Shown piece by piece: positions 1 through 64,000 of a stretch of 64,000 bases of DNA. The DNA is from Catellatospora paridis (GTDB lineage Bacteria; Actinomycetota; Actinomycetes; Mycobacteriales; Micromonosporaceae): positions 124,001-188,000 of the forward strand of contig NZ_WBZD01000021.1 of assembly GCF_009720365.1 (NCBI RefSeq), written 5' to 3'. Under the pieces are notes generated by a model. The model made no database searches. It was not told the DNA's origin and saw only the letters and a program-made list of their open reading frames with translations. Within the stretch, counting starts at the first letter, position 1. Each line of letters opens with the position of its first letter. The position numbers were made by a program, and so were the translations under genes.

Positions 1-73
1 CATGCTGCTGTTCGCGCTGAACTTCGTGCTGACCGCGGTGTACTTCCAGGTCGTGCCGCAGAAGGGGTCCTGA
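1..73 (+). CDS. YrbE/MlaE-type Mce permease, C-terminal end (partial)
   Basis: Only the last 23 codons are in the window, reading from base 2 to the TGA at 71-73. The visible residues form a hydrophobic helix ending in a short polar tail, as at the C-terminus of a YrbE permease. It lies one base before a complete YrbE gene, and actinobacterial mce operons begin with two yrbE genes, so this is most likely the first of the pair. It would be an inner-membrane subunit of the Mce lipid transporter. The identity rests mainly on position. Confidence 0.75.
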   Translation, partial: MLLFALNFVLTAVYFQVVPQKGS

Positions 74-74
74 C

Positions 75-872
75 ATGTGGCGGCTGTTGGACAACCTCGG
101 CGGCCAGCTGGCCTTCTACCTGAAGGCGGCGGCGTGGACGCCGCGTACGCTGCGCCGCTACAAGCGCGAGGTGGCCCGCCTGCTCGCGGAGATCAGCTTC
201 GGCACCGGCGGCCTGGCCGTGGTCGGCGGCACCATCGGCGTGATCTGCTTTTTGACCTTCTTCACCGGCACCGAGGTCGGCCTGCAGGGCTACCAGGCGC
301 TAAACCAGCTCGGCAGCAGCGCCTTCACGGGCTTCATCTCGGCCTACTTCAACACCCGCGAGATTTCGCCGCTGGTCGCGGCGCTGGCCCTGTCGGCGAC
401 GGTGGGCTGCGGGTTCACCGCGCAGCTGGGCGCGATGCGGATCTCCGAGGAGGTCGACGCGCTCGAGGTGATGGCGATCCCGTCGGTGCCGTTCCTGGTC
501 ACCACCCGGATGATCGCCGGCTTCGTCGCGGTGATCCCGCTGTACGTGCTCGGCCTGCTGGCCAGCTACGTCGCGACCCGCGGCATCGCCACCGTGTACT
601 TCGGCCAGTCGCCGGGCACCTACGACTACTACTTCGACCTGTTCCTGCCGCCCGGCGACGTGCTCTGGTCGTTCGGCAAGGTGCTGGTGTTCAGCGTGCT
701 GGTGGTGCTGATCCACTGCTACTACGGGTTCACCGCGAGCGGCGGCCCGGCCGGTGTCGGCATCGCGGTCGGACGCGCGGTGCGCACCGCGATCGTCGCG
801 GTCAACATCGTCGACTTCTTCCTGTCCCTGGCCATCTGGGGCGCGGGCACCACCGTGCGGATCGCGGGGTGA
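75..872 (+). CDS. YrbE/MlaE-family ABC permease of the Mce transporter (second YrbE)
   Basis: This is a 265-residue integral membrane protein with about five hydrophobic segments (near residues 45-70, 90-115, 145-170, 200-220 and 240-262). The MlaE-family signature is visible around residues 112-140 (GCGFTAQLGAMRISEEVDAL, the EEVDAL cytoplasmic loop). In the family it pairs with a second YrbE and an Mkl/MceG ATPase to drive lipid or sterol movement through the MCE proteins. The ATG follows the upstream stop by one base, so the two yrbE genes are translationally coupled. No ATPase gene is visible here; in actinobacteria it is usually encoded elsewhere. Confidence 0.93.
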   Translation: MWRLLDNLGGQLAFYLKAAAWTPRTLRRYKREVARLLAEISFGTGGLAVVGGTIGVICFLTFFTGTEVGLQGYQALNQLGSSAFTGFISAYFNTREISPLVAALALSATVGCGFTAQLGAMRISEEVDALEVMAIPSVPFLVTTRMIAGFVAVIPLYVLGLLASYVATRGIATVYFGQSPGTYDYYFDLFLPPGDVLWSFGKVLVFSVLVVLIHCYYGFTASGGPAGVGIAVGRAVRTAIVAVNIVDFFLSLAIWGAGTTVRIAG

Positions 873-876
873 CGGC

Positions 877-951
877 ATGAGCGAGCGCAGCGAGCGAATC
901 GTGGTGGCTCGGGGACATGCCTGCGACGAGCGCAGCGAGGAGCGGGCATGA
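877..951 (+). repeat. SERSER-type spacer repeat / 24-codon mini-ORF before mceA
   Basis: The spacer between yrbE and mceA holds two imperfect copies of GAGCGCAGCGAG (near 884-895 and 930-941). It reads as an open 24-codon frame starting MSERSER, whose TGA (949-951) overlaps the mceA ATG (948-950). Sequences of this SER/ERS type recur between genes in many actinobacterial genomes, as I recall. It is the only sizeable gap in an operon whose genes otherwise touch or overlap. It may be just a repeat, or it may couple translation into mceA. Confidence 0.5.
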
Positions 952-2201
952 GAGAGGTGATCAGGCGGCGGTTCCTGGGGGCCGGGTTCGTCCTGGTGCT
1001 GGTCGGGGCGCTGGCGCTGTCGGTGCTGGTGTACCAGCGGGCGTTCACGCCGGTGGAGTGGGTGACGCTGCGCACCGACCACGTCGGCATGCAGCTGTCC
1101 GAGGGCGCGGACGTGAAGCTGCGCGGCGTCGTCATCGGCGACGTGCGCGAGATCCGCGCCGACGGCGAGGCCGCCACGCTGCGGCTGGCGCTGGACCCGG
1201 CGCTGATCGGGCTGGTCCCGGCCGACGTCACGGCCCGGCTGCTGCCCAAGACGCTGTTCGGCGAGCGCTACGTGGAACTCGTCCCGCCGGCCGCGCCCGC
1301 CGGGCCGCCGCTGCGCGCCGGGGCGGTCATCGACCAGGACCGGTCGGCCAGCGCCGTGGAGCTGGAGCAGGTGCTCGACCGGGCACTGCCGGTGCTGCAG
1401 TCGATCAGACCGGACAAGCTCGCCGCGACGCTGGGCGCGCTCGCGTACGCCCTGGAGGGCCGCGGGGACCAGCTCGGCCGCGACCTGAGCACCGCCAACG
1501 CCTACCTGGCCGCGCTGAACGAGCAGATGCCGGTCATCGCGACCGACGTCAAGCGGCTGGCGCAGGTGCTCGACGTCTACCACGGTGCGCTGCCGGACCT
1601 GCTGGCGCTGCTGCGCGACGTCACCGTCACCGCGCGGACCGTCGTCGACCAGCGCGCCGAGCTGAGCCGGTTCCTCGCCGACACCACCGACCTGGCCGGG
1701 CGCGGGCGGGAGTTCCTGGACCGCCACGACGCGCGCATCATCCAGGTCGGGCAGGTCAGCCGCCCGGTGCTGGAGCTGCTGGCGGCGTACGCCCCGGAGT
1801 ATCCCTGCCTGCTGCGCGGTCTGGTCGCACTGCAGCCGCGGGTCGAGAAGGTGTTCGGCACCGGCCGCATGCACATCACCCTCGAAGTGGGCCGGGACAA
1901 CGGCAAGTTCACCGCCGCCGACCGGCCGGTCTATGGCGCCGACGACGGCCCGCAGTGCCGCGGCCTGCCCGACCCGAAGGTCCCCGCCGACCAGCACCCG
2001 ATCGACGACGGCTACGAGTACGGCGCGAAGCGCTCGCCGCTGCCCTACGCCGACATGGGCTCGGCCGGCACCGCGCAGGAGCAGGCGCTGCTCAAGCCCC
2101 TGCTCGGGCTGGCCCAGGGGGCCGGTCCCGAGCAGGTACCCGATGTCGCGGTCCTGCTGTGGGGACCGCTGCTGCGTGGAACGGTGGTGAACGCGTCATG
2201 A
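948..2201 (+). CDS. mceA: MCE-family protein A
   Basis: A 417-residue protein with an N-terminal membrane anchor (about residues 10-29), an MCE/MlaD beta-barrel domain (about 36-115, with the family-like LRGVVIGDVREI stretch) and a long helical region to about residue 290. The C-terminal part has cysteines in PCLLRG and QCRGLPDP, as expected for MceA-type proteins. In the family, six different MCE proteins assemble into a periplasmic or cell-wall channel for lipids. The ATG has a GAGGAG ribosome site five bases upstream and overlaps the spacer mini-ORF. The gene overlaps mceB by ATGA. The A designation comes from its first position after the yrbE genes. Confidence 0.9.
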   Translation: MREVIRRRFLGAGFVLVLVGALALSVLVYQRAFTPVEWVTLRTDHVGMQLSEGADVKLRGVVIGDVREIRADGEAATLRLALDPALIGLVPADVTARLLPKTLFGERYVELVPPAAPAGPPLRAGAVIDQDRSASAVELEQVLDRALPVLQSIRPDKLAATLGALAYALEGRGDQLGRDLSTANAYLAALNEQMPVIATDVKRLAQVLDVYHGALPDLLALLRDVTVTARTVVDQRAELSRFLADTTDLAGRGREFLDRHDARIIQVGQVSRPVLELLAAYAPEYPCLLRGLVALQPRVEKVFGTGRMHITLEVGRDNGKFTAADRPVYGADDGPQCRGLPDPKVPADQHPIDDGYEYGAKRSPLPYADMGSAGTAQEQALLKPLLGLAQGAGPEQVPDVAVLLWGPLLRGTVVNAS

Positions 2202-3226
2202 GGGGCGTCCGGGGTCCGCTGCTCAAACTGCTGGCGTTCGCCGCGGTCACGCTGGTGCTGACCGGCGCGCTGGCGCAGACGCTGGGCTCGTTCGGGTTCG
2301 GCGGCGGGCACACCTACCGCGCCCGGTTCACCGACGTGACCGGCGTGCTGGTCGGCGACGACGTGCGCATCGCGGGCGTCAAGGTCGGCGAGGTCACCGC
2401 GATCCGCCTGGTCGAGCGCACCGTCGCGGAACTGGAGTTCACCGTCGACGAGCAGGTCGCGCTCGCCGCGGGCGTACGCGCGAGGATCCGCTACCGGGAC
2501 CTGGTCGGCCAGCGCTACCTGGCACTGGCCGAGGGGCCGGGCGGCACCGCCCCGCTGCCCGAGCACGGGCTGATCCCGCTCGCCCAGACCACGCCCGCAC
2601 TGGACCTGACCGTGGTGTTCAACGGCTTCCGACCGCTGTTCGCGGGCCTGTCTCCGGACGAGGTGAACGGCTTCGCGTTCGAGATCATCAAGATGCTGCA
2701 GGGCGAGGGCGGCACCGTGGCCGATCTGCTGCGGCGCACCGCGTCGCTGACCGGCACGCTCGCCGACCGCGACGATGTCATCGGCCGGGTCATCACCAAC
2801 CTGAACAGAGTGCTCGGCACGCTCGACGAGCGCGACGCCCGGTTGTCGGAGACCGTCAAGCAGCTGCAACTGCTGGTGTCCGGCCTCGCCGGGGACCGCG
2901 CCGCGATCGGCGACGCGCTGACCAACCTCAGCGGCCTGGCCGACGCGACCTCGTCGCTGCTGCGCGACGCCCGGCCCAGCGTCGCCGCCGACATCACCGC
3001 GCTGAACAAGCTCGCCGGCACGCTGATCGACAACACCGCCGTGATCGAGCAGACGCTCGCGACGGCGCCTGGCCGCCTCGACGCGCTGACCCGCACCGCC
3101 TCGTACGGGTCGTGGTTCAACTTCTACCTGTGCGACTTCGACGGCCGCGTCGTCGCTGCCGGCAAGACGCTCAATCCGGCGACGCTCGACGGCACTTCCG
3201 TGAAGTGCTCCGGAGGTGGGCGGTGA
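2198..3226 (+). CDS. mceB: MCE-family protein B
   Basis: 342 residues: a membrane anchor (about 9-30), an MCE domain (about 38-116, with DDVRIAGVKVGEVTAI) and a helical tail with a conserved-looking LCDFDGRV near the end. The start is the ATG inside an ATGA overlap with mceA; an open frame extends far upstream but is only the antiphase reading of mceA. It is expected to be one of six subunits of the exported lipid channel. It overlaps mceC through GTGA. Confidence 0.9.
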   Translation: MRGVRGPLLKLLAFAAVTLVLTGALAQTLGSFGFGGGHTYRARFTDVTGVLVGDDVRIAGVKVGEVTAIRLVERTVAELEFTVDEQVALAAGVRARIRYRDLVGQRYLALAEGPGGTAPLPEHGLIPLAQTTPALDLTVVFNGFRPLFAGLSPDEVNGFAFEIIKMLQGEGGTVADLLRRTASLTGTLADRDDVIGRVITNLNRVLGTLDERDARLSETVKQLQLLVSGLAGDRAAIGDALTNLSGLADATSSLLRDARPSVAADITALNKLAGTLIDNTAVIEQTLATAPGRLDALTRTASYGSWFNFYLCDFDGRVVAAGKTLNPATLDGTSVKCSGGGR

Positions 3227-4305
3227 AGCGGCGTATCCCGGCACCCGTGCTCCGGCCGCTGACCCGCCTGCGGGCAGCCGCGGCCCGCGCGATCGAAGGC
3301 CGCCGAGGAGCCGCGCGCGCCGGGCGGCCGCCGCGGCGATCGCGGCCCGCGCTGGTCGGCGCGGTCGGCATCGTCGTCGCGCTCGGGCTGCTGCTGGCCG
3401 CGTTCCGGATCGACGACCTGCCGCTGGTCGGCGGCGGCGACACCTTCCACGCCGCGTTCCGGGACGCGTCCGGGTTGGCCGAGGGCAACGAGGTCCGCAT
3501 CGCCGGGGTCAAGGTCGGCAAGGTCACCGAGGTCGCGCTGGCCCGCGGCGAGTCCGGGCCGTACGTGCGGGTCACCTTCCGCGTCCGCGACGTCGAACTC
3601 GGCGCCGACACCGGCGCCACCATCCGGATCAAGACGGTGCTCGGCCAGAAGTACCTGGCGCTGGCACCGCAGGGCGACGGGAAGCTGTCCGAGGACGCCG
3701 AGATCCCGCTGGCCCGCACCTCGTCGCCGTTCGACGTGATGCAGGCGGTCGAAGGGCTGGCCGGCACCCTGCAGGAGATCGACACCGGGCAGCTGGCGCA
3801 GGCGTTCACGGTGCTGTCGGAGACGTTCGCCGACACCCCCGCCAGCGTGCAGGCGTCGCTGTCCGGCCTGTCCCGGCTCTCGCAGACCGTCGCCTCCCGC
3901 GACCAGCAGCTGCGTGAGCTGCTGTCGCACACCCGCGGCGTCACCACGGTGCTCGCCGGCCGCGACGAGGAGTTCCGCAAGCTGCTCGGCGACGCGAACC
4001 TGCTGCTGGCCGAGGTGCAGCGCCGCCGCGACGCCATCCACACCCTGCTCGGCGCGACCGTCGAGCTGTCCGAGCAGCTGTCCGGGCTGGTCGCCGACAA
4101 CAAGGACACCCTCGGCCCCGCGCTGCGCAACCTGCGCACCGTCGTCGGCGTGCTGCAGCGCAACCGCACCCGGCTGGAGGCGACGCTGACCAGCCTCGCC
4201 CCGTTCGTCACCGCGTTCGCGAACGTGACGGGCAACGGCCGGTGGTTCGACTCGTACGTGGACGGACTCGTGCAGGGCTTCACCCCGTCGACGGGAGGTC
4301 GCTGA
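3223..4305 (+). CDS. mceC: MCE-family protein C
   Basis: 360 residues starting at a GTG that overlaps the mceB stop. The N-terminus is longer and strongly basic (about 40 residues rich in Arg and Ala), followed by a membrane anchor near 44-63, the MCE domain (about 70-150, with NEVRIAGVKVGKVTEV) and a coiled-coil-like region of repeated RDEEF/RRRDAI heptads. The end (GRWFDSYVDGLV) resembles the C-terminus of MceC/MceD proteins. It shares one base with the next gene (TGATG). Role as for the other MCE subunits. Confidence 0.9.
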   Translation: MKRRIPAPVLRPLTRLRAAAARAIEGRRGAARAGRPPRRSRPALVGAVGIVVALGLLLAAFRIDDLPLVGGGDTFHAAFRDASGLAEGNEVRIAGVKVGKVTEVALARGESGPYVRVTFRVRDVELGADTGATIRIKTVLGQKYLALAPQGDGKLSEDAEIPLARTSSPFDVMQAVEGLAGTLQEIDTGQLAQAFTVLSETFADTPASVQASLSGLSRLSQTVASRDQQLRELLSHTRGVTTVLAGRDEEFRKLLGDANLLLAEVQRRRDAIHTLLGATVELSEQLSGLVADNKDTLGPALRNLRTVVGVLQRNRTRLEATLTSLAPFVTAFANVTGNGRWFDSYVDGLVQGFTPSTGGR

Positions 4306-5429
4306 TGCTGTTCCGCGACATGCACTGGATACGCACCCGGCGGGTCGCGGGCGCGGCCGTGCTGGCCGTGGTCGTGGCGGCCGCGGCGCTGGTGGTGCGG
4401 CAGGAGCCGGCCCGGCTGCGGTTGACCGTGCACTTCCCGGCCGCGGTCGGCATCCACGCCGGATCCGAGGTGCGGGTGCTGGGGGTCGAGGTCGGCGAGG
4501 TCGTCGCGGTCACCCCGCAGGGCAAGGGGGTACGCGTGGAGCTGCGCTACGACCCCGACTGGCCGGTGCCCGCCGACGCCAAGGCGCTGATCGTCCCGCC
4601 GAGCGTCGTCAGCGACCGGTACGTGCAGCTCACTCCCGCCTACACCGGCGGACCGGCGCTGCCCGACGGGGCCGAGCTGCCGGTGGAGCGCACCTCGGTG
4701 CCGATCGAGCTGGACGAGGTGTACCGATCCTTGGACGAGCTGAGCACCGCGCTCGGGCCGCAGGGCGCCAACGCCGACGGCGCGCTGCGCGACCTGGTGC
4801 GCACCGGCGCGGCCAACCTGCGCGGCAACGGAGACGAGCTGCACCAGACCCTGTCCGGGCTGTCGCAGGCGATGTCGACGCTGTCGGCCGGCCGCGACGA
4901 CCTGTTCGGCTCGGTCGCCGACCTGCGGCAGTTCACCACCATGCTGGCCAAGAGCGACGGCACGGTGCGCGAGTTCAACGACCGGCTCGCCGCCGTCTCC
5001 GAGCAGCTGGCCGCCGAGCGCGCGGACCTCGCCGCCGCGGTCCGGGCGCTGTCGCGGGCGCTGGCCGACGTCGCCGCGTTCGTCAAGGCCAACCGCGCGG
5101 AGCTGAAGGCGAACGTCGCCGCGCTGGCCGACCTGACCGGGGTGCTGGCGCGCCAGCAGAAGGCGCTGACCCAGGTGCTGGACATGGCCCCGCTCGCGCT
5201 GTCCAACCTGAACCTGGCGTACAACCCGCGCTCGGGCACGATCGACACCCGCGACAACGCGCTGGGTCCGTACGAGCCGGCCAGCTTCGTCTGCTCGCTG
5301 CTGGTCAGCAGCGTCCCGGTGGCCCAGGTGCCCGCGGCCTGCACCGATCTGGCCAAGACCCTCGAGACGGCGAAGCTGCCCCTCACCGCCGAGCTGAAGA
5401 AGCTGCTCAACGCGGTGGTGAAGAAATGA
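4305..5429 (+). CDS. mceD: MCE-family protein D
   Basis: 374 residues: an anchor at about 11-28, an MCE domain at about 36-115 (GSEVRVLGVEVGEVVAV), then a long predicted helical stretch (about 140-290) and a C-terminal region with two cysteines (near FVCSLL and PAACTDL) that could form a disulfide outside the membrane. The start ATG overlaps the mceC stop by one base. It ends in ATGA shared with mceE. Fourth position in the operon fits MceD. Confidence 0.9.
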   Translation: MLFRDMHWIRTRRVAGAAVLAVVVAAAALVVRQEPARLRLTVHFPAAVGIHAGSEVRVLGVEVGEVVAVTPQGKGVRVELRYDPDWPVPADAKALIVPPSVVSDRYVQLTPAYTGGPALPDGAELPVERTSVPIELDEVYRSLDELSTALGPQGANADGALRDLVRTGAANLRGNGDELHQTLSGLSQAMSTLSAGRDDLFGSVADLRQFTTMLAKSDGTVREFNDRLAAVSEQLAAERADLAAAVRALSRALADVAAFVKANRAELKANVAALADLTGVLARQQKALTQVLDMAPLALSNLNLAYNPRSGTIDTRDNALGPYEPASFVCSLLVSSVPVAQVPAACTDLAKTLETAKLPLTAELKKLLNAVVKK

Positions 5430-6742
5430 CCCGGCACGGCGGACTCGCGGTCGGCACGCGCGCGGACCGGACCGGCGCACCGCGATCGGCGGCCTGGCGA
5501 CGGCGCGTTCCCGCATTCGCGACCGCGCTGGCGCTGCTCGCGGGCTGCGACGTCGGGCTGCCGGGCGGTGCGCCGGACGGGCCGTCCTACGGGGTGAGCG
5601 TCGAGTTCGCCGACGTGCTCGACCTGGTGCCGCAGGCCGCGGTGAAGGTCAACGACGTGACCGTGGGGAGCGTCAGCGGCATCGAGCTGCACGGCTGGAC
5701 CGCGGTGGTGCGGCTCAAGGTCGCCGACACGGTCGCGCTGCCCGACAACGCGACCGCGGCGATCCGCCAGTCGAGCCTGCTCGGAGAGAAGTTCGTGGCG
5801 CTGGCCGCGCCGCAGGGCGAGGCCGCGCAGGGCGAGCTGTCCGACGGCGACACCATCCCGCTCGCCCGCACCCGCCGCGGTGCCGAGGTCGAGGAGGTGC
5901 TCGGCGCGCTCGGGCTGCTGCTCAACGGCGGCGGCCTCGGGCAGCTCAAGACGATCAACGCCGAGATCACCAAGGCGCTGTCCGGCCGGGAGGGCGACGC
6001 CAAGGGCGCGCTGCGGGAGCTGGACCGTTTCGTGGCCGGGCTGGACGCGCAGAAGGACGACATCGTCCGGGCCATCGAGGCGCTGGACCGGTTCTCGGCC
6101 CGGCTGGCCGAGCAGACCGGGACACTGGCCGAGGCCGTGGACGCGCTGGAGCCCGGCCTGACCGTGCTGGCCGACCAGCGGCCCCAGCTCACCGCGATGC
6201 TGACGGCGCTGCGTGACCTGGGCGCGGTCGGCGAGCGTGTCATCGAGGCCAGCCGCGACGACACGCTGCGCTCGCTGCGCGCCCTGCAACCGCTGCTGGA
6301 GCAGCTGGTCAAGGCGGGCGACGCGCTGCCGCGCGGGCTGGACTTCGCGCTGTCCTACCCGTTCCCGCCGAATGCGGGCAAGGCGATCGCGGGCGACTTC
6401 GTACGCCTGCACGCCACGCTCGACCTCGACGCCGCCTCGATCCTGGCCAACGCCCTGGCCGCAGGCCCGGCCACACCGGGCACCCCGACGAAACCCGGCC
6501 TGCCGCTGCCGACGCTGCCCCAGCCGCTGCCCAGCCTGCCTGCGCTGCCGCTGCCGAGCCTGCCCGCGCTGCCGTTGCCGGTGCCCAGCGGCATCCTGCC
6601 CAGCGGCATCCTGTCGGGCCTGCCCGGGCTGCCGCTGGCCGGGACCACGGCGACCCGCGACGGCCGCTGGGACCCGGCAACCGGCGAGGTGGTCCGGGTG
6701 CGCGGCGGCCTGCCCGAACTGCTGACGGGAGGCCAGGCATGA
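5426..6742 (+). CDS. mceE: MCE-family lipoprotein (MceE type)
   Basis: 438 residues. A basic N-terminus is followed by a hydrophobic segment and a lipobox, LLAGC, with the lipidated Cys at residue 41, which is the hallmark of the fifth MCE protein in actinobacterial operons (LprK-like). The MCE domain spans about 55-135. The C-terminal third contains a run of Pro-Leu repeats (about residues 345-400, LPLP/LPSLPALP units), likely an extended wall-spanning segment. It overlaps its neighbours by ATGA at both ends. Confidence 0.92.
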   Translation: MTRHGGLAVGTRADRTGAPRSAAWRRRVPAFATALALLAGCDVGLPGGAPDGPSYGVSVEFADVLDLVPQAAVKVNDVTVGSVSGIELHGWTAVVRLKVADTVALPDNATAAIRQSSLLGEKFVALAAPQGEAAQGELSDGDTIPLARTRRGAEVEEVLGALGLLLNGGGLGQLKTINAEITKALSGREGDAKGALRELDRFVAGLDAQKDDIVRAIEALDRFSARLAEQTGTLAEAVDALEPGLTVLADQRPQLTAMLTALRDLGAVGERVIEASRDDTLRSLRALQPLLEQLVKAGDALPRGLDFALSYPFPPNAGKAIAGDFVRLHATLDLDAASILANALAAGPATPGTPTKPGLPLPTLPQPLPSLPALPLPSLPALPLPVPSGILPSGILSGLPGLPLAGTTATRDGRWDPATGEVVRVRGGLPELLTGGQA

Positions 6743-8025
6743 TCCTCACGCGGCTCGCCCGGTTGCAGCTGCTGGTGTTCGCACTGGTGGCGGTGCTCGG
6801 CGTCGGCTACGTCGCGGTGCGCTATGTGGGCGTCGGCGACGGGTTGACCGGCCGGTACACCGTGCACGCCGACTTCGCGGTGGCCGGGGGCATTTTTGAG
6901 AACGCCTCGGTCACCTACCGCGGGGTGCCGGTGGGCCGGGTCGACGCGGTGCGCCTGCACGGCGACGGGGTGCGCGTCGACCTGCGCCTGGACGGCGGCA
7001 CCCGGGTGCCCGTCGACCTGCGTGCCGTGGTCGCGCACCGCTCCGCGGTCGGCGAGCAGTACGTCGACCTGCGCCCCGACACCGACGCCGGGCCGTACCT
7101 GGCCGACGGGGATGTGATCCCGGCGAGCCGGACCGGGGTGCCGCTGCCCGTGGAGACGCTGCTGTCGAATTTGGACGCGCTGGTCGCCTCCGTCGATCCG
7201 GCGGAGCTCGGGGTGCTGGTCGACGAGCTGGGCACCGCGTTCGCGGGCAACGAGAGCGCGCTGCGCACCCTGCTCGACTCCGGCGACGCGCTGCTCACCG
7301 ACGCGAACACGTACCTGCCGCAGACCGTCGCGCTGATCCGGGACTCGGCCACCGTGCTGGAGACCCAGGCGCGGTCCGCCGACGAGATCCGACGGTTCGC
7401 CAAGGCGCTGGCGCAGCTGTCCGCGACGGTGCGGGCCGCTGACCCGGACCTGCGCCGGCTGCTGGCCAACGGGCCGCCCGCCTCGGCGGAGCTGCTGGCG
7501 CTGCTGCGCGACCTCGACCCGTCACTCGGCCCGCTGCTGGGCAACCTGATCACGGTCAACGGGGTCGCCGTGCGCAGGCTGAACGGCATCGAGCAGATCC
7601 TGGTGACGTACCCGCTGGTGGTCGCGGGCGGGTTCACCGTCGCGCCCGGCGACGGCACGGCCCACCTGGGCCTGGTGCTCAACGTCGGGGACCCGCCGGC
7701 CTGCAACTACACGAAGTCCGGACAGTCCCTGCGGTGCACCGGCGCCGAGCTGGGACGCGGTTCGGGCGTACGAAGCTCCACTCAAGCCCCGCGGGGTGGT
7801 GCCCCTCCGTCCCCTGCGCCTTTGGGCGCGGGTGCGGCGCCCGCGGGCCCGGGCGCCGGCGCGAGCCCCATCGCGCCGGCGCCCGGCTCGGGCTTCGACC
7901 CGGTGACCGGGCTCGTGATCGGCCCGGACGGGCTGCCGCTGCAGTTCGGCGGCACCGGTGGGCAGGCCGCGACGGCGGGCGAGCAGTCCTGGAAGTTGCT
8001 GTTGCTCAACGGGCTCGCGCCCTGA
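6739..8025 (+). CDS. mceF: MCE-family protein F
   Basis: 428 residues: an N-terminal anchor (about 7-28), an MCE domain (about 38-115, with VTYRGVPVGRVDAV), a helical middle, and a C-terminal tail rich in Ala, Pro and Gly (about 340-395). Two cysteines near residues 320 and 333 (PPACNY and LRCTG) sit in the position seen in MceF proteins. It is the last MCE subunit; 22 bases separate it from the next gene, which has its own GAAGGAG site. Confidence 0.9.
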   Translation: MILTRLARLQLLVFALVAVLGVGYVAVRYVGVGDGLTGRYTVHADFAVAGGIFENASVTYRGVPVGRVDAVRLHGDGVRVDLRLDGGTRVPVDLRAVVAHRSAVGEQYVDLRPDTDAGPYLADGDVIPASRTGVPLPVETLLSNLDALVASVDPAELGVLVDELGTAFAGNESALRTLLDSGDALLTDANTYLPQTVALIRDSATVLETQARSADEIRRFAKALAQLSATVRAADPDLRRLLANGPPASAELLALLRDLDPSLGPLLGNLITVNGVAVRRLNGIEQILVTYPLVVAGGFTVAPGDGTAHLGLVLNVGDPPACNYTKSGQSLRCTGAELGRGSGVRSSTQAPRGGAPPSPAPLGAGAAPAGPGAGASPIAPAPGSGFDPVTGLVIGPDGLPLQFGGTGGQAATAGEQSWKLLLLNGLAP

Positions 8026-8047
8026 CGGCCTGACGAAGGAGACGACG

Positions 8048-8530
8048 ATGAGACTCAGGTCGACCACGGTGTTGGCCGCCGTGCTGGTGGTGCTGCTCGG
8101 CGCGGCCGGCTGGCTGGGCTGGCGCTGGCACGACGCGCAGCAGCAGGAGCGGACGCGCCAGCAGGCGGTGGCCGCGGCGCGCCAGTTCGTCGTGGACTTC
8201 GTGTCGGTCAGCGCCGCCACCATCGACCAGGACCTGGCCCGGGTCGCGGTCGCCGCGACCGGCGAGTTCGGCGAGCAGTTCCAGCAGGGCATGCCCGCGG
8301 TACGCGCGGCGGTGCTGGAGAACAAGGTGGAGTCGACCGGGAGCGCGCTGCGGGCCGGGCTGGTGTCGTCCGACGCCGACTCGGCCGTGGCGCTGGTGGC
8401 CGCCGACGCGACGGTGAAGAACGTGAAGGCGCCCGAGGGTCGGGTGGCCCACTACCGCATCCAGCTCGACCTGGCCCGCGACGCCGGCAGCGGCGCGTGG
8501 CTGGTCGCCAAGCTGCAGTTCGTGGGATAG
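8048..8530 (+). CDS. Mce-associated membrane protein
   Basis: 160 residues with one N-terminal transmembrane helix (about 5-24) and an exported domain of about 130 residues. The size, the topology and the position straight after mceF match the Mce-associated (Mam) proteins that accompany mce operons and stabilise the complex. The ATG has a GAAGGAG site. The next gene encodes a similar protein, as is usual for these pairs. Named by context and topology. Confidence 0.8.
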   Translation: MRLRSTTVLAAVLVVLLGAAGWLGWRWHDAQQQERTRQQAVAAARQFVVDFVSVSAATIDQDLARVAVAATGEFGEQFQQGMPAVRAAVLENKVESTGSALRAGLVSSDADSAVALVAADATVKNVKAPEGRVAHYRIQLDLARDAGSGAWLVAKLQFVG

Positions 8531-8544
8531 GGGAGACGGTGACC

Positions 8545-9096
8545 GTGCAGATGGCTGTGACCGAGGTAGAGGTCGACGACGCGCAGGCCGACGAGCCGCG
8601 CGACGGTGACGGGCCGGCGCGCCGGCCGAGACGGGCGGTGCTCGCGCTGTCGCTGGCGATCGCGGTCGTGCTGGGCGTCGGGTGGTACCTCTGGTTCGAC
8701 CGGGCGCGCATGGGCGAGGCCGAGGCGGCCGCGCGGGAGTGCGCGGCCGTGGCCCCGGCCGCCGCCGCGGCGCTGTTCTCCTACGACTACCGCACCTTCG
8801 ACGCGAGCGCGGCCGGCGGCCGGTCCTTCGCCGCGGGCACGTTCGCCGACGAGTACGCCCGCACCACCGCGTCGCTGAAGGACGCCGCGGTCAAGGAGCA
8901 GGCGGTGGTGACCGCCCAGGTCACCGGCATCAGCGTGGTCACCGCCGCACCCGACCGGGTGGAGTTGCTGCTCTTCGTCAACCAGTACCGGCGCAACGTG
9001 AACATCACCGGCGAGAAGGTCGACCAGAACCGCGTCGTGCTGACCTTCACCCGCACCGACGGCGTCTGGAAGGTCACCGCCGTCGCCGCGATCTGA
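8545..9096 (+). CDS. Mce-associated membrane protein, second copy
   Basis: About 183 residues: an acidic, Arg-containing cytoplasmic N-terminus, one transmembrane helix (about residues 32-50) and an exported domain resembling the SnoaL/NTF2-like fold of Mam proteins (motifs FSYDYRTFD and VLTFTRTDGVWKV). The GTG at 8545 is preferred because GGAG lies nine bases upstream; GTG at 8539 and ATG at 8551 are in-frame alternatives. It closes the mce operon. Paired with the preceding gene it probably stabilises the transporter. Confidence 0.8.
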   Translation: MQMAVTEVEVDDAQADEPRDGDGPARRPRRAVLALSLAIAVVLGVGWYLWFDRARMGEAEAAARECAAVAPAAAAALFSYDYRTFDASAAGGRSFAAGTFADEYARTTASLKDAAVKEQAVVTAQVTGISVVTAAPDRVELLLFVNQYRRNVNITGEKVDQNRVVLTFTRTDGVWKVTAVAAI

Positions 9097-9156
9097 TCTG
9101 CAAGATCGTCAGAGGGAACCCGCCCCGGCCAGGGCGGCGTCGCCGAGGATGGGGGT

Positions 9157-9831
9157 GTGGGCGGGGCGGTCGCGGGGGTGGTGCCGTACGCGTTGGGGGT
9201 GGCGGCCAGTCCGTTGCCGATCATCGCGGTGATCCTCGTGCTGTTCTCCGACCGGGCCCGGATCGCCGGGCCCGCGTTCCTGGCCGGGGCCCTGGCCGGG
9301 GTGATCGCGGTGGGGGCCGCCGTCTACATCCTCACCGGTTACGGCTACCTCGACGGCGAACACCAGGGCGGCACCGTCTCGCAGATCGTGCACATCGCCG
9401 TGGGGCTGGTCCTGGTGTACGCCGCATGGATGCACCTCGTGCGGCACCGCCGGGCCGACGGGCAGCACGCCATGCCGAAGTGGATGGCGAGTGCCGACCG
9501 CTGGTCACCGGTGAAGGCGGCGATACTGGCGCTGCTGATGTACGGCGTCGACCCGAAGAACCTCGCCCTGTGCGTCGGCGCTGCCAAGAGCCTCGCCTCG
9601 TCGTCGACGGTCGTGGCGATGGTCGCGCTGAGCTTCTTCGCGGTGGTGGCATGCCTGCCGGTGGCGGTGCCGGTGGTCCTCTACCTGGCCGGAGGCGACC
9701 GTGCCACGAGGCACCTCGACCGGCTCAAGACCTGGCTGTCCAAGCACCACCTGCTGGTCATGGCCGGTCTGCTGCTGGTCTTCGGCATCCTGCTGATCAG
9801 CCACGGCCTGCGCGGCATCCTCGGCCACTGA
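9157..9831 (+). CDS. GAP-family (Sap/SfLAP-type) membrane protein
   Basis: 224 residues with about six hydrophobic segments and the LysE-like opening VVPYALGVAASPLPIIAVIL followed by FLAGALAGV. The polar loop after helix 3 carries the typical PKWMASADRWSPVKA stretch. Family members (GAP, sulfolipid-1-addressing protein) are implicated in moving glycolipids or peptidoglycolipids across the membrane, so the position next to an mce locus is suggestive. The start is GTG at 9157; the ATG at 9149 is out of frame. Exact substrate unknown. Confidence 0.8.
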   Translation: MGGAVAGVVPYALGVAASPLPIIAVILVLFSDRARIAGPAFLAGALAGVIAVGAAVYILTGYGYLDGEHQGGTVSQIVHIAVGLVLVYAAWMHLVRHRRADGQHAMPKWMASADRWSPVKAAILALLMYGVDPKNLALCVGAAKSLASSSTVVAMVALSFFAVVACLPVAVPVVLYLAGGDRATRHLDRLKTWLSKHHLLVMAGLLLVFGILLISHGLRGILGH

Positions 9832-9845
9832 TCCGATGCCACCGG

Positions 9846-10661
9846 TCAGCCGAAGGCGGCCACCTTGGCGGCCAGCGCGTGATGGCGATCCTGCCGGAAA
9901 CCCGGCCGGAAGCCCTCGGTCCACGGCTTGCGCGGCCCCGCGAAGTGCATGATCCGCACGTCCGGGCCGGCCGTGCGGGGCTGCTCCTCCAGCACGAAGC
10001 TGCGCATGTTGTTCCAGCGGTGCGGCAGCCGCAGCCATTTTCCGTACGCCACGAGGTTGAGCGCGTCCTGGTCCGGGAAGCGCAACCGGCCGGCGTATGC
10101 GGCCAGGTATTCCAGGCAGCGCGCCGACACCTGCTCGCGCCGCCACACGGGCAGGTTCATCAGCAGCACGCCGGAGTTGAAGTAGGGCGCGTCCGAGTCG
10201 TGTTCCACGCCCGCCCCGGGCACGCCGCCGTGCGTGGCGAACGTGGCCGTGAAAGCGTCGCGGACCGCGGCCAGCGGGGCGTCACCGAGGTCGATCTCCC
10301 ACAGCGGCGACAGGTCGCCGCAGACGTGTACGTCGACGTCGAGGTAGAGCAGCCGCCGCGCCTGATCGCCGATCAGGTCGGGCAGGAGCAGGCGCAGGTA
10401 CATGCCGGTGCTGACGTAGGCGAGCCAGTCCTCGTCGACCACGGGCAGGGCACGGAAGCCGTCGCCGGTGGTGAGCAGCCGCAGCCGGGCGCGTCCGGCG
10501 AGCTGGCGGCGCAGGGCGGGCTCCCGCTCCTTGGCCACGTCAGTGGTGGTGAGCAGCCAGAACGTGATGTCCTGACGCTCGGGATGGCAGTCGAGCACGG
10601 ATTCCACGGCGACCTGGACGTGGTCGGCGTATGCCTCGTCGAAGGCGAAGGCAATGTCCAT
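9846..10661 (-). CDS. Glycosyltransferase family 8 protein
   Basis: 271 residues with a GT-A fold of the LgtC/glycogenin type. The N-terminus (MDIAFAFDEAYADHV) is the nucleotide-sugar binding strand; the metal-binding motif reads LYLDVDVHVCGD (about residues 100-112) and a second family motif is FPDQDALN (about 195-202), followed by RWNN. It would transfer a hexose from UDP-sugar in the cytoplasm; the acceptor is unknown. The start codon lies inside a perfect palindrome and no Shine-Dalgarno site is obvious. It ends 14 bases from the converging GAP-family gene. Confidence 0.85.
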   Translation of the reverse strand: MDIAFAFDEAYADHVQVAVESVLDCHPERQDITFWLLTTTDVAKEREPALRRQLAGRARLRLLTTGDGFRALPVVDEDWLAYVSTGMYLRLLLPDLIGDQARRLLYLDVDVHVCGDLSPLWEIDLGDAPLAAVRDAFTATFATHGGVPGAGVEHDSDAPYFNSGVLLMNLPVWRREQVSARCLEYLAAYAGRLRFPDQDALNLVAYGKWLRLPHRWNNMRSFVLEEQPRTAGPDVRIMHFAGPRKPWTEGFRPGFRQDRHHALAAKVAAFG

Positions 10662-10670
10662 GGGACATTG
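10652..10670. promoter_or_regulatory. 19-bp palindrome covering the GT8 start codon
   Basis: Perfect 8-bp arms, CAATGTCC and GGACATTG, flank a 3-base centre, and the GT8 start codon (CAT on this strand, 10659-10661) lies within it. It could be a repressor site or an mRNA hairpin holding the start codon. Nothing in the window identifies a partner protein. Confidence 0.5.
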
Positions 10671-10688
10671 TCTATCATAGATCTAAAG

Positions 10689-10717
10689 ATTTTACACCGT
10701 ACACATTGTGTTCTTAA
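10689..10717 (-). promoter_or_regulatory. Sigma-70-type promoter for the GT8 gene
   Basis: Read on the minus strand: TTAAGA, a 17-base spacer, then TAAAAT, within an AT-rich patch that stands out from the GC-rich surroundings. It lies about 30 bases upstream of the start codon, implying a short leader without a Shine-Dalgarno site. Confidence 0.5.
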
Positions 10718-10753
10718 CCGGAGGTCGTCAACTCCTTGCACGGCGCCTTCGGG

Positions 10754-11626
10754 TCACTTCGCGCCGAGCAGGTCGATGAGCTGGGCGGCGTTGCGCTGGG
10801 CGTAGTCGGAGTAGCAGTTGTTCATCAGCACGTGCGTCTGCTCCGCCTCGCCGGCCAGCTCGCGCAGCTTCGGCGCCCAGTCCTTCAACTCGCGAGGTGA
10901 GTATAGGTAGCCGAACTTCTCGTGGATGTCCTTGCTGGTCCACTTGTCGCTGTGGCCGTGGAAGCGCACCGCGGCCAGGTCGGCCGTGGCGGCGACCACG
11001 GGCGGCACGGAGTTCTTGTACCCCTGCGGCATGTCCACGCAGACGTACGGCAGCTTGTGCTTGCGCAGGAACTCCAACGTCTCGGCGGCGTTGTCGCCGG
11101 AGAACCACGACTCGTGGCGCAGTTCGATGCCGACCCGCAGTGGCGTGCAGCGCTTGGCGACCTCCAGCAGGTACTGCTTGTTGTCGCGGCGGATGGTGAA
11201 CCACGGCGGGAACTGGAACAGGATCATGCCGAGCTTGCCGGCCTCGACCAGCGGATCCAGCGCGGCCAGGAACCGGGTCCACACCTCCTCGTAGGCCTGC
11301 GGCTTCAACCCGTCCGGGTAGACGTTGGGCTTGTCGGTCTCCGGGCGCAGGTCCTTGGGCAGTGCGCTCACCTTGGTCGGATGGCCGGTGAGCATGCTGA
11401 ACGCCTTGATGTTGAAGACGAAGTCCTTCGGGGTGCGTGTCGCCCACAGCGCGACGGTGCTCTCGGCTGGTGACGCGTAATACGTCGCGTCGACCTCGAC
11501 CAGCGGGAACTGGCGCGCGTAGTAGCGCAGCCGGTCCTCCGGCGACTTCGCCGTCTCGGGATACCACCCCGACGCCAGCAGCGTGCTGTCCGTCCACGAG
11601 GCCGTGCCGACCCGGATCTCACCCAT
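10754..11626 (-). CDS. DUF72 family protein (YecE-like)
   Basis: 290 residues matching the DUF72/YecE family: the opening IRVGTASWTD, then LRYYARQFPLVEVDATYY (about 33-50), FVFNIKAF, LFQFPPWF, ELRHESWF and DMPQGY motifs, and RFHGHSDKW near residue 220. The fold is a TIM barrel of unknown biochemical role; conserved acidic and aromatic residues line the barrel. It lies downstream of metG on the same strand, but the 195-bp gap holds a palindromic repeat, so co-transcription is doubtful. Confidence 0.88.
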   Translation of the reverse strand: MGEIRVGTASWTDSTLLASGWYPETAKSPEDRLRYYARQFPLVEVDATYYASPAESTVALWATRTPKDFVFNIKAFSMLTGHPTKVSALPKDLRPETDKPNVYPDGLKPQAYEEVWTRFLAALDPLVEAGKLGMILFQFPPWFTIRRDNKQYLLEVAKRCTPLRVGIELRHESWFSGDNAAETLEFLRKHKLPYVCVDMPQGYKNSVPPVVAATADLAAVRFHGHSDKWTSKDIHEKFGYLYSPRELKDWAPKLRELAGEAEQTHVLMNNCYSDYAQRNAAQLIDLLGAK

Positions 11627-11715
11627 GCGCCCATCACCCCAGCCCTGCTCCGGCCGATAAGAGCCGTTTACCCCGAAACCCGCTCCCCCACGCCCAGCCC
11701 CGCCTCCCGTTTGTC

Positions 11716-11780
11716 ATCGACATTGGCCTATCCAGATGACTTCGATCGCGAATTATTCATCTGGATAGGCCAGCGTCTAT
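11716..11780. repeat. Dispersed palindrome family A, copy 1
   Basis: Inverted arms (11719-11739 and 11757-11777, 19 of 21 positions complementary) around a 17-base loop. The minus-strand reading matches copies at 38972-39036 and 60685-60749, including a conserved GATC in the loop. It begins 41 bases beyond the metG stop, so it may also terminate metG transcription. Relative to the other two copies it is inverted. Confidence 0.85.
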
Positions 11781-11820
11781 GGAAAACGGGGCGGGGGCGC
11801 GGCGCGGGCGTGGGTGTCCG

Positions 11821-13332
11821 TCAGTGGGGTTCGAGGCGGGGGAAGAGGGGGGTCACGGGTGGGAGTGCGCCGGAGGCGTCGGGGGTGCACTGGGCGATGA
11901 TCAGGGAGGATGCGCCGGGTAGGAACGGGGCGAGCAGGTCGCCGAGCGCCAGGCACGCGCCGAGGAGCACGGCCAGCGCCGCGTCGAGCCGCGCCCCGGC
12001 CTCGGCGTCGCCGCCACGTTCGGCCTTGGCCAGCTCCCACGGGCGCACCCGGTCGATGTGCCGGTTGGCCTCCTCGACCACCGCCCACACCGCTGCCGCG
12101 GCGCGCCGGAAGTCGAAGTCGTCCAGCGCCGCCGCGATCAGCCCGGGTGCATCCGCGCAGGCGGCGACCAGGTCTTTGGCGTCCGCCGCGGCGGGCACGG
12201 AGAGGTCCACGCGGCCGGTCCGGAACCGGTGCGCCATGGTGACGATCCGGTTGACCAGGTTTCCCGCGCCGCCGGCGAGGTCCTCGTTGGCGCGGGCGAC
12301 CAGCCGGTCGACGGTGAAGTCGGCGTCGCCGACCCGGGGCACCTCGCGCAACAGCCAGCACCGCACCGCGTCGGTGCCGTACGCGTCGACCAGCGCCACC
12401 GGGTCGACGGTCGCCCCGGACGACTTGCTGATCTTGCGGCCGTCGGCGGTGAGGTAGTCGTGGACCAGGATGTCGGTGGGCAGCGGCAGCCCGGCGGACA
12501 GCAGCATCGCCGGCCAGTACACGGCGTGGAAGCGCAGCACGCCCTTGCCGATCACGTGCACCCGCCGGTCCGCACCCTCCCACCAGGTGCGGTACGCCTG
12601 CCCGTCGGTGCCGTAGTCGAGGCTGGTCAGGTAGTTGCCCAGCGCGTCCCACCACACGTAGATCACCTGGTCGGGGTCGTCGGGCACGGTGATGCCCCAT
12701 CCGCGCGCCCGCTGCTGCGACCGTGACACGGAGAAGTCGCGCAGGCCGGCGTCGATGAACGCGAGCACCTCGTTGCGCCGCGACTCCGGCTCGATGCGCA
12801 GCCGCCCACTCGTGATCGCCGCCCGCAGCGGCTGCGCGTATTTCGACAGCCGGAAGAACCAGTTCTGCTCCTCGATGCGCTGCGGCGGCACCCCGTGCTC
12901 GGGGCAGTGCCCGGCGCCGTCGAGCTCGTCGGGGGTCAGGTAGTGCTCGCAGCCCACGCAGTACAGGCCGGTGTAGGTGTCGGTGTAGAGGTCGTGCGCG
13001 CACGCGCGCCAGAACCGTTCGACGCCGGGGGAGTGGCGCGGGTCGCGGCTGGTCCGGATGAAGTCGTCGTACGACAGCGCCAGCGGCTCGCGCAGCCCCG
13101 CGAACCGGGCGGCGTTGGCGTCGACGAAATCCTGCACCGGCACGCCCGCCTGCTCGGCGGCGAGCACGTTCTTCAGCGAGTTGTCGTCGGTGCCGGTGAG
13201 CAGCCTGACCTCGTGGCCGAGGCCGTGATGGTGGCGGGCGAGCACGTCGGCCTGCACCGCCTCCAGGGCGAAGCCGAGGTGCGGGGCGGCGTTGACGTAC
13301 GGGATGGTGGTGGTGAGGTAGATGCGGGTCAT
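11821..13332 (-). CDS. metG: Methionyl-tRNA synthetase (MetRS)
   Basis: 503 residues, class I synthetase. The HIGH-box equivalent is HLGF (residues 18-21) and the KMSKS loop reads KISKS (about 298-302). A zinc-knuckle-like segment, CVGC with a later CPEH, sits near residues 124-148. The anticodon-binding helical domain fills the C-terminus, without the extra C-terminal dimerisation domain, giving the short form. It charges tRNA-Met with methionine in the cytoplasm. AGGAGG lies close upstream of the ATG. The gene is divergent from the GT2 gene. Confidence 0.93.
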   Translation of the reverse strand: MTRIYLTTTIPYVNAAPHLGFALEAVQADVLARHHHGLGHEVRLLTGTDDNSLKNVLAAEQAGVPVQDFVDANAARFAGLREPLALSYDDFIRTSRDPRHSPGVERFWRACAHDLYTDTYTGLYCVGCEHYLTPDELDGAGHCPEHGVPPQRIEEQNWFFRLSKYAQPLRAAITSGRLRIEPESRRNEVLAFIDAGLRDFSVSRSQQRARGWGITVPDDPDQVIYVWWDALGNYLTSLDYGTDGQAYRTWWEGADRRVHVIGKGVLRFHAVYWPAMLLSAGLPLPTDILVHDYLTADGRKISKSSGATVDPVALVDAYGTDAVRCWLLREVPRVGDADFTVDRLVARANEDLAGGAGNLVNRIVTMAHRFRTGRVDLSVPAAADAKDLVAACADAPGLIAAALDDFDFRRAAAAVWAVVEEANRHIDRVRPWELAKAERGGDAEAGARLDAALAVLLGACLALGDLLAPFLPGASSLIIAQCTPDASGALPPVTPLFPRLEPH

Positions 13333-13634
13333 GGGTTCCTCCTGGCTTCAGGAAAGCCGGAGCGTCGACCCGTGCCGAGGCCCCGGACTCGGGCCTCGCG
13401 GTCGTGAACGCGCGTGTCAGCAGCCCCGGTAGCGGGGCATCATCACCGGACACGACGAGAAGATCACGCCGCCAAGGTAGCACCGGGCGGCCGTGCCTGC
13501 GACGAGGTTTCCGGGCAGAAGTTGAACGATCGACATGTTCCACTGGCTGGGTAGTTGTTGAAGCGCTCTCTCGAAAGCAGCAGGATCGGACGGTAAGCCC
13601 CGTGAGAGCGCGGCCCCGCCGCTGAAGGAGTGAC
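13333..13634. other. Divergent intergenic region, metG leader with hairpins
   Basis: This 302-bp gap separates metG (leftward) from the GT2 gene (rightward). On the metG side there are three hairpins in its presumptive leader: GGCTT/AAGCC next to the ribosome site, CGAGGCCC/GGGCCTCG at 13376-13398, and CCCCG/CGGGG near 13423-13436. On the GT2 side lie two LacI-type half-palindromes. No gene on either strand looks convincing. Confidence 0.5.
13556..13611. promoter_or_regulatory. Weak LacI-type operator-like sites upstream of GT2
   Basis: TGTTGAAGCGCTCTCTCG (13556-13573) matches 13 of 18 positions of the palindrome found before the GH81 gene, and GTGAGAGCGC (13602-13611) repeats one half of it. 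Both lie within 80 bases of the GT2 start codon. The match is partial, so this is tentative. Confidence 0.3.
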
Positions 13635-14954
13635 ATGTCCGGCGGTGCACCGCGGTTGAGTGTGCTCATTCCGACGTTCGGCGATGCGCACACGCTGGCG
13701 CTGACCCTGTCCACGCTGTGCCGGCAGAGCCTGGACCCGGGCCTGTTCGAGGTCGTCGTGGTCAACGACGGCTCCGATCCGGTGCCGTATGCGGAACTCG
13801 CCGGTGCGGCGTACCCCTTCCGGTTCCGGTTCGACAGCCTGCCCGCGAACCTGGGGCGGGCCGCGGCGCGTAACCAGGCGGTGCGCCTGGCCGCCGGTGA
13901 GCTGGTCTGCTTCCTCGACAGCGACGTGCTGACCGAGCCGCACCTGCTGGCCCGGCACCTGGCGTTCCACGACGGGCGCGACGGGCCCGCGGTGCTGATC
14001 GGCAAGCGCTACGAGGGCGACTGGGCGGTGCTGGCGGCGGCGCAGGCGGGCGAGCCGCTCACCGTCGATCTGGTGCGCCCGGTGCACGAGGACTTCCGGT
14101 TCCGGGTGCCGGGCCGCGACAGTTCGCCGCAGGAGTGGCTGGCCGGGGCGCCGTGGGTGTTCGCGCTGACCAACAACGTGTCCATGCCTCGGCAGACCGT
14201 GTTCGACGCGGGCATGTTCGACGAGGAGTACGGTGCCCGCTGGGGATTCGAGGACACCGACCTGGCGTATCGCATTCACCAGGTGCTCGGCGACGACGCG
14301 TTCGGCTACGACGGGCTGGCCGCGGGCTTCCACGTGCCCGCGGTGCGCGACCTGACCAACCTGGCGGGCGACTACCAGGCCAACCTGGAGCTGTTCCGGC
14401 ACAAGCACCGCAGCCTGGCCGCTGAGCTGGTCGACATGCCCGCGCCCACCGACGTCACCCGGAAGATCCGGCACTACCGCCGGATGCTGGCAGTCTGCGC
14501 CGAGCTGGGGCTCGGCCGGCTGCCCGAGGTGTCGCAGCTGCTGGGCGCGGAGCTGGGCGGCGCGGTGCTGTGCCAGGCGTTCGGCACCGACGAGGTGGCG
14601 CTCGGGGAGGGGTCGGTCACCTACGACCACGGGCGGCCGCTGTCCGAGCGCAACCTGCACCTGCTGGGCGTGTGGTCGCCGTACCCGGACGGCACGTTCG
14701 ACACGGTGGTGAGCGTGGACGTGTGGCGTTTCCTGGAGCAGCGCGAGCTGTCGCGCTTCCTGCGGCTGGGGCTGCGGCAGGCGCACGAGGTCGTGCTGGT
14801 CTACACCGGCGGCCCGGCGGAGAAGGCGTTCACGGCGGACGTGCCCGCGCTGACCAGCCCGGATTTCTTCGGTTCGCTGCTGCGACGCCGCTATCCGCAG
14901 GCGCGCACCGACCACTTCGGAGAAGTGACGTTGTTCCGCGTCACAGCTTCTTGA
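13635..14954 (+). CDS. GT2 glycosyltransferase with methyltransferase-like C-terminal half
   Basis: 439 residues. Residues 7-260 form a GT-A family 2 domain: LSVLIPTFG, VVVNDGSD, NLGRAAARNQA, FLDSDV (the DxD region) and the acceptor-side FDEEYGARWGFEDTDL. After about residue 300 the protein differs from simple GT2 enzymes; SPYPDGTFDTVVSVDVWRFL and the following RFLRLGLRQAHEVVLVYTG resemble the acidic and post-II motifs of SAM methyltransferases, but no glycine-rich SAM motif I is visible. Substrate unknown; it likely acts in the cytoplasm on a glycan. GAAGGAG precedes the ATG. Confidence 0.82.
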   Translation: MSGGAPRLSVLIPTFGDAHTLALTLSTLCRQSLDPGLFEVVVVNDGSDPVPYAELAGAAYPFRFRFDSLPANLGRAAARNQAVRLAAGELVCFLDSDVLTEPHLLARHLAFHDGRDGPAVLIGKRYEGDWAVLAAAQAGEPLTVDLVRPVHEDFRFRVPGRDSSPQEWLAGAPWVFALTNNVSMPRQTVFDAGMFDEEYGARWGFEDTDLAYRIHQVLGDDAFGYDGLAAGFHVPAVRDLTNLAGDYQANLELFRHKHRSLAAELVDMPAPTDVTRKIRHYRRMLAVCAELGLGRLPEVSQLLGAELGGAVLCQAFGTDEVALGEGSVTYDHGRPLSERNLHLLGVWSPYPDGTFDTVVSVDVWRFLEQRELSRFLRLGLRQAHEVVLVYTGGPAEKAFTADVPALTSPDFFGSLLRRRYPQARTDHFGEVTLFRVTAS

Positions 14955-14988
14955 CCTCAACCTCGCTTCAACTAGCAAGATCGTATGA

Positions 14989-15357
14989 ATGACTGAGAGC
15001 AGCGAATACGGCTATCTGAGCACCGTCGGTCGCAACACCGGCCAGTGGCACACCGTCGAGATCTGGTATGTGGCCCGCGGCGGGGTGATCTATCTGATGT
15101 CCGGCGACCGCGAGCGGGCCGACTGGGTGCGCAACATCCTCGCCGACCCGCAGGTCTTATGGCGGGTCGGCGGGCCACGCGAGCTGACCCCCGACGGCGC
15201 GGTTCCCGCCGAGGCCCGCCCCGTGACCGGTGACCCGTACGCCGAGGCGGAGGCCCGCCGTTTGCTCGCCGCCCGCTACCAGGGCTGGCAGGAGGGCGAG
15301 GAGCTCTCCGACTGGGCGGGCACCGCGCTGGTCGTGGCCGTCCACCCGTCGCACTGA
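14989..15357 (+). CDS. Nitroreductase/deazaflavin (F420)-dependent oxidoreductase-like protein
   Basis: 122 residues with the Ddn-type split-barrel pattern: YLSTVGRNTGQWHTVEIWY (about 9-27), a glycine turn GGVIYLMSGDRERADW, and an end rich in Tyr, Trp and Glu. The family binds coenzyme F420 or FMN and reduces small organic molecules; the short YLxTxGRxxGxxHTVEIW pattern is diagnostic. It stands alone between the GT2 gene and a converging secreted-protein gene. The substrate cannot be inferred. Confidence 0.8.
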   Translation: MTESSEYGYLSTVGRNTGQWHTVEIWYVARGGVIYLMSGDRERADWVRNILADPQVLWRVGGPRELTPDGAVPAEARPVTGDPYAEAEARRLLAARYQGWQEGEELSDWAGTALVVAVHPSH

Positions 15358-15365
15358 CAGCGAGC

Positions 15366-15406
15366 GGACGGGCGCTCCGGCCGTGTGTCGGCAGGAGCGC
15401 CCGTCC
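15366..15406. terminator. Bidirectional hairpin terminator
   Basis: A perfect 13-bp stem (GGACGGGCGCTCC and its complement) with a 15-base loop lies between two converging genes, right after both stop codons. Confidence 0.7.
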
Positions 15407-15422
15407 CGGTGGGCGTCGTCGG

Positions 15423-15980
15423 TCAGCTCCAGCGCTGCGAGCTGGTCTGGTTGTCCATCACCGCGCCGATGTAGGAGTCGGTCGGGCCGTAGCCGATCAC
15501 CGCGCCGCCGAAGCCGGGGGACTCGTAGTGCTTGACCCAGCAGTTGGCGTAGGTCTTGAACGACGTGATGACGTTGTTCCAGCCCGCCGGCATGCCCGTG
15601 GCGTAGTAGTCGACGTTGCCGGTCGGTGTGCTGCAGTTGCCGGAGGTGCCGGTCCAGATCAGGTCCGAGCCGGTGTAGCTGCTGCCGGTGTACTCGATGC
15701 TGATCACCGTGTTGACGACGTTGACGCCGAACCCGGCGTTCAGCGCGTCGACCCTGGCCGAGACGCTGCTGCCCTTGGGCAGGTCGTAGAGCACGCCGCC
15801 GCTGGCGAACTGCAGCGCCTTGGCGAAGGTGTCGAAGCAGACCGCCTGCGGGTTGTCGACGTTGGCGCGGGCGACGCAGTGCGTGTCGGGTTCCGCCGCG
15901 GCGGCCGGTGAGGTGGGGGCCGCGATGCCGATGAGGGCCAGCGCTGCGATCGTCGTGATGGCCCGGTGGAGCTGTCGCAT
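15423..15980 (-). CDS. Secreted protein with a beta/gamma-crystallin-like C-terminus
   Basis: 185 residues with a clear Sec signal peptide (basic start, hydrophobic core, cleavage after PAAAA near residue 29). The C-terminal 40 residues carry a Greek-key crystallin pattern, HYESPGFGG (aromatic-x4-aromatic-x-Gly), followed by DNQTSSQRW. Cysteines near residues 35, 48, 115 and 147 could form disulfides outside the cell. Such small secreted actinobacterial proteins include Ca-binding crystallins and metalloproteinase inhibitors, but function is not assigned. It is the only gene in its transcription unit. Confidence 0.7.
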   Translation of the reverse strand: MRQLHRAITTIAALALIGIAAPTSPAAAAEPDTHCVARANVDNPQAVCFDTFAKALQFASGGVLYDLPKGSSVSARVDALNAGFGVNVVNTVISIEYTGSSYTGSDLIWTGTSGNCSTPTGNVDYYATGMPAGWNNVITSFKTYANCWVKHYESPGFGGAVIGYGPTDSYIGAVMDNQTSSQRWS

Positions 15981-16086
15981 GATTCCTCCTGTGTCGATGG
16001 AGCGGTGACAACAGGTTCCAGCGGGGGCGTCACGGTGACGTCAGCGTCGCGTCATCGCCGGCCCAGCTCGCGCTACGACAGGCATT

Positions 16087-16135
16087 AAGAAGGGCACCTT
16101 CTACAACGCATAGCGATGTGAAGGTGCCCTTCCTT
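16087..16135. terminator. AAGGGCACCTTC hairpin (repeat-like) behind GH81
   Basis: A 12-bp core stem (AAGGGCACCTTC / GAAGGTGCCCTT) with an 18-base loop containing ACGCATAGCG lies seven bases beyond the GH81 stop. Very similar hairpins are, as I recall, common in Micromonosporaceae genomes, so this is probably both a terminator and a member of a dispersed family. Confidence 0.65.
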
Positions 16136-16142
16136 GTATCAA

Positions 16143-19100
16143 TTAGGGGGCGTATACCTCGAATTCGAAGAGGGAGTAGCCCCAGGCGGTGGCGCGGGTG
16201 GTGCCATTGACGCGGACGTAGCGGCCCGAGCCGGTCAGGCCGGTGAGGTCGTCGACGCCGCCGTCACCGCCGGTGACGGACCGGATGGTGGTCCAGGTGT
16301 TGCCGTCGGGCGAGGTCTGGATCTGGTACGCCGACCCGTAGGCCGCCTCCCAGACCAGCCGCACCCGGCTGATGGAGTAGGTCTGGCCCAGGTCGACCCG
16401 GATCCACTGCGGGTCCGAGAAGGCGCTGGCCCAGCGGGTGGTGGTGGCGTTGCCGTCCACCGCCGCCGAACCGGGGTAACCCGCCGCCTCGGTGCTGGAC
16501 ACCAGGGTCGGCTTGTTCAGAGCCACGTTGACCGAGGGCTGGCTCGTGGTGCCGGTGTAGGGCAGCACGAGCCGGGACTGGTTGCCGATGCCCAGGGTGC
16601 TCGGCCCGCTGCCGATGGCACTCCAGACCTCGACCCGCACCGAGCCGTTGGCCAGGTTGGCGAACGATCCGGTGGTGGTCTTCACGCCGAACGCCTGGGT
16701 GTAGTGCTCGTATCCGGCGACCGGGTCGGTGGGGAAGTAGTTGTACGTCTCCACCCGGTCGAAGCTGCCGTTGCCGGTGAAGTCGTACGACACCCGGACC
16801 TGGGTGGCGTTGCCGACACCGGTGCCCGCGTCGAGGAACATGTCGAAGTTCGTCGCGCCGCCGTTGTGCGTGGCGTTCAGGCCGGTCGCGTTGAACACCT
16901 GGGCGCTGTGCGGGTTGCCGTCCCAGTTGCCGTTGGCCGCGGCCACGGTGACCGAGCCGGCCGCGCTCTGGGTGCCGGGCAGGCCGCCGCCGGATTGCAG
17001 GTAGCGGGTGGCGGCGAAGCTGCCGGGCGGGTTCGGTGAGGTGGACGGCGACGGCGAGGCCGGAGGAGACGGCGACGCGGGCGGCGACGAGGGCGGGTTG
17101 GACGGCGGGTTCGAGGGCGGGTTGGACGGCGTCGGGTTGCCGCCGCCGCAGGCGTTGCCGCCGGTCCAGGTGAAGGCGCCGGAGGTGACCGTCTTGCAGG
17201 CCGGCACGCTCAGCGTGGTGCCGTTGGAGAAGGTCACCGTGATCGCCGCGTTGCTGATGTTGGACGCGACGTAGGTGCGCGCGCCCGCCTTGTTGAACAC
17301 CTTGGCCAGCGGGTGGTTGGCGGTGATCGAGGTGTCCACGTTGCCCAGCGCGGCCAGGTTGCGGATCCAGTGGTAGGTGTGCGCCTTGGACTCGCCCTCC
17401 TCGGAGGTGAACCCGCTGTTGGCGTTGAAGTTGTTCAGCGCCGCGGTGCCGTTGCCCAGGGCCTGGAACTCCCAGAGGATGTCCTGCCAGACCGTGGGCG
17501 GGCCGCCGTTGTTGGTGACCAGCTCGTTGTAGTTGGTCGTCACGTAGGCGGGGTTGTCGCCGAGGTAGAAGTGGCCGCCGGTGATGGGCAGCATGTTGAT
17601 GCCCTGGATCATCTCCGGCTCGCCGGAGAACCACGTCGCGTACGCGCCGCCGTCGCCCCAGACCATGCCGACCGTGTTGTGCCCGAAGGCGGCCGGGAAG
17701 TTCTGGTTGCGCACGTCGAACCAGTACTCGGCGATGGCCGCGGACTGCGTGGTGTAGATGAAGATGCCGGCGTCGCGCACCGCGGCGTTGCCGGTCGCCT
17801 GGCCCCACTGGATCAGGGCGTTGGCGAAGTTCATGCCCTCGGACGAGGACTCCTGGTTGTTGCCCGCGCCGAACGCGCCGTGCCCGGCCGCCCAGTCGTG
17901 ACCGGCGAAGATGTCGAAGTCACGCAGGTACGGGAAGCGGGTGTCGGTGCGGTCGTAGTTGTTGGCGTCGCGGATCAGCAGGTCCACCATGCCGCCGTAC
18001 TGGCTGTTGGTGGCCCAGGTCTTGTCGAACTTGGCCAGCGTCGCCGCGGCGGCCACGAAGTAGCCGTAGTGGAAGTGGTGGTCGTTGAGTTCCAGGTCGG
18101 ACCCGTAGGAGGCCGGGTAGCCGAGCAGGGTGCCCCAGGCGCTGTTGTAGTAGAAGACCCGGCTGGTCTTGCCCGCCGACGCGGTGAACCAGTCGTTGAG
18201 CCGGGTGCGGATGGTGCTCAGCGCGGTGTCGCGGATCGAGGTCAGGTTGAGCTGGTCGGCGATCTCGGCGATGCGCGCGGCGCGGCCCAGGCCCTTGCCC
18301 GTCCAGTAGGTGTCGTCGCCGCGGAAGTCGGCCGGGTTGCCCGCCACCGCGTTGAGGAAGTTGGTGATCGTGGTGAGGTCGCCGCCGGAGCTGTCCGCGA
18401 CCGCCGGGATCTCGGGCAGCACGCCGGTGTACTTCATCGAGGTCGTGAACGAGCCGATGCCGGTGAGGATCTTCATCTGGCCGCGCGCGCTGGTGTACGT
18501 GTTCGCCAGCGGCGTCGCGCCGGTCAGGCTGTTCCACTGGTGCGGGTACAGCGCCGCGACGGTGGCCGTCTGCGAGCCCTGCCGCGCCGTGGTCAGGTAC
18601 GTGTACGTGGTGTTCAGCGTGCTGGCGGCCTGGTTGTAGCTGTACGACACCCGGGTGCCGGTGACGTGCGCGTGCGCGTACTGGCCGTAGGTGTTGGCGA
18701 GCGCGACCCGGTCGGCGCCGGCGGGCAGCACCGCGACCGAGAAGAAGCCCTGGCCGTTGAGGGTCGAGCTGATCGACGTGCCGCTGACCGTCCAGGTGGA
18801 GCCGGTCGGGGCGTACGCGACGTAGTCGCGCCCGTTGACGTTGAAGCCGATCTGGCCGCCGCTGTTGGACCACACGGTCGGCGTGCCCGCCGTGGTGATC
18901 TGCGCGTTGCCGCCGGTCACCTGGAAGTACGCGAACGGCAGGCCGTGGCCGATGGTGGCCTTCATGGTCCGCGCGCCGTCACTCCAGTACGGCGTGACGG
19001 TCCAGTCGCTCCACCCGTCGACCTTGCTGTCGGGGGAGTTCAGGCCGGCCACGCCGACGAGCATGTCCTGCACGTAGGGGTAGTGGAACTCGCCGACCCC

Positions 19101-19538
19101 GGTCGCGCTGCCGCTGATCGCGGGGGTGGTGTTGTAGGAGAACCCGAGCCCGCCCGCGAGCGTGTCGTAGGAGATCGGGTGGGCGTGCAGCGGCTCGCTG
19201 TAGCTGCAGTCGAACTTCTTGAACAGCAGCGACGACCACCAGTCGTTGGTGGGCACGCCGCCGGCGGGGGCGTTGGCGGTGACGTACTGACGCGGGTTGG
19301 TCGACAGCGATCCGCAGCCGGCGGGCACCGAGCGGCCCGCGGGCAGGCTGTCGAGGTAGCTGCCGGCGCCGACGGTGCCCGCCTGGGCGGTCTGCGCGAC
19401 GGCGATGCCGAACAGGGCTGCGGCCAGGACGGCGACCGAGCCGAGGACGAGGGCGCGGTGGCGCGCCCAGGACTGACGTCGGCGACCCGCGCGGCGCGGT
19501 TCGCCGTCGGGGGTCACGGACCGGATGGACGGTTCCAT
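16143..19538 (-). CDS. Secreted multidomain GH81 endo-beta-1,3-glucanase
   Basis: 1131 residues from the ATG at 19538, chosen because GGAGG lies eight bases upstream; an ATG ten codons earlier lacks such a site. Order: a signal/anchor helix (about 30-53); GH81 catalytic region (about 60-730) with DWWSSLLFKKFD, HFHYGYF and the catalytic stretch HDWAAGHGAFGAGNNQESSSEG (about 545-570); a beta-sandwich tail; a Pro/Ser linker (about 803-838); a module beginning RYLQSGGGLPGTQS (about 843-993) that resembles modules on other beta-glucanases; and a C-terminal F5/8-type CBM32 (about 1000-1131; AVDGNATTTRWAS). It hydrolyses beta-1,3-glucans of fungal or algal walls outside the cell. Two LacI-type operators and a promoter lie upstream. 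Confidence 0.9.
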   Translation of the reverse strand: MEPSIRSVTPDGEPRRAGRRRQSWARHRALVLGSVAVLAAALFGIAVAQTAQAGTVGAGSYLDSLPAGRSVPAGCGSLSTNPRQYVTANAPAGGVPTNDWWSSLLFKKFDCSYSEPLHAHPISYDTLAGGLGFSYNTTPAISGSATGVGEFHYPYVQDMLVGVAGLNSPDSKVDGWSDWTVTPYWSDGARTMKATIGHGLPFAYFQVTGGNAQITTAGTPTVWSNSGGQIGFNVNGRDYVAYAPTGSTWTVSGTSISSTLNGQGFFSVAVLPAGADRVALANTYGQYAHAHVTGTRVSYSYNQAASTLNTTYTYLTTARQGSQTATVAALYPHQWNSLTGATPLANTYTSARGQMKILTGIGSFTTSMKYTGVLPEIPAVADSSGGDLTTITNFLNAVAGNPADFRGDDTYWTGKGLGRAARIAEIADQLNLTSIRDTALSTIRTRLNDWFTASAGKTSRVFYYNSAWGTLLGYPASYGSDLELNDHHFHYGYFVAAAATLAKFDKTWATNSQYGGMVDLLIRDANNYDRTDTRFPYLRDFDIFAGHDWAAGHGAFGAGNNQESSSEGMNFANALIQWGQATGNAAVRDAGIFIYTTQSAAIAEYWFDVRNQNFPAAFGHNTVGMVWGDGGAYATWFSGEPEMIQGINMLPITGGHFYLGDNPAYVTTNYNELVTNNGGPPTVWQDILWEFQALGNGTAALNNFNANSGFTSEEGESKAHTYHWIRNLAALGNVDTSITANHPLAKVFNKAGARTYVASNISNAAITVTFSNGTTLSVPACKTVTSGAFTWTGGNACGGGNPTPSNPPSNPPSNPPSSPPASPSPPASPSPSTSPNPPGSFAATRYLQSGGGLPGTQSAAGSVTVAAANGNWDGNPHSAQVFNATGLNATHNGGATNFDMFLDAGTGVGNATQVRVSYDFTGNGSFDRVETYNYFPTDPVAGYEHYTQAFGVKTTTGSFANLANGSVRVEVWSAIGSGPSTLGIGNQSRLVLPYTGTTSQPSVNVALNKPTLVSSTEAAGYPGSAAVDGNATTTRWASAFSDPQWIRVDLGQTYSISRVRLVWEAAYGSAYQIQTSPDGNTWTTIRSVTGGDGGVDDLTGLTGSGRYVRVNGTTRATAWGYSLFEFEVYAP

Positions 19539-19606
19539 GTGCTTGGCCTCCGGGGCTGGGGCTGGCATGGCGAGGGAGAACGGAGGAGCGGTGTGCCGGT
19601 GAGAGC

Positions 19607-19624
19607 TGTGAGAGCGCTCTCTGA
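19607..19624. promoter_or_regulatory. LacI-type operator O1 of the GH81 gene
   Basis: TGTGAGAGCGCTCTCTGA is a near-perfect palindrome centred on AGCGCT, the style of CebR-like LacI regulators. It covers the predicted transcription start of the GH81 gene, which suits repression. Confidence 0.65.
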
Positions 19625-19628
19625 GCGC

Positions 19629-19658
19629 AAACTATCGGGCAACCACTCGATACGTCAA
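19629..19658 (-). promoter_or_regulatory. Promoter of the GH81 gene
   Basis: On the minus strand: TTGACG, an 18-base spacer, then TAGTTT. The inferred start point near 19622 lies within operator O1, about 84 bases before the chosen start codon. Confidence 0.6.
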
Positions 19659-19742
19659 TGTTTCGGGGCCATGGCATCTGAGTAAATCCCGGGACGTGGA
19701 CACAGCGTGACGAAGGCGGGACGGCATAACGTGACAACGGCC

Positions 19743-19762
19743 CTGTGAGAGCGCTCTCACAG
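19743..19762. promoter_or_regulatory. LacI-type operator O2, perfect 20-bp palindrome
   Basis: CTGTGAGAGCGCTCTCACAG is a perfect palindrome with the same core as O1. The centres of O1 and O2 are 137 bp apart, close to 13 helical turns, which suits looping. It also lies 24 bases beyond the dienelactone hydrolase stop and could fold as a terminator. Confidence 0.65.
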
Positions 19763-19785
19763 AGCCGTTGTCAATGGCTCGTCGG

Positions 19786-20520
19786 TCAGTGGCGGTGCCG
19801 GGTGGTGAAGGAGATGATCCGGTTCCAGGCGTCGGTGCAGGCGTCCTGCCACTGCTCGAACGAGCGGTCGAAGAACGAGTGCGGGGCGCCCTCGTACACA
19901 TGCATCTCGGGGCCGACGCCGGCCTCCTCCAGCTGTGCGGCGAACTTCTCGAACTCGCTGACCGGCGTCGAGTCCGCGCCCGCCACCAGCATCAGGATCG
20001 GCTTCTCCACCTCGTCGACGACGTCGGCGACCCGCGCCGGCTGGCCGTAGAAGCCGATCACCCCGGCCAGGTCGAGGTCGGAGGCGGCCAGCCGCCACGA
20101 CTGGCTGCCGCCGAAGCAGAACCCGATGGTGTACACCGACGCGTCCGGGTCGGATTCGGTCAGCACCGCCATCGCGGCCGCCGTGTCGGCGTACACGTGC
20201 GCGGGCGTGACCTGCGGCATGTGCTCCATGTAGGGGAAGCTCTCGTCGCGCTGGGACACCCCGGCGGTGCGGCCGAAGTAGTCGATGGCGATCGCCTCGT
20301 AGCCCGCCTCGGCCAGGCGCTGGGTGAGCCCGACGTAGAACGGGTGCAGGCCGCGCACGTCCGGCAGCACGACGATCTTCATGCCGTTCGGGGTCTGCGG
20401 GACCGCCCGGTACGCGGCGAGGGTGTTGCCGTCCTCGGCGTGCAGTTCGAGCGGGCCGTGCTCGGCCACCGCGCCCGCGTTCGGGGCCTTCGGGGCCTGG
20501 CTGTCGTCACTGTGGCACAT
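19786..20520 (-). CDS. Dienelactone hydrolase family protein
   Basis: 244 residues with an alpha/beta-hydrolase fold. The nucleophile motif is GFCFGGS (Cys, about residue 132), with the acid in AGADSTP and His in APHSFF, the Cys-Asp-His triad typical of dienelactone hydrolases. The family opens lactone rings or acts on related esters in the cytoplasm; the natural substrate here is unknown. Its start overlaps the end of the upstream AlkZ-related gene by 14 bases, so the two are likely co-transcribed. Confidence 0.88.
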   Translation of the reverse strand: MCHSDDSQAPKAPNAGAVAEHGPLELHAEDGNTLAAYRAVPQTPNGMKIVVLPDVRGLHPFYVGLTQRLAEAGYEAIAIDYFGRTAGVSQRDESFPYMEHMPQVTPAHVYADTAAAMAVLTESDPDASVYTIGFCFGGSQSWRLAASDLDLAGVIGFYGQPARVADVVDEVEKPILMLVAGADSTPVSEFEKFAAQLEEAGVGPEMHVYEGAPHSFFDRSFEQWQDACTDAWNRIISFTTRHRH

Positions 20521-21289
20521 CGGTTGCTCCTTGGCTGCGGTAAGCGGAAGCCCGTCGCCGCGCCTGTCCGGCGTCGACGAGGGCGTCCAGGTGGGACCGG
20601 GCGACGGCGGCGGTCCAGCCGTACGCCCGCGCGAGCTGCGCCGGAGTCGCCTCGACGGCGGTCTCCAGGTAGCGGCTCGTCGCCGTGGCGGCGTCGTGCC
20701 CGCCGCCGACGTCGAAACGGCGGCAGGTCAGGTCCACGATGGAAGCCGGCCAGCCGGCGCGCTGCTCGCGCACGCCAGCGGACGTTACCAGCAGACGGCG
20801 CTGCAGTTCGGTCATGGCGCGGTCGTAGGCGGCCCGGTCGCCGATCAGCTCGCGCAGCGCGCGCGAGGTCAGCGGCCCGGTGAGCAGTGCCCGCGCGATC
20901 TCGTGCGCCTCGCGGGGCAGGTCGAGGTCCTCGTGGTCGTCGAGCTCGCCGTCGCCGGTGTAGAGCGCGCGCAGCAGGGTGGGGGAGAGCAGGCTCGCGC
21001 GGCGGAACAGGAACTTGCCGTACCAGGCGAGCCCGGCCTCGGGCAGCGCGTCCTTCCAGGTCCACACGGTGGACTCGGCCTCGCCCATGCCGTCGGCCCA
21101 GGCGACGGCGTCCTCGTCGGCGACGGTCTCGTACAGCGAGGGCGCGAGCGCGTTCGCGGCCGGGAACAGCAGCGCGCAGCCGACGTCGTCGACGAACCGG
21201 CCCGCCTCCTCGACGGTCTGCGGCCGGGCCTCGGGCAGCCAGCGGTCGCCCCGCGCGCGGGCCAGGGCGAGTTCCTGATCATCGACCAT
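20507..21289 (-). CDS. AlkZ-related winged-helix protein (putative)
   Basis: About 260 residues from the ATG at 21289; the frame is open further upstream but that part runs through an intergenic repeat. It starts MVDDQELALARARG and contains a Trp-rich stretch (WTWKDALPEAGLAWYGKF), then LTSRALRELIG and LQRRLLVTSAGV, and a C-terminal winged-helix-like part (TPAQLARAYGWTAAVARSHLDALV). I recall similar proteins annotated as AlkZ-related, without the QxQ motif of true AlkZ glycosylases. A DNA-related role is possible but unproven. First gene of an operon with the dienelactone hydrolase. Confidence 0.5.
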   Translation of the reverse strand: MVDDQELALARARGDRWLPEARPQTVEEAGRFVDDVGCALLFPAANALAPSLYETVADEDAVAWADGMGEAESTVWTWKDALPEAGLAWYGKFLFRRASLLSPTLLRALYTGDGELDDHEDLDLPREAHEIARALLTGPLTSRALRELIGDRAAYDRAMTELQRRLLVTSAGVREQRAGWPASIVDLTCRRFDVGGGHDAATATSRYLETAVEATPAQLARAYGWTAAVARSHLDALVDAGQARRRASAYRSQGATDVPQ

Positions 21290-21667
21290 GCGCCGGAGCG
21301 TAACCGCCACCCCCGACGCCCGGCCGCTCTGCGACCTTTCGTCACGTCGCGGCAGGCCGCGAGGTTTCGCCCCGCCCGCCGCGTTCGACCCCGTCCGGCC
21401 GCACCGCGAAGATCGTCCGACTTGCCGGGCACATGTGCGAATCATGAGCCGGGATGCGCCCACTTGCCGGGCAACTCGGATGATCTCGCTGGGGGCGGTG
21501 CGTGTTATCGGGACGTTAATCCTTTTTTACTTGTTCGGGCTTTCCGCGTGGTGGCGGATGTTTCGCGCCCCCGTTTGGCGGAGCCTTGTTCAGGTGAGGG
21601 CACCCGGTCGCCGGGTCGCCCGCACGGCGCCCCGAGACCCTGGGCGTCATGGAGGGAGAGATCGACT
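21290..21667. other. Intergenic region with a palindrome and an AT-rich patch
   Basis: 378 bp between two divergent genes. It holds the family B palindrome (21409-21487) and, near 21504-21545, an AT-rich patch (TTAATCC, a six-T run, TTACTTG) that probably contains the promoter of the small gene at 21668. No convincing gene is present. Confidence 0.5.
21409..21487. repeat. Dispersed palindrome family B, copy 1
   Basis: 31-base arms (24 of 31 complementary) around a 17-base loop. The left arm, AAGATCGTCCGACTTGCC onward, closely matches the right arm of the copy at 58694-58772 read backwards, and the loops are alike too. It sits upstream of the AlkZ-related gene. Confidence 0.8.
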
Positions 21668-21871
21668 GTGTACGTCAACTCCGATCTGGCGTTGTGCCTG
21701 GTGGACGAGGCATCTGCCGGTCGCGCCGACGATGCCGACAAGGTGTGGCGTTCTGCGATCCGTGAGGCCATCGCGTGCAATGTTCCGATCGAACATGTCG
21801 CGAACAGGGCAAACGTCTCGGTCGAGGACATCCTCTCGATCGTGAGCGATAGCCAGGTGGTGCCGGCGTGA
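21668..21871 (+). CDS. Small conserved-looking protein, possible HTH
   Basis: 67 residues from a GTG with a strong GGAGGGAGAG site seven bases upstream. The sequence is acidic and Ala-rich with a predicted helix-turn-helix-like end: IREAIACNVPIEHVANRANVS then VEDILSIVSD, in the style of XRE or sigma region 4 recognition helices. Codon usage is coding-like. I do not recognise the family. The GTG of a second tiny frame overlaps its stop. Confidence 0.6.
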   Translation: MYVNSDLALCLVDEASAGRADDADKVWRSAIREAIACNVPIEHVANRANVSVEDILSIVSDSQVVPA

Positions 21872-22029
21872 CCCCGGCCGTCCGCTGCGAGGTGCTGTCC
21901 GCCTCCGCCCTGCGAGCCTTCGTGGAACCGAGACCGCCATCGGATTCCGGCGGCCGCCCCGACACCGCTGTCACGTGGACGCGACGGGCCGGCAGCGTTG
22001 CCGCGCCGCCCCGCGCCACCGCCGCCTGA
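21868..22029 (+). CDS. Possible 53-residue protein overlapping the small HTH-like gene
   Basis: A GTG overlapping the upstream stop (GTGA) opens a frame of 53 residues rich in Ala, Arg and Pro that ends just before a strong terminator. The translational coupling and the terminator placement argue for expression; the composition, with no recognisable motif, argues against. It could be chance reading of the 3' leader. Confidence 0.3.
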   Translation: MTPAVRCEVLSASALRAFVEPRPPSDSGGRPDTAVTWTRRAGSVAAPPRATAA

Positions 22030-22049
22030 CCGGCCCGCATACCCGCTGA

Positions 22050-22081
22050 AACAGGGCCCCGACCTCGGTCGGGGCCCTGTT
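22050..22081 (+). terminator. Strong hairpin terminator
   Basis: A perfect 15-base arm, AACAGGGCCCCGACC, is followed after two bases by its complement. It separates the small genes from the membrane protein gene. Confidence 0.75.
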
Positions 22082-22138
22082 CGCGTGCTGGCTCGTTAGC
22101 CCCTGCGGACGTCACGCACGGGCGAGGAGAGGCGACAC

Positions 22139-23539
22139 GTGGACAGGGTTCTGGTCGAGAAGCGGGATGCGGGCGCCGTCTCGCCGGTCTACTCGCGGCC
22201 GGGCGTGCCGCGCCTGGTGGCCTGGGCGGCGCTCGCGGGAGCGGGCCTGACCGTGCTCGCCGTCGTGGCGATGATGCTGCGGCGGTTGCCGACGGGGTCG
22301 CGCCTGGCCGGATGGACCTATCCGTACGACCGCGCGGCCGGGGAGTGGCACGTGGTGTGGCCCGCCCTGGTGGTCGCGGCCGCCGTGCTCGGGCTGCTGT
22401 GGCTGTCGCGCCGGCTGCCCGGGCGCTTCGACGGGGCCGTGGTCGCGGGGTGGTTCCTCGCGGTGATCCCGCTCCAGTTGCTGCTGCGCCGGTACGCCCT
22501 GCCGTCGCTGGGTGACATCGTGGTCAGCGACCGCGCCAACTCGTTCCACTCCCCGTCGCAGCGCTGGGGCCTCGGCGAGTTCATGGGCGACTACATGGGC
22601 CTGGTCGAGCAGCTGCCGCCGCACGCGCGCACCAACATGCCCGGCAAGACCATGCTGTACTTCCTGCTCGACGCGCTCGGCCTCGGCCCGGCCGCGATGG
22701 GCGTCGCCGTGCTGGCCGTGGCGAACCTGTCCGCCGTGCTGCTGTGGCTCATCGTGCGCGACCTGACCGGCGACCGCCGGATCGCGCTGTACACCCTGGT
22801 CCTGGGGCTGTTCCTGCCCGGCGCGCTGTACTTCGTCCCGGTGCTCAACGCCGTCTCCCCGGTGCCGATCCTGCTCGCGCTGTGGCTGCACGTGCGCTTC
22901 CTGAAGACCGGCCGGGCCGGGTACGCGCTCGGCCTGGGCGGCGCGCTCTACCTGACCGTCTTCTTCGAGGCGCTGCCGCTGGTGCTGGGCATCGTGTTCG
23001 CGGCGCTGCTCGGCGTCGCGCTGCGGCAGCGCACGATGTCCTGGCCGGACGCGCTGCGCCTGCTCGGGCTCACGCTGGCCGGGTTCGCCGGCTGCTACGC
23101 GGCGATGCGGGGACTGTTCGGCTACGACCTGTTCGACAACTTCGGGTACGTGCTGGCCGACGCCAACGACTTCAACTCCCGCTGGCGGCCGTACGGGATG
23201 TGGGTGACCCGCAACCTGTGGTACCTGGCGCTGGCCGGCGGGGTCGCGTCTTGCGTGATGCTCGCAGCGGCTGCCGTCGACGCGGTGCGCCACCGGTCGG
23301 CGCACCCGGCCGCGGTGCTGACCCTGTCCGGGATCGCGGTGCTGGTGGTGCTCGACCTGTGGGGGATCAACCGCGGCGAGACGGTCCGACTGTGGATCTT
23401 CCTGGCGGTGTATCTGCAGGTCGGCGCGGCCTGGCTGTGCGCCCGCACCGAGCGCTTCTGGCCCGCCGCCGTCCTCGTCTCCGCCGCCGTCCTCCAGGCC
23501 GGCATCGGCTCCGCCATGATCGGCTTCGTCCGCATCTGA
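22139..23539 (+). CDS. Polytopic membrane protein (GT-C-like topology)
   Basis: 466 residues from a GTG with GGAGAGG upstream. At least ten hydrophobic segments are visible, with an extracytoplasmic loop after the third (about residues 125-170) containing HSPSQRWGLGEFMGDYMGL and PPHARTNMPGKTM. The topology resembles GT-C (dolichol- or polyprenyl-phosphate sugar) transferases, but no clear DxD is seen in the first loop; the nearest acidic pattern is LGDIVVSDRANS. I do not assign an enzyme. It is monocistronic, bracketed by a terminator and a palindrome. Confidence 0.7.
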   Translation: MDRVLVEKRDAGAVSPVYSRPGVPRLVAWAALAGAGLTVLAVVAMMLRRLPTGSRLAGWTYPYDRAAGEWHVVWPALVVAAAVLGLLWLSRRLPGRFDGAVVAGWFLAVIPLQLLLRRYALPSLGDIVVSDRANSFHSPSQRWGLGEFMGDYMGLVEQLPPHARTNMPGKTMLYFLLDALGLGPAAMGVAVLAVANLSAVLLWLIVRDLTGDRRIALYTLVLGLFLPGALYFVPVLNAVSPVPILLALWLHVRFLKTGRAGYALGLGGALYLTVFFEALPLVLGIVFAALLGVALRQRTMSWPDALRLLGLTLAGFAGCYAAMRGLFGYDLFDNFGYVLADANDFNSRWRPYGMWVTRNLWYLALAGGVASCVMLAAAAVDAVRHRSAHPAAVLTLSGIAVLVVLDLWGINRGETVRLWIFLAVYLQVGAAWLCARTERFWPAAVLVSAAVLQAGIGSAMIGFVRI

Positions 23540-23567
23540 CCCGACCGCCACCTCGTCCCACCTGCGA

Positions 23568-23626
23568 CAACTCTTAAAGACTTGCGGCCTAAGCGGCATT
23601 CTGAGGCCGCCAGTCTTCAAGAGTTG
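23568..23626. repeat. Single long palindrome after the membrane protein gene
   Basis: 23-base arms beginning CAACTCTTAAAGACT (two mismatches) flank a 13-base loop, 28 bases after the stop. No U-run follows. The build resembles families A and B but no second copy is seen in the window. Confidence 0.65.
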
Positions 23627-23659
23627 CCGCGAGTGGGCGGGTCCGATCGCGAGGGGCGA

Positions 23660-23709
23660 TCAAAATTATTGCTGTGGTGTAACGGGTTATCGCGTCAAAA
23701 TTTTTGTTG
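23660..23709. promoter_or_regulatory. Direct repeats upstream of the RpiR gene
   Basis: TCAAAATTATTGCTG (23660-23674) recurs as TCAAAATTTTTGTTG (23695-23709), 35 bp apart and immediately before the -35 box. Strongly AT-rich against the background. A likely binding site, perhaps for the regulator itself. Confidence 0.5.
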
Positions 23710-23716
23710 TTCGGCA

Positions 23717-23745
23717 TTGACACTTTGGACTGTGGGTCGTAATTT
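23717..23745 (+). promoter_or_regulatory. Sigma-70-type promoter of the RpiR gene
   Basis: TTGACA (23717-23722), a 17-base spacer and TAATTT (23740-23745). This is the best consensus promoter in the window, lying about 35 bases before the chosen start codon. Confidence 0.7.
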
Positions 23746-23779
23746 TCTTCATCAACGGACCGCGATGAAGGGAATTGTT

Positions 23780-24724
23780 GTGCAGGGTGTGATCGGCCGG
23801 ATGCGGATGGAGCTGCCCAACCTGCCCGACGCGCTGCAGCGGGTGGCGGAGCAGATCCTGGAAGACCCCGTGCTCGCCGCGCAGGCCTCCATCGTGGACC
23901 TCGCTGAGCGCGCCGGCACGTCGACCGCGACGGTGACCCGGTTCTGCCGGGTCCTGGGCTTCAAGGGATACGCCGCGCTGCGGGTCGCCATCGCCACCGA
24001 GAGTGGGCGCGAGGCGCAGGCGCGCTGGGAGACCGACATCGATCGCGAGATCGAACCCGGTGACCCGATGGACCGGGTGCTCGGCGTGATCGCCAGCGCG
24101 GACGCCCGCGCCATCCAGGAGACCGCGGCCCGGCTCGACCTCGCCCAGGTGGCACGGGTCGCCGACGCGATCGCCGGGGCCAACCGGGTGGAGCTGTTCG
24201 GCATCGGCAGCAGCGGCACCGCCGCTCGCGAGCTGGCGTTCCGGCTGGAGCGCATCCGGGTGCCCTGCTGGCACCGGGAGGACGCGCACAAGGCGCTGAC
24301 CAACGCGGCCCTGCTCGGCCCCGGTGACGTCGCGATCGGGCTGTCGCACAGCGGCCGCACCCGCGAAGTGATCGAGGTGCTCGCCGAGGCCGCCGACGCG
24401 GGCGCGCTCACCGTCGCGGTGACCTCGTTCGACAAGTCGCCGCTGGCCGAGGCCGTGGACGTGGTGCTGACCACGGCGGTGCACGAGACGACGTTCCGGC
24501 TCGCGGCGCTGTCGGCGCTGCACGGCCAGCTGGTCGCCCTCGACCTGATCTACGTCGCGGTGGCGCAGCGCACGTATGCGCGTACCACGGAGGCGTTTGA
24601 AGTGACCGCCCGCGCGGTGCAGGCGCACCGGTTGCACGACGAGCCGACCTCGCACCGCCGCCGCGCGGCGCGGGAGGCCGCGGACCTGTCCCGGCCGGTC
24701 GTCCCCCGCAGTGCGGCGGACTGA
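23780..24724 (+). CDS. MurR/RpiR family transcriptional regulator
   Basis: About 314 residues. An N-terminal RpiR helix-turn-helix domain (ASIVDLAERAGTSTATVTRFCRVLGFKGYAALR) is followed by a SIS sugar-phosphate binding domain (VELFGIGSSGTAARELAFRLER, then IGLSHSGRTREVIE). GTG 23780 is preferred because AAGGGA lies seven bases upstream; ATG 23765 is in frame but would sit almost on the predicted transcript start. Such regulators sense a phosphosugar, here probably an amino-sugar phosphate, and likely control the downstream SIS-ngcEFG genes and themselves through the adjacent direct repeats. Confidence 0.88.
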   Translation: MQGVIGRMRMELPNLPDALQRVAEQILEDPVLAAQASIVDLAERAGTSTATVTRFCRVLGFKGYAALRVAIATESGREAQARWETDIDREIEPGDPMDRVLGVIASADARAIQETAARLDLAQVARVADAIAGANRVELFGIGSSGTAARELAFRLERIRVPCWHREDAHKALTNAALLGPGDVAIGLSHSGRTREVIEVLAEAADAGALTVAVTSFDKSPLAEAVDVVLTTAVHETTFRLAALSALHGQLVALDLIYVAVAQRTYARTTEAFEVTARAVQAHRLHDEPTSHRRRAAREAADLSRPVVPRSAAD

Positions 24725-24940
24725 GGGCCGACTCCGGCGGCCGCACCGGGTGGCGCGCGGACCGGGCCGCCGGGCAGGGCCGGGCTGCCCCTGCGCACGC
24801 GCCCTCGGCCAGGGCAGGGCAGACGCCGGGACCGGGCCGCCGGGGACCGGGGCAGCCGGGGGAGAACGTCGTGGCGGCCACGTGGCGGACCGGTCCCGGT
24901 GGGGCGACCGGGTAAGGCAGCACAACGGACAAGGAGCGAG

Positions 24941-25675
24941 ATGAACGCGCAGACGTACCTGGAAGCCATCACCGAGCTGGTGGGCAAGGTGGGCACCGAG
25001 CAGGCCGGCAACGTGCAGCGGGCCGCGGACCTGATCACCGAGAGCCTGAACGCGGGCGGGGTGGTGCAGGCCTTCGGCAGCGGCCACTCCGAGGCCCTCG
25101 CGATGGAGATCGCGGGCCGGGCCGGCGGGCTGGTGCCGACCAACCGCATCGCGCTGCGCGACATCGTGCTGTGGGGCGGCGAGCCGCGCGAAGTCCTGGA
25201 GGACCAGCTGCTGGAGCGGCGCACCGAGGTGGCGCACCGGCTCTACGAGCTGGCTCCGATCCAGCCCGCGGACGTGTTCATGCTGGCCTCGAACTCCGGC
25301 ATCAACGGGGTTGTGGTCGAGCTGGCGCTGCTGATCAAGGAGCGCGGGCACGGCCTGATCGCGGTGACCTCGCTGGACCACACGGCCCGTTCCGAGCCGC
25401 GCCACCCCTCGGGCAAGCGCCTGTCGGAGATCGCCGACGTGGTGCTGGACAACGGCGCGCCGTACGGCGACGTGATCGGAGAGAACCAGTCCGGCGCGGT
25501 GTCGTCGGTGACCGCGGCCGTGCTGGCCCAGATGGTGGTCACCGAGGTGGTCCGGCGCCTGGCCGAGGCGGGGCAGACCCCGCCCATCTACCTGTCCGCG
25601 AACATCGCGGGCGGCTATGAGCACAACCAGCAGTTGGAAGCGCGATACGCCGGGCGCATCCGGCGTATCGCCTAA
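24941..25675 (+). CDS. SIS-domain sugar isomerase-like protein
   Basis: 244 residues with a single SIS domain: VVQAFGSGHSEALAMEIAGRAGG (about 40-62), ASNSGINGVVVELALLIKERG (about 122-142) and a basic Arg-rich end. It matches the UPF0309-type proteins that sit beside amino-sugar importers. The likely ligand is a phosphorylated amino sugar; catalytic isomerase or deaminase activity cannot be shown from sequence. AAGGAG precedes the ATG. It follows the RpiR gene after 216 bp of very GC-rich DNA and precedes ngcE by 37 bp. Confidence 0.82.
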   Translation: MNAQTYLEAITELVGKVGTEQAGNVQRAADLITESLNAGGVVQAFGSGHSEALAMEIAGRAGGLVPTNRIALRDIVLWGGEPREVLEDQLLERRTEVAHRLYELAPIQPADVFMLASNSGINGVVVELALLIKERGHGLIAVTSLDHTARSEPRHPSGKRLSEIADVVLDNGAPYGDVIGENQSGAVSSVTAAVLAQMVVTEVVRRLAEAGQTPPIYLSANIAGGYEHNQQLEARYAGRIRRIA

Positions 25676-25712
25676 CTATCAACCCCTCCTGAAGTGCATG
25701 AAGGGCGACACC

Positions 25713-27104
25713 ATGAACCTTACAAGACGCAGCGCGCTGGCCGGCGTGGCCGCCGTCGCGGCGAGCACGGGCCTGGCGGCCTGTGCCACCGCGGGCGGCG
25801 GTGACGACGACAAGGTCAAGCAGGGCGACACCAGTGCCGAGAACCCCCTGGGCGTATCGGCCGAAGCGGCCCTCGAAGTCGTGATCTTCAAGGGCGGGTA
25901 CGGCGACCAGTACGCGATCGACGCCGGTACCAGCCTGAAGCAGAAGTTCCCCAAGGTCGCCGTCGACCACAAGGGCATCCAGGGCGTCGGTGAGGTGCTG
26001 CAGCCGCGTTTCGTGGCCGACAGCCCGCCGGACGTGGTCGACAACAGCGGCGCGGGCCGCCTCGACCTGGCCACGCTCGTCTCGGCGGGCAAGCTCACCG
26101 ACCTGACCTCCCTGCTGGACGCGCCGAGCCTGGACGACCCGAGCAAGAAGTTCCGCGACACCCTGATGCCGGGCGTGATCGAGGACGGCACGTTCGACGG
26201 CAAGCCGCTGGTGCTCAACTACTCGTCGGTGCTGTGGGGCGTCTGGTACTCCAAGTCGCTGTTCGCCAAGCACGGGTGGACGTTCCCGAAGACGTGGGAC
26301 GAGATGCTCACGCTCAACGACGAGATCAAGAAGGCCGGCCTCGCGCCGTGGACCTGGCAGGGCAAGTACCCGGAGTATCTCAACGACCCGCTGGTGTCGC
26401 TGGCGGCCAAGGCCGGCGGCTTCGAGCTGGTGAAGTCGGTCGACAACCTGCAGCCCGGGGCGTGGCAGAGCCCGGCGATGCTGGCCGCCGCCGAGGCGAT
26501 CCACCAGCTCGCGGTGCGCGGGCACATCCTGCCCGGCTCGGAGGGCCTGTCCCACACCGAGGCGCAGAACGCATGGTGCAAGGGCCAGGTCGCGTTCATC
26601 CCGTGCGGGTCGTGGCTGGAGGGTGAGCAGCAGGCGGTCACCCCGGCCGGGTTCGACATGGTGATGGGCACCGTGCCCGCGCTGACCGGCTCGGACAAGC
26701 TGCCCAACGGGGCGGTCATGGCCGCCAGCAGCGAGTCGTTCATCGTGCCCGCGAAGGCCAAGAACGCGCCCGGCGGCCTGGAGTTCCTGCGGCACCTGTT
26801 CTCACAGAAGGTGGCGCGCGGTTTCGCCGAGAGCGCCAAGGCGCTGCCGGTGGTCAACGGCGCGACCGACGGGCTGAGCCTGAGCAGCGGCCTGGGCTCG
26901 GTCGCCGAGGCGGTCAAGGCGGCCGGTCCGAACGTGTTCAGCTACAAGTTCCGGACCTGGTACGCGCCGCTGAGCAAGGCGCTCGACGACGCCACCGGCG
27001 AGCTGGCCACCAAGCGGATCAACCCGCAGCAGTGGGCCGAGCGCGTGCAGAAGGCCGCCGACGCGGTGGCCAAGGACAGTTCCATCGTCAAACACCAGCG
27101 GTGA
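25713..27104 (+). CDS. ngcE: NgcE-type N-acetylglucosamine/chitobiose-binding lipoprotein
   Basis: 463 residues. The twin-arginine start (LTRRSALAG) and a lipobox GLAAC (Cys24) mark a lipoprotein anchored outside the membrane. The mature domain has the NgcE signature NPLGVSAEAALEVVIFKGGYGD and later PPDVVDNSGAGRLDL, VLWGVWYSKSLF and SWLEGEQ, matching the Streptomyces N-acetylglucosamine/diacetylchitobiose binding protein as I recall it. It delivers amino sugars to the two permeases that follow (six-base gap). The ATPase is not encoded nearby; MsiK-type ATPases are usually shared. Confidence 0.88.
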   Translation: MNLTRRSALAGVAAVAASTGLAACATAGGGDDDKVKQGDTSAENPLGVSAEAALEVVIFKGGYGDQYAIDAGTSLKQKFPKVAVDHKGIQGVGEVLQPRFVADSPPDVVDNSGAGRLDLATLVSAGKLTDLTSLLDAPSLDDPSKKFRDTLMPGVIEDGTFDGKPLVLNYSSVLWGVWYSKSLFAKHGWTFPKTWDEMLTLNDEIKKAGLAPWTWQGKYPEYLNDPLVSLAAKAGGFELVKSVDNLQPGAWQSPAMLAAAEAIHQLAVRGHILPGSEGLSHTEAQNAWCKGQVAFIPCGSWLEGEQQAVTPAGFDMVMGTVPALTGSDKLPNGAVMAASSESFIVPAKAKNAPGGLEFLRHLFSQKVARGFAESAKALPVVNGATDGLSLSSGLGSVAEAVKAAGPNVFSYKFRTWYAPLSKALDDATGELATKRINPQQWAERVQKAADAVAKDSSIVKHQR

Positions 27105-27110
27105 GGGGCC

Positions 27111-27986
27111 ATGCGGCACGGCAAGTACCGGTTCCTGGCGGGGGCGCTGATCGTGCCCCTGACGCTGTACGGCGCGTTCGTGCTGTCGCCGTACCTGCAG
27201 GCGTTCCAGTTGGCGTTCACGAACTGGAACGGCGTGGACAGCGCGCCGGAGTTCACCGGGTTCGACAACTTCAGCAAGCTGTGGGATGACCCGCTGTTCC
27301 TGGCGGGCCTGCGCAACAACGGGCTGATGCTGCTTGTCGTGCCGCTGGCCGTCATCGTGCTGGCGCTGGCCCTCGCGGCCGGCACCAGGGGGACCAGGGT
27401 CTACCGGGTGGTGTACTTCTTCCCCCAACTGCTCAGCGTCGCGATCATCGCGGTGCTGTGGCAGTTCGTGTACACCCCCAACAGCGGGCTGCTCAACGGT
27501 GCGCTGTCGGCGCTGGGCCTGGACTCGTGGCGGCAGTCCTGGCTCGCCGAGCCGAACCTGGCGCTGTGGTGCGTGATGGCCGTGATGATCTGGTCGTCGG
27601 TGGGCTTCTACGTGGTGCTGTTCTCGGCCGCCATGGAGTCGGTGCCCGGCGACATCATGGAGGCGGCCGCGATCGACGGGGCCGGTCCGATGACCGTGTT
27701 CCGGCGTATCACGATCCCGCTGATCTGGGAGAGCGTGCAGGTCGGCTGGATCTACCTGGGCATCGCGGCGCTGGACGGCTTCGCCCTGGTGCAGATCATG
27801 ACGGTCGGGCCGGGCGGCCCGGACAACAGCACCGAGGTCATGGGCCTGGGGCTTTACCGGACCGCCTTCACCTTCGGCAAGTTCGGCTACGCCTCGGCGA
27901 TGGGAGTGGCGATCTTCTTCCTCACCCTGTCCATCGCGGTGCTGCTGCTGCGGGTCACCAAGCGGGAGCGGGTGGAGCTGGCATGA
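27111..27986 (+). CDS. ngcF: NgcF-type sugar ABC permease
   Basis: 291 residues with six transmembrane segments and the EAA loop typical of binding-protein-dependent permeases: EAAAIDGAGPMTVFRRITIP (about 181-200). The opening FNWNG-like segment (FTNWNG) fits the MalF family. It forms the membrane channel with NgcG. It overlaps ngcG by ATGA. Confidence 0.88.
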   Translation: MRHGKYRFLAGALIVPLTLYGAFVLSPYLQAFQLAFTNWNGVDSAPEFTGFDNFSKLWDDPLFLAGLRNNGLMLLVVPLAVIVLALALAAGTRGTRVYRVVYFFPQLLSVAIIAVLWQFVYTPNSGLLNGALSALGLDSWRQSWLAEPNLALWCVMAVMIWSSVGFYVVLFSAAMESVPGDIMEAAAIDGAGPMTVFRRITIPLIWESVQVGWIYLGIAALDGFALVQIMTVGPGGPDNSTEVMGLGLYRTAFTFGKFGYASAMGVAIFFLTLSIAVLLLRVTKRERVELA

Positions 27987-28792
27987 GGACCAAACACGCC
28001 TTCCTCACCTTGTGGGCCGTGCTGGTGACGCTGCCGCTGCTGTGGGCGCTGATGTCGTCGTTCAAGACCGACGCCGAGATCTTCGACAGCCCGTGGACGC
28101 CGCCCGCCTCGCCGCAGTTCGACAACTGGTCGCGGGCCTGGGAGCAGGCCTCGATCGGGCAGTACCTGTTCAACACGGTGATCGTGGTGGGCGGTTCGCT
28201 GGCACTGACCATGCTGCTCGGCGCGCTCACCGCGTACTGCCTGGCCCGCTACGAGTTTCCCGGCAACCGGTTCCTGTACTACACGCTGATCGCGGGGATG
28301 CTGTTCCCGGTGTTCCTCGCGCTGGTCCCGCTGTTCTTCGTCGTCGACAACCTCGGCATGCTCGGCACCTACCACGGGCTGATCCTCGTGTACGCCGCGT
28401 ACGCCCTGCCGTTCACGGTCTTCTTCCTGCACGGCTTCTTCCGCTCGCTGCCCGGCGCGGTCGCCGAGGCCGCCTTCATCGACGGCGCGTCGCACGCCGG
28501 GGTGTTCTTCCGGGTCATGCTGCCGATGGCCCGGCCGGGGATGGTCAGCGTCGGCATCTTCAACTTCCTCGGCCTGTGGAACCAGTACCTGCTGCCCAGG
28601 GTGCTCAACCCCGACCCCGACCACTATGTGATCTCCCAGGGCCTCGCCGCGCTCGCGGTGAGCCAGGGCGCGCGCAGCGACTGGAGCGGCCTGTTCGCCG
28701 GGCTGGTCATCGCGATCCTGCCGGTCCTGCTCGCGTACGTCTTCTTCCAACGGCAGATCCGCGCCGGGCTGACCTCCGGCGCCCTCAAGTAA
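27983..28792 (+). CDS. ngcG: NgcG-type sugar ABC permease
   Basis: 269 residues of the MalG family: LWALMSSFKTDAEIF near the start, six hydrophobic segments and the EAA loop EAAFIDGASHAGVFFRVMLP (about 162-181). It pairs with NgcF. The start is the ATG overlapping the ngcF stop. A 191-bp gap follows before the GH16-like gene, containing AGAGCGCGCTCT and a possible separate promoter. Confidence 0.88.
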   Translation: MRTKHAFLTLWAVLVTLPLLWALMSSFKTDAEIFDSPWTPPASPQFDNWSRAWEQASIGQYLFNTVIVVGGSLALTMLLGALTAYCLARYEFPGNRFLYYTLIAGMLFPVFLALVPLFFVVDNLGMLGTYHGLILVYAAYALPFTVFFLHGFFRSLPGAVAEAAFIDGASHAGVFFRVMLPMARPGMVSVGIFNFLGLWNQYLLPRVLNPDPDHYVISQGLAALAVSQGARSDWSGLFAGLVIAILPVLLAYVFFQRQIRAGLTSGALK

Positions 28793-28983
28793 CACCCACA
28801 GACCGCACGGACGAGCGTCTACGCCGAACTCGGGGAGAGCGCGCTCTTCGGCGTGCCCGACCGTGCCCGCAAGAAGGCACCTCCCACGGACCGCGGGGGC
28901 AGAAGGACCCCGGCGCGCCGCCTCTCACGCGGCGCGCCGGGGCTGCCCACCACCGTAGTCCGCCACCCCGAAAGGAGAGAACA

Positions 28984-30207
28984 GTGACCCTCCGACGTCC
29001 CATCGTCGCCGCAGTGGGCGCGACTGTGACGGCGCTCGCCGCCGGCACGATCGTCGCGCTGACCGCGGGCACCACCGCGGTCGCCTCGGCGGCCGTCTGC
29101 AACGCCCTGTTCGACGACTTCAGCTACAGCGGACCGGCCGACCCGCTGATCAACCAGCGCGGCTGGTCGGTGCGCACCAACTCCGGCGGTCCGGGCATCC
29201 CGGGCGCGTCCTGGCCGGCGTCCAATGTCTCGTTCCCGACCGTGGACGGCGCGAAGTCCCTGCAGCTGCAGGCGTCCACCGACGGCACGTCCGGCGGCAC
29301 CAGACAGGCGGAGTTCCTGCACCAGCAGAAGTTCTTCGAGGGCACGTACGCCTCGCGGATCAAGTTCACCGACGCGCCGGTCTCCGGCAACGACGGCGAC
29401 CACCTGGTGGAGACGTTCTTCACCATCACCCCGCTGGCCGCCCCGATGGACCCCAACTACGGCGAGATCGACTTCGAGTACCTGCCCAACGGCGGGTGGG
29501 GCGAGCCGTCGAACATCATGTACGAGACCACCTGGGAGACCTACCGCCCCGACCCGTGGGAGGCCGTCAACGCCCACGGCGAGCAGAGGCAGTCCTTCGC
29601 GGGCTGGCACGACATGGTGTTCACGGTCTCGGCCGGGCACGTGAAGTACTACATCGACGGGGCACTGGTCGCCGACCACAGCGGCATCTACTACCCCGAG
29701 ACGAACATGTCGATCAACTTCAACCTGTGGTTCATCGACTCGGCCGCGCACACCGGCGGCCTGGCCACCTACCGCCAGCAGGTCGACTACCTGCTTTACA
29801 CGCAGAACGAGGTGCTCACCCCGGCGCAGGCCAACGCCCGCGTCGCGTCGTACCGGGCGCAGGGGGTCAGCCACACCGACAGCGTCGGCGCGACCGGCAC
29901 CTGCCCGACCGCGTCGCCGAGCACCGGCCCGAGCACTCCGCCTTCGTCCTCGCCGTCCCCGCGGCCGAGCACGTCGCCGTCGCCGTCGGCCCCGCCGACC
30001 GGCGGCACCGGCTGCGTCAACGCGCCGCTGTGGAACATCAGCGGCGTGTACACCACCGGCAACCAGGTCAAGTGGGAGCGCAGCGCCAACGGCAACCCCG
30101 GCGGCCCGAAGTCCGGCGACGGCGTGCACCTGTGGCGCGCCCGCTGGTGGACGCAGGGCAGCGAGCCCGGCTGGACCCAGCAGTGGGAGGACCTGGGCCG
30201 CTGCTGA
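28984..30207 (+). CDS. Secreted GH16-like glycosidase with a C-terminal chitin-binding-type module
   Basis: 407 residues from a GTG with GGAGAG upstream. Order: signal peptide (cleavage near residue 38 after ASA), GH16-like catalytic domain (about 40-290) with the acid pair in YGEIDFEYLPNG (about 159-170) and the jelly-roll strand WHDMVFTVSAGHVKYYIDG, a Ser/Pro linker (about 307-339) and a C-terminal CBM5/12-type module (about 343-407) with LWRARWWTQGSEPG and terminal cysteines. GH16 enzymes cut beta-1,3/1,4-linked glucans or galactans; the binding module suggests chitin- or fungal-wall-rich material. It lies between an amino-sugar importer and a kinase, so it may feed that pathway. Confidence 0.82.
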   Translation: MTLRRPIVAAVGATVTALAAGTIVALTAGTTAVASAAVCNALFDDFSYSGPADPLINQRGWSVRTNSGGPGIPGASWPASNVSFPTVDGAKSLQLQASTDGTSGGTRQAEFLHQQKFFEGTYASRIKFTDAPVSGNDGDHLVETFFTITPLAAPMDPNYGEIDFEYLPNGGWGEPSNIMYETTWETYRPDPWEAVNAHGEQRQSFAGWHDMVFTVSAGHVKYYIDGALVADHSGIYYPETNMSINFNLWFIDSAAHTGGLATYRQQVDYLLYTQNEVLTPAQANARVASYRAQGVSHTDSVGATGTCPTASPSTGPSTPPSSSPSPRPSTSPSPSAPPTGGTGCVNAPLWNISGVYTTGNQVKWERSANGNPGGPKSGDGVHLWRARWWTQGSEPGWTQQWEDLGRC

Positions 30208-30252
30208 CGCAGCACTGTCCAGGTTCGCCGTGAAGTGAAAGGATCAGCGCCC

Positions 30253-31164
30253 GTGACCCTCGTCCTCGGACTCGACGTAGGCGGGACCTCGTCCCGGGCG
30301 CTGATCACCACCCTCGACGGCGTCCGTGCCGGCTTCGGCCGCGCGGGCGCCGGCAACCCGGTGTCCGTGCCGCTCGCCGACGCCGTGACCTCGGTCGCGG
30401 ACGCCGTGCGGGCGGCACTGTCCGGCCTGGACCCGCGTGACGTGCGGGCGGCGGTGATGGGCATCGCGGGGACCGGCCGGTTCACCGACCCGGTGGTGGC
30501 CGAAGCGTTCTCGGACGCGTTCGCCGCGCTCGGACTGACAGTGCCGGTGCGACCGGTCGGCGACGTCGAGGTCGCCTACGCGGCGGGGACGCCCGAACCG
30601 TGCGGCACCGTGCTCATCTCGGGGACCGGGGCCATCGCCGCCCGGATCGAGGACGGGCTGATGACCACCACCGCCGACGGCATCGGCTGGCTGCTGGGCG
30701 ACCTCGGCTCCGGCTTCTGGCTGGGCCGCGAGGCGGCGGCGCTGACGGCGCGTGAGCTGTACACCCGTGTCCCGGAAGGGCACCTGACCCGCGGTGTGGC
30801 CGTGACCGTGCTCGGGACGGTCCCCGCCGCCCCCTCCCGTCAGGCCGCCGACGACCTGATCGGCGCCCTGCACGCCCAGCCGCCGCGCCACCTGTCCCAG
30901 CTCGCGCCCCTGGTCAGCGCCGCCGCCGAACACGGCGACCCGCAGGCCCTCGCGCTCGTCGAACGGGCCGCCACCCACCTGGCCGACACCCTCGCCGAGG
31001 TCCACACCACCGGTCCCGTCGTTTTGGCGGGAAGCGTCCTGACCACCTCCGCCCCCGTCCGCGAAGCCGTGATCCGCCTGATCGCGGAGCGTTTCCCCGG
31101 CACCGGAGTCGTTGTCGCAGGCCCCGGCGAACTGGGCGCCGCCCGCCTTGCGGCACGCCGCTGA
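30253..31164 (+). CDS. BadF/BadG-type N-acetylglucosamine kinase-like protein
   Basis: 303 residues of the ASKHA fold: phosphate-1 motif LGLDVGGTSSRALI (about 3-16), connect-1 GIAGTGRF, and the family hallmarks PVGDVEVAYAAG, GTVLISGTGAIA and GIGWLLGDLGSGFWLGREA. This set fits the GlcNAc kinase branch of the BadF/BadG family. It would phosphorylate imported N-acetylglucosamine or a related sugar in the cytoplasm. The start is GTG 30253 with AAAGGA ten bases upstream. The terminal gene of the amino-sugar island. Confidence 0.85.
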   Translation: MTLVLGLDVGGTSSRALITTLDGVRAGFGRAGAGNPVSVPLADAVTSVADAVRAALSGLDPRDVRAAVMGIAGTGRFTDPVVAEAFSDAFAALGLTVPVRPVGDVEVAYAAGTPEPCGTVLISGTGAIAARIEDGLMTTTADGIGWLLGDLGSGFWLGREAAALTARELYTRVPEGHLTRGVAVTVLGTVPAAPSRQAADDLIGALHAQPPRHLSQLAPLVSAAAEHGDPQALALVERAATHLADTLAEVHTTGPVVLAGSVLTTSAPVREAVIRLIAERFPGTGVVVAGPGELGAARLAARR

Positions 31165-31178
31165 CCCGTCGAAAAATA

Positions 31179-31222
31179 ATGCACAACTATTGTGCATAAC
31201 TAGTTTGCACAACTACTGTGCA
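31179..31222. promoter_or_regulatory. Twin operators of the ArsR-like regulator
   Basis: Two 17-bp sites, TGCACAACTATTGTGCA (31180-31196, perfect arms) and TGCACAACTACTGTGCA (31206-31222), are spaced 26 bp centre to centre. The second reaches to within five bases of the ATG, so binding would block transcription of the regulator and exporter. Confidence 0.75.
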
Positions 31223-31226
31223 TCTC

Positions 31227-31826
31227 ATGGAAGACGACGAGTCGGACGCTGCCCCGCACAGCGTCGTGCGCCTGAACGCGGCGCAGATCCGCACCCTGGC
31301 CCACCCCCTGCGGGCCCGCCTGCTCGGGCTGCTGCGCATCGACGGCCCGGCCACCGCCACCACCCTCGCCCGGCTGCTCGACACCAACACCGGCGCGACC
31401 AGCTACCACCTGCGCCAGCTCGCCGACGTCGGCCTCGTCGCCGAGGAGGCGGAACTGGGCACCAGCCGCCAGCGCTTCTGGCGCGCCGCCCACGACGCCA
31501 GCACCTGGCGGCCGACGGACTTCGACGACGACCCCGACGCCCGCGCCGCCGCCGAATGGATCGAGAGCCAGCAGCTGCAGCTCCTGTGCGAGCAGGCCGA
31601 AGGCTGGCTGGCGATGCAGCAGACGGCCCCGCAGGAGTGGCGGGAGGCGGCGACGATCAGCGACGCCATGGTCACCGTCGCGCCGGACCGGCTGCGGGCA
31701 CTCAACGAGGAGATCTGGGAGCTGATCGTGAAGTACCGCACGGACCCCGCGCTCGCCGAGGAGGCGGGCGCTGCCCAGGTGCACGTGTTCCTGGCGACCT
31801 TCCCGCGGGCCGAGGAGCTGCGGTGA
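31227..31826 (+). CDS. ArsR-like helix-turn-helix regulator
   Basis: About 199 residues from the ATG at 31227 (a GTG three codons earlier lies inside the second operator). The N-terminal winged helix (IRTLAHPLRARLLGLLRIDGPATATTLA, then TSYHLRQLADVGLVAEE) is of the ArsR/HTH_20 type; the C-terminal helical region is family-typical. It overlaps the MFS gene by GTGA. The twin palindromes directly upstream argue for autorepression relieved by an unknown effector, probably a substrate of the exporter. Confidence 0.88.
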   Translation: MEDDESDAAPHSVVRLNAAQIRTLAHPLRARLLGLLRIDGPATATTLARLLDTNTGATSYHLRQLADVGLVAEEAELGTSRQRFWRAAHDASTWRPTDFDDDPDARAAAEWIESQQLQLLCEQAEGWLAMQQTAPQEWREAATISDAMVTVAPDRLRALNEEIWELIVKYRTDPALAEEAGAAQVHVFLATFPRAEELR

Positions 31827-33103
31827 GCGCGCTGTCGGTCAAGCAGGTGCGCCGCCGGTTCCTGCTGCTGCACGGGCTGCGCTGGCTGCCCGCCGGGCTC
31901 ATCATCCCGGTGCTGATCCTGCTCATGCAGGAGCGCGGGCTGACCCTGCCGCAGATCGGCCTGGTCGCCACCGCGCAGGGCATCCTCGTGCTCGCCCTGG
32001 AACTGCCCACCGGCGGGCTGGCCGACGCGCTCGGCCGCAAGCCGGTGCTGGCCACCGCGTGGGTGGTGAACCTGCTGTCGCTGGGGCTGTTCGTGGTGGC
32101 CGACTCGGTCGCGCTGTTCTTCGCCGTCTGGGCGCTGCAGGGCATCCACCGGGCCCTCGACTCCGGCCCGCTGGAGTCCTGGTACGTCGACGCCACCCTG
32201 GCCGCCGACCCGGAGGCGAAGTACGAACCCGGCCTCGGGCTCGCCGGCACCGTCATCGGCGTGGCGATCTCCGCGGGGGCGTTGCTGTCCGGCGGCCTCA
32301 TCGCGCTGGGCCCGATCGGGCCGTTCAGCGCGCTCACCGTCCCCGTGGTCGCGGCCACGGCGATGCAGGTGGTCGCCCTGGTCGTGCTGCTGTGGCTGAT
32401 GGTCGAGGTACGCCCCGCGCGCGGCGCGTCCGCGCTGCGCGCCTCGGTGCGGGAGGCGCCGCGGATGATCGGGCAGGCGTTCGGGCTGCTGCGCCGGTCG
32501 CGGGTGCTGTTCGCGCTGGTGGCCGTAGAGCTGTTCTGGGGTTTCGGCATGGTCACCTTCGAGTCGCTGCTGCCGGTCCGGCTCGCCGAGGTCGTCGGCG
32601 ACGCCGACCGGGCCGCCGCGCTGCTCGGCCCGGCCACGTCGGCTGCCTGGCTCGTCTCGGCCGCCGGGGCCGCCCTGACCCCGCTGCTGCTGCGCTGGCC
32701 CGGGGCCGCCCCGGGGGCCGCGCTGCTGCGGATTCTGCAGGGCGTGACGGTCGTCGGCATGGGACTGTTCGCCGGGCCCGTCGGCGTGCTGATCGCGTTC
32801 CTGGCCTGCTACGCCGTGCACGGGGCGTCGAACCCGCTGCACACCGGGCTGCTGCACCGCCAGGTCGACGGCCCGTACCGGACCAGCGTGATCTCGCTGA
32901 ACTCGATGATGGGCCAGCCCGCGGGAGCACTCGGCGGGGTCGCGCTCACCGCGCTCGCCGCCGCCACGAGTATCAGTACGGCGATGCTCGTCGGCGCGGT
33001 GGTGCTCGCCGCCGCGGCCCCGCTCTACCTGCCCGCCTGGCGCGAAGCCAGGCGCAAGCCGGTGCCCGAGCGCGAAGTCGCCGAGCTGGCGCCCACCGGC
33101 TGA
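31823..33103 (+). CDS. MFS transporter
   Basis: 426 residues, about 12 transmembrane segments, with the MFS motif-A-like loop GGLADALGRKPVLATA (about 62-77). Starts at a GTG overlapping the regulator stop. It belongs to the ArsR-linked exporter type, probably exporting a toxic compound sensed by the upstream regulator. Substrate unknown. It ends before a strong terminator facing a converging gene. Confidence 0.88.
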   Translation: MSALSVKQVRRRFLLLHGLRWLPAGLIIPVLILLMQERGLTLPQIGLVATAQGILVLALELPTGGLADALGRKPVLATAWVVNLLSLGLFVVADSVALFFAVWALQGIHRALDSGPLESWYVDATLAADPEAKYEPGLGLAGTVIGVAISAGALLSGGLIALGPIGPFSALTVPVVAATAMQVVALVVLLWLMVEVRPARGASALRASVREAPRMIGQAFGLLRRSRVLFALVAVELFWGFGMVTFESLLPVRLAEVVGDADRAAALLGPATSAAWLVSAAGAALTPLLLRWPGAAPGAALLRILQGVTVVGMGLFAGPVGVLIAFLACYAVHGASNPLHTGLLHRQVDGPYRTSVISLNSMMGQPAGALGGVALTALAAATSISTAMLVGAVVLAAAAPLYLPAWREARRKPVPEREVAELAPTG

Positions 33104-33186
33104 CGCCGCCCGCGCACCGCCGCCGGACGAGGTGTCCGGTCCGGACAGGACGATGATCCTGATCTGTTCGGCCACCCGTACGAGCC

Positions 33187-33214
33187 GGAGCCCCGCCCCC
33201 GTGGGCGGGGCTCC
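33187..33214. terminator. Bidirectional hairpin terminator
   Basis: A perfect 12-bp stem, GGAGCCCCGCCC and its complement, with a 4-base loop sits between converging genes. Confidence 0.75.
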
Positions 33215-33230
33215 CGATGGCGGATGTGGA

Positions 33231-33614
33231 TCACTCACCCGAGTAGGTGCCGAAGCTCCAGATGACGCCCTGCGGGTCGCGGACGCTGAAGCCGCGCGAG
33301 CCGTAGTTCTCGTCGCGCAGCTCCCGCAGCACGGTCGCCCCGGCCGCCACCGCCCGCGCGAACAGCGCGTCCGGCTGATCCGTCACCAGGTAGACCAGGC
33401 CCTGGCCGGCGGGGATGTCGTGCGCGTTGTCCGGGCGCGGGCTGCCGAGCATGATCCCGCCGCCGGGCGGCCAGCGCAGCTCCGCGTGCTCGACGGTGGG
33501 GCCGGCGCCGTGCACGGCGGTGGCCTTGAACCCGAACGCCTCCTCCAGGAACGCAATGGCGGCGTGCGCGTCGGTGTAGGTCAGGCAGGGCCAGACCATG
33601 GCGTTGTCACTCAT
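33231..33614 (-). CDS. VOC-family (glyoxalase/PhnB-like) protein
   Basis: 127 residues, starting MSDNAMVWPCLTYTDAHAAIAFLEEAFGF and ending with RDPQGVIWSFGTY, the beta-alpha-beta-beta-beta pattern of the vicinal oxygen chelate fold. Its start overlaps the AraC gene stop by four bases, so it is translated with that regulator. Possible roles include resistance or metabolite modification; not predictable from sequence. Confidence 0.82.
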   Translation of the reverse strand: MSDNAMVWPCLTYTDAHAAIAFLEEAFGFKATAVHGAGPTVEHAELRWPPGGGIMLGSPRPDNAHDIPAGQGLVYLVTDQPDALFARAVAAGATVLRELRDENYGSRGFSVRDPQGVIWSFGTYSGE

Positions 33615-34429
33615 GGCTCCAGCGTGGCCGCTTCGACCTGGTCGTGGCTTGGAAGAATGGGAAGCTCCTCCGACTGCGCCCAGTGTGACGGCGCGACACC
33701 CGCGAACTCGCGCCACTCGCGGGCCAGATGGGCCTGGTCGTAGTACCCGCACGCGGCGGCGATGTCGGCGAGGGCCGGACGGTGCGGTTCGCGTACGAGC
33801 CGGGTCGAGCGTCCGAAGCGGACCAGGCGCAGCGCGTCCTTGGGCCCGACGCCGAACTCGGCGGCGAACCGGGCGCACAGGTGACGCCGACTCCAGCCGG
33901 TCTCGGCGGCGAGTTCGCCGACCCGCAGCGCGCCGCCCGAGCGCATGATCCGCCGCCAGGCGAAGGTCAGCTCGGGCGCGGGCTCCACCGGGTCGAGGCG
34001 GCGGGTGAGCGCCGCGTCCAGCAGCGCGAACCGCCGCGGCCACGACGCCGCCCGGAGACGCTCCGTCAGCGGTTCGAGCGACAGCGGCGCGACCGCAGCC
34101 GCGAGTGCCGCGGCAGGCATGCCGAACAGGGCGCGGGCGCCCGCGGGGGTGAGCGCCAGCTGCACCCCGAACTGGGTGCCGTCATGGTGGATGAACGCGG
34201 GAGCCATCGTCAGGCCGCTGGCGAGGGCGGCATAGCCGCTCGGCTCGTGGTCGGAGGTCAGCGAGACCAGGGTCGGCTCCGCGAAGCTGATCACCACGGT
34301 CAGGTCGGGCGAGGGCAGGCCGAGGTGCACTCCCGGGGCGAACCCGCGGTAGTGATAGCCGAGGTACTGGCGCACGTAGTGCCGCAGGTGCGGTGCCGGC
34401 ACGCCGTCGACATGCTCCGCGATAGTCAT
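33611..34429 (-). CDS. AraC-family transcriptional regulator
   Basis: 272 residues. The C-terminal double helix-turn-helix is clear: VGELAAETGWSRRHLCARFAAEFGVGPKDALR (about 172-203) and LADIAAACGYYDQAHLAREWREFAGVAPSHW (about 221-251). The N-terminal part is a sensory domain of about 150 residues. Co-translated with the VOC protein it precedes, which it may control. Confidence 0.88.
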   Translation of the reverse strand: MTIAEHVDGVPAPHLRHYVRQYLGYHYRGFAPGVHLGLPSPDLTVVISFAEPTLVSLTSDHEPSGYAALASGLTMAPAFIHHDGTQFGVQLALTPAGARALFGMPAAALAAAVAPLSLEPLTERLRAASWPRRFALLDAALTRRLDPVEPAPELTFAWRRIMRSGGALRVGELAAETGWSRRHLCARFAAEFGVGPKDALRLVRFGRSTRLVREPHRPALADIAAACGYYDQAHLAREWREFAGVAPSHWAQSEELPILPSHDQVEAATLEP

Positions 34430-34463
34430 ACCGGAGCCATTTTCCCATGGCGGACGCAGATTC

Positions 34464-35387
34464 TCAGGGCCGCAGGGCCGCCATCACCGGCGCGAAGGAC
34501 TCCAGGTAGGGGTCGTGCACGGTCAGGTAGGTGAAGCCGTAGCGGTCGCGCTGCCGCAGCAGCTGGGCGGCCATCTCCTCGACCGTGCCGAACAGCAGGA
34601 ACGGCGACTCCAGCGCCTGCTCGACGGTCATCGCACCGCCGGTGTCGACGGCCACCTGCTTCGCGGCGGCGTGCCGGTCGCCGGTCTCGACCACCCGCTG
34701 GATCAGCGCATGCCACTCGATCCGCTCAGCGCGCGGGCCGGCGTGCGTGCGCGCGAACGCCACCCGCTCGTCGGTCTCCGTTGCCGAGGCCAGCCGGAAC
34801 GTGCCCGGGTCCGCGCCCTTGACCTGGTATGCCCCGGCCACCGAGACGATGTCGGCGTGCTCGGCGGCGATGCGCAGGACCCGGTCCCCGGTGCCGCCGA
34901 CGATCAGCGGCGGCCCGTACCCGCCGAAGCCCTGCTTCTGCACCGGCACCGGCGGCGCGCCGCCGGGCAGCGGCTTGGTGTCGTCGGTCCGGAACCAGCG
35001 CCCCAGCTCGCCGATCATCCGGTCGAGCTGCCCGGCCCGGACGCCGAACGGGGCGAACGGCAGACCCGCCGCGTCGAACTCCCACTTCATGTGCCCGGCG
35101 CCGAGGCCGACCTCCAGTCGACCACCCGTGAGCAGGTCGGTCGTGGCGATCTCCCGGGCCAGCAGCGCCGGGTTCCAGAACGGCACGTTGAGGACCAGGG
35201 TGCCGACGCGCAACCGCTCGGTCGCCGCCGCGGCCGCGACCAGCACCGGGAACGGCGCGGGCGCGCCCAGGTGGTCGGCGGCGAACATCGTGTCGTAGCC
35301 GAGCTGCTCGGCCAGCCGGCAGCGCCGCACGAAGGCGTCGCCGGAGGGCACCGAGAACACGTTCGACGAGAACCGGAACTCACGCAT
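34464..35387 (-). CDS. LLM-class F420-dependent oxidoreductase
   Basis: 307 residues with a bacterial-luciferase-like TIM barrel: YDTMFAADHLGAP, ERLRVGTLVLNVPFWNPALLAREIATTDLLTGGRLEVGLGAG (a family fingerprint, about residues 58-99) and GGTGDRVLRIAAEHADIV. I recall a close F420-dependent mycobacterial subfamily. The start is ATG 35387, the first residue before the conserved REFRFSS. Cytoplasmic; substrate unknown. Confidence 0.85.
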   Translation of the reverse strand: MREFRFSSNVFSVPSGDAFVRRCRLAEQLGYDTMFAADHLGAPAPFPVLVAAAAATERLRVGTLVLNVPFWNPALLAREIATTDLLTGGRLEVGLGAGHMKWEFDAAGLPFAPFGVRAGQLDRMIGELGRWFRTDDTKPLPGGAPPVPVQKQGFGGYGPPLIVGGTGDRVLRIAAEHADIVSVAGAYQVKGADPGTFRLASATETDERVAFARTHAGPRAERIEWHALIQRVVETGDRHAAAKQVAVDTGGAMTVEQALESPFLLFGTVEEMAAQLLRQRDRYGFTYLTVHDPYLESFAPVMAALRP

Positions 35388-35455
35388 ACGGTGACCCTGC
35401 CGTGTCGCGGGGCGATGCGCCAGCGCTCTTGCGGTCGTCGCGCACAGTGAGTGCC

Positions 35456-35902
35456 ATGACGTCGCTGCCGCCCGGCCCACCGAAGCCGAAGAGCCCGGTA
35501 CGCAAGATCCTCATCATCTCCGCGATCGTCCTCGTGCTCTGCTGCGGTGGCGCGGGCGTCGCCGGCTTCTTCGCGTACCGCGGCATCATGACGCTGACCG
35601 GCCCGCCCCGGGACGCCGCCGTGGCGTACGCCGACGACCTGGTCGCCGGTGACTACGCCGGTGCGTACGCGAGCCTGTGCCGCCGCACCCGTGAACTGAC
35701 CAGCGAGCAGCAGTACATCGCGGAGCAGAGCGCCCGGCCGAGGATCAGCGGCTACTCGGTGGCGGGCGTCAACGTGGAGCAGCACAACTCGACCGTGAGC
35801 GGCGTCGTCACCTTGGAGCTGACCAGGGCCGACGACGGCTCGCAGTACGTGCTGGGCCTCCCGCTGCTCAAGGAGGACGGGCAGTGGCGGGTCTGCCTGT
35901 AG
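35456..35902 (+). CDS. Small membrane-anchored protein, DUF4878/NTF2-like
   Basis: 148 residues. A Pro-rich cytoplasmic start (PPGPPKPKSP), one transmembrane helix (about 18-42, with CCGGAGVAG), then an exported domain beginning DAAVAYADDLVAGDYAGAYASLC with the helix-strand pattern of NTF2-like lipoproteins and two cysteines that could pair. Family assignment to DUF4878-like is tentative. It converges on the secreted-protein gene across a G/C-homopolymer region. Confidence 0.65.
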   Translation: MTSLPPGPPKPKSPVRKILIISAIVLVLCCGGAGVAGFFAYRGIMTLTGPPRDAAVAYADDLVAGDYAGAYASLCRRTRELTSEQQYIAEQSARPRISGYSVAGVNVEQHNSTVSGVVTLELTRADDGSQYVLGLPLLKEDGQWRVCL

Positions 35903-35924
35903 CCGGTCAGGCGGGATAGCCGGG

Positions 35925-35999
35925 CGGGCGGGGGGGTGTGGCCCCCGCCCCCCCCCGCCGGGGGGCGGCCCGGGGGGGGGGGGGGTTTTGTCCCCCGGC
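35925..35999. other. Extreme G/C homopolymer region between converging genes
   Basis: The stretch contains runs of 9 C (35948-35956) and 14 G (35972-35985, followed by TTTT) inside an imperfect inverted repeat of CCGGGCGGGC type. It could act as a terminator for both converging genes. The long runs are also where sequencing or assembly errors concentrate. Confidence 0.5.
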
Positions 36000-36013
36000 C
36001 CGCCCGCTGCCGG

Positions 36014-38335
36014 TCAGCGGCAGTGGTGGATGTCGCTGGTGGCGGAGGCGAGCACGAGGTCGGCGCTGACGGCCAGCGTCTGCGGGACGACGAGGTGCAC
36101 GCCGTGCACGGTGAGCCCGCCGTCGACGGGCACCTGCTCGTTGAACACGATCTTCGCGCCGGGTACGCCCGGGATCGCGACCGTGCTGTTCGGACCGGTG
36201 GTCACGGTCACCGCGACGCCGCCGACCAGCAGCTGCCCGACGGTGACCGCGCCGGTCGACCCGGCGCAGTCCGTGACGGACGTGGTGCGGATGTCGCGCA
36301 GCGCGATCGCGGGCAGGCCGGGCAGGCCCAGCTCGACCGAGCCGACCGTCGCGGTCGCGGTCGAGCCGCCCGGGGCGGTGCGGGTGGTGACGTTCGCGCA
36401 CAGCGCCCCCGCCCGCAGGACCAGCACGTTCACCGTCGCCGTGCAGGGCGTGGCGGTGGCTGACGGGTCGGCCGTGCGCACCGCGCCGGTGTCCGGCGCG
36501 GCGGGCAGGGTCGCGGTGCCGACCAGGACTTTCAACTTGCCCGAGAGGGCGTACGCCCGGCCGGTCTCGTGCTGCAGGCCCACCGTCGCGGCGGCCTGGC
36601 TCGGCTCGTAGAAGGAGTTACCGGCGTAGCCGGCCGACACGGGCAGCCGGCCGGCGGCGTCCAGCGGCTGCGCCACGTCGGTGATCACGCAGGCCACGGC
36701 CCCGCCGGCGTCGGTGTACGCGGTGCACGACTGCGCCGACGGGCCGCTGCCCAGCGTCAACGTGACCGGGGCCCCGGCGACGGGCGTGCCGTCACCGGGC
36801 AGCGGCGGCGTCGAGCCCTCGGTGAGCCGGGCGGCCAGCCGGGCGGGTTCGTCGTTGGCGACGTTCACGTCACCGGTGTAGGCGAGCCGGGTCTGCTCCC
36901 TGGTCACGGTGAAGTTGGTGGTCGCCGCGCTGGGCAGGTGCACCTCGTCGCCGGCGTAGGCGGCGGTCGCCGTGTACGGTCCCGGCGTCTCCTGGGGCAC
37001 GACCGTGCAGCTCGCGACCCCGTCGCCGCCGGTGACCGCGTCGCAGGACTCGGTCGCGTTCAGCGCCAGGGCGACCGGCTCGCCCGCCAGGGCCGCGCCG
37101 GTGTCGGTCAAGGTCAGGTTCGCGGCCAGCCGGACCGGGTCGTGGTAGTCGCCGGTGACGTCTCCGGTCCAGGTCAGCGTGGTCGGCTTGCGCTTGACCT
37201 CGTACGTGGCGGACACGTTCGACGCGTGCCGGGTGGTGTCGCCGGCGTACGAGGCGGTCAGCGCGCGGCTGCCCGCAGGGGCCTGCGGCGTGACCGTGCA
37301 CGCCGCCTCTCCGGCCGCGTCGGTGACCGCGCTGCAACCTGATGTGCCGGCCAGCGTGAACTGCACCGTCGCGCCCGGGATCGGGGCGCCGCCGGTGGTG
37401 TACGTGAGCCTGGCGCGCAGGTTCGCCGGTGCGCCGACCGGGCCCGAGGTCGCGCCGAGGTAGCTCAGCGTCGTGTCGCGTACCTGGTAGGAGATGGTGA
37501 CCGAGGCGTCGTCGGCGGTCTCGGCGATGCTGACGCTGCTCGCGCCCGCGGCGGTGTGGCTCGCGCCCGACCCGCCGTTGCCGCCGTCGAACCCGGAGAT
37601 CAGCGGCACCGGGGGAGCGCCGCCGGACGAGCCGCCGCCACCGCCGTACCAGCCGCCGCCCCCACCGCCGCCGCCTCCGCCGCTGGTGCCGGGCGCGAGC
37701 GCGCCGACCCCGCCGACGGCGTACGCGCCGGGGAAGCCGACCAGCCCGAGCGGCCCGAACGGCAGGCCGCCGTTGCCCGCCCCGCCTGCGGTGCCGTCGC
37801 CGCCGTCCCCGGACGGGGCGCAGCTCGCGGCGAAGCAGCCCCCGCCACCGCCGCCCCCGCCACCGGCGACGACCAGCCGCGACGCGGCCGAGTCGCATGC
37901 GCTGCCCAGCGAGCAGGTGCGCAGATCGGACGCGCCACCGCCCGCGCCGCCGTTGAACGGAGCGCCCGCGCCGCCCTCGCCGCCCCCGCCGAAGCCGGGG
38001 AACGCGCCGTCACCGCCGTCGCCACCGCGCTCGCCGACCTCCACCCACAGCCGGGTGACGCCCGCCGGGATCGCCAGGTCGGCCTCGACCCGCGCGCCGG
38101 GGCGGCCGTCCTCGCCGCTGCCCGCCCCGTTCCCGCCGCGCGCGCCGACCACGACGACGTGCACGCTCGTCACGCCCGCGGGGACGTTCCAGACCTGCTC
38201 GCCGCCGGTGGCGGTGTACGTCGCCGTCACCTGGTGATGGGCCCAGGCGGGCGACCCGCCCGCGATCACCCCGCCGGCTGCGGCCGCCACGCCCATCAGC
38301 GCCGCCAGCGCCGCCCTGCTTGCCCGTCCGCGCAC
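36014..38335 (-). CDS. Secreted glycine-rich, Ig-like, choice-of-anchor-P-type protein
   Basis: 773 residues. GTG 38335 has AAGGAGG six bases upstream. A signal peptide ends after AWA (about 32); an N-terminal glycine-rich domain (about 40-290, with long Gly runs and CSLGSACDS) is followed by three Ig-like repeats (about 300-600), each with a YAGD or YAGN strand, and a C-terminal module (about 620-773) with VLVGTATLPAAP and ending ASATSDIHHC, resembling the choice-of-anchor P family. It should be exported and held at the cell surface. A surface or adhesin-like role is a guess. It stands alone. Confidence 0.8.
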   Translation of the reverse strand: MRGRASRAALAALMGVAAAAGGVIAGGSPAWAHHQVTATYTATGGEQVWNVPAGVTSVHVVVVGARGGNGAGSGEDGRPGARVEADLAIPAGVTRLWVEVGERGGDGGDGAFPGFGGGGEGGAGAPFNGGAGGGASDLRTCSLGSACDSAASRLVVAGGGGGGGGGCFAASCAPSGDGGDGTAGGAGNGGLPFGPLGLVGFPGAYAVGGVGALAPGTSGGGGGGGGGGWYGGGGGSSGGAPPVPLISGFDGGNGGSGASHTAAGASSVSIAETADDASVTISYQVRDTTLSYLGATSGPVGAPANLRARLTYTTGGAPIPGATVQFTLAGTSGCSAVTDAAGEAACTVTPQAPAGSRALTASYAGDTTRHASNVSATYEVKRKPTTLTWTGDVTGDYHDPVRLAANLTLTDTGAALAGEPVALALNATESCDAVTGGDGVASCTVVPQETPGPYTATAAYAGDEVHLPSAATTNFTVTREQTRLAYTGDVNVANDEPARLAARLTEGSTPPLPGDGTPVAGAPVTLTLGSGPSAQSCTAYTDAGGAVACVITDVAQPLDAAGRLPVSAGYAGNSFYEPSQAAATVGLQHETGRAYALSGKLKVLVGTATLPAAPDTGAVRTADPSATATPCTATVNVLVLRAGALCANVTTRTAPGGSTATATVGSVELGLPGLPAIALRDIRTTSVTDCAGSTGAVTVGQLLVGGVAVTVTTGPNSTVAIPGVPGAKIVFNEQVPVDGGLTVHGVHLVVPQTLAVSADLVLASATSDIHHCR

Positions 38336-38609
38336 GCGGATCCTCCTTCATAGACCAAGCTCGACCGTTCAACGAGCTGATCGAGAAGGCCGAGGTATCG
38401 GCAACCCGACACCGCCGGGCAGACGGGTTCCGTGCGGCGAGGCTGACGGTCGCGATCGGACGATGTGCGGTGGCGTCGGCTCCCGCTCCGGGCCGGAGCG
38501 GGGACTGGCTCGGGAGGGTGGCCTGCGGATACGTGTCGCGGATGGGGCGGTGCGGGTCTGTCCGGCCGTAGGTTCGCCCATCATCGGCAGGGGCAGGAGG
38601 GCAGAGGTC

Positions 38610-38909
38610 ATGTGGAGACTCTGGTACGCACTGGGAGTGGTGCTGGTCGGGTTCGGGCTGCTGATCGGGGCGGTGGCCGTGTACGGGTACACGCAGCTCG
38701 ACGGGGAGCTGGCGCACGCCGAGCAGAAGCTGTCCGAGGCGGAGGGGGAGGAGGACCTCAGGTTCCGGCAGGTGCAGGTCGCCGACATCGAGGACGGCAA
38801 GAGCAACAACGTCCTGTTCGCCGTCGGCAGCCTGGTGCCGGTCGCAGGCGGCGTGGGCCTCGTCGCACTCGGCCACCGCGGACGCAGGTCACGCCGCGTC
38901 CCGGCCTGA
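38610..38909 (+). CDS. Small two-helix membrane protein
   Basis: 99 residues with a strong AGGAGG site nine bases upstream of the ATG. Two hydrophobic helices (about 5-25 and 68-88) flank an acidic, charged loop (ELAHAEQKLSEAEGEEDLRF). The end is basic. No family recognised. It converges on tex, with a family A palindrome between them. Confidence 0.65.
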   Translation: MWRLWYALGVVLVGFGLLIGAVAVYGYTQLDGELAHAEQKLSEAEGEEDLRFRQVQVADIEDGKSNNVLFAVGSLVPVAGGVGLVALGHRGRRSRRVPA

Positions 38910-38971
38910 TCCGCCCGTGCCCGGCGACCGGGTCCCGGCGGCGGCCGAGCCGCCACAGCAGCCCGTCTTGC

Positions 38972-39036
38972 ATAGACATTGGCCTATCTGGATGAGTATT
39001 TTGCGATCAAACTCAACCAGATAGGCCAGTGTCTAT
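38972..39036. repeat. Dispersed palindrome family A, copy 2
   Basis: 24-base arms (ATAGACATTGGCCTATCTGG onward; 22 of 24 complementary) around a 17-base loop, between the small membrane gene and the converging tex gene. Same family as 11716-11780 and 60685-60749. Confidence 0.88.
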
Positions 39037-39064
39037 AGAAAGAGCGATCGGTGCGCCCCCAGGC

Positions 39065-41488
<2,424 letters not shown>

Positions 41489-41559
41489 GGTGAGACATTC
41501 TGCCCGCACCCCGCCGTCCTGGCACGCAGGGGGCGGGGTGGGGGCGGTGCGGTGTCGGG

Positions 41560-42396
41560 TCAGGCGGGGGCGGTGGGCAGGGAGGTCAGCGGGGAGGAGA
41601 GGAACTCGGCGATGGGGTCGACCAGGCGGGTCGGGGCGATGGCGATCGCGTCGTGGCGTGCGCCGGGGACGACCATGGTGCGGGCGCGCGGGATGACGCG
41701 GGCCAGCTTCTCGTGGTGTTCCTCGAAGTAGCCGGGCGCGTTGGCGCCGCAGGCGAGCAGGACGTCGGCGGTCACTCCCGCGTAAGCGTCGGCGGAGCCC
41801 CCGTGGGCCTGCACCTGCCGGATCTCGAACATGGTCATCGGCAGCAGATCGCCCATCTGGCGGCCGATCGGGGTGCGCAGGAACACGCGGCAGATCGCGG
41901 TGCGCACGCTCAGCGGCCACCGCGACACCGCGGAGTGGGTGTTGACCCCGGCGGCCACGATCGCGACGGCACGGGCGGTCTTGCCCGCGCGCAGTGCCTC
42001 GTCCAGGGCGTCGAGGTAGGTCCCGTCCGGCGTGCCGTCGATGTGCAGCGCCGCGTCGTAGAGGGCGAGGCGTTCGATCGGCAGGCGCAGCGCGGCCCGC
42101 AGGGCGACGAATCCGCCGTAGCTGTGCCCGATGACGTTGCGCGCCCCGGTGTGCTCCAGCACCGCGCCGAGGTCGTCGATCTCGTGCTCGACCGAGTACG
42201 GCTCGCGGCGGGCGGGGGCGTCGAGGCGGCCGCGCCGGTTGTAGGCGTGCACGGTGAACCGGTCGGAGAGCCGGGCGATCAGCCGCCGGTACTCGTGGAT
42301 GGTGACCCCACCGCCGTGCACCAGGACGACGCCGGGCCCGGTTCCGGTCGAGTGCAGGGCGATGCTCGCGCCGTCCGGCGCCGTGACCCGTTCCAT
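41560..42396 (-). CDS. Alpha/beta hydrolase
   Basis: 278 residues with HGGG oxyanion region ([17 protein letters not shown]), nucleophile elbow GHSYGG (Ser about residue 93) and a His in [10 protein letters not shown] near the C-terminus. Cytoplasmic esterase- or lipase-like; substrate unknown. A TetR-type palindrome lies about 20 bases before the ATG. 72 bases separate it from tex, on the same strand. Confidence 0.85.
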
Positions 42397-42416
42397 GACT
42401 GCTCCCCTCGGGTTTA

Positions 42417-42439
42417 AACAGCGAACACTGTTCGCAGTT
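42417..42439. promoter_or_regulatory. TetR-type operator upstream of the hydrolase
   Basis: Inverted halves GCGAACA and TGTTCGC around one central base, extended by AAC...GTT on the outside. It ends 20 bases upstream of the hydrolase start. No TetR gene is in the window. Confidence 0.65.
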
Positions 42440-42479
42440 TAGCGGCGGCACGTGCTCAAGCGCATCCGGGTATGCGAGC

Positions 42480-42512
42480 AGCGGCGGCAGCCTCGATCGG
42501 GCTGCCGCCGCT
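42480..42512 (-). terminator. Hairpin terminator of the MFS gene
   Basis: A perfect 13-14 bp stem, AGCGGCGGCAGCC and its complement, with a short loop lies 27 bases past the stop of the MFS gene. Confidence 0.65.
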
Positions 42513-42539
42513 GACGACGGTGGGGCTGGTGGTCTCGGC

Positions 42540-43754
42540 TCAGCCGACCGACGACGGGATGGCGGCCGGGAAGCCCGCCCGCCGCCCGTACGCCACGCCG
42601 CACACTCCGGCGCAGGTCAGCAGCGCGGCGACGATCGGCAGCGCAGTTGGTCCCCAGCCCGCGAGCACCATGCCGCCGACCAGCGCGCCGCCGCCGATGC
42701 CGACGTTGAACGCCGACGCGTTCAGCGCGGCGGCGGTGTCGGCGGCGCCGACCGGGGCGGCCCGCAGGATCGCCGCCTGCACCAGCGTGGCGAGAGCGTT
42801 CAGCGCCATGCCGGCGACGGCGGCCGACGCGACGGCCGCGGCGGCGGAGTGGCCCGACAGGGCGAGCGCGATCAGCGCGACGGTCAGCGTGCAGGTGCCC
42901 GCCAGCATCGCGAACCGGGGCCGCTTGTCGACCAGCAGCCCGGCGGCGAGCAGGCCGACCGCGCCGGCCGCGCCGTAGCCGAGCAGCGCCGCGCTCAGCG
43001 CCGCCTCGCTCAGGCCCGTGGACTGCAGGAACGGCGAGATATAGGTGTAGAAGCTGAAGTAGCCGAGCATCGTCACCGCGGTGGTGACCACGACGATCGC
43101 CACCGACGGCGTGCGCAGCACCTGGAACAGGCTCATCTCGCCGCCCAGGGCCTCGCCCGGGTAGTCGGGCAGCAGCCGCCAGCCGACGAACGCCAGGATC
43201 AGCGCGATCCCGGCGAGCACGGCGAATGCGGCCCGCCAGCCGATGGCGACGCCGAGTGCGGTGCCCGCGGGCACGCCGAGCAGGATCGCCACGGTGCCGC
43301 CGGTGAACACCAGGGTCACCGCGCGGCCGACCCGGTCGGGGGTGACCATGCGGGCGGCGTACCCGGCGCAGATGGCCCAGAACGCGCCGTGGGTGAGGCC
43401 GCCGATCAGCCGGGCCGCGGCCGCGAGCGGGTAGACCGTGCTCAGCGCCATGATCACGTTGCTGGCGGCGTAGGCGACCAGGGTCGCGACGAGCAGTCCG
43501 CGGCGTGGGAAGCGCGCGGTCAGCCGGCCCAGCGGCGCGGCGAACAGCGCGACCATCAGCGCGTACCCGGTGACGAGCAGCCCCACCGTGGGCTCGCTGA
43601 CGTCGAGGTCGCGGCTGATGGAGCTGAGCAGGCCCATCGGCAGCATCTCGGTCGTCACCGACAGGAAGGTGCCCGCGGCCACCACCAGCAGTCCCGCCAG
43701 CGGCCATGGTGCGCGGGTCGGAGCGGCGGTCTCGGTGCGGGGGGTCGCGGTCAC
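42540..43754 (-). CDS. MFS transporter, DHA1/AraJ-like
   Basis: 404 residues with about 12 transmembrane segments; the first loop [19 protein letters not shown] carries a motif-A-like arrangement and the first half resembles drug:H+ antiporters ([21 protein letters not shown]). Probable efflux pump. It is divergent from the multicopper oxidase; no link is evident. Confidence 0.85.
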
Positions 43755-43933
43755 CGTTCGACGGTAGGCGCTCGCACGGGATAACCCGTCCGGGTTTACC
43801 CCGTGAACTCAGACACAGGCCCAGGGATGACCCTGGCAGGCCCCCGGTATCGGTGCCGATTGCTCGACGCGGCCGCCTCCCACCCGGCACCCTGTCTGCG
43901 CTCACAGGGACTCGGGGAAGGGAGCTGGTCAGG

Positions 43934-45448
43934 GTGCGCCTCAGGAGGGTGCTGGCGGTCATCGGCGTGGTGGTGCTGCTGCTGTGCACGGTCTGCGCCG
44001 GAGCCGGTGTGTGGATCTGGAACGCGCAGGTGATCTCGACCGCGGACGAGGTCGACTTCACCCGGCCGCTGGCGGTGCCGCCGCTCGCGCCGTCGCGGAT
44101 GGAGGCCGGCCGCCGGGTGTTCGACCTGAAGGCGCAGGCCGGGCAGCACGACTTCGGCCGCGGCGCGACGCCGACCTGGGGGTTCAACGGCGACTTCCTC
44201 GGCCCGACGCTGCGGGCCACCCGCGGCGAACAGGTCGTGGTCAACGTGACCAACGCCCTGGACCAGACCACCACGGTGCACTGGCACGGCATGCACCTGC
44301 CCGCGGCGGCCGACGGCGGCCCGCACCAGCTGGTCGGGTCGGGAAGGACGTGGTCGCCGACCTGGTTGGTCGACCAGCCCGCGGCGACGCTGTGGTACCA
44401 CCCGCACCTGCACGGCGAGACCGCCGGGCACGTGTACCGGGGCCTGGCCGGGCTGTTCCTGGTCGACGACCCGGCGACGTCGGTGGACGCGCTGCCGCAC
44501 GAGTACGGTGTCGACGACATCCCGCTGATCGTGCAGGACAAGAAGTTCGAGAGCGGCGGCAAGCTCGACGACAGCTCCTCGTTCCTGGGCGGGGTCGGCG
44601 TGCTCGGCGACACGATCGCGGTCAACGGCACCGTCGGGCCGTACCTCGACGTGACCACCGAGCGGGTGCGGCTGCGCCTGCTCAACGGCTCCAATGCCCG
44701 CTCCTACGACTTCGGGTTCGCCGACGATCGGCGGTTCGCCCTGGTGGCCACGGACGGGGGCCTGCTGGCGTCGGCGTACGACACCGACCGGATCATGCTG
44801 TCGCCCGGTGAGCGCGCCGAGATCGTGGTGACGGTCAAGGCCGGTGAGCGGGCCGTGCTGCGCAGCTACCCGCAGGATCTGGGCACGGGCCCGTTCGGCC
44901 GGTTCACCGGCGGCGCGGACACCCTCGACGTACTGCAGCTGCGCGCCGCGGGCACGCTCGCTCCCCGCCCGGCCGTGCCGCAGCAGCTCGTGGAGGTCCC
45001 GCGGCTGGACCGCAAGGACGCTGTGCAGGAGCGCCCGTTCAAAATGAGCGGACACGCCATCAACGGCAAGCAGATGGACATGACGCGCGTCGACGCCGCC
45101 CCGGAACGCGGCAGCGTCGAGATCTGGAAGGTCGTCAACAACGACGGCACCCCGCACAACTTCCACATCCACGACGTGCAGTTCCAGGTGCTCACGGTCG
45201 ACGGGGATGCGCCGCCGCCGCAGCTGTCGGGCTGGAAGGACACCGTCTACCTGCCGGCGAACGTGCCCTACGAGCTGATCATGCGGTTCAGCGACTATGA
45301 GGACGCGGACACCCCGTACATGTTCCACTGCCACGTCCTGTACCACGAGGACTCGGGGATGATGGGCCAGTTCGTGGTGGTGCCGCCGGGCGGCAAGCCG
45401 GGCGTCATCGACCACGCCTCGCACCTGGCCCACGGCGGGCGCCACTGA
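43934..45448 (+). CDS. Multicopper oxidase (CueO/laccase-like)
   Basis: About 504 residues. An N-terminal membrane helix or signal (about 5-25) puts the enzyme outside the cytoplasm. All copper-ligand motifs are visible: HWHGMH, WYHPHLHGE, HNFHIHDVQF and the type 1 site HCHVLYHEDSGMM. Such enzymes oxidise Cu(I), phenols or metals with O2. GTG 43934 is the nearest in-frame start with a GGAAGGGAG-like site. Upstream frame extensions are not coding-like. Confidence 0.9.
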   Translation: MRLRRVLAVIGVVVLLLCTVCAGAGVWIWNAQVISTADEVDFTRPLAVPPLAPSRMEAGRRVFDLKAQAGQHDFGRGATPTWGFNGDFLGPTLRATRGEQVVVNVTNALDQTTTVHWHGMHLPAAADGGPHQLVGSGRTWSPTWLVDQPAATLWYHPHLHGETAGHVYRGLAGLFLVDDPATSVDALPHEYGVDDIPLIVQDKKFESGGKLDDSSSFLGGVGVLGDTIAVNGTVGPYLDVTTERVRLRLLNGSNARSYDFGFADDRRFALVATDGGLLASAYDTDRIMLSPGERAEIVVTVKAGERAVLRSYPQDLGTGPFGRFTGGADTLDVLQLRAAGTLAPRPAVPQQLVEVPRLDRKDAVQERPFKMSGHAINGKQMDMTRVDAAPERGSVEIWKVVNNDGTPHNFHIHDVQFQVLTVDGDAPPPQLSGWKDTVYLPANVPYELIMRFSDYEDADTPYMFHCHVLYHEDSGMMGQFVVVPPGGKPGVIDHASHLAHGGRH

Positions 45449-45462
45449 TCCGGGGGATGGGG

Positions 45463-45501
45463 GCCGTCGCCGGCGGGAGCAGCGCTGCCGCCGGCGACGG
45501 C
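45463..45501. terminator. Bidirectional hairpin terminator
   Basis: A perfect 14-bp arm, GCCGTCGCCGGCGG and its complement, with an 11-base loop sits between the converging oxidase and glycosylase genes. Confidence 0.75.
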
Positions 45502-45519
45502 GTCCCCTTTGCGGAGCCG

Positions 45520-46617
45520 TCAGGCGATGCGGACCTCGTGCGCGGCCGCGTCGGCGGCGGCGAAGGCCAGCAGGCGTGCCCCCTCCTGCGTGACCGCGTC
45601 GCGGTCGGTGGTGGTGAACTCGGTGAACGGTTCGACGGCCAGCACGGTCCGGCCGCGTTCACGCTCGACGCGCCACATCCCGGCGACGGACCCGTCGATC
45701 AGGACGGTCGCCCGGATGATGCCGTTGACGGTGAAGATGCGTTTGCGGTGCTCGTCGGAGATGATGCGGGTGCGGTCGGCGTGCGACAGCAGCACGCTGT
45801 CGAACTCGCCCAGCAGGCGCACCGGCGCGGGCACGTCGGCGTCGGGCCGGGGCGCGTCCGGCAGGTCGAACAGCTCCACGCCCTGCTCGTCGCGGAACGC
45901 CGACAGCCGCGGCCGCAGGCGTTCGACGACCTCCTTCAGCCGGGTCACGCCCGCCCAGGCCTGCACGTCGCGTACGCTCGCCGGGCCGTACGCGGCCAGG
46001 TAGCGCAGCACCATGTCGTCGGCCGACGGGACGGCGAGCCCGGCGGACAGCCACGACTCCGCCGAGGTGTGCGCGGCCTGCCCGCTCGATCCCCACAGCC
46101 CGCGCGGCGGCACCTGCACCAGCGGCACCCGCGTGCGTACCACCGGTGCGAGCGCAGCCGCCTCGTAGCCCGGGAACCGTGCTGCCAGCTGCGTACCGAG
46201 TTCGGCCCAGGTCAGCGGCCGCTGTTCCACCAGCTCCCGGCCGTGCTCGGCGACCGCGTCCAGATCCAGCCCGGCCAGCTGCTTGCCGTAGCCGGCCGCC
46301 AGCCCGCGTTCCATGGACGCGGCCAGCACCGGCCGCAGTGCCAGGCAGTCCTCGGCGGTGACCAGGTGGATCGTCGAGCGCATCAGCGCGATGCGGACCG
46401 CCCGCCGGTCGGTGATCAGCTGCGACAGCTCGCCCGGTGCGAAGTCTTCGAGCCGGTTCCACAGCGCCACGTACGGCGGGTTCGGGGCCTGTGCCTGCAG
46501 CCCGAACAGGTGCGCGACCGCTTCGTGCACGGGGATCCGCGCACGGCTCAGCAGCAGTTGGCGCGACAGCAGGGCGCGGTTGAGTGTTTGACGACTGAGC
46601 ACGGGGGCCATAGGCAT
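45520..46617 (-). CDS. AlkZ/YcaQ-family winged-helix DNA glycosylase
   Basis: 365 residues. The family's catalytic QxQ motif is visible as LFGLQAQAPNPP (Gln41 and Gln43), followed by IHLVTAEDCLALRP, three winged-helix modules and the conserved YVQ-like VPPRGLW and FLLPxxD-like region (LGEFDSVLLSH). AlkZ-type enzymes unhook interstrand crosslinks or excise bulky alkylated bases. Its role here may be genome protection against a DNA-damaging natural product. The ATG at 46617 or the one two codons later may be used. No Shine-Dalgarno seen. Confidence 0.82.
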   Translation of the reverse strand: MPMAPVLSRQTLNRALLSRQLLLSRARIPVHEAVAHLFGLQAQAPNPPYVALWNRLEDFAPGELSQLITDRRAVRIALMRSTIHLVTAEDCLALRPVLAASMERGLAAGYGKQLAGLDLDAVAEHGRELVEQRPLTWAELGTQLAARFPGYEAAALAPVVRTRVPLVQVPPRGLWGSSGQAAHTSAESWLSAGLAVPSADDMVLRYLAAYGPASVRDVQAWAGVTRLKEVVERLRPRLSAFRDEQGVELFDLPDAPRPDADVPAPVRLLGEFDSVLLSHADRTRIISDEHRKRIFTVNGIIRATVLIDGSVAGMWRVERERGRTVLAVEPFTEFTTTDRDAVTQEGARLLAFAAADAAAHEVRIA

Positions 46618-46673
46618 TTAAGCTACGTGGTGCGCCCGCCGGTCCGGCCGGGCGCTCGTGGTAGGAGAGTGCG

Positions 46674-47837
46674 ATGACCGAGCTGCCGATCCCCGGCCCG
46701 TACGTGCCCTGGGTGGACGACATCCCGTCGCGCCCCGCGGCCGACGGCCCGCTGCAAGGCGTGCGCCTGGCCGTCAAGGACCTGTTCGACGTGGCCGGGC
46801 TGCCCACCGGCGCGGGCAACCCCACCTGGCTCGCCACGCATCCGCCCGCGACCCGCGACGCGGCGGCGGTGGCCGTGCTGACCGGCGCGGGCGCGCGCAT
46901 CGTCGGCAAGACGCACACCGACGAGATGGCGTACAGCCTGTTCGGCACCAACGCGCACTACGGCGCGCCGGACAACCCGGCCGCACCGGGGCACATCACC
47001 GGCGGCTCCTCCAACGGCACCGCCGCCGCGGTCGCGGAGGGCTCGGCCGACCTGGGGCTGGGCACCGACACCGGCGGTTCGGTGCGCATCCCGGCGGGCT
47101 GGTGCGGCCTCTACGGCCTGCGGCCCAGCCACATCCGGGTCAGCCGGGCGGGCGTCGTGCCGCTGTGCGGCTCGTTCGACGTGCCCGGCCTGCTCACCCG
47201 GGACCTGGCGCTGCTGCGTACCGCGACCGGCGTGCTGCTGACCGGCGGCCCCGACACCACTCCGATCCGGGGCCTGGTCGCCCCGGCCGACCTGTGGGAG
47301 CTGGCCGAGCCGGCGGTGCGCCAGGCGCTGCAACCCGCCCTGGAGCGGCTGGCGGCGACGCTGCCGTGCGACGAGAAGCCGCTGTGGGGCTCGGCCCCGG
47401 CACCGGACTACCGGTTCGCCTACGCGGTGCGCACCGGCTGGGAGTTCTGGCAGCGCCACGGCGACTGGGTACGCGAGCACGAACCCGTCTTCGGCCCCGG
47501 CGTGGGCGAGCGGGTGCGCCTGGCGTCGGCGCGTACCCACGAGGAACTGGTGGCCGCCGACCGGGAGATCGCCGCGGTCCGCACCACGATGGCGCGGCTG
47601 CTCGACGGCGCGGTGCTGGTGATCCCGACCGCGCCCGCGCCCGCCCCCGGCCGCGGCGTCGACACCGGCCCGCTGCGCGCCCCGATCCTGGGCCTGACCG
47701 GCATCTCCAGCGTCGTCGGCCTGCCCGCGCTCAGCGTCCCCGGCGCCGCCGTGGATGGTCTGCCCGTTGGGTTGTGCCTGGTCGGCGCACCCGGCACGGA
47801 CGAGTCCCTGCTCGAACTCGCGGAGGTATTGCGATGA
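46674..47837 (+). CDS. Amidase-signature family protein
   Basis: 387 residues. The Ser-cisSer-Lys triad is traceable: Lys35 (AVKDLFD), Ser112 in GGSSNG and nucleophile Ser136 in DTGGSVRIPAG, with the proper 24-residue spacing. It cleaves a C-N amide bond in the cytoplasm; substrate unknown. It overlaps the next gene by ATGA, forming an operon with the EcsC and LacI genes. Confidence 0.9.
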   Translation: MTELPIPGPYVPWVDDIPSRPAADGPLQGVRLAVKDLFDVAGLPTGAGNPTWLATHPPATRDAAAVAVLTGAGARIVGKTHTDEMAYSLFGTNAHYGAPDNPAAPGHITGGSSNGTAAAVAEGSADLGLGTDTGGSVRIPAGWCGLYGLRPSHIRVSRAGVVPLCGSFDVPGLLTRDLALLRTATGVLLTGGPDTTPIRGLVAPADLWELAEPAVRQALQPALERLAATLPCDEKPLWGSAPAPDYRFAYAVRTGWEFWQRHGDWVREHEPVFGPGVGERVRLASARTHEELVAADREIAAVRTTMARLLDGAVLVIPTAPAPAPGRGVDTGPLRAPILGLTGISSVVGLPALSVPGAAVDGLPVGLCLVGAPGTDESLLELAEVLR

Positions 47838-48574
47838 CCGAACCGGGCGCGCTCGCGCCGACCGACGCCGATCTCGACGTCCGCGACGCTCCGCCGCCGG
47901 GGCTGTGGCAGCGGATGAAGGCCGACCCCCAGTACGCCCCCGAGCACCTGGCACTGGAGGCGGTGGCCCGGATCGGGCCGCAGGCCGCGGCCTGGGTCAC
48001 CCGCATGCGCACCATGTACCCGAACATGCACCCCGACGGCCTGGCGCAGCTCGCGGTCAAGCGGTTCCGGCGGCACGCCCGGTTCACCGGCGCGGTGTCG
48101 GGCTCGGTCGGCCTACCCGGCGCGATCGCCGACCTGGCCACCCTGGCCTGGACGCAGAGCCGCCTGGTGCTGCACCTGGCTGCCGTGTACGGCGTCGACC
48201 CGACCCATCCCGACCGGGCCACCGATCTGCTGGTGCTGCAGCGGGTGCACAAGGCGACCGAGGCGGCCCGGCTGGCGCTCGGCGTCGCCCAGGGCCGCGA
48301 GGGCGTCGGCGTCGCGCTGGCCAAGGGTGTCGGCACCGCCGCGACCCGGGCCCCGGTGACCCGGGCGCTGGGCCGGCTGAGCTGGAAACTCGCGCAGATG
48401 GCCGGGATGCGGGCGGTGCGCAAGGTCGCCGCGAAGGCGATCCCCTTCGCCGCGATCGTGTTCGGTGCGTGGGCGAACTCGTCGACCGTGAACGACCTGG
48501 CCTCGCGCGCGATCAACCTGTACCGCCCGCCGGCCCTGACGGCCGTGCCGCACCCCCGCCCGGCCTCGCAGTGA
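47834..48574 (+). CDS. EcsC-family protein
   Basis: 246 residues; the middle carries Ala-rich hydrophobic segments with SVGLPGAIADLATLAWTQSRLVLHLAAVYG, a fingerprint of EcsC-domain proteins. It is probably membrane-associated, with no known biochemical role. Starts in the amidase stop (ATGA) and overlaps the LacI gene by GTGA, so all three are co-translated. Confidence 0.75.
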   Translation: MTEPGALAPTDADLDVRDAPPPGLWQRMKADPQYAPEHLALEAVARIGPQAAAWVTRMRTMYPNMHPDGLAQLAVKRFRRHARFTGAVSGSVGLPGAIADLATLAWTQSRLVLHLAAVYGVDPTHPDRATDLLVLQRVHKATEAARLALGVAQGREGVGVALAKGVGTAATRAPVTRALGRLSWKLAQMAGMRAVRKVAAKAIPFAAIVFGAWANSSTVNDLASRAINLYRPPALTAVPHPRPASQ

Positions 48575-49695
48575 CCACTGTGGATCCGGCCGTCACCGGC
48601 CACGACCTGCCCGGACCGCCGGCTCCGTCAGCCGGTCCCGGTCATCCCGCCACGGAAGCACGCTCCGCCAGGGGCGCGCCCGTGGCGCGCCGGGGCAGGC
48701 GGCGCGGGGAGACCACGGTCGCGACCGTCGCCCGGCTGGCCGGGGTGTCCGCGCCGACGGTGTCCAAAGTGCTCAACGGGCATCCCGGCGTCGCCGCCGA
48801 GACCCGCGAGCGGGTCGAGCGGGTGCTGCGGGAGCAGGACTACCGCCGCCCCGACGCGGTCACCCAGGCGCCGATGCTGGAGGTCGCGTTCCAGGCGCTG
48901 GAGAGCCACCTGGCCATCGAGATCATGCGCGGGGTGGCGCAGGTCGCGGGCGCGCGCCAGCTCGCGGTCGGCTTCACCGAGACGGCGTCGGGTCCCGGCT
49001 GGCTCGACCAGGTGCTGCGGCGGCGTCCGGTCGCGGTCATCGCGGTGTACGGCGCGGCCATGCGCCGCGAGCACGCCCGGCTCGCGGCGAGCGGGATCCC
49101 GCTGGTGGCGCTGGACCCGACGGGCGAGCCGGTGCACAGCGTGCCCTCGGTCGGCGCGGCGAACTGGAACGGCGGCCTGACCGCCACCCGCCACCTGCTG
49201 GAACTGGGCCACCGCCGGATCGCGATGATCGGCGGGCCGCCCGGCTTCCTGGCCGCCCGGGCCCGCCTCGACGGCTTCCGGGCCGCGATGGACGCCGCGG
49301 GCGTGCCGGTCGAGGCACAGCTGCTGCGTTCCGGCACGTTGTCCTACGAGGACGGTCTGCGCCACGGCCGGGACCTGCTCGCCCTGTCCGCCCCGCCGAC
49401 GGCCGTGTTCTGCTGCAACGACCTGCTGGCCCTCGGCGTGTACGAGGCGGCCCGCCGCGCCGGCCGCCGGGTGCCCGAGGACCTGAGCGTGGTCGGCTTC
49501 GACGATCTCGAGTTCGCCCGCTGGAGCGGCCCCGCCCTGACCACCGTCCGTCAGCCGCTGGCCGAGATGGGCGCGGCCGCCGCCGAGCTCGCCCTCACCC
49601 TGGCCGCCGGAGACACCCCGCCCCGGCTGCGCATCGAACTCGCCACCGACCTCATCCTCCGGTCCAGCACCACCTCACCGCCGGTCGCCGCCTGA
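48571..49695 (+). CDS. LacI-family transcriptional regulator
   Basis: 374 residues. A basic, disordered ~45-residue lead precedes the LacI HTH (VATVARLAGVSAPTVSKVLNGHPGVAAETRERV, about 51-83) and a periplasmic-binding-protein-like sensor (HLLELGHRRIAMIGGPPGFLAARARLDGF; VFCCNDLLALGVYEAARRAG). It starts at a GTG overlapping the EcsC stop. The esterase gene downstream carries a GAAACGTTTC-type palindrome, the most likely target; a sugar or oligosaccharide is the probable effector. Confidence 0.9.
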   Translation: MTTVDPAVTGHDLPGPPAPSAGPGHPATEARSARGAPVARRGRRRGETTVATVARLAGVSAPTVSKVLNGHPGVAAETRERVERVLREQDYRRPDAVTQAPMLEVAFQALESHLAIEIMRGVAQVAGARQLAVGFTETASGPGWLDQVLRRRPVAVIAVYGAAMRREHARLAASGIPLVALDPTGEPVHSVPSVGAANWNGGLTATRHLLELGHRRIAMIGGPPGFLAARARLDGFRAAMDAAGVPVEAQLLRSGTLSYEDGLRHGRDLLALSAPPTAVFCCNDLLALGVYEAARRAGRRVPEDLSVVGFDDLEFARWSGPALTTVRQPLAEMGAAAAELALTLAAGDTPPRLRIELATDLILRSSTTSPPVAA

Positions 49696-49732
49696 CGGCC
49701 GGTGCGCCGAAAGTACCGGTCCCCGGCTTGCC

Positions 49733-49762
49733 TTGACCCCGCTTCGCATCGACGTCTATGGT
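49733..49762 (+). promoter_or_regulatory. Promoter of the CE1-CBM2 gene
   Basis: TTGACC, an 18-base spacer and TATGGT. The inferred start point near 49769 lies upstream of the operator, allowing roadblock-type repression. Confidence 0.5.
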
Positions 49763-49787
49763 TCGGGCGAATGCATTCGCTTACATA

Positions 49788-49803
49788 TTGGAAACGTTTC
49801 TCA
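49788..49803. promoter_or_regulatory. LacI-type operator of the CE1-CBM2 gene
   Basis: TTGGAAACGTTTCTCA, with a perfect GAAACGTTTC core, matches the CRE-like operators of many LacI regulators. It lies within the leader, about 20 bases past the inferred transcript start, adjacent to a LacI-family gene. Confidence 0.7.
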
Positions 49804-49834
49804 GCGGCGCTGCCCCGCCGCGGGAGGAGACACC

Positions 49835-51190
49835 ATGCGAAGAGGAGTCAGGACGCTGCTGGCGGTCGCCGCCTCGGCCCTGGCCGTCGTGGGAGGACTG
49901 GTGGTCGCTTCGCCACCTGCCATGGCGGCGACGCTCACCGAGGTCACCAACTTCGGAACCAACCCCAGCAACCTGCGCATGCACCTGTACGTGCCCGACA
50001 ACATCGGCGCCCGGCCCGCGGTCGTGGTCGCCGTGCACTACTGCACCGGGACCGGCCCGGCCTTCTACTCGGGCACGCAGTTCGCGCAGCTGGCCGACCA
50101 GTACAAGTTCATCGTGATCTACCCGTCGGCGACCCGGAGCGGGAGCTGCTTCGACGTGTCGTCGTCGGCCTCGCTCACCCACAACGGCGGCAGCGACTCG
50201 CTCGGCATCGTCTCGATGGTGCGGTGGGTGCTGAGCAACCGCGACGGCGACGCCAACCGCGTCTACGCCACCGGCGCCTCGTCCGGCGGCATGATGACCA
50301 ACGTCCTGCTGGGGGCGTATCCGGACGTCTTCAAGGCGGGCTCGTCCTTCATGGGCGTGCCGTTCGGGTGCTTCGCCACCACCGATGGGTCGATGTGGAA
50401 CAGCACCTGCGCCAACGGCCAGCTGATCAAGACAGCCCAGCAGTGGGGCGACCAGGTCCGCGCCGCCTACCCCGGTTACAGCGGCCCGCGGCCACGCATG
50501 CAGCTGTTCCACGGCACCGACGACGCGACGCTGCGCTACCCGAACTTCGGCGAGGCGATCAAGCAGTGGACCAACGTGCACGGCCTGAGCCAGACCCCGA
50601 CGTTCACCGACACACCCCAGTCCGGCTGGACCCGGACCCGCTACGGCGGCTCGGGCACGGGCGTCGCGGTCGAGGGCGTCAGCCTGGCCGGCGTCGGCCA
50701 CAACCTGCCGCTGAGCGGCCAGGCCCTGATGGCGATCCAGTTCTTCGGCCTCACCTCCGCGCCGCCGAGCCCGTCGACCCCGCCGTCGCCCAGCACGCCC
50801 CCGTCACCTAGCGCCCCGCCCTCGCCCAGCACCCCGCCGTCGCCGAGCGTGCCGCCGAGCCCGCAGCCGCAGGGCGCGTGCCGGATCGGGTACACGGTCA
50901 ACGCGTGGAACACCGGCCTGACCGCGAACATCACCATCACCAACACCGGATCGTCCACGGTCAACGGGTGGGCGCTGGCGTTCACCCTGCCCGGCGGGCA
51001 GGCGATCACCTCCGGCTGGAACGCGACGTACTCGCCGACCAGCGGTGCGGTGACCGCCCGGAACCTGAACTACAACGGCACCCTCGCGCCCGGCGCGAGC
51101 ACCACCATCGGGTTCAACGCCAACCACACCGGCAACACCGGCAAGCCACCGTCGTTCACCCTGAACGGCAGCACCTGCACCATCGCGTGA
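49835..51190 (+). CDS. Secreted CE1/PHB-depolymerase-type esterase with CBM2
   Basis: 451 residues with GGGAGGAG upstream of the ATG. A signal peptide ends after AMA (about 29). The catalytic domain (about 32-305) has VAVHYCTGTG, nucleophile GASSGGM (about 147-153), FHGTDDATLRYPN and the His in GVGHNLP, as in CE1 acetyl-xylan/feruloyl esterases. A Pro/Ser linker follows, then CBM2 (about 348-451, CRIGYTVNAWNTGLTANITI). It should de-esterify plant cell-wall polymers outside the cell while bound to cellulose or xylan. Controlled by the adjacent LacI protein, by inference. Confidence 0.9.
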   Translation: MRRGVRTLLAVAASALAVVGGLVVASPPAMAATLTEVTNFGTNPSNLRMHLYVPDNIGARPAVVVAVHYCTGTGPAFYSGTQFAQLADQYKFIVIYPSATRSGSCFDVSSSASLTHNGGSDSLGIVSMVRWVLSNRDGDANRVYATGASSGGMMTNVLLGAYPDVFKAGSSFMGVPFGCFATTDGSMWNSTCANGQLIKTAQQWGDQVRAAYPGYSGPRPRMQLFHGTDDATLRYPNFGEAIKQWTNVHGLSQTPTFTDTPQSGWTRTRYGGSGTGVAVEGVSLAGVGHNLPLSGQALMAIQFFGLTSAPPSPSTPPSPSTPPSPSAPPSPSTPPSPSVPPSPQPQGACRIGYTVNAWNTGLTANITITNTGSSTVNGWALAFTLPGGQAITSGWNATYSPTSGAVTARNLNYNGTLAPGASTTIGFNANHTGNTGKPPSFTLNGSTCTIA

Positions 51191-51200
51191 GCTGATGACC

Positions 51201-51242
51201 GCCGCCTCCGATCGTGCCCCGAAAGGCACGAGCGGAGGCGGC
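51201..51242 (+). terminator. Hairpin terminator of the esterase gene
   Basis: Nested stems GCCGCCTCCG/CGGAGGCGGC and CGTGCC/GGCACG follow ten bases after the stop codon. Confidence 0.7.
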
Positions 51243-51324
51243 GGCCGTCAGGCCGGATCCGCTGCGGCTGGCCGGTCCCGGCCGGGCGACGGCAGCTGCC
51301 GACGGCGGTACCGCAGACCCGCGG

Positions 51325-51483
51325 TCAGAGCCGCCAGCGCGAGTGCTCCCGCCACCGTTCCGCGACCCGCGACAGGGTGTCCTGCAGCAGCTCCTCGGCC
51401 AGGTGCCGGTCACCGGTGAGCAGGTATGCGGTCCGTGCGAGCGCGTTCGACCGCGCCCGCACGAAGTCTTCGAAGTCCTCCAC
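51325..51483 (-). pseudogene. Remnant of a SigE-family ECF sigma factor (region 2 only)
   Basis: A 52-residue frame from a GTG with GGAGG five bases upstream. It starts VEDFEDFVRARSNALARTAYLLTGDRHLAEELLQ, the typical sigma-70 region 2 opening of actinobacterial SigE-family ECF factors, then stops at RWRL without region 4. Just past the junction another frame reads VAGALALAALTAGLRYRRRQ, like the C-terminal membrane tail of a second protein. An internal deletion joining two genes would explain this; a missing base may also be involved. The ECF region would have had about 170 residues. It is not expected to work as a sigma factor. Confidence 0.6.
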
Positions 51484-51632
51484 CCATGCCTCCTCGACGG
51501 GTACACGTCTGTCACCGCTGCCGCGGGTGGAACCCTTCGCGGAGCCGGGGCGAGCATTATGCGGTGCCGTGTCGTGGCTGCCCGCAGGGCGGGCGTTAGC
51601 GTGGCCGGTACGCGGCGATGACGGAGGTGGAG

Positions 51633-51959
51633 ATGGGCGAGGCGAAGTTCGTCCAGGTCGTCACGACTCTGGACGACCGGGACGCGGCGCTGTCGCTGGC
51701 CCGTTCGGCGCTCGAGGCGCGGGTCGCGGCCTGCGCGCAGCTCGGCGGCCCGATCCGCAGCGTGTACCGCTGGCAGGGCGCGGTCGAGGAGGCCGACGAG
51801 TTCATGCTCGTCTTCAAGACCACGGCCGCGGGCTATCCGGCACTGGAGCGGCACATCCTCGACCGGCACCCCTACGAGACGCCCGAGATCGTCTGCACGC
51901 CGGTGGTCGCGGGCAACCCCGCCTACCTGGACTGGGTGGCCGCCGAAACCGGGCAGTGA
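51633..51959 (+). CDS. cutA: CutA-type divalent-cation tolerance protein
   Basis: 108 residues. FVQVVTTLDDRDAALSLARSALEARVAACAQLGGPIRSVYRWQG and EADEFMLVFKT, HPYETPEIV are the CutA hallmarks. The ATG at 51633 fits better than the one 15 bases earlier because GGAGG lies five bases upstream. CutA is a small trimeric cytoplasmic protein linked with copper and other divalent metal tolerance. Confidence 0.92.
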   Translation: MGEAKFVQVVTTLDDRDAALSLARSALEARVAACAQLGGPIRSVYRWQGAVEEADEFMLVFKTTAAGYPALERHILDRHPYETPEIVCTPVVAGNPAYLDWVAAETGQ

Positions 51960-51993
51960 CGCCGGTGGACGGAGCGGAGCACAATCGACGGAC

Positions 51994-52620
51994 ATGAAGG
52001 CTCTGTGCACCTGCGGCGTGCTCGCCGGTCCGCTGTTCGTCGTCGCGTTCCTGATCCAGGGCGCGGTGAAGCCGGGTGGTTACGACGCGTTGCGCCATCC
52101 GGTCAGCTCGCTGGCGCTCGGCCCGTACGGCTGGGCCCAGACCGCGGTGTTCCTGGTCTGCGGCCTGCTCACGGTCGCGTTCGCGGCCGGGCTGGTACGC
52201 CTTGCGGGGGTACGCCGGAAGATCGGCGCGGTGCTCGTCGGGCTCTGGGGGGTCGGCCTGGTCGGTGCGGGCCTGTTCGTCACGGACCCGGTCAGCGGCT
52301 ACCCGGCGGGCACCCCGGACCTGCTCGTGGACCACACCACCGCGGGCATCCTGCACGACCTGTTCTCCGTGCTGGCGTTCTTCAGTCTCGCCGCGGCGAC
52401 CTTCGTGTTGGCGGCCGGCTCCGGCAGCGGCTGGGCGGCGTACTCGGTGCTGTCCGGGTTGGCCTTCCTCGGCTTCTTCTTCCTGTCCGGGGTCGGTTTC
52501 CAGCAGGATCCGGGCCTGGTGGACACGGCCGGGCTGTGGCAGCGCCTGTCCCTGCTGACCGGCTGGACCTGGCTGACCCTGCTCGCCCGACGGGCCAGAA
52601 CCCGCACCGCGGTGTCCTGA
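51994..52620 (+). CDS. DUF998 membrane protein
   Basis: 208 residues with six hydrophobic segments; HPVSSLALGPYGWAQTAVF and FVTDPVSGYPAGTP, then LHDLFSVLAFF, are DUF998 features. Function unknown. Directly follows cutA after 34 bases. Confidence 0.82.
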   Translation: MKALCTCGVLAGPLFVVAFLIQGAVKPGGYDALRHPVSSLALGPYGWAQTAVFLVCGLLTVAFAAGLVRLAGVRRKIGAVLVGLWGVGLVGAGLFVTDPVSGYPAGTPDLLVDHTTAGILHDLFSVLAFFSLAAATFVLAAGSGSGWAAYSVLSGLAFLGFFFLSGVGFQQDPGLVDTAGLWQRLSLLTGWTWLTLLARRARTRTAVS

Positions 52621-52629
52621 CCTTGCCCA

Positions 52630-52770
52630 ATGGCATCCACGGATGCCCCGCACCTGGCCCTCGCCGAGGAAGCGGTGCGGCTGATCAACGCGACGGTCCC
52701 GCGGCGCGAGCTGCTGCACCGCCTGACGGAGGGCCTGTCCGTCGTCCACCGGGTCCGATCCGGTCGGTGA
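52630..52770 (+). CDS. Possible 46-residue protein
   Basis: A frame starting MASTDAPHLALAEEAVRLINATVPRREL and ending RVRSGR, with coding-like third-position GC bias. No Shine-Dalgarno site and no motif. It may be the start of a decayed gene. Low confidence. Confidence 0.28.
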   Translation: MASTDAPHLALAEEAVRLINATVPRRELLHRLTEGLSVVHRVRSGR

Positions 52771-52818
52771 CGGGCGAAAACCGACTCGCGGGCATAGTTC
52801 GCCGATAGGCTCTGAGCT

Positions 52819-54369
52819 GTGCATACGGGTGGCAGCGGCGACGGTTACACGCCGGACCCGCGCCGCTGGCGCGCTCTGAGCGTGTGCCTGGTGGGCGGGT
52901 TCATGGCGCTGCTCGACGTGAGCATCGTCAACGTGGCGCTGCCGTCGATCCGCGAGGGACTGCACGCCTCCGACAGCGCGCTGCAGTGGGTGGTCTCCGG
53001 ATACGCCCTGGCCTTCGGTCTGCTGCTGGTGCCCGCGGGCCGGTTCGGTGACATGAAGGGGCGGCGCAACGCGTTCGTGGCCGGGGTCGCGCTGTTCACG
53101 CTGGCCAGTGCCGCGGCCGGGCTGGCCCAGGGCGCGTTGTGGCTGGTGGTCGCGCGCATCGTGCAGGGTGCGGCGGGCGGCATCATCAACCCGCAGATCA
53201 GCGGGCTCATCCAGCAGCTGTTCCGGGGCGCGGAGCGGGGTCGCGCGTTCGGCCTGCTCGGTGCGACCGTCGGCATCTCCACCGCGATCGGCCCGCTGCT
53301 CGGCGGTCTGCTGATCCAGGCCGCGGGGGTGGCCGAGGGCTGGCGCTGGGTGTTCTACGTCAACGTGCCGGTCGGGGCGCTGGCGATCGGACTGGCGTAC
53401 CGCTTCATCCCGAAGTTCTGCGACGACCAGCGGCGCAAGGAGAGCTTCGACCCGGTCGGGGTCGTGCTGCTGGCCGCGGGTGTGGTGCTGGTGCTGCTGC
53501 CGCTGATCCAGGAGGAGGTCTGGGTCGGGCAGGGCAAGTGGCTGCTGCTGGTGGCCGGGGTGGCGGTGCTGGGCGGGTTCGTCGCGTGGGAGCGCCGGTA
53601 CACGCGCCACGGGCATCCGATGGTCGACCTGGGGTTGTTCCGCCGCCGGTCGTACGCCCTCGGCGCGCTGCTGGGGCTGGCCTACTTCGCCGGGTTCACC
53701 GCGATCTTCTTCATCTTCACCCTCTACCTGCAGCAGGGCCTGCACTACACGGCGCTGCAGGCGGGTGTCGCGACGGTGCCGTTCGCGCTCGGCTCGGCGG
53801 TCTCGGCGAGCCTCGGCGGCCGGGTGGTGACCAGGGTCGGCCGCGCCCTGATCGCGATCGGGCTCGGGCTGGTCGCGATCGGCCTGGTGGGTGTCGAGAT
53901 CGCCGTCGAGCTGGTGCCGGGCCGCCACGACGGCTGGGCCACCGCGCTGCCGCTGCTGATCGCCGGCATCGGCAGCGGGCTGGTGATCGCGCCGAACCAG
54001 ACGCTGACGCTGGCCGAGGTGCCGGTCGTGGGCGCGGGCAGCGCCGGGGGAGTGCTGCAGACAGGCCAGCGCATCGGCGCGGCGGTGGGCATCGCCGTGG
54101 TCGGCGCGGTCTTCTTCGCCACGGTCGCCGCGACCGGCGGGGACTTCGCCCTCGCGTTCCGGCACGGGCTGTGGGTGACCATCGGTTTCGTGCTGATCTC
54201 GCTGGTCATCGCGCTGATCGACGTACGCGCGAGTCGGCGGGCCGCGGGCCGGGAGCCGGCGTCACCCGGTGTCGCCACAGGCTCGCCGCCGGACGGAGCC
54301 CGCGCGGGGGGCGTGGACCGGTCGCGCCAGGAACCGGCGTTGGACCAGCCGACCCTGTTCGACGCCTGA
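52819..54369 (+). CDS. DHA2-type MFS multidrug transporter (EmrB/QacA-like)
   Basis: 516 residues with 14 hydrophobic segments. The family motif LLDVSIVNVALPSI (about 29-42) and motif-A region GRFGDMKGRRNAFVAG are clear. Starts at GTG; TAGGCT lies eight bases upstream, as in leaderless transcripts. A drug:H+ antiporter. Convergent with a UvrA-like gene that may share a resistance theme. Confidence 0.9.
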   Translation: MHTGGSGDGYTPDPRRWRALSVCLVGGFMALLDVSIVNVALPSIREGLHASDSALQWVVSGYALAFGLLLVPAGRFGDMKGRRNAFVAGVALFTLASAAAGLAQGALWLVVARIVQGAAGGIINPQISGLIQQLFRGAERGRAFGLLGATVGISTAIGPLLGGLLIQAAGVAEGWRWVFYVNVPVGALAIGLAYRFIPKFCDDQRRKESFDPVGVVLLAAGVVLVLLPLIQEEVWVGQGKWLLLVAGVAVLGGFVAWERRYTRHGHPMVDLGLFRRRSYALGALLGLAYFAGFTAIFFIFTLYLQQGLHYTALQAGVATVPFALGSAVSASLGGRVVTRVGRALIAIGLGLVAIGLVGVEIAVELVPGRHDGWATALPLLIAGIGSGLVIAPNQTLTLAEVPVVGAGSAGGVLQTGQRIGAAVGIAVVGAVFFATVAATGGDFALAFRHGLWVTIGFVLISLVIALIDVRASRRAAGREPASPGVATGSPPDGARAGGVDRSRQEPALDQPTLFDA

Positions 54370-54414
54370 CCAGCCCTCGTCAGCCGAGCCGCCCGCGCGG
54401 ATCGTCCCGTGCTC

Positions 54415-54453
54415 CGCGTCGCCCCGATGGCTTTCGCCGGTCGGGGCGACGCG
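54415..54453. terminator. Bidirectional hairpin terminator
   Basis: A 13-base arm, CGCGTCGCCCCGA, and its complement enclose a 13-base loop between the converging MFS and UvrA-like genes. Confidence 0.7.
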
Positions 54454-54482
54454 AGACAGGTGGCGGACCCGGGGTGCTCCGG

Positions 54483-56873
<2,391 letters not shown>

Positions 56874-56972
56874 CGTGTCTCCATCTGTCGGCGGGGTCGG
56901 CGTTCGGCGCAGCAACCACGGTAGCCACGGGGCTTCGGGGCGTGGAACCCCTGTGGCCTCGGACACGCTGGG

Positions 56973-56999
56973 TGACCGGCCGAGGCGTCAGGCCGGTCA
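56973..56999 (-). terminator. Hairpin terminator of the VOC gene
   Basis: A 9-bp perfect stem, TGACCGGCC/GGCCGGTCA, lies 17 bases past the VOC stop and just upstream of the UvrA-like gene. Confidence 0.55.
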
Positions 57000-57015
57000 C
57001 TCGTGCGGTCGCCGC

Positions 57016-57372
57016 TCACTTGTCCTGGAGGAGTCCGAGGACGTTGCCGTCGGGGTCGGTGAAGGTGGCCACCAGGCGGCCGCCGCCGACGTCGTGCGCG
57101 GGCTCCTTGACCTTGGCGCCCGCGGCGGTCACCTCGGCCAGCTTCGCCTCGATGTCCGGCACGTGCCAGTAGGCCACCGGCGAGGTCATGCCCTGCGGCC
57201 CGCCGCCGGGCACCAGCCCGATGTGCTGGCCGGCGGCCTCGAAGCCGACGTAGTAGGCCGAGTCGGCCTGCGGTTGCACGCCGAGCAGCGCGGTGTACAC
57301 GGCTTTCGCCGCGTCGAGGTCGGACACGGGGTGCAGCACGGTCAGGATGCCCGCGGTCGAAGAGTCGGTCAT
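57016..57372 (-). CDS. VOC-family (glyoxalase-like) protein
   Basis: 118 residues: ILTVLHPVSDLDAAKAVYTALLG at the start and ATFTDPDGNVLGLLQD at the end give the VOC fold; YYVGFEAAGQHIGLVPGG lies between. A metal-dependent or binding-only small cytoplasmic protein. It may be transcribed together with the UvrA-like gene, suggesting a resistance role, but a hairpin lies between them. Confidence 0.85.
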   Translation of the reverse strand: MTDSSTAGILTVLHPVSDLDAAKAVYTALLGVQPQADSAYYVGFEAAGQHIGLVPGGGPQGMTSPVAYWHVPDIEAKLAEVTAAGAKVKEPAHDVGGGRLVATFTDPDGNVLGLLQDK

Positions 57373-57495
57373 GTTTCACTCCCAGGTCGTGGTGGTGATG
57401 TCCGTCGCCGTCACTCTAGGTGACCGGCTTGGCCGGGGGCTTCTCCATTCCTGACCGGTCTGCGGCCGGTTTCCGGCCGGTCTCCCGCCCGGCCG

Positions 57496-58665
57496 TCAGA
57501 AGTCGCCGAACCCGGAGTCGAACCCGCCCGAGTCGTAGCCACCGGGGTCGTAACCGCCCGCTTCGTAGCCGCCGGACTCCGGGCCCTGACCCTGCCCGGC
57601 GTAACCGGGGTCGGCGTAGGTGTCGGCGGTGCCCGGGTCCTGGGCGTCCGCGGTGCCGGCGTCCTGGGCGTCGGCTGCCGCCGCGTCGGGGGCGACGTCC
57701 GGGGTGAGCGCGTCGTGGATCATGTCGCCGATGACCATGCCACCGAGGAAGCCCAGCGCGGCGCCGCCCAGTCCGGCGCCGATCAGCGTGCCGGTGCCGC
57801 GGTAGCCGCCGTACCGGTAACCGCCGCCGCCCTGTGCCGGGTAGGCGTACGGCTGGCGAGGCTGTCCCGGCGCGGCCGGTCCGGCCTGCACCGGCGGCCG
57901 CATGAACGAGCCCGGGTCCTGGTCCGGCAGGGCCGCGACGCGGTCCAGGGCGCGGCGCACCCAGCCGTCGACCAGCTCGATCCACTGGACCGGCTGTGCG
58001 ACCAGCGCCCGGAACTGCTCCTCGCTCACCCGGTGCACGTCGCCGGGGCCCGCCCGGCCCGCGACCCCGGCCGCCACGGTGAGCCCCTGCGGGTCCGCGG
58101 CAAGGGTGAACACCAGCTGCGGGATGTGCGGGCCGACCGGCTGACCCTGCGGGACCGGGGCGTAGAAGGTGATCGCCTGGGTCACCGGCGAGCCCGGCCG
58201 CAGCTCGCTGCGCGCGAAGCGGCTGCCGATGGTGCCGAGCGCGTCCAGCACGTACTGGGCGATCTCGGTCGGCTCGACGCCGAGCGGGTCGAAGTCGGTC
58301 TTCGCCGAGCCCTGGGCGACGGTCACCTCGGTGCGCACCCCGACGGTCACCCCGGGCATCGGGTGGCCGTAGACCAGCGTGACGGGGGTCGCGTACGGCG
58401 TGGCCAGGTGGAATCCGACGGCGTGGCCGGTGCCCCCGGTCAGCGCCAGCCGGTCGGCCACCGGGTAGCGGCCCAGCTCGACCTCGCCGCCGCCGGCGTT
58501 CGCGACCAGCAGCAGCTGCACCGAGGTGATCTCCACATCGCCCTTGGCGTGCAGGCGCACCTGCCCGGAGAACGCGCCGCCCGGTCGGGCCGCCGGGGTG
58601 GACAGCACGGTGTCGACGTCGACGCCGCCGAACCCCAGGCTGCTGAGAATGCGCCGCAGGACCAT
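57496..58665 (-). CDS. Spo0M-family sporulation-control-like protein
   Basis: 389 residues. The N-terminus (LRRILSSLGFGGVDVDTVL, then GGAFSGQVRLHAKGDVEITSVQLLLV) matches the Spo0M arrestin-like fold, about 1-220. The rest is Pro/Gly-rich, with a glycine-zipper stretch (LIGAGLGGAALGFLGGMVIGDMI) and a repetitive end (GGYDPGGYDSGGFDSGFGDF). Spo0M influences sporulation or development. The GGAGG site is only one base from the ATG, so the start may be less certain. A family B palindrome lies upstream. Confidence 0.82.
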   Translation of the reverse strand: MVLRRILSSLGFGGVDVDTVLSTPAARPGGAFSGQVRLHAKGDVEITSVQLLLVANAGGGEVELGRYPVADRLALTGGTGHAVGFHLATPYATPVTLVYGHPMPGVTVGVRTEVTVAQGSAKTDFDPLGVEPTEIAQYVLDALGTIGSRFARSELRPGSPVTQAITFYAPVPQGQPVGPHIPQLVFTLAADPQGLTVAAGVAGRAGPGDVHRVSEEQFRALVAQPVQWIELVDGWVRRALDRVAALPDQDPGSFMRPPVQAGPAAPGQPRQPYAYPAQGGGGYRYGGYRGTGTLIGAGLGGAALGFLGGMVIGDMIHDALTPDVAPDAAAADAQDAGTADAQDPGTADTYADPGYAGQGQGPESGGYEAGGYDPGGYDSGGFDSGFGDF

Positions 58666-58693
58666 GCCTCCATCATGCCGCCGCCCCGTCCCC

Positions 58694-58772
58694 AAGATCT
58701 GCGAACCTGCCTGGCACCTGTGCGTATCTTGGCCGCGCTTTCGCACAGGTGCCAGGCAAGTCGGTCGATCTT
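58694..58772. repeat. Dispersed palindrome family B, copy 2
   Basis: 31-base arms (26 of 31 complementary) around a 17-base loop; the arm AAGATCGACCGACTTGCC onward matches the copy at 21409-21487. It lies between the Spo0M-like gene start and the flavin reductase stop (22 bases away). Confidence 0.85.
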
Positions 58773-58794
58773 GGAGGAGGGGCGGGGCGGTCCG

Positions 58795-59433
58795 TCAGGC
58801 GGGGGTGAGGCGGCGGTCGTGGGGCATCTGCCAGCCTTCGGCGAGCCGGGAAGGGTGCACGTTGTCGCCGCCGCCGAAGAACTCGCAGAACTTCATGATC
58901 AGCGGGTCCCAGGCGACCGGGTCGACGTAGTGGGTGCCGGGGATGATCAGGTCCTGCTCGACGTGGGCGCGGCGCACCTCGGCGACGTACGCGGTGGCGA
59001 ACGGCTTCGGGTCGCCGATCGGGAACGCACCGCTGATCTCGCATTCCAGCTGGATCGGGCACTGCGCCACCCGGTCCGGCGCGACCAGCTCCGACGGCTG
59101 CGGGCTCAGCCCAGCGGCCGCGAACTTGTCGGGCACGTGCCGGTAGCCCATGGCGAGCTTGCCCGGCGACGGCTGCGGCGAGCCGGTGGTCAGCGCCAAC
59201 CGGTCCACCGCGTCGACCAGCGTCGACGGCACCAGGTTGAGCACGCACTCGCCCTCGCGGCGCAGGTTGGCGGCCGTCTGCGCGCTGTCGCCCAGGCCGA
59301 GCACGCAGGAGCTGCCCAGCCACCAGGCCGACGACATCGGGGCGAGGTTGGTCGTGCCGTCCGGGTTGCGCGAGCTGATGATCACTACGGGGGTGCCGAA
59401 GTACAGCACCTTGAGGTCGAGGGTCTGGTGCAC
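58795..59433 (-). CDS. Flavin reductase-like domain protein
   Basis: 212 residues: LYFGTPVVIISSRNPDGTTNLAPMSSAWWLG is the flavin reductase-like opening, with ANLRREGECVLNLV further on. The fold binds FMN or FAD and reduces flavin or modifies a substrate such as an ester. It shares a strand with the DUF2277 gene upstream (105-bp gap). Confidence 0.82.
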   Translation of the reverse strand: MHQTLDLKVLYFGTPVVIISSRNPDGTTNLAPMSSAWWLGSSCVLGLGDSAQTAANLRREGECVLNLVPSTLVDAVDRLALTTGSPQPSPGKLAMGYRHVPDKFAAAGLSPQPSELVAPDRVAQCPIQLECEISGAFPIGDPKPFATAYVAEVRRAHVEQDLIIPGTHYVDPVAWDPLIMKFCEFFGGGDNVHPSRLAEGWQMPHDRRLTPA

Positions 59434-59538
59434 TGCCGCCGTCCTTGCGTCGCGTCCGTGCCCCGCGGTGCCGGGGCCGATGCCGAGCCTGCCGGGACGG
59501 CGGCCGCCACGCTGGCGGGGAACGGACGCGGCATCAGG

Positions 59539-59745
59539 TCAGCGGCGCACCTGCAGGGTCGACAGCAGCTCGGCGGTCGCGGCGACGACCGCGGCCACCG
59601 CCTTGTCGAAGGCCTCGGCGTTGTGCGCGGCCGGGGCGCGGAAACCGGAGATCTTGCGGACGTACTGCAGCGCGGCGGCCTGCACGTCCTCCTCGGTGAC
59701 GATCTCCTGGAACGGCGGGCGAAGGGTCTTGATACTGCGGCACAT
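59539..59745 (-). CDS. DUF2277 protein
   Basis: 68 residues from ATG 59745, chosen because DUF2277 proteins begin MCRxIKxL; the ATG three codons earlier is the alternative. The pattern EIVTEEDVQAAALQYVRKISGFRAP and AFDKAVAAVVAATAELL fits the family. Function unknown. Confidence 0.78.
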   Translation of the reverse strand: MCRSIKTLRPPFQEIVTEEDVQAAALQYVRKISGFRAPAAHNAEAFDKAVAAVVAATAELLSTLQVRR

Positions 59746-59779
59746 GGTTGCCATTGTGCTCGCTGGGCATCATTGACGG

Positions 59780-60685
59780 GTGTCCACTGCCGTGCCGATG
59801 ACCGAGAGCCGACCCGCCGCCGTACGCGTGCTGGCCGTCCTGCTCGCCATGACCGCCCTGGCCACGGCTTCGGTCGAGTGGCTGAACTGGTACTACGCCA
59901 CCGACGGCGGCTACCCGCTGTTCGTGCGCACCGCCTGGGCGCTGCTGCGCTCGCTGTTGTTCCTGGTGCTGATCTTCCACCTGTGGCGGGGCCGGCACGG
60001 CGCCGCGCCGTTCGGGCTGATCCTGGCGGTGACGACGCTGTTCGCGCTGGCCCGGCTGGTCGTGCCGAAGCAGGGCGCACCGGCCGTGCCCGGGATCATC
60101 GGGTTCGGCGTGGTGGCGGTGCTGTGCCTGATCGTGGTGCTGCTGCTGTATCGGTCGGCGAGCGTGCAGGAGTTCCTGAGCCGGCCGAAGCTGCGCTGGT
60201 GGATCAGCCGGGACGGGCTGACCCGCAAGCCGATGCCGAGCCGTCCGCAGGTGCCCGGCTGGGTGCTGACCACCCGGGTGGCTGTGTTCAGTTACAGCGC
60301 GCTGATGCTGGTCGCCTGCGTGGTCGCGGCGGGGCGGCTGCTCGACGGTGACGTCACCCTGCTGCCGCTGATCGTGGGCTGGTTCGTGTTCGCGCTGATG
60401 GTCAGCTACGTGGCGCTGTTCTTGAGCATCTTCCTGGTCAAGGGCAAGAGGTGGGCCCGGCTGCAGCTGGTGCTGCTGACATTGCTGGTACTGCTGGTGC
60501 ACCTACCGCTGTGCCGGCTGCTGCTCGGGGTGGACGGGCTGGTCCGAGACGGCGGCCCGCTGCTGGTGGCGGCGCTGCTCGCGCTGTGGGGCCTGTGGCG
60601 AGCGGGTCGCAACGGCCACTTCGTCCCCGCGGCCCAACGCTCCACCGCCCAGCCCGACCCGGCCGCGACGCACCCCACTCAGTAA
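59780..60685 (+). CDS. Polytopic membrane protein of unknown function
   Basis: 301 residues from a GTG (ATG 59798 is an in-frame option). About eight hydrophobic segments with a large basic loop (about 130-165) containing RPKLRWWISRDGLTRKP. No motif identifies it. It is divergent from the DUF2277 gene by only 34 bp. Its TAA overlaps the first base of a family A palindrome. Confidence 0.7.
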   Translation: MSTAVPMTESRPAAVRVLAVLLAMTALATASVEWLNWYYATDGGYPLFVRTAWALLRSLLFLVLIFHLWRGRHGAAPFGLILAVTTLFALARLVVPKQGAPAVPGIIGFGVVAVLCLIVVLLLYRSASVQEFLSRPKLRWWISRDGLTRKPMPSRPQVPGWVLTTRVAVFSYSALMLVACVVAAGRLLDGDVTLLPLIVGWFVFALMVSYVALFLSIFLVKGKRWARLQLVLLTLLVLLVHLPLCRLLLGVDGLVRDGGPLLVAALLALWGLWRAGRNGHFVPAAQRSTAQPDPAATHPTQ

Positions 60686-60749
60686 TAGACGTTGGCCTAT
60701 CTGGATGAGAATTTGTAGATCGAACTCAGCCGGATAGGCCAACGTCTGT
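60685..60749. repeat. Dispersed palindrome family A, copy 3
   Basis: 24-base arms (21 of 24 complementary) around a 17-base loop, starting on the last base of the upstream stop codon and ending 54 bases from the converging GlxA-type gene. Same family as 11716-11780 and 38972-39036. Confidence 0.88.
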
Positions 60750-60803
60750 GAAAAGCGGAGCGCGGGGGCGGCCGGGCCGAGCGAGCGGGTGCAGGGGACC
60801 GGG

Positions 60804-61769
60804 TCAGGTGGTGGTGCGGAAGGTGCGGCGGTACGCGAGCGGGGCGGTGCCGACCGTGGCGCGCAGGTGCTGGCGCAGCGAGACGGCGGTGCCGAAGCCG
60901 GCCTGGTCGGCGACCTGGTCGATGGCGAGGTCGGTGCTCTCCAGCAGGTGGCGGGCGTGCTCGATGCGCTGGCGGGTGAGCCACCGGCCCGGTGACAGCC
61001 CGGTCTCCTCCCGGAACCGCCGGGTGAACGTGCGTACGCTCATGCGCGCGTGGCGGGCCAGTTGGTCCAGGTCGAGGGGTTCGCCGAGGCGGGTCAGCAC
61101 CCATTCGCGGGTCGCCGCGGTGGAGGCGTCGCCGGGGGCGGGCAGCGGGCGTTCGATGAACTGGGACTGGCCGCCGTCGCGCCAGGGGGCCACGACGCAG
61201 CGGCGGGCGGCCCGGTTGGCGACCTCGCTGCCGTGGTCGCGGCGGATCACGTGCAGGCACAGGTCGAGCCCGGCGGCGACCCCGGCCGAGGTGAGCACCT
61301 GCCCGTCGTCGATGAACAGCACGTCGGCGTCGAGTGCGACCTGCGGGAACCTGCCGCGGAAGTCTTCGGCGTAGGCCCAGTGGGTGGCGGCGGGGCGCTC
61401 GTCGAGCAGACCGGCGGCGGCCAGCACGTACGCTCCGGTGCAGATGGACATGATCCGTTTGCCGGCGGCGTGGGCGGTGCGGAGGGCGGCCACGGCCGCG
61501 ACGGTGGTGGGGGCGGCCAGGCGCTCGCGGTGGATGCCGGGCACGATCACGGTGTCGGCCCAGTCGAGCAGGTCGAGGCTGTGGTCGGGCTGCACGGAGA
61601 AGCCGGCGCTGGCGCGGATCGGGCCGCCGTCGGCGGTGCAGACGCGGATCTCGTAGAGCCGGTGGCCGGCGCTGTCGGTGGCGCAGCCGAACACCTGGCT
61701 CGGGATGCCGAGGTCGAGTGCCATGACTCCGTCGAGGGCAAGCACGGCGACACGGTGGCGAGCGGTCAT
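60804..61769 (-). CDS. GlxA-family transcriptional regulator (DJ-1 + AraC)
   Basis: 321 residues. An N-terminal DJ-1/PfpI-like domain (about 5-170; VLALDGVMALDLGIPSQVF, the Cys region SICTGAYVLAAAGLL, VLTSAGVAAGLDL) is fused to an AraC helix-turn-helix (about 225-318; LARHARMSVRTFTRRFREETGLSPGRWL, IDQVADQAGFGTAVSLRQHLR). Divergent from the MFS gene, and may control it through the shared 62-bp gap. Confidence 0.9.
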   Translation of the reverse strand: MTARHRVAVLALDGVMALDLGIPSQVFGCATDSAGHRLYEIRVCTADGGPIRASAGFSVQPDHSLDLLDWADTVIVPGIHRERLAAPTTVAAVAALRTAHAAGKRIMSICTGAYVLAAAGLLDERPAATHWAYAEDFRGRFPQVALDADVLFIDDGQVLTSAGVAAGLDLCLHVIRRDHGSEVANRAARRCVVAPWRDGGQSQFIERPLPAPGDASTAATREWVLTRLGEPLDLDQLARHARMSVRTFTRRFREETGLSPGRWLTRQRIEHARHLLESTDLAIDQVADQAGFGTAVSLRQHLRATVGTAPLAYRRTFRTTT

Positions 61770-61787
61770 GGCCGAATTCTTTCACAT

Positions 61788-61805
61788 AGTGGCGGTCAGG
61801 CCACT
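61788..61805. promoter_or_regulatory. Possible operator between GlxA-type gene and MFS gene
   Basis: AGTGGC and GCCACT flank six bases in the short divergent gap. Plausible as a target of the neighbouring regulator, but short and not otherwise supported. Confidence 0.3.
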
Positions 61806-61831
61806 GTTTGTCGGTGCATGAATTCCGGACC

Positions 61832-63196
61832 ATGGACGACGTGACGTTGCTGGAAAACAGGGTGAAGCGGACGAGAAGCCAGAATCTCGCCTGGGCGGTG
61901 GCCGCCGTGGCGCTGGTGTCCATCGTGGGAGCGGCCGGGTTCCGGGCGACGCCCGGTGTGCTCATCGAGCCGCTGGAGCAGGCGTTCGGCTGGTCGCGCG
62001 GCACCATCTCGGCCGCCGTGTCGATCAACCTCGTGCTGTACGGGCTGACCTCGCCCTTCGCCGCGGCGCTGATGGAGCGCTTCGGCATGCGCCGGGTGGT
62101 GGCCGGGGCGCTGCTGCTGGTCGCCGCGGGCAGCGGGCTGACCGTGTTCATGACCGCGAGCTGGCAGCTGATGCTGCTGTGGGGCGTGCTGGTGGGCCTT
62201 GGCACCGGCTCGATGGCGCTGGCGTTCGTGGCCACGTTCACCAACCGCTGGTTCGTCAAGCACCGGGGCCTGGTGACGGGCGTGCTGACCGCCGGTGGTG
62301 CGGCGGGGCAACTGGTGTTCCTGCCGCTGCTGGCGAGCCTGGTGCAGGCCTACGACTGGCGGGTGGCGGCGCTGACCGTGGCCGGGTCGGCGCTGCTGGT
62401 GGTGCCGCTGGTGCTCTGGCTGCTCCGCGACGACCCGTCCGACCTGGGCATCACCGCGTACGGCGCCTCCGCTAGTGACTCGTCCCGGCAGCCCGCCTGG
62501 ACGGCGGGCAGCCGCGGACTCCCCACCAGCGGCCCGGACGCACCTGCGGCCGCGGCGCCGGCGAGCACGGGTGCGGCCCGCCGGGCCCTGGGGGCGTTGC
62601 GCGACGCCGCGAAGACCCGGACGTTCTGGCTGCTGGCGGGCGGGTTCGCGATCTGCGGTGCGACCACCAACGGCCTGGTGGGCACGCACTTCATCCCGGC
62701 CGCGCACGACCACGGCATGCCGACCACCACCGCGGCGAGCCTGCTGGCGCTGGTCGGCGTCTTCGACATCGTCGGCACCATCGCGTCGGGCTGGCTCACC
62801 GACCGCTTCGATCCGCGCTGGCTGCTGGGCGTCTACTACGCGCTGCGCGGGCTGTCGCTGATGCTGCTGCCGGAGCTGTTCGCCGCCGACCCGCACCCGA
62901 GCATGCTGGTCTTCATCCTGTTCTACGGGCTGGACTGGGTGGCCACGGTGCCGCCGACGATCGCGCTGTGCCGGCAGCACTTCGGGGCTTCGGCGGCGAT
63001 CGTGTTCGGCTGGGTGTTCGCCTCGCACCAGTTCGGCGCGGCGGGCATCGCGCTGGTCGCCGGTCTGGTCCGGGACAGCAGCGGCTCGTACGCCGCGGCG
63101 TTCTACGGTGCCGGACTGCTGTCACTGGCTGCGACCGCGATGTCCCTGGCCATCACCCGTCCGGGCGTGTTGCGGCGCTGGCGTTTGGCTGCATGA
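61832..63196 (+). CDS. MFS transporter (oxalate/formate or monocarboxylate-like)
   Basis: 454 residues from ATG 61832; TTG 61808 and GTG 61814 are in-frame options. Twelve hydrophobic segments. The pattern RATPGVLIEPLEQAFGWSRGTISAAVSINL and the central loop fit the monocarboxylate/OFA-type MFS branch. Substrate unknown; probably an organic acid. It may be regulated by the divergent GlxA-type protein. Confidence 0.85.
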   Translation: MDDVTLLENRVKRTRSQNLAWAVAAVALVSIVGAAGFRATPGVLIEPLEQAFGWSRGTISAAVSINLVLYGLTSPFAAALMERFGMRRVVAGALLLVAAGSGLTVFMTASWQLMLLWGVLVGLGTGSMALAFVATFTNRWFVKHRGLVTGVLTAGGAAGQLVFLPLLASLVQAYDWRVAALTVAGSALLVVPLVLWLLRDDPSDLGITAYGASASDSSRQPAWTAGSRGLPTSGPDAPAAAAPASTGAARRALGALRDAAKTRTFWLLAGGFAICGATTNGLVGTHFIPAAHDHGMPTTTAASLLALVGVFDIVGTIASGWLTDRFDPRWLLGVYYALRGLSLMLLPELFAADPHPSMLVFILFYGLDWVATVPPTIALCRQHFGASAAIVFGWVFASHQFGAAGIALVAGLVRDSSGSYAAAFYGAGLLSLAATAMSLAITRPGVLRRWRLAA

Positions 63197-63267
63197 TCGC
63201 GGTTTGACCTGTCCCGATCTGGATCTTGTCTGGGTCGGGGCAGGCATGAAAACCGGTTACTCCGGGT

Positions 63268-64000
63268 ATGCACACACCTGTGATAACCACGCTGGTGAAG
63301 GGTGTACCCACGCCCGAACATCTCGCCAGGGTGCAGAGCACCCTGCCTGCCAACGGCACCGCCCCGTTGAAGATCGCGATGGTGGCGCCGCCCTACTTCG
63401 ACGTGCCACCGGCCGCGTACGGGGGGATCGAGGCGGTTCTCGCAGACCTGTCCAACGCGCTGGTCGACCTGGGGCACCGGGTGACCGTGATCGGCGCCGG
63501 TCGGGATGGCACGAAAGCAAGGTTCTGGCAGGTGTGGGAACGGGCCGTGCCGGAACGGCTGGGTGAGCCCGGACCCGAGATCATCTACGCCACGCTCACC
63601 CGCCGGGTGGTGGAGAGCATGGCCGCCGCGGGCGAGGTCGACGTGGTCCACGACCACACCTTCGCCGGGCCGCTCAACGCCCCCGCGTACGACGCGATGG
63701 GCCTGCCCACGATCGCCACGGTGCACGGTCCGGTCGACTCGGAGCTGCGTGGCTACTACCAGACCCTGGACCGAGACCTGTCCCTGGTCGGCATCAGCCA
63801 GCGGCAGCGCTCGCTGGCCCCGGAGCTGAACTGGATCGGGGTCGTGCACAACGGGCTGCGCCCGCAGGACTGGCCGTTCCAGCGGGAGAAGAAGGACTAC
63901 GCGCTGTTCCTGGGCCGTTTCAACGCCGACAAGGGCGCGCACACCGCGGTGCTCGCGGCGCACGAGGCGGGGCTGCCGCTGATCCTGGCCGGCAAGTGTG
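63268..64000 (+). CDS. Glycosyltransferase family 4 protein (5' part)
   Basis: The window ends after 244 codons, before the C-terminal catalytic half. The visible N-terminal Rossmann domain carries LKIAMVAPPYFDVPPAAYGGIEAVLADLSNALVDLGHRVTV, the GT4/GT-B signature, then DVVHDHTFAG and a switch (YALFLGRFNADKGAHTAVLA) where the C-terminal domain begins. Function: transfer of a sugar from a nucleotide donor; acceptor unknown. Incomplete in the window, not truncated by the organism. Confidence 0.85.
   Translation, partial: MHTPVITTLVKGVPTPEHLARVQSTLPANGTAPLKIAMVAPPYFDVPPAAYGGIEAVLADLSNALVDLGHRVTVIGAGRDGTKARFWQVWERAVPERLGEPGPEIIYATLTRRVVESMAAAGEVDVVHDHTFAGPLNAPAYDAMGLPTIATVHGPVDSELRGYYQTLDRDLSLVGISQRQRSLAPELNWIGVVHNGLRPQDWPFQREKKDYALFLGRFNADKGAHTAVLAAHEAGLPLILAGKC

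What the first reader, a model, noticed from the sequence alone, without database searches (positions are those of the whole stretch)
11716..11780. Dispersed 65-bp palindrome family A: three copies with a constant 17-nt loop at gene ends
The palindrome occurs at 11716-11780, 38972-39036 and 60685-60749. All three have long near-perfect arms (ATAGACRTTGGCCTATCYGGATGA type) and exactly 17 unpaired bases with a shared GATC. Sequence conservation in the loop is not expected for ordinary terminators. Every copy abuts a stop codon: 41 bases past metG, between the 38.9-kb gene and tex, and on the stop codon of the 59.8-kb gene. The 11.7-kb copy is inverted, so both orientations occur. Possible explanations are a REP-like element family moved by an unseen transposase, a conserved RNA element, or a protein-binding site.
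Basis: partly seen in the sequence, partly recalled or inferred. Interest (0 to 1): 0.75.

Follow-up and report, generated by a model that had tools for sequence, protein, structure and literature searches.

The report
Swappable hairpin repeats ending bacterial genes
The three palindromes belong to a large family of 65-base hairpins, repeated scores of times in soil bacteria of the genus Catellatospora; they sit just past gene ends, probably helping to end or protect messenger RNAs, and related species can carry a different hairpin family at the same gene end.

Summary
Copies span the genus Catellatospora (15 to >=86 per genome); 49 of 50 non-genus relatives have none, one has a weak hit. The unit is a sharp 65 bp: 24-bp arms with compensatory changes and a 17-nt loop keeping GATC in 60 of 61 copies. 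Of 62 copies examined, 37 lie between convergent genes, 25 between tandem genes, none in divergent gaps or inside genes. It is one of at least seven repeated long-hairpin families in the genus. Orthologous gene ends can carry different families: past tex, A in 6 genomes, B in 3, D in 2. Best reading: two-way 3'-end hairpins (U-tract-less terminator or mRNA-end stop) drawn from repeat families that can replace one another. Termination itself is inferred. RAYT, resident-transposon, uptake-signal, phage and plasmid explanations found no support. How copies spread is unknown.

The parts
11716..11780 (+). family A hairpin, copy 1, 40 nt past the stop of the minus-strand metG; outer pairing extends to 11706-11790
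   Evidence: orientation by loop GATC
38972..39036 (-). family A hairpin, copy 2, between convergent 38610-38909(+) and tex 39065-41488(-)
   Evidence: orientation by loop GATC
60685..60749 (-). family A hairpin, copy 3, begins on the last base of the stop codon of 59828-60685(+); convergent with 60804-61724(-)
   Evidence: orientation by loop GATC
58681..58785 (.). family B long hairpin (44-nt arms, 17-nt loop), 10 nt past the stop of 58795-59433(-)
23557..23637 (.). family G long hairpin, 17 nt past the stop of 22139-23539(+)
16089..16132 (.). family C hairpin (GAAGGGCACCTTC type), tandem slot, about 10 nt past the stop of 16143-19538(-)
19732..19773 (.). long hairpin, unclassified, 13 nt past the stop of 19786-20520(-); similar hairpin at the orthologous place in G003
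51192..51251 (.). long hairpin, unclassified, 1 nt past the stop of 49922-51190(+); similar hairpin at the orthologous place in G003

Best explanation
Family A is a genus-restricted, REP-like dispersed repeat that works as a two-way 3'-end hairpin. When RNA polymerase passes the end of a gene from either side, the 65-nt palindrome in the RNA folds into a 24-bp stem with a structured 17-nt loop. That stem either ends transcription without a U tract (an I-shaped terminator) or marks and protects the 3' end left by Rho and exonuclease trimming. The palindrome lets one copy serve both genes of a convergent pair. The genus has several such families (A to G), and at a given gene end one family can take the place of another over evolution. 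Shown by calls: the copies, the fold prediction, covariation, genus restriction among the genomes searched, placement, and different families at some orthologous slots. Inferred: that the RNA is made, that the hairpin ends or protects it, and that one family replaced another by gain and loss. Not known: how copies spread.
For: Placement: of 62 own-genome copies, 37 convergent, 25 tandem, 0 divergent, 0 inside genes; against the slot mix of one 398-kb stretch of the same genome the binomial chance of 0 divergent is 4e-9 by slots and 1.5e-11 by bases. Of the 25 tandem copies, 23 lie within 77 nt of the upstream stop. Structure: 10 of 24 pairs have changes on both sides and the covariation score is 0.246 against 0.025-0.056 for slid pairings (32 copies chosen for diversity, out of the 77 distinct units and the own-genome copies); the edge is sharp, 95% Watson-Crick at the last pair and 21% one base further (61 copies). 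Samples (first 398 kb of contig C1 of G000; stretches around tex in the others): long hairpins in 16 of 43 (G000), 45 of 78 (G003), 54 of 87 (G008) and 25 of 39 (G009) convergent slots, and in 3 of 62, 5 of 110, 5 of 119 and 7 of 58 divergent slots; one mononucleotide shuffle of each slot gave 0 or 1 per class (threshold one point stricter, about 400 kb each). Exchange: tex slot A in 6, B in 3, D in 2 of 11 genomes (classed by eye); metG slot A in G000, F-type in G003 and G008; 23.6-kb slot G, G, B, E in G000, G003, G008, G009. Hairpins at orthologous 3' ends coincide beyond chance when all genes are pooled: 33 against 14.6 expected of 165 (G003-G008), 13 against 7.8 of 107 (G003-G009), 12 against 6.3 of 101 (G008-G009, p 0.0025, none of the 12 with the same named family), 12 against 5.2 of 56 and 7 against 3.3 of 33 (window with G003, G008), 5 against 2.8 of 28 (window with G009, p 0.07). 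In Streptomyces clavuligerus Term-seq, 353 of 535 highly structured 3' ends had fewer than three U in the 8 bases after the stem (passages of PMC8269248), so U-less 3' hairpins exist in a high-GC actinomycete.
Against: No transcript data were available. There is no U tract: 7 of 122 strand-ends have 3 or more T in the 8 bases after the unit, and the terminator scan of 38400-39400 finds none. The loop is longer than the 4-8 given as optimal for E. coli terminators (PMC8269248 passage) and keeps GATC in 60 of 61 copies, which plain terminators do not need. The pooled coincidence of slots counts a convergent hairpin once for each of its two genes and partly reflects conserved gene order. Stratified by slot type it is weak. 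In one search, convergent slots of at least 40 nt are near saturation and show no excess in any of three species pairs (G003-G008 7 shared against 7.5 expected of 12, p 1.0); tandem slots exceed chance in one of three pairs (G003-G008 4 against 1.3 of 28, p 0.0095), but those four are like hairpins kept in both species, not swaps. In one search (shorter gaps allowed), convergent G003-G008 is 7 against 4.5 of 20, p 0.034, and tandem is in excess in G003-G008 (p 0.047) and window-G003 (p 0.0002); the other seven of ten comparisons there are not significant. So exchange rests on individual slots, not on a stratified test. In G009, repeated-family hairpins also lie in 7 of 58 divergent slots. The sampled 398 kb of the own genome is poor in them (2 of 43 convergent slots). 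At the 60.7-kb slot I see no long hairpin in G003 and no named family in G008. Placement alone would also fit tolerated insertion.
Confidence: 0.62

Rival explanations
1. A mobile repeat in the strict sense: family A is a miniature element (REP, REPIN or MITE) moved in single-stranded or hairpin form by a transposase; gene ends are only where insertion does least harm.
For: Sharp 65-bp edge; at least 86 dispersed copies, genus-restricted, numbers very different between species; REPs elsewhere also lie mainly in convergent and unidirectional gaps (abstract and passages of PMC3733652); copy 3 sits where G003 has only about 40 nt between the two genes.
Against: No RAYT over the cut-off in 11 of 11 genus genomes; no Y1 transposase in G005, G007, G009, G010, which hold 58-137 pattern copies; no target-site duplication of 2-9 bases at the unit edges beyond the range of copy-swapped controls; each of the 100 listed arm matches (of 126) belongs, by eye, to a pair spaced by about 17 nt, so no longer element with these ends shows up; copies with near-identical cores share no more flank than others (0.634 against 0.646), so no sign of a recent burst.
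Confidence: 0.23
2. A DNA-level site: the palindrome is bound by a protein (gyrase, a nucleoid protein) or extrudes as a cruciform that absorbs supercoils between convergent genes.
For: Convergent bias; near-invariant GATC in the loop and near-invariant pairs outside the part fixed by the search pattern (C-G in 61 of 61 and A-T in 59 of 61); E. coli REPs as gyrase sites is recalled, not tested.
Against: Families with unrelated sequences fill the same slots; arm sequences change while pairing is kept, which fits a folded strand better than a double-strand recognition sequence; tandem copies hug the upstream stop.
Confidence: 0.1
3. Uptake-signal-like: a short motif kept for DNA uptake, whose inverted pairs were taken over as terminators, as in Neisseria and Pasteurellaceae.
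For: The closest precedent for terminators built from a repeated word (abstract and passages of PMC1852404).
Against: Uptake signals are about 9-11 nt and generally number 1,000 or more (PMC1852404 passages); here the 17-base arm has 63 forward and 63 reverse matches and the 100 listed all belong to pairs (by eye). A shorter unpaired word was not counted.
Confidence: 0.02
4. Ordinary unrelated intrinsic terminators that look alike by chance.
For: Placement at gene ends.
Against: A model of family A finds 86 matches, the cap, in each of 8 genus genomes and none in 49 of 50 non-genus relatives.
Confidence: 0.01

Closest known systems
REP / BIME / REPIN elements (GTAG- and CGTC-tagged, RAYT-associated)
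   Same: Dispersed extragenic palindromes, tens to hundreds of copies, mainly in convergent and unidirectional gaps, downstream of genes (PMC3733652 passages; here)
   Different: 65 bp instead of 20-40 bp; no unpaired terminal tag; no RAYT over cut-off in 11 genomes; several sequence-unrelated families found at the same orthologous slots
I-shaped or U-lacking terminators of high-GC actinomycetes (Streptomyces HS-U-lack 3' ends)
   Same: Stable long stem shortly past the stop codon, no U tract (PMC8269248 passages)
   Different: Belongs to a sequence family with a conserved loop and fixed spacing; no transcript ends tested here
Uptake-signal terminators of Neisseria and Pasteurellaceae
   Same: Hairpins at gene ends made of a repeated genus-specific sequence (PMC1852404 passages)
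   Different: Listed arms occur as pairs only; much longer unit; far fewer copies
MITEs / ERIC-type hairpins
   Same: Palindromic, non-coding, dispersed
   Different: No target-site duplication; no autonomous element with these ends seen in this genome

Membership tests
Classical REP/REPIN | 20-40 bp palindrome in high copy, extragenic | tested here: not met
   High copy and extragenic but the unit is 65 bp
Classical REP/REPIN | unpaired GTAG or CGTC tag at one end | tested here: not met
   Unit ends are paired (95% at the last pair), the next base outward pairs in 21%; CGTC occurs inside the paired arm
Classical REP/REPIN | RAYT transposase encoded in the genome | tested here: not met
   NF047646: 0 of 11 over cut-off, 3 weak matches below it; PF01797 in 6 of 11, absent from 4 copy-rich genomes
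Classical REP/REPIN | preference for convergent and unidirectional gaps | tested here: met
   37 convergent, 25 tandem, 0 divergent of 62
Intrinsic terminator | stable RNA hairpin just past the stop codon | tested here: met
   predicted MFE mean -41.3 kcal/mol for the unit over 61 copies, both strands; distances
Intrinsic terminator | U-rich tract after the stem | tested here: not met
   3 or more T of 8 in 7 of 122 strand-ends
Intrinsic terminator | transcript 3' ends at the hairpin | not testable with these tools
   no transcript data held
MITE | target-site duplication | tested here: not met
   2-9 bases at the unit edges, shifted outward by up to 12 on each side, 61 copies: no count above the range of 20 copy-swapped controls; the wider scan peaked inside the unit for 3-5 bases
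MITE | autonomous element with the same ends in the genome | tested here: inconclusive
   the 100 listed of 126 arm matches belong to close pairs (by eye); only the own genome looked at
Known Rfam RNA family | covariance-model match | tested here: not met
   no gathering match in the window; in 9 loci at E up to 1, a tRNA and three matches below gathering score

The most novel reading that the evidence does not exclude
Catellatospora carries several rival families of 'terminator parasites': self-spreading hairpins, moved by an unrecognised non-RAYT mechanism that reads the folded strand and its GATC loop, which survive by taking over the job of ending transcripts, so that the same gene end passes from one family to another between species.
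Probability: 0.25. Interest if true: 0.8.

Novelty: new variant of a known kind. Interest (0 to 1): 0.55.

Why it matters
Terminators are usually treated as structures that arise locally and need no shared sequence. Here many gene ends are stocked from repeated, genus-specific hairpin families, and some orthologous slots carry different families in different species. That ties three open questions together in one testable genus: how U-less hairpins end transcripts in high-GC bacteria, how repeats spread without a RAYT, and how a functional element can change its whole sequence while its position is kept. The families are also ready-made two-way terminator candidates for actinomycete genetics.

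Tried and rejected
RAYT or Y1-driven REP: no support. MITE with an autonomous partner: no partner seen, no target-site duplication. Uptake signal: against PMC1852404. Phage or plasmid carriage: no match in viral contigs to one exact pattern with 28 specified bases, none in plasmids by blastn with one 85-base copy. Known RNA family. Canonical U-tract terminator. Chance. Directional element: among 25 tandem copies the loop GATC points with the gene in 17 (my count), not a clear bias. A first look past tex read the wrong frame in several genomes and was redone. A second 400 kb of G003 and G008 was meant to add orthologous slots; still had only 61 G003-G008 slots of all three kinds.

Literature: the searches listed, by title and start of abstract, no paper on these families; the 10 papers shown of 9,633 do not contain the word Catellatospora. 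I saw passages only of PMC12306157, PMC12207403, PMC8269248, PMC3733652, PMC2267715 and PMC1852404. Searching for arm letters as text listed 20 of 237 papers, on unrelated subjects by title. So 'not in print' is claimed only for those searches of open-licence papers.

Limits of the counts: the 62 copies were gathered with the pattern GGCCTAT...ATAGGCC, so invariance of those 14 bases is by construction; they are a part of the 68 pattern matches and of at least 86 model matches. The further units were taken only if they had GGCC on both sides and at least 19 of 24 arm positions complementary, so the share of paired cells (94.8%) is raised by selection. Genes were called by a home-made codon-score script, judged by eye and by Pfam on nine proteins of which three had no match. 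Family labels A-G are mine, from single-linkage BLAST clusters of four or more; labels at the tex, metG, 23.6-kb and 60.7-kb slots were put on by eye. In some searches one of the 62 copies was dropped because its loop is one base shorter. The chance figures take their baseline from one 398-kb stretch.

Full report
What is there. The window is part of an 8.97-Mb genome (G000:C11:124001-188000). A near-consensus family A pattern, searched exactly in named genomes, gave six loci, all in Catellatospora vulcania and C. methionotrophica, from which I infer that the genus is Catellatospora. The pattern GGCCTAT, gap of 20-50, ATAGGCC has 68 matches in this genome against 2 for the reversed control. 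A covariance model built from 32 copies scores 86 matches here, 86 being the number scored per genome, so at least 86.

Range. Of 50 non-genus relatives 49 have none and one, G015, a single weak match. The exact pattern gives 1 to 137 per genus genome and, outside the genus, one match in one of 50 genomes. No match in viral contigs or plasmids.

Anatomy. Sixty-one own-genome copies of equal length show a sharp unit: Watson-Crick pairing is 95% at the outermost pair of the 65 bp and 21% one base further out, with weaker pairing (26-61%) in the next ten positions. In 32 copies from several species, 10 of 24 pairs have changes on both sides and the covariation score is 0.246 against 0.025-0.056 when partners are slid; the 94.8% of cells paired is raised by how copies were chosen. 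An example is the outer TAGAC/GTCTA becoming TCGAC/GTCGA in G004. In this genome the loop keeps GATC in 60 of 61 copies, and an inner stem of four or more pairs is possible in 35 of 61 loops against 9.8% of shuffled ones; in 31 G006 loops (of 113 copies), whose sequences differ, it is 14 of 31 against 10.3%. RNA of either strand folds at z -7.7 to -9.7 for the three window copies.

Placement. With a codon-score gene finder, 37 of 62 copies lie between convergent genes, 25 between tandem genes, none between divergent genes and none inside a gene, though six overlap a gene end by 1-4 bases. Against the slot mix in one 398-kb stretch of the same genome, 37 or more convergent has a chance of 1e-12 and no divergent 4e-9. 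In tandem slots 23 of 25 lie within 77 nt of the upstream stop. REPs in other bacteria show the same kind of preference (PMC3733652, abstract and passages), so placement alone does not separate function from tolerated insertion.

Not alone. In stretches taken from the start of contig C1 of G000 and from around tex in three other genomes, long hairpins fill 16 of 43, 45 of 78, 54 of 87 and 25 of 39 convergent slots in G000, G003, G008 and G009, but only 3 of 62, 5 of 110, 5 of 119 and 7 of 58 divergent ones. BLAST clustering gives seven recognisable repeated families, A to G, besides two small GC-rich clusters. Families B and C were counted by exact pattern: B 14 to 145 and C 1 to 192 per genus genome, both zero in all 50 non-genus relatives. 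The window itself holds A three times, B at 58681-58785, C at 16089-16132 and G at 23557-23637.

Different families at the same slot. Past tex, six genomes have A, three have B (there the next called gene is tandem, not convergent) and two have D. Past metG the own genome has A, G003 and G008 have F-type hairpins; past 22139-23539 it is G, G, B and E in G000, G003, G008 and G009. At 60.7 kb the own genome has A, G003 shows no long hairpin in about 40 nt, G008 no named family, and G009 has E. In 12 comparisons of an orthologous convergent slot with hairpins in both of two species, 3 have the same family, 7 differ in at least one named family, and 2 pair unclassified hairpins; slots recur between comparisons (my tally). 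Pooled over all genes, hairpins at orthologous 3' ends coincide more than expected in five of six comparisons at p below 0.02, the sixth at 0.07. This partly reflects conserved gene order and counts convergent hairpins twice. Split by slot type with gap filters, only tandem G003-G008 slots keep an excess (4 against 1.3, p 0.0095) and those four are like hairpins kept in both, not swaps; convergent slots are nearly full and cannot be tested. With looser gaps three of ten comparisons are significant.

How it most likely works. At several gene ends a hairpin is present in each species looked at while its sequence family differs; with the placement and the covarying arms this points to a role of the fold in RNA at the 3' end. 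There is no U tract. In Streptomyces clavuligerus 353 of 535 highly structured 3' ends have fewer than three U after the stem, which the authors relate to I-shaped terminators or to ends of Rho-dependent transcripts (PMC8269248, passages); among the species compared in another study, Streptomyces hairpins were the longest and most stable and its U tracts weakest (PMC12207403, passages). I therefore put two-way termination or 3'-end protection first, at 0.62. That the RNA is made and ends here is inferred.

What is not explained. The loop GATC and the fixed spacing ask for more than a stem. How copies multiply is open: no RAYT passes the cut-off, Y1 transposases do not track copy number, there is no target duplication, and copies with near-identical cores share no more flank than others. 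Differences in subfamily at one slot, CTGG-type arms in G000, G001, G003 and G007 and CTCATCGA-type arms in G004 and G006 past tex, would fit within-genome homogenisation or replacement.

Membership. It is placed like a U-less terminator and dispersed like a REP. It fails three defining REP features tested here (length, unpaired tag, RAYT) and one terminator feature (U tract), so I file it as a new variant of REP-like repeats, not as a member of either family.

Noticed in passing
G003:C1 (8.91 Mb of about 9.3): The first listed copies of families B and C lie at 0.89 and 0.94 Mb although the genome holds 74 and 110, and all 23 pattern copies of A lie between 1.13 and 7.60 Mb; dnaA is at 4.20 Mb. 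The chromosome regions farthest from dnaA seem poor in these repeats.
   Followed up: partly
G009 sample C2:2600001-3000000: Repeated-family hairpins also occur in 7 of 58 divergent slots there (B and E types in the list), unlike family A in the own genome.
   Followed up: no
window 58681-58785 and family B in the list: The family B loop often holds TATCTTG or its complement, a word repeated in the outer arm (GATCTTG) in the window copy, so an alternative pairing of loop with outer arm is possible.
   Followed up: no
family C, e.g. window 16089-16132: Each arm of family C (GAAGGGCACCTTC) is itself an inverted repeat and the loop often holds an inner stem in more than one paired form (AACGC/GCGTT, ATCGC/GCGAT), so a clover-like fold is possible.
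   Followed up: no
window 28908-28942: A GC-rich hairpin (CCCCGGCGCGCCGC-7-GCGGCGCGCCGGGG) with an identical counterpart in G003 and a near-identical one in G008; it lies over 80 nt from both called genes and may be a regulator site or RNA leader.
   Followed up: no
L105 just past tex in G006: Two long hairpins follow each other past tex in G006: family A and then TTACATCTTTTTTGATGTG...CACATCAAAAAAGATGTAA.
   Followed up: no
G003 and G008 divergent slot: A near-identical divergent-slot palindrome TTGTTGACATGTCACCAA is shared by both genomes; it looks like an operator or a pair of promoters.
   Followed up: no
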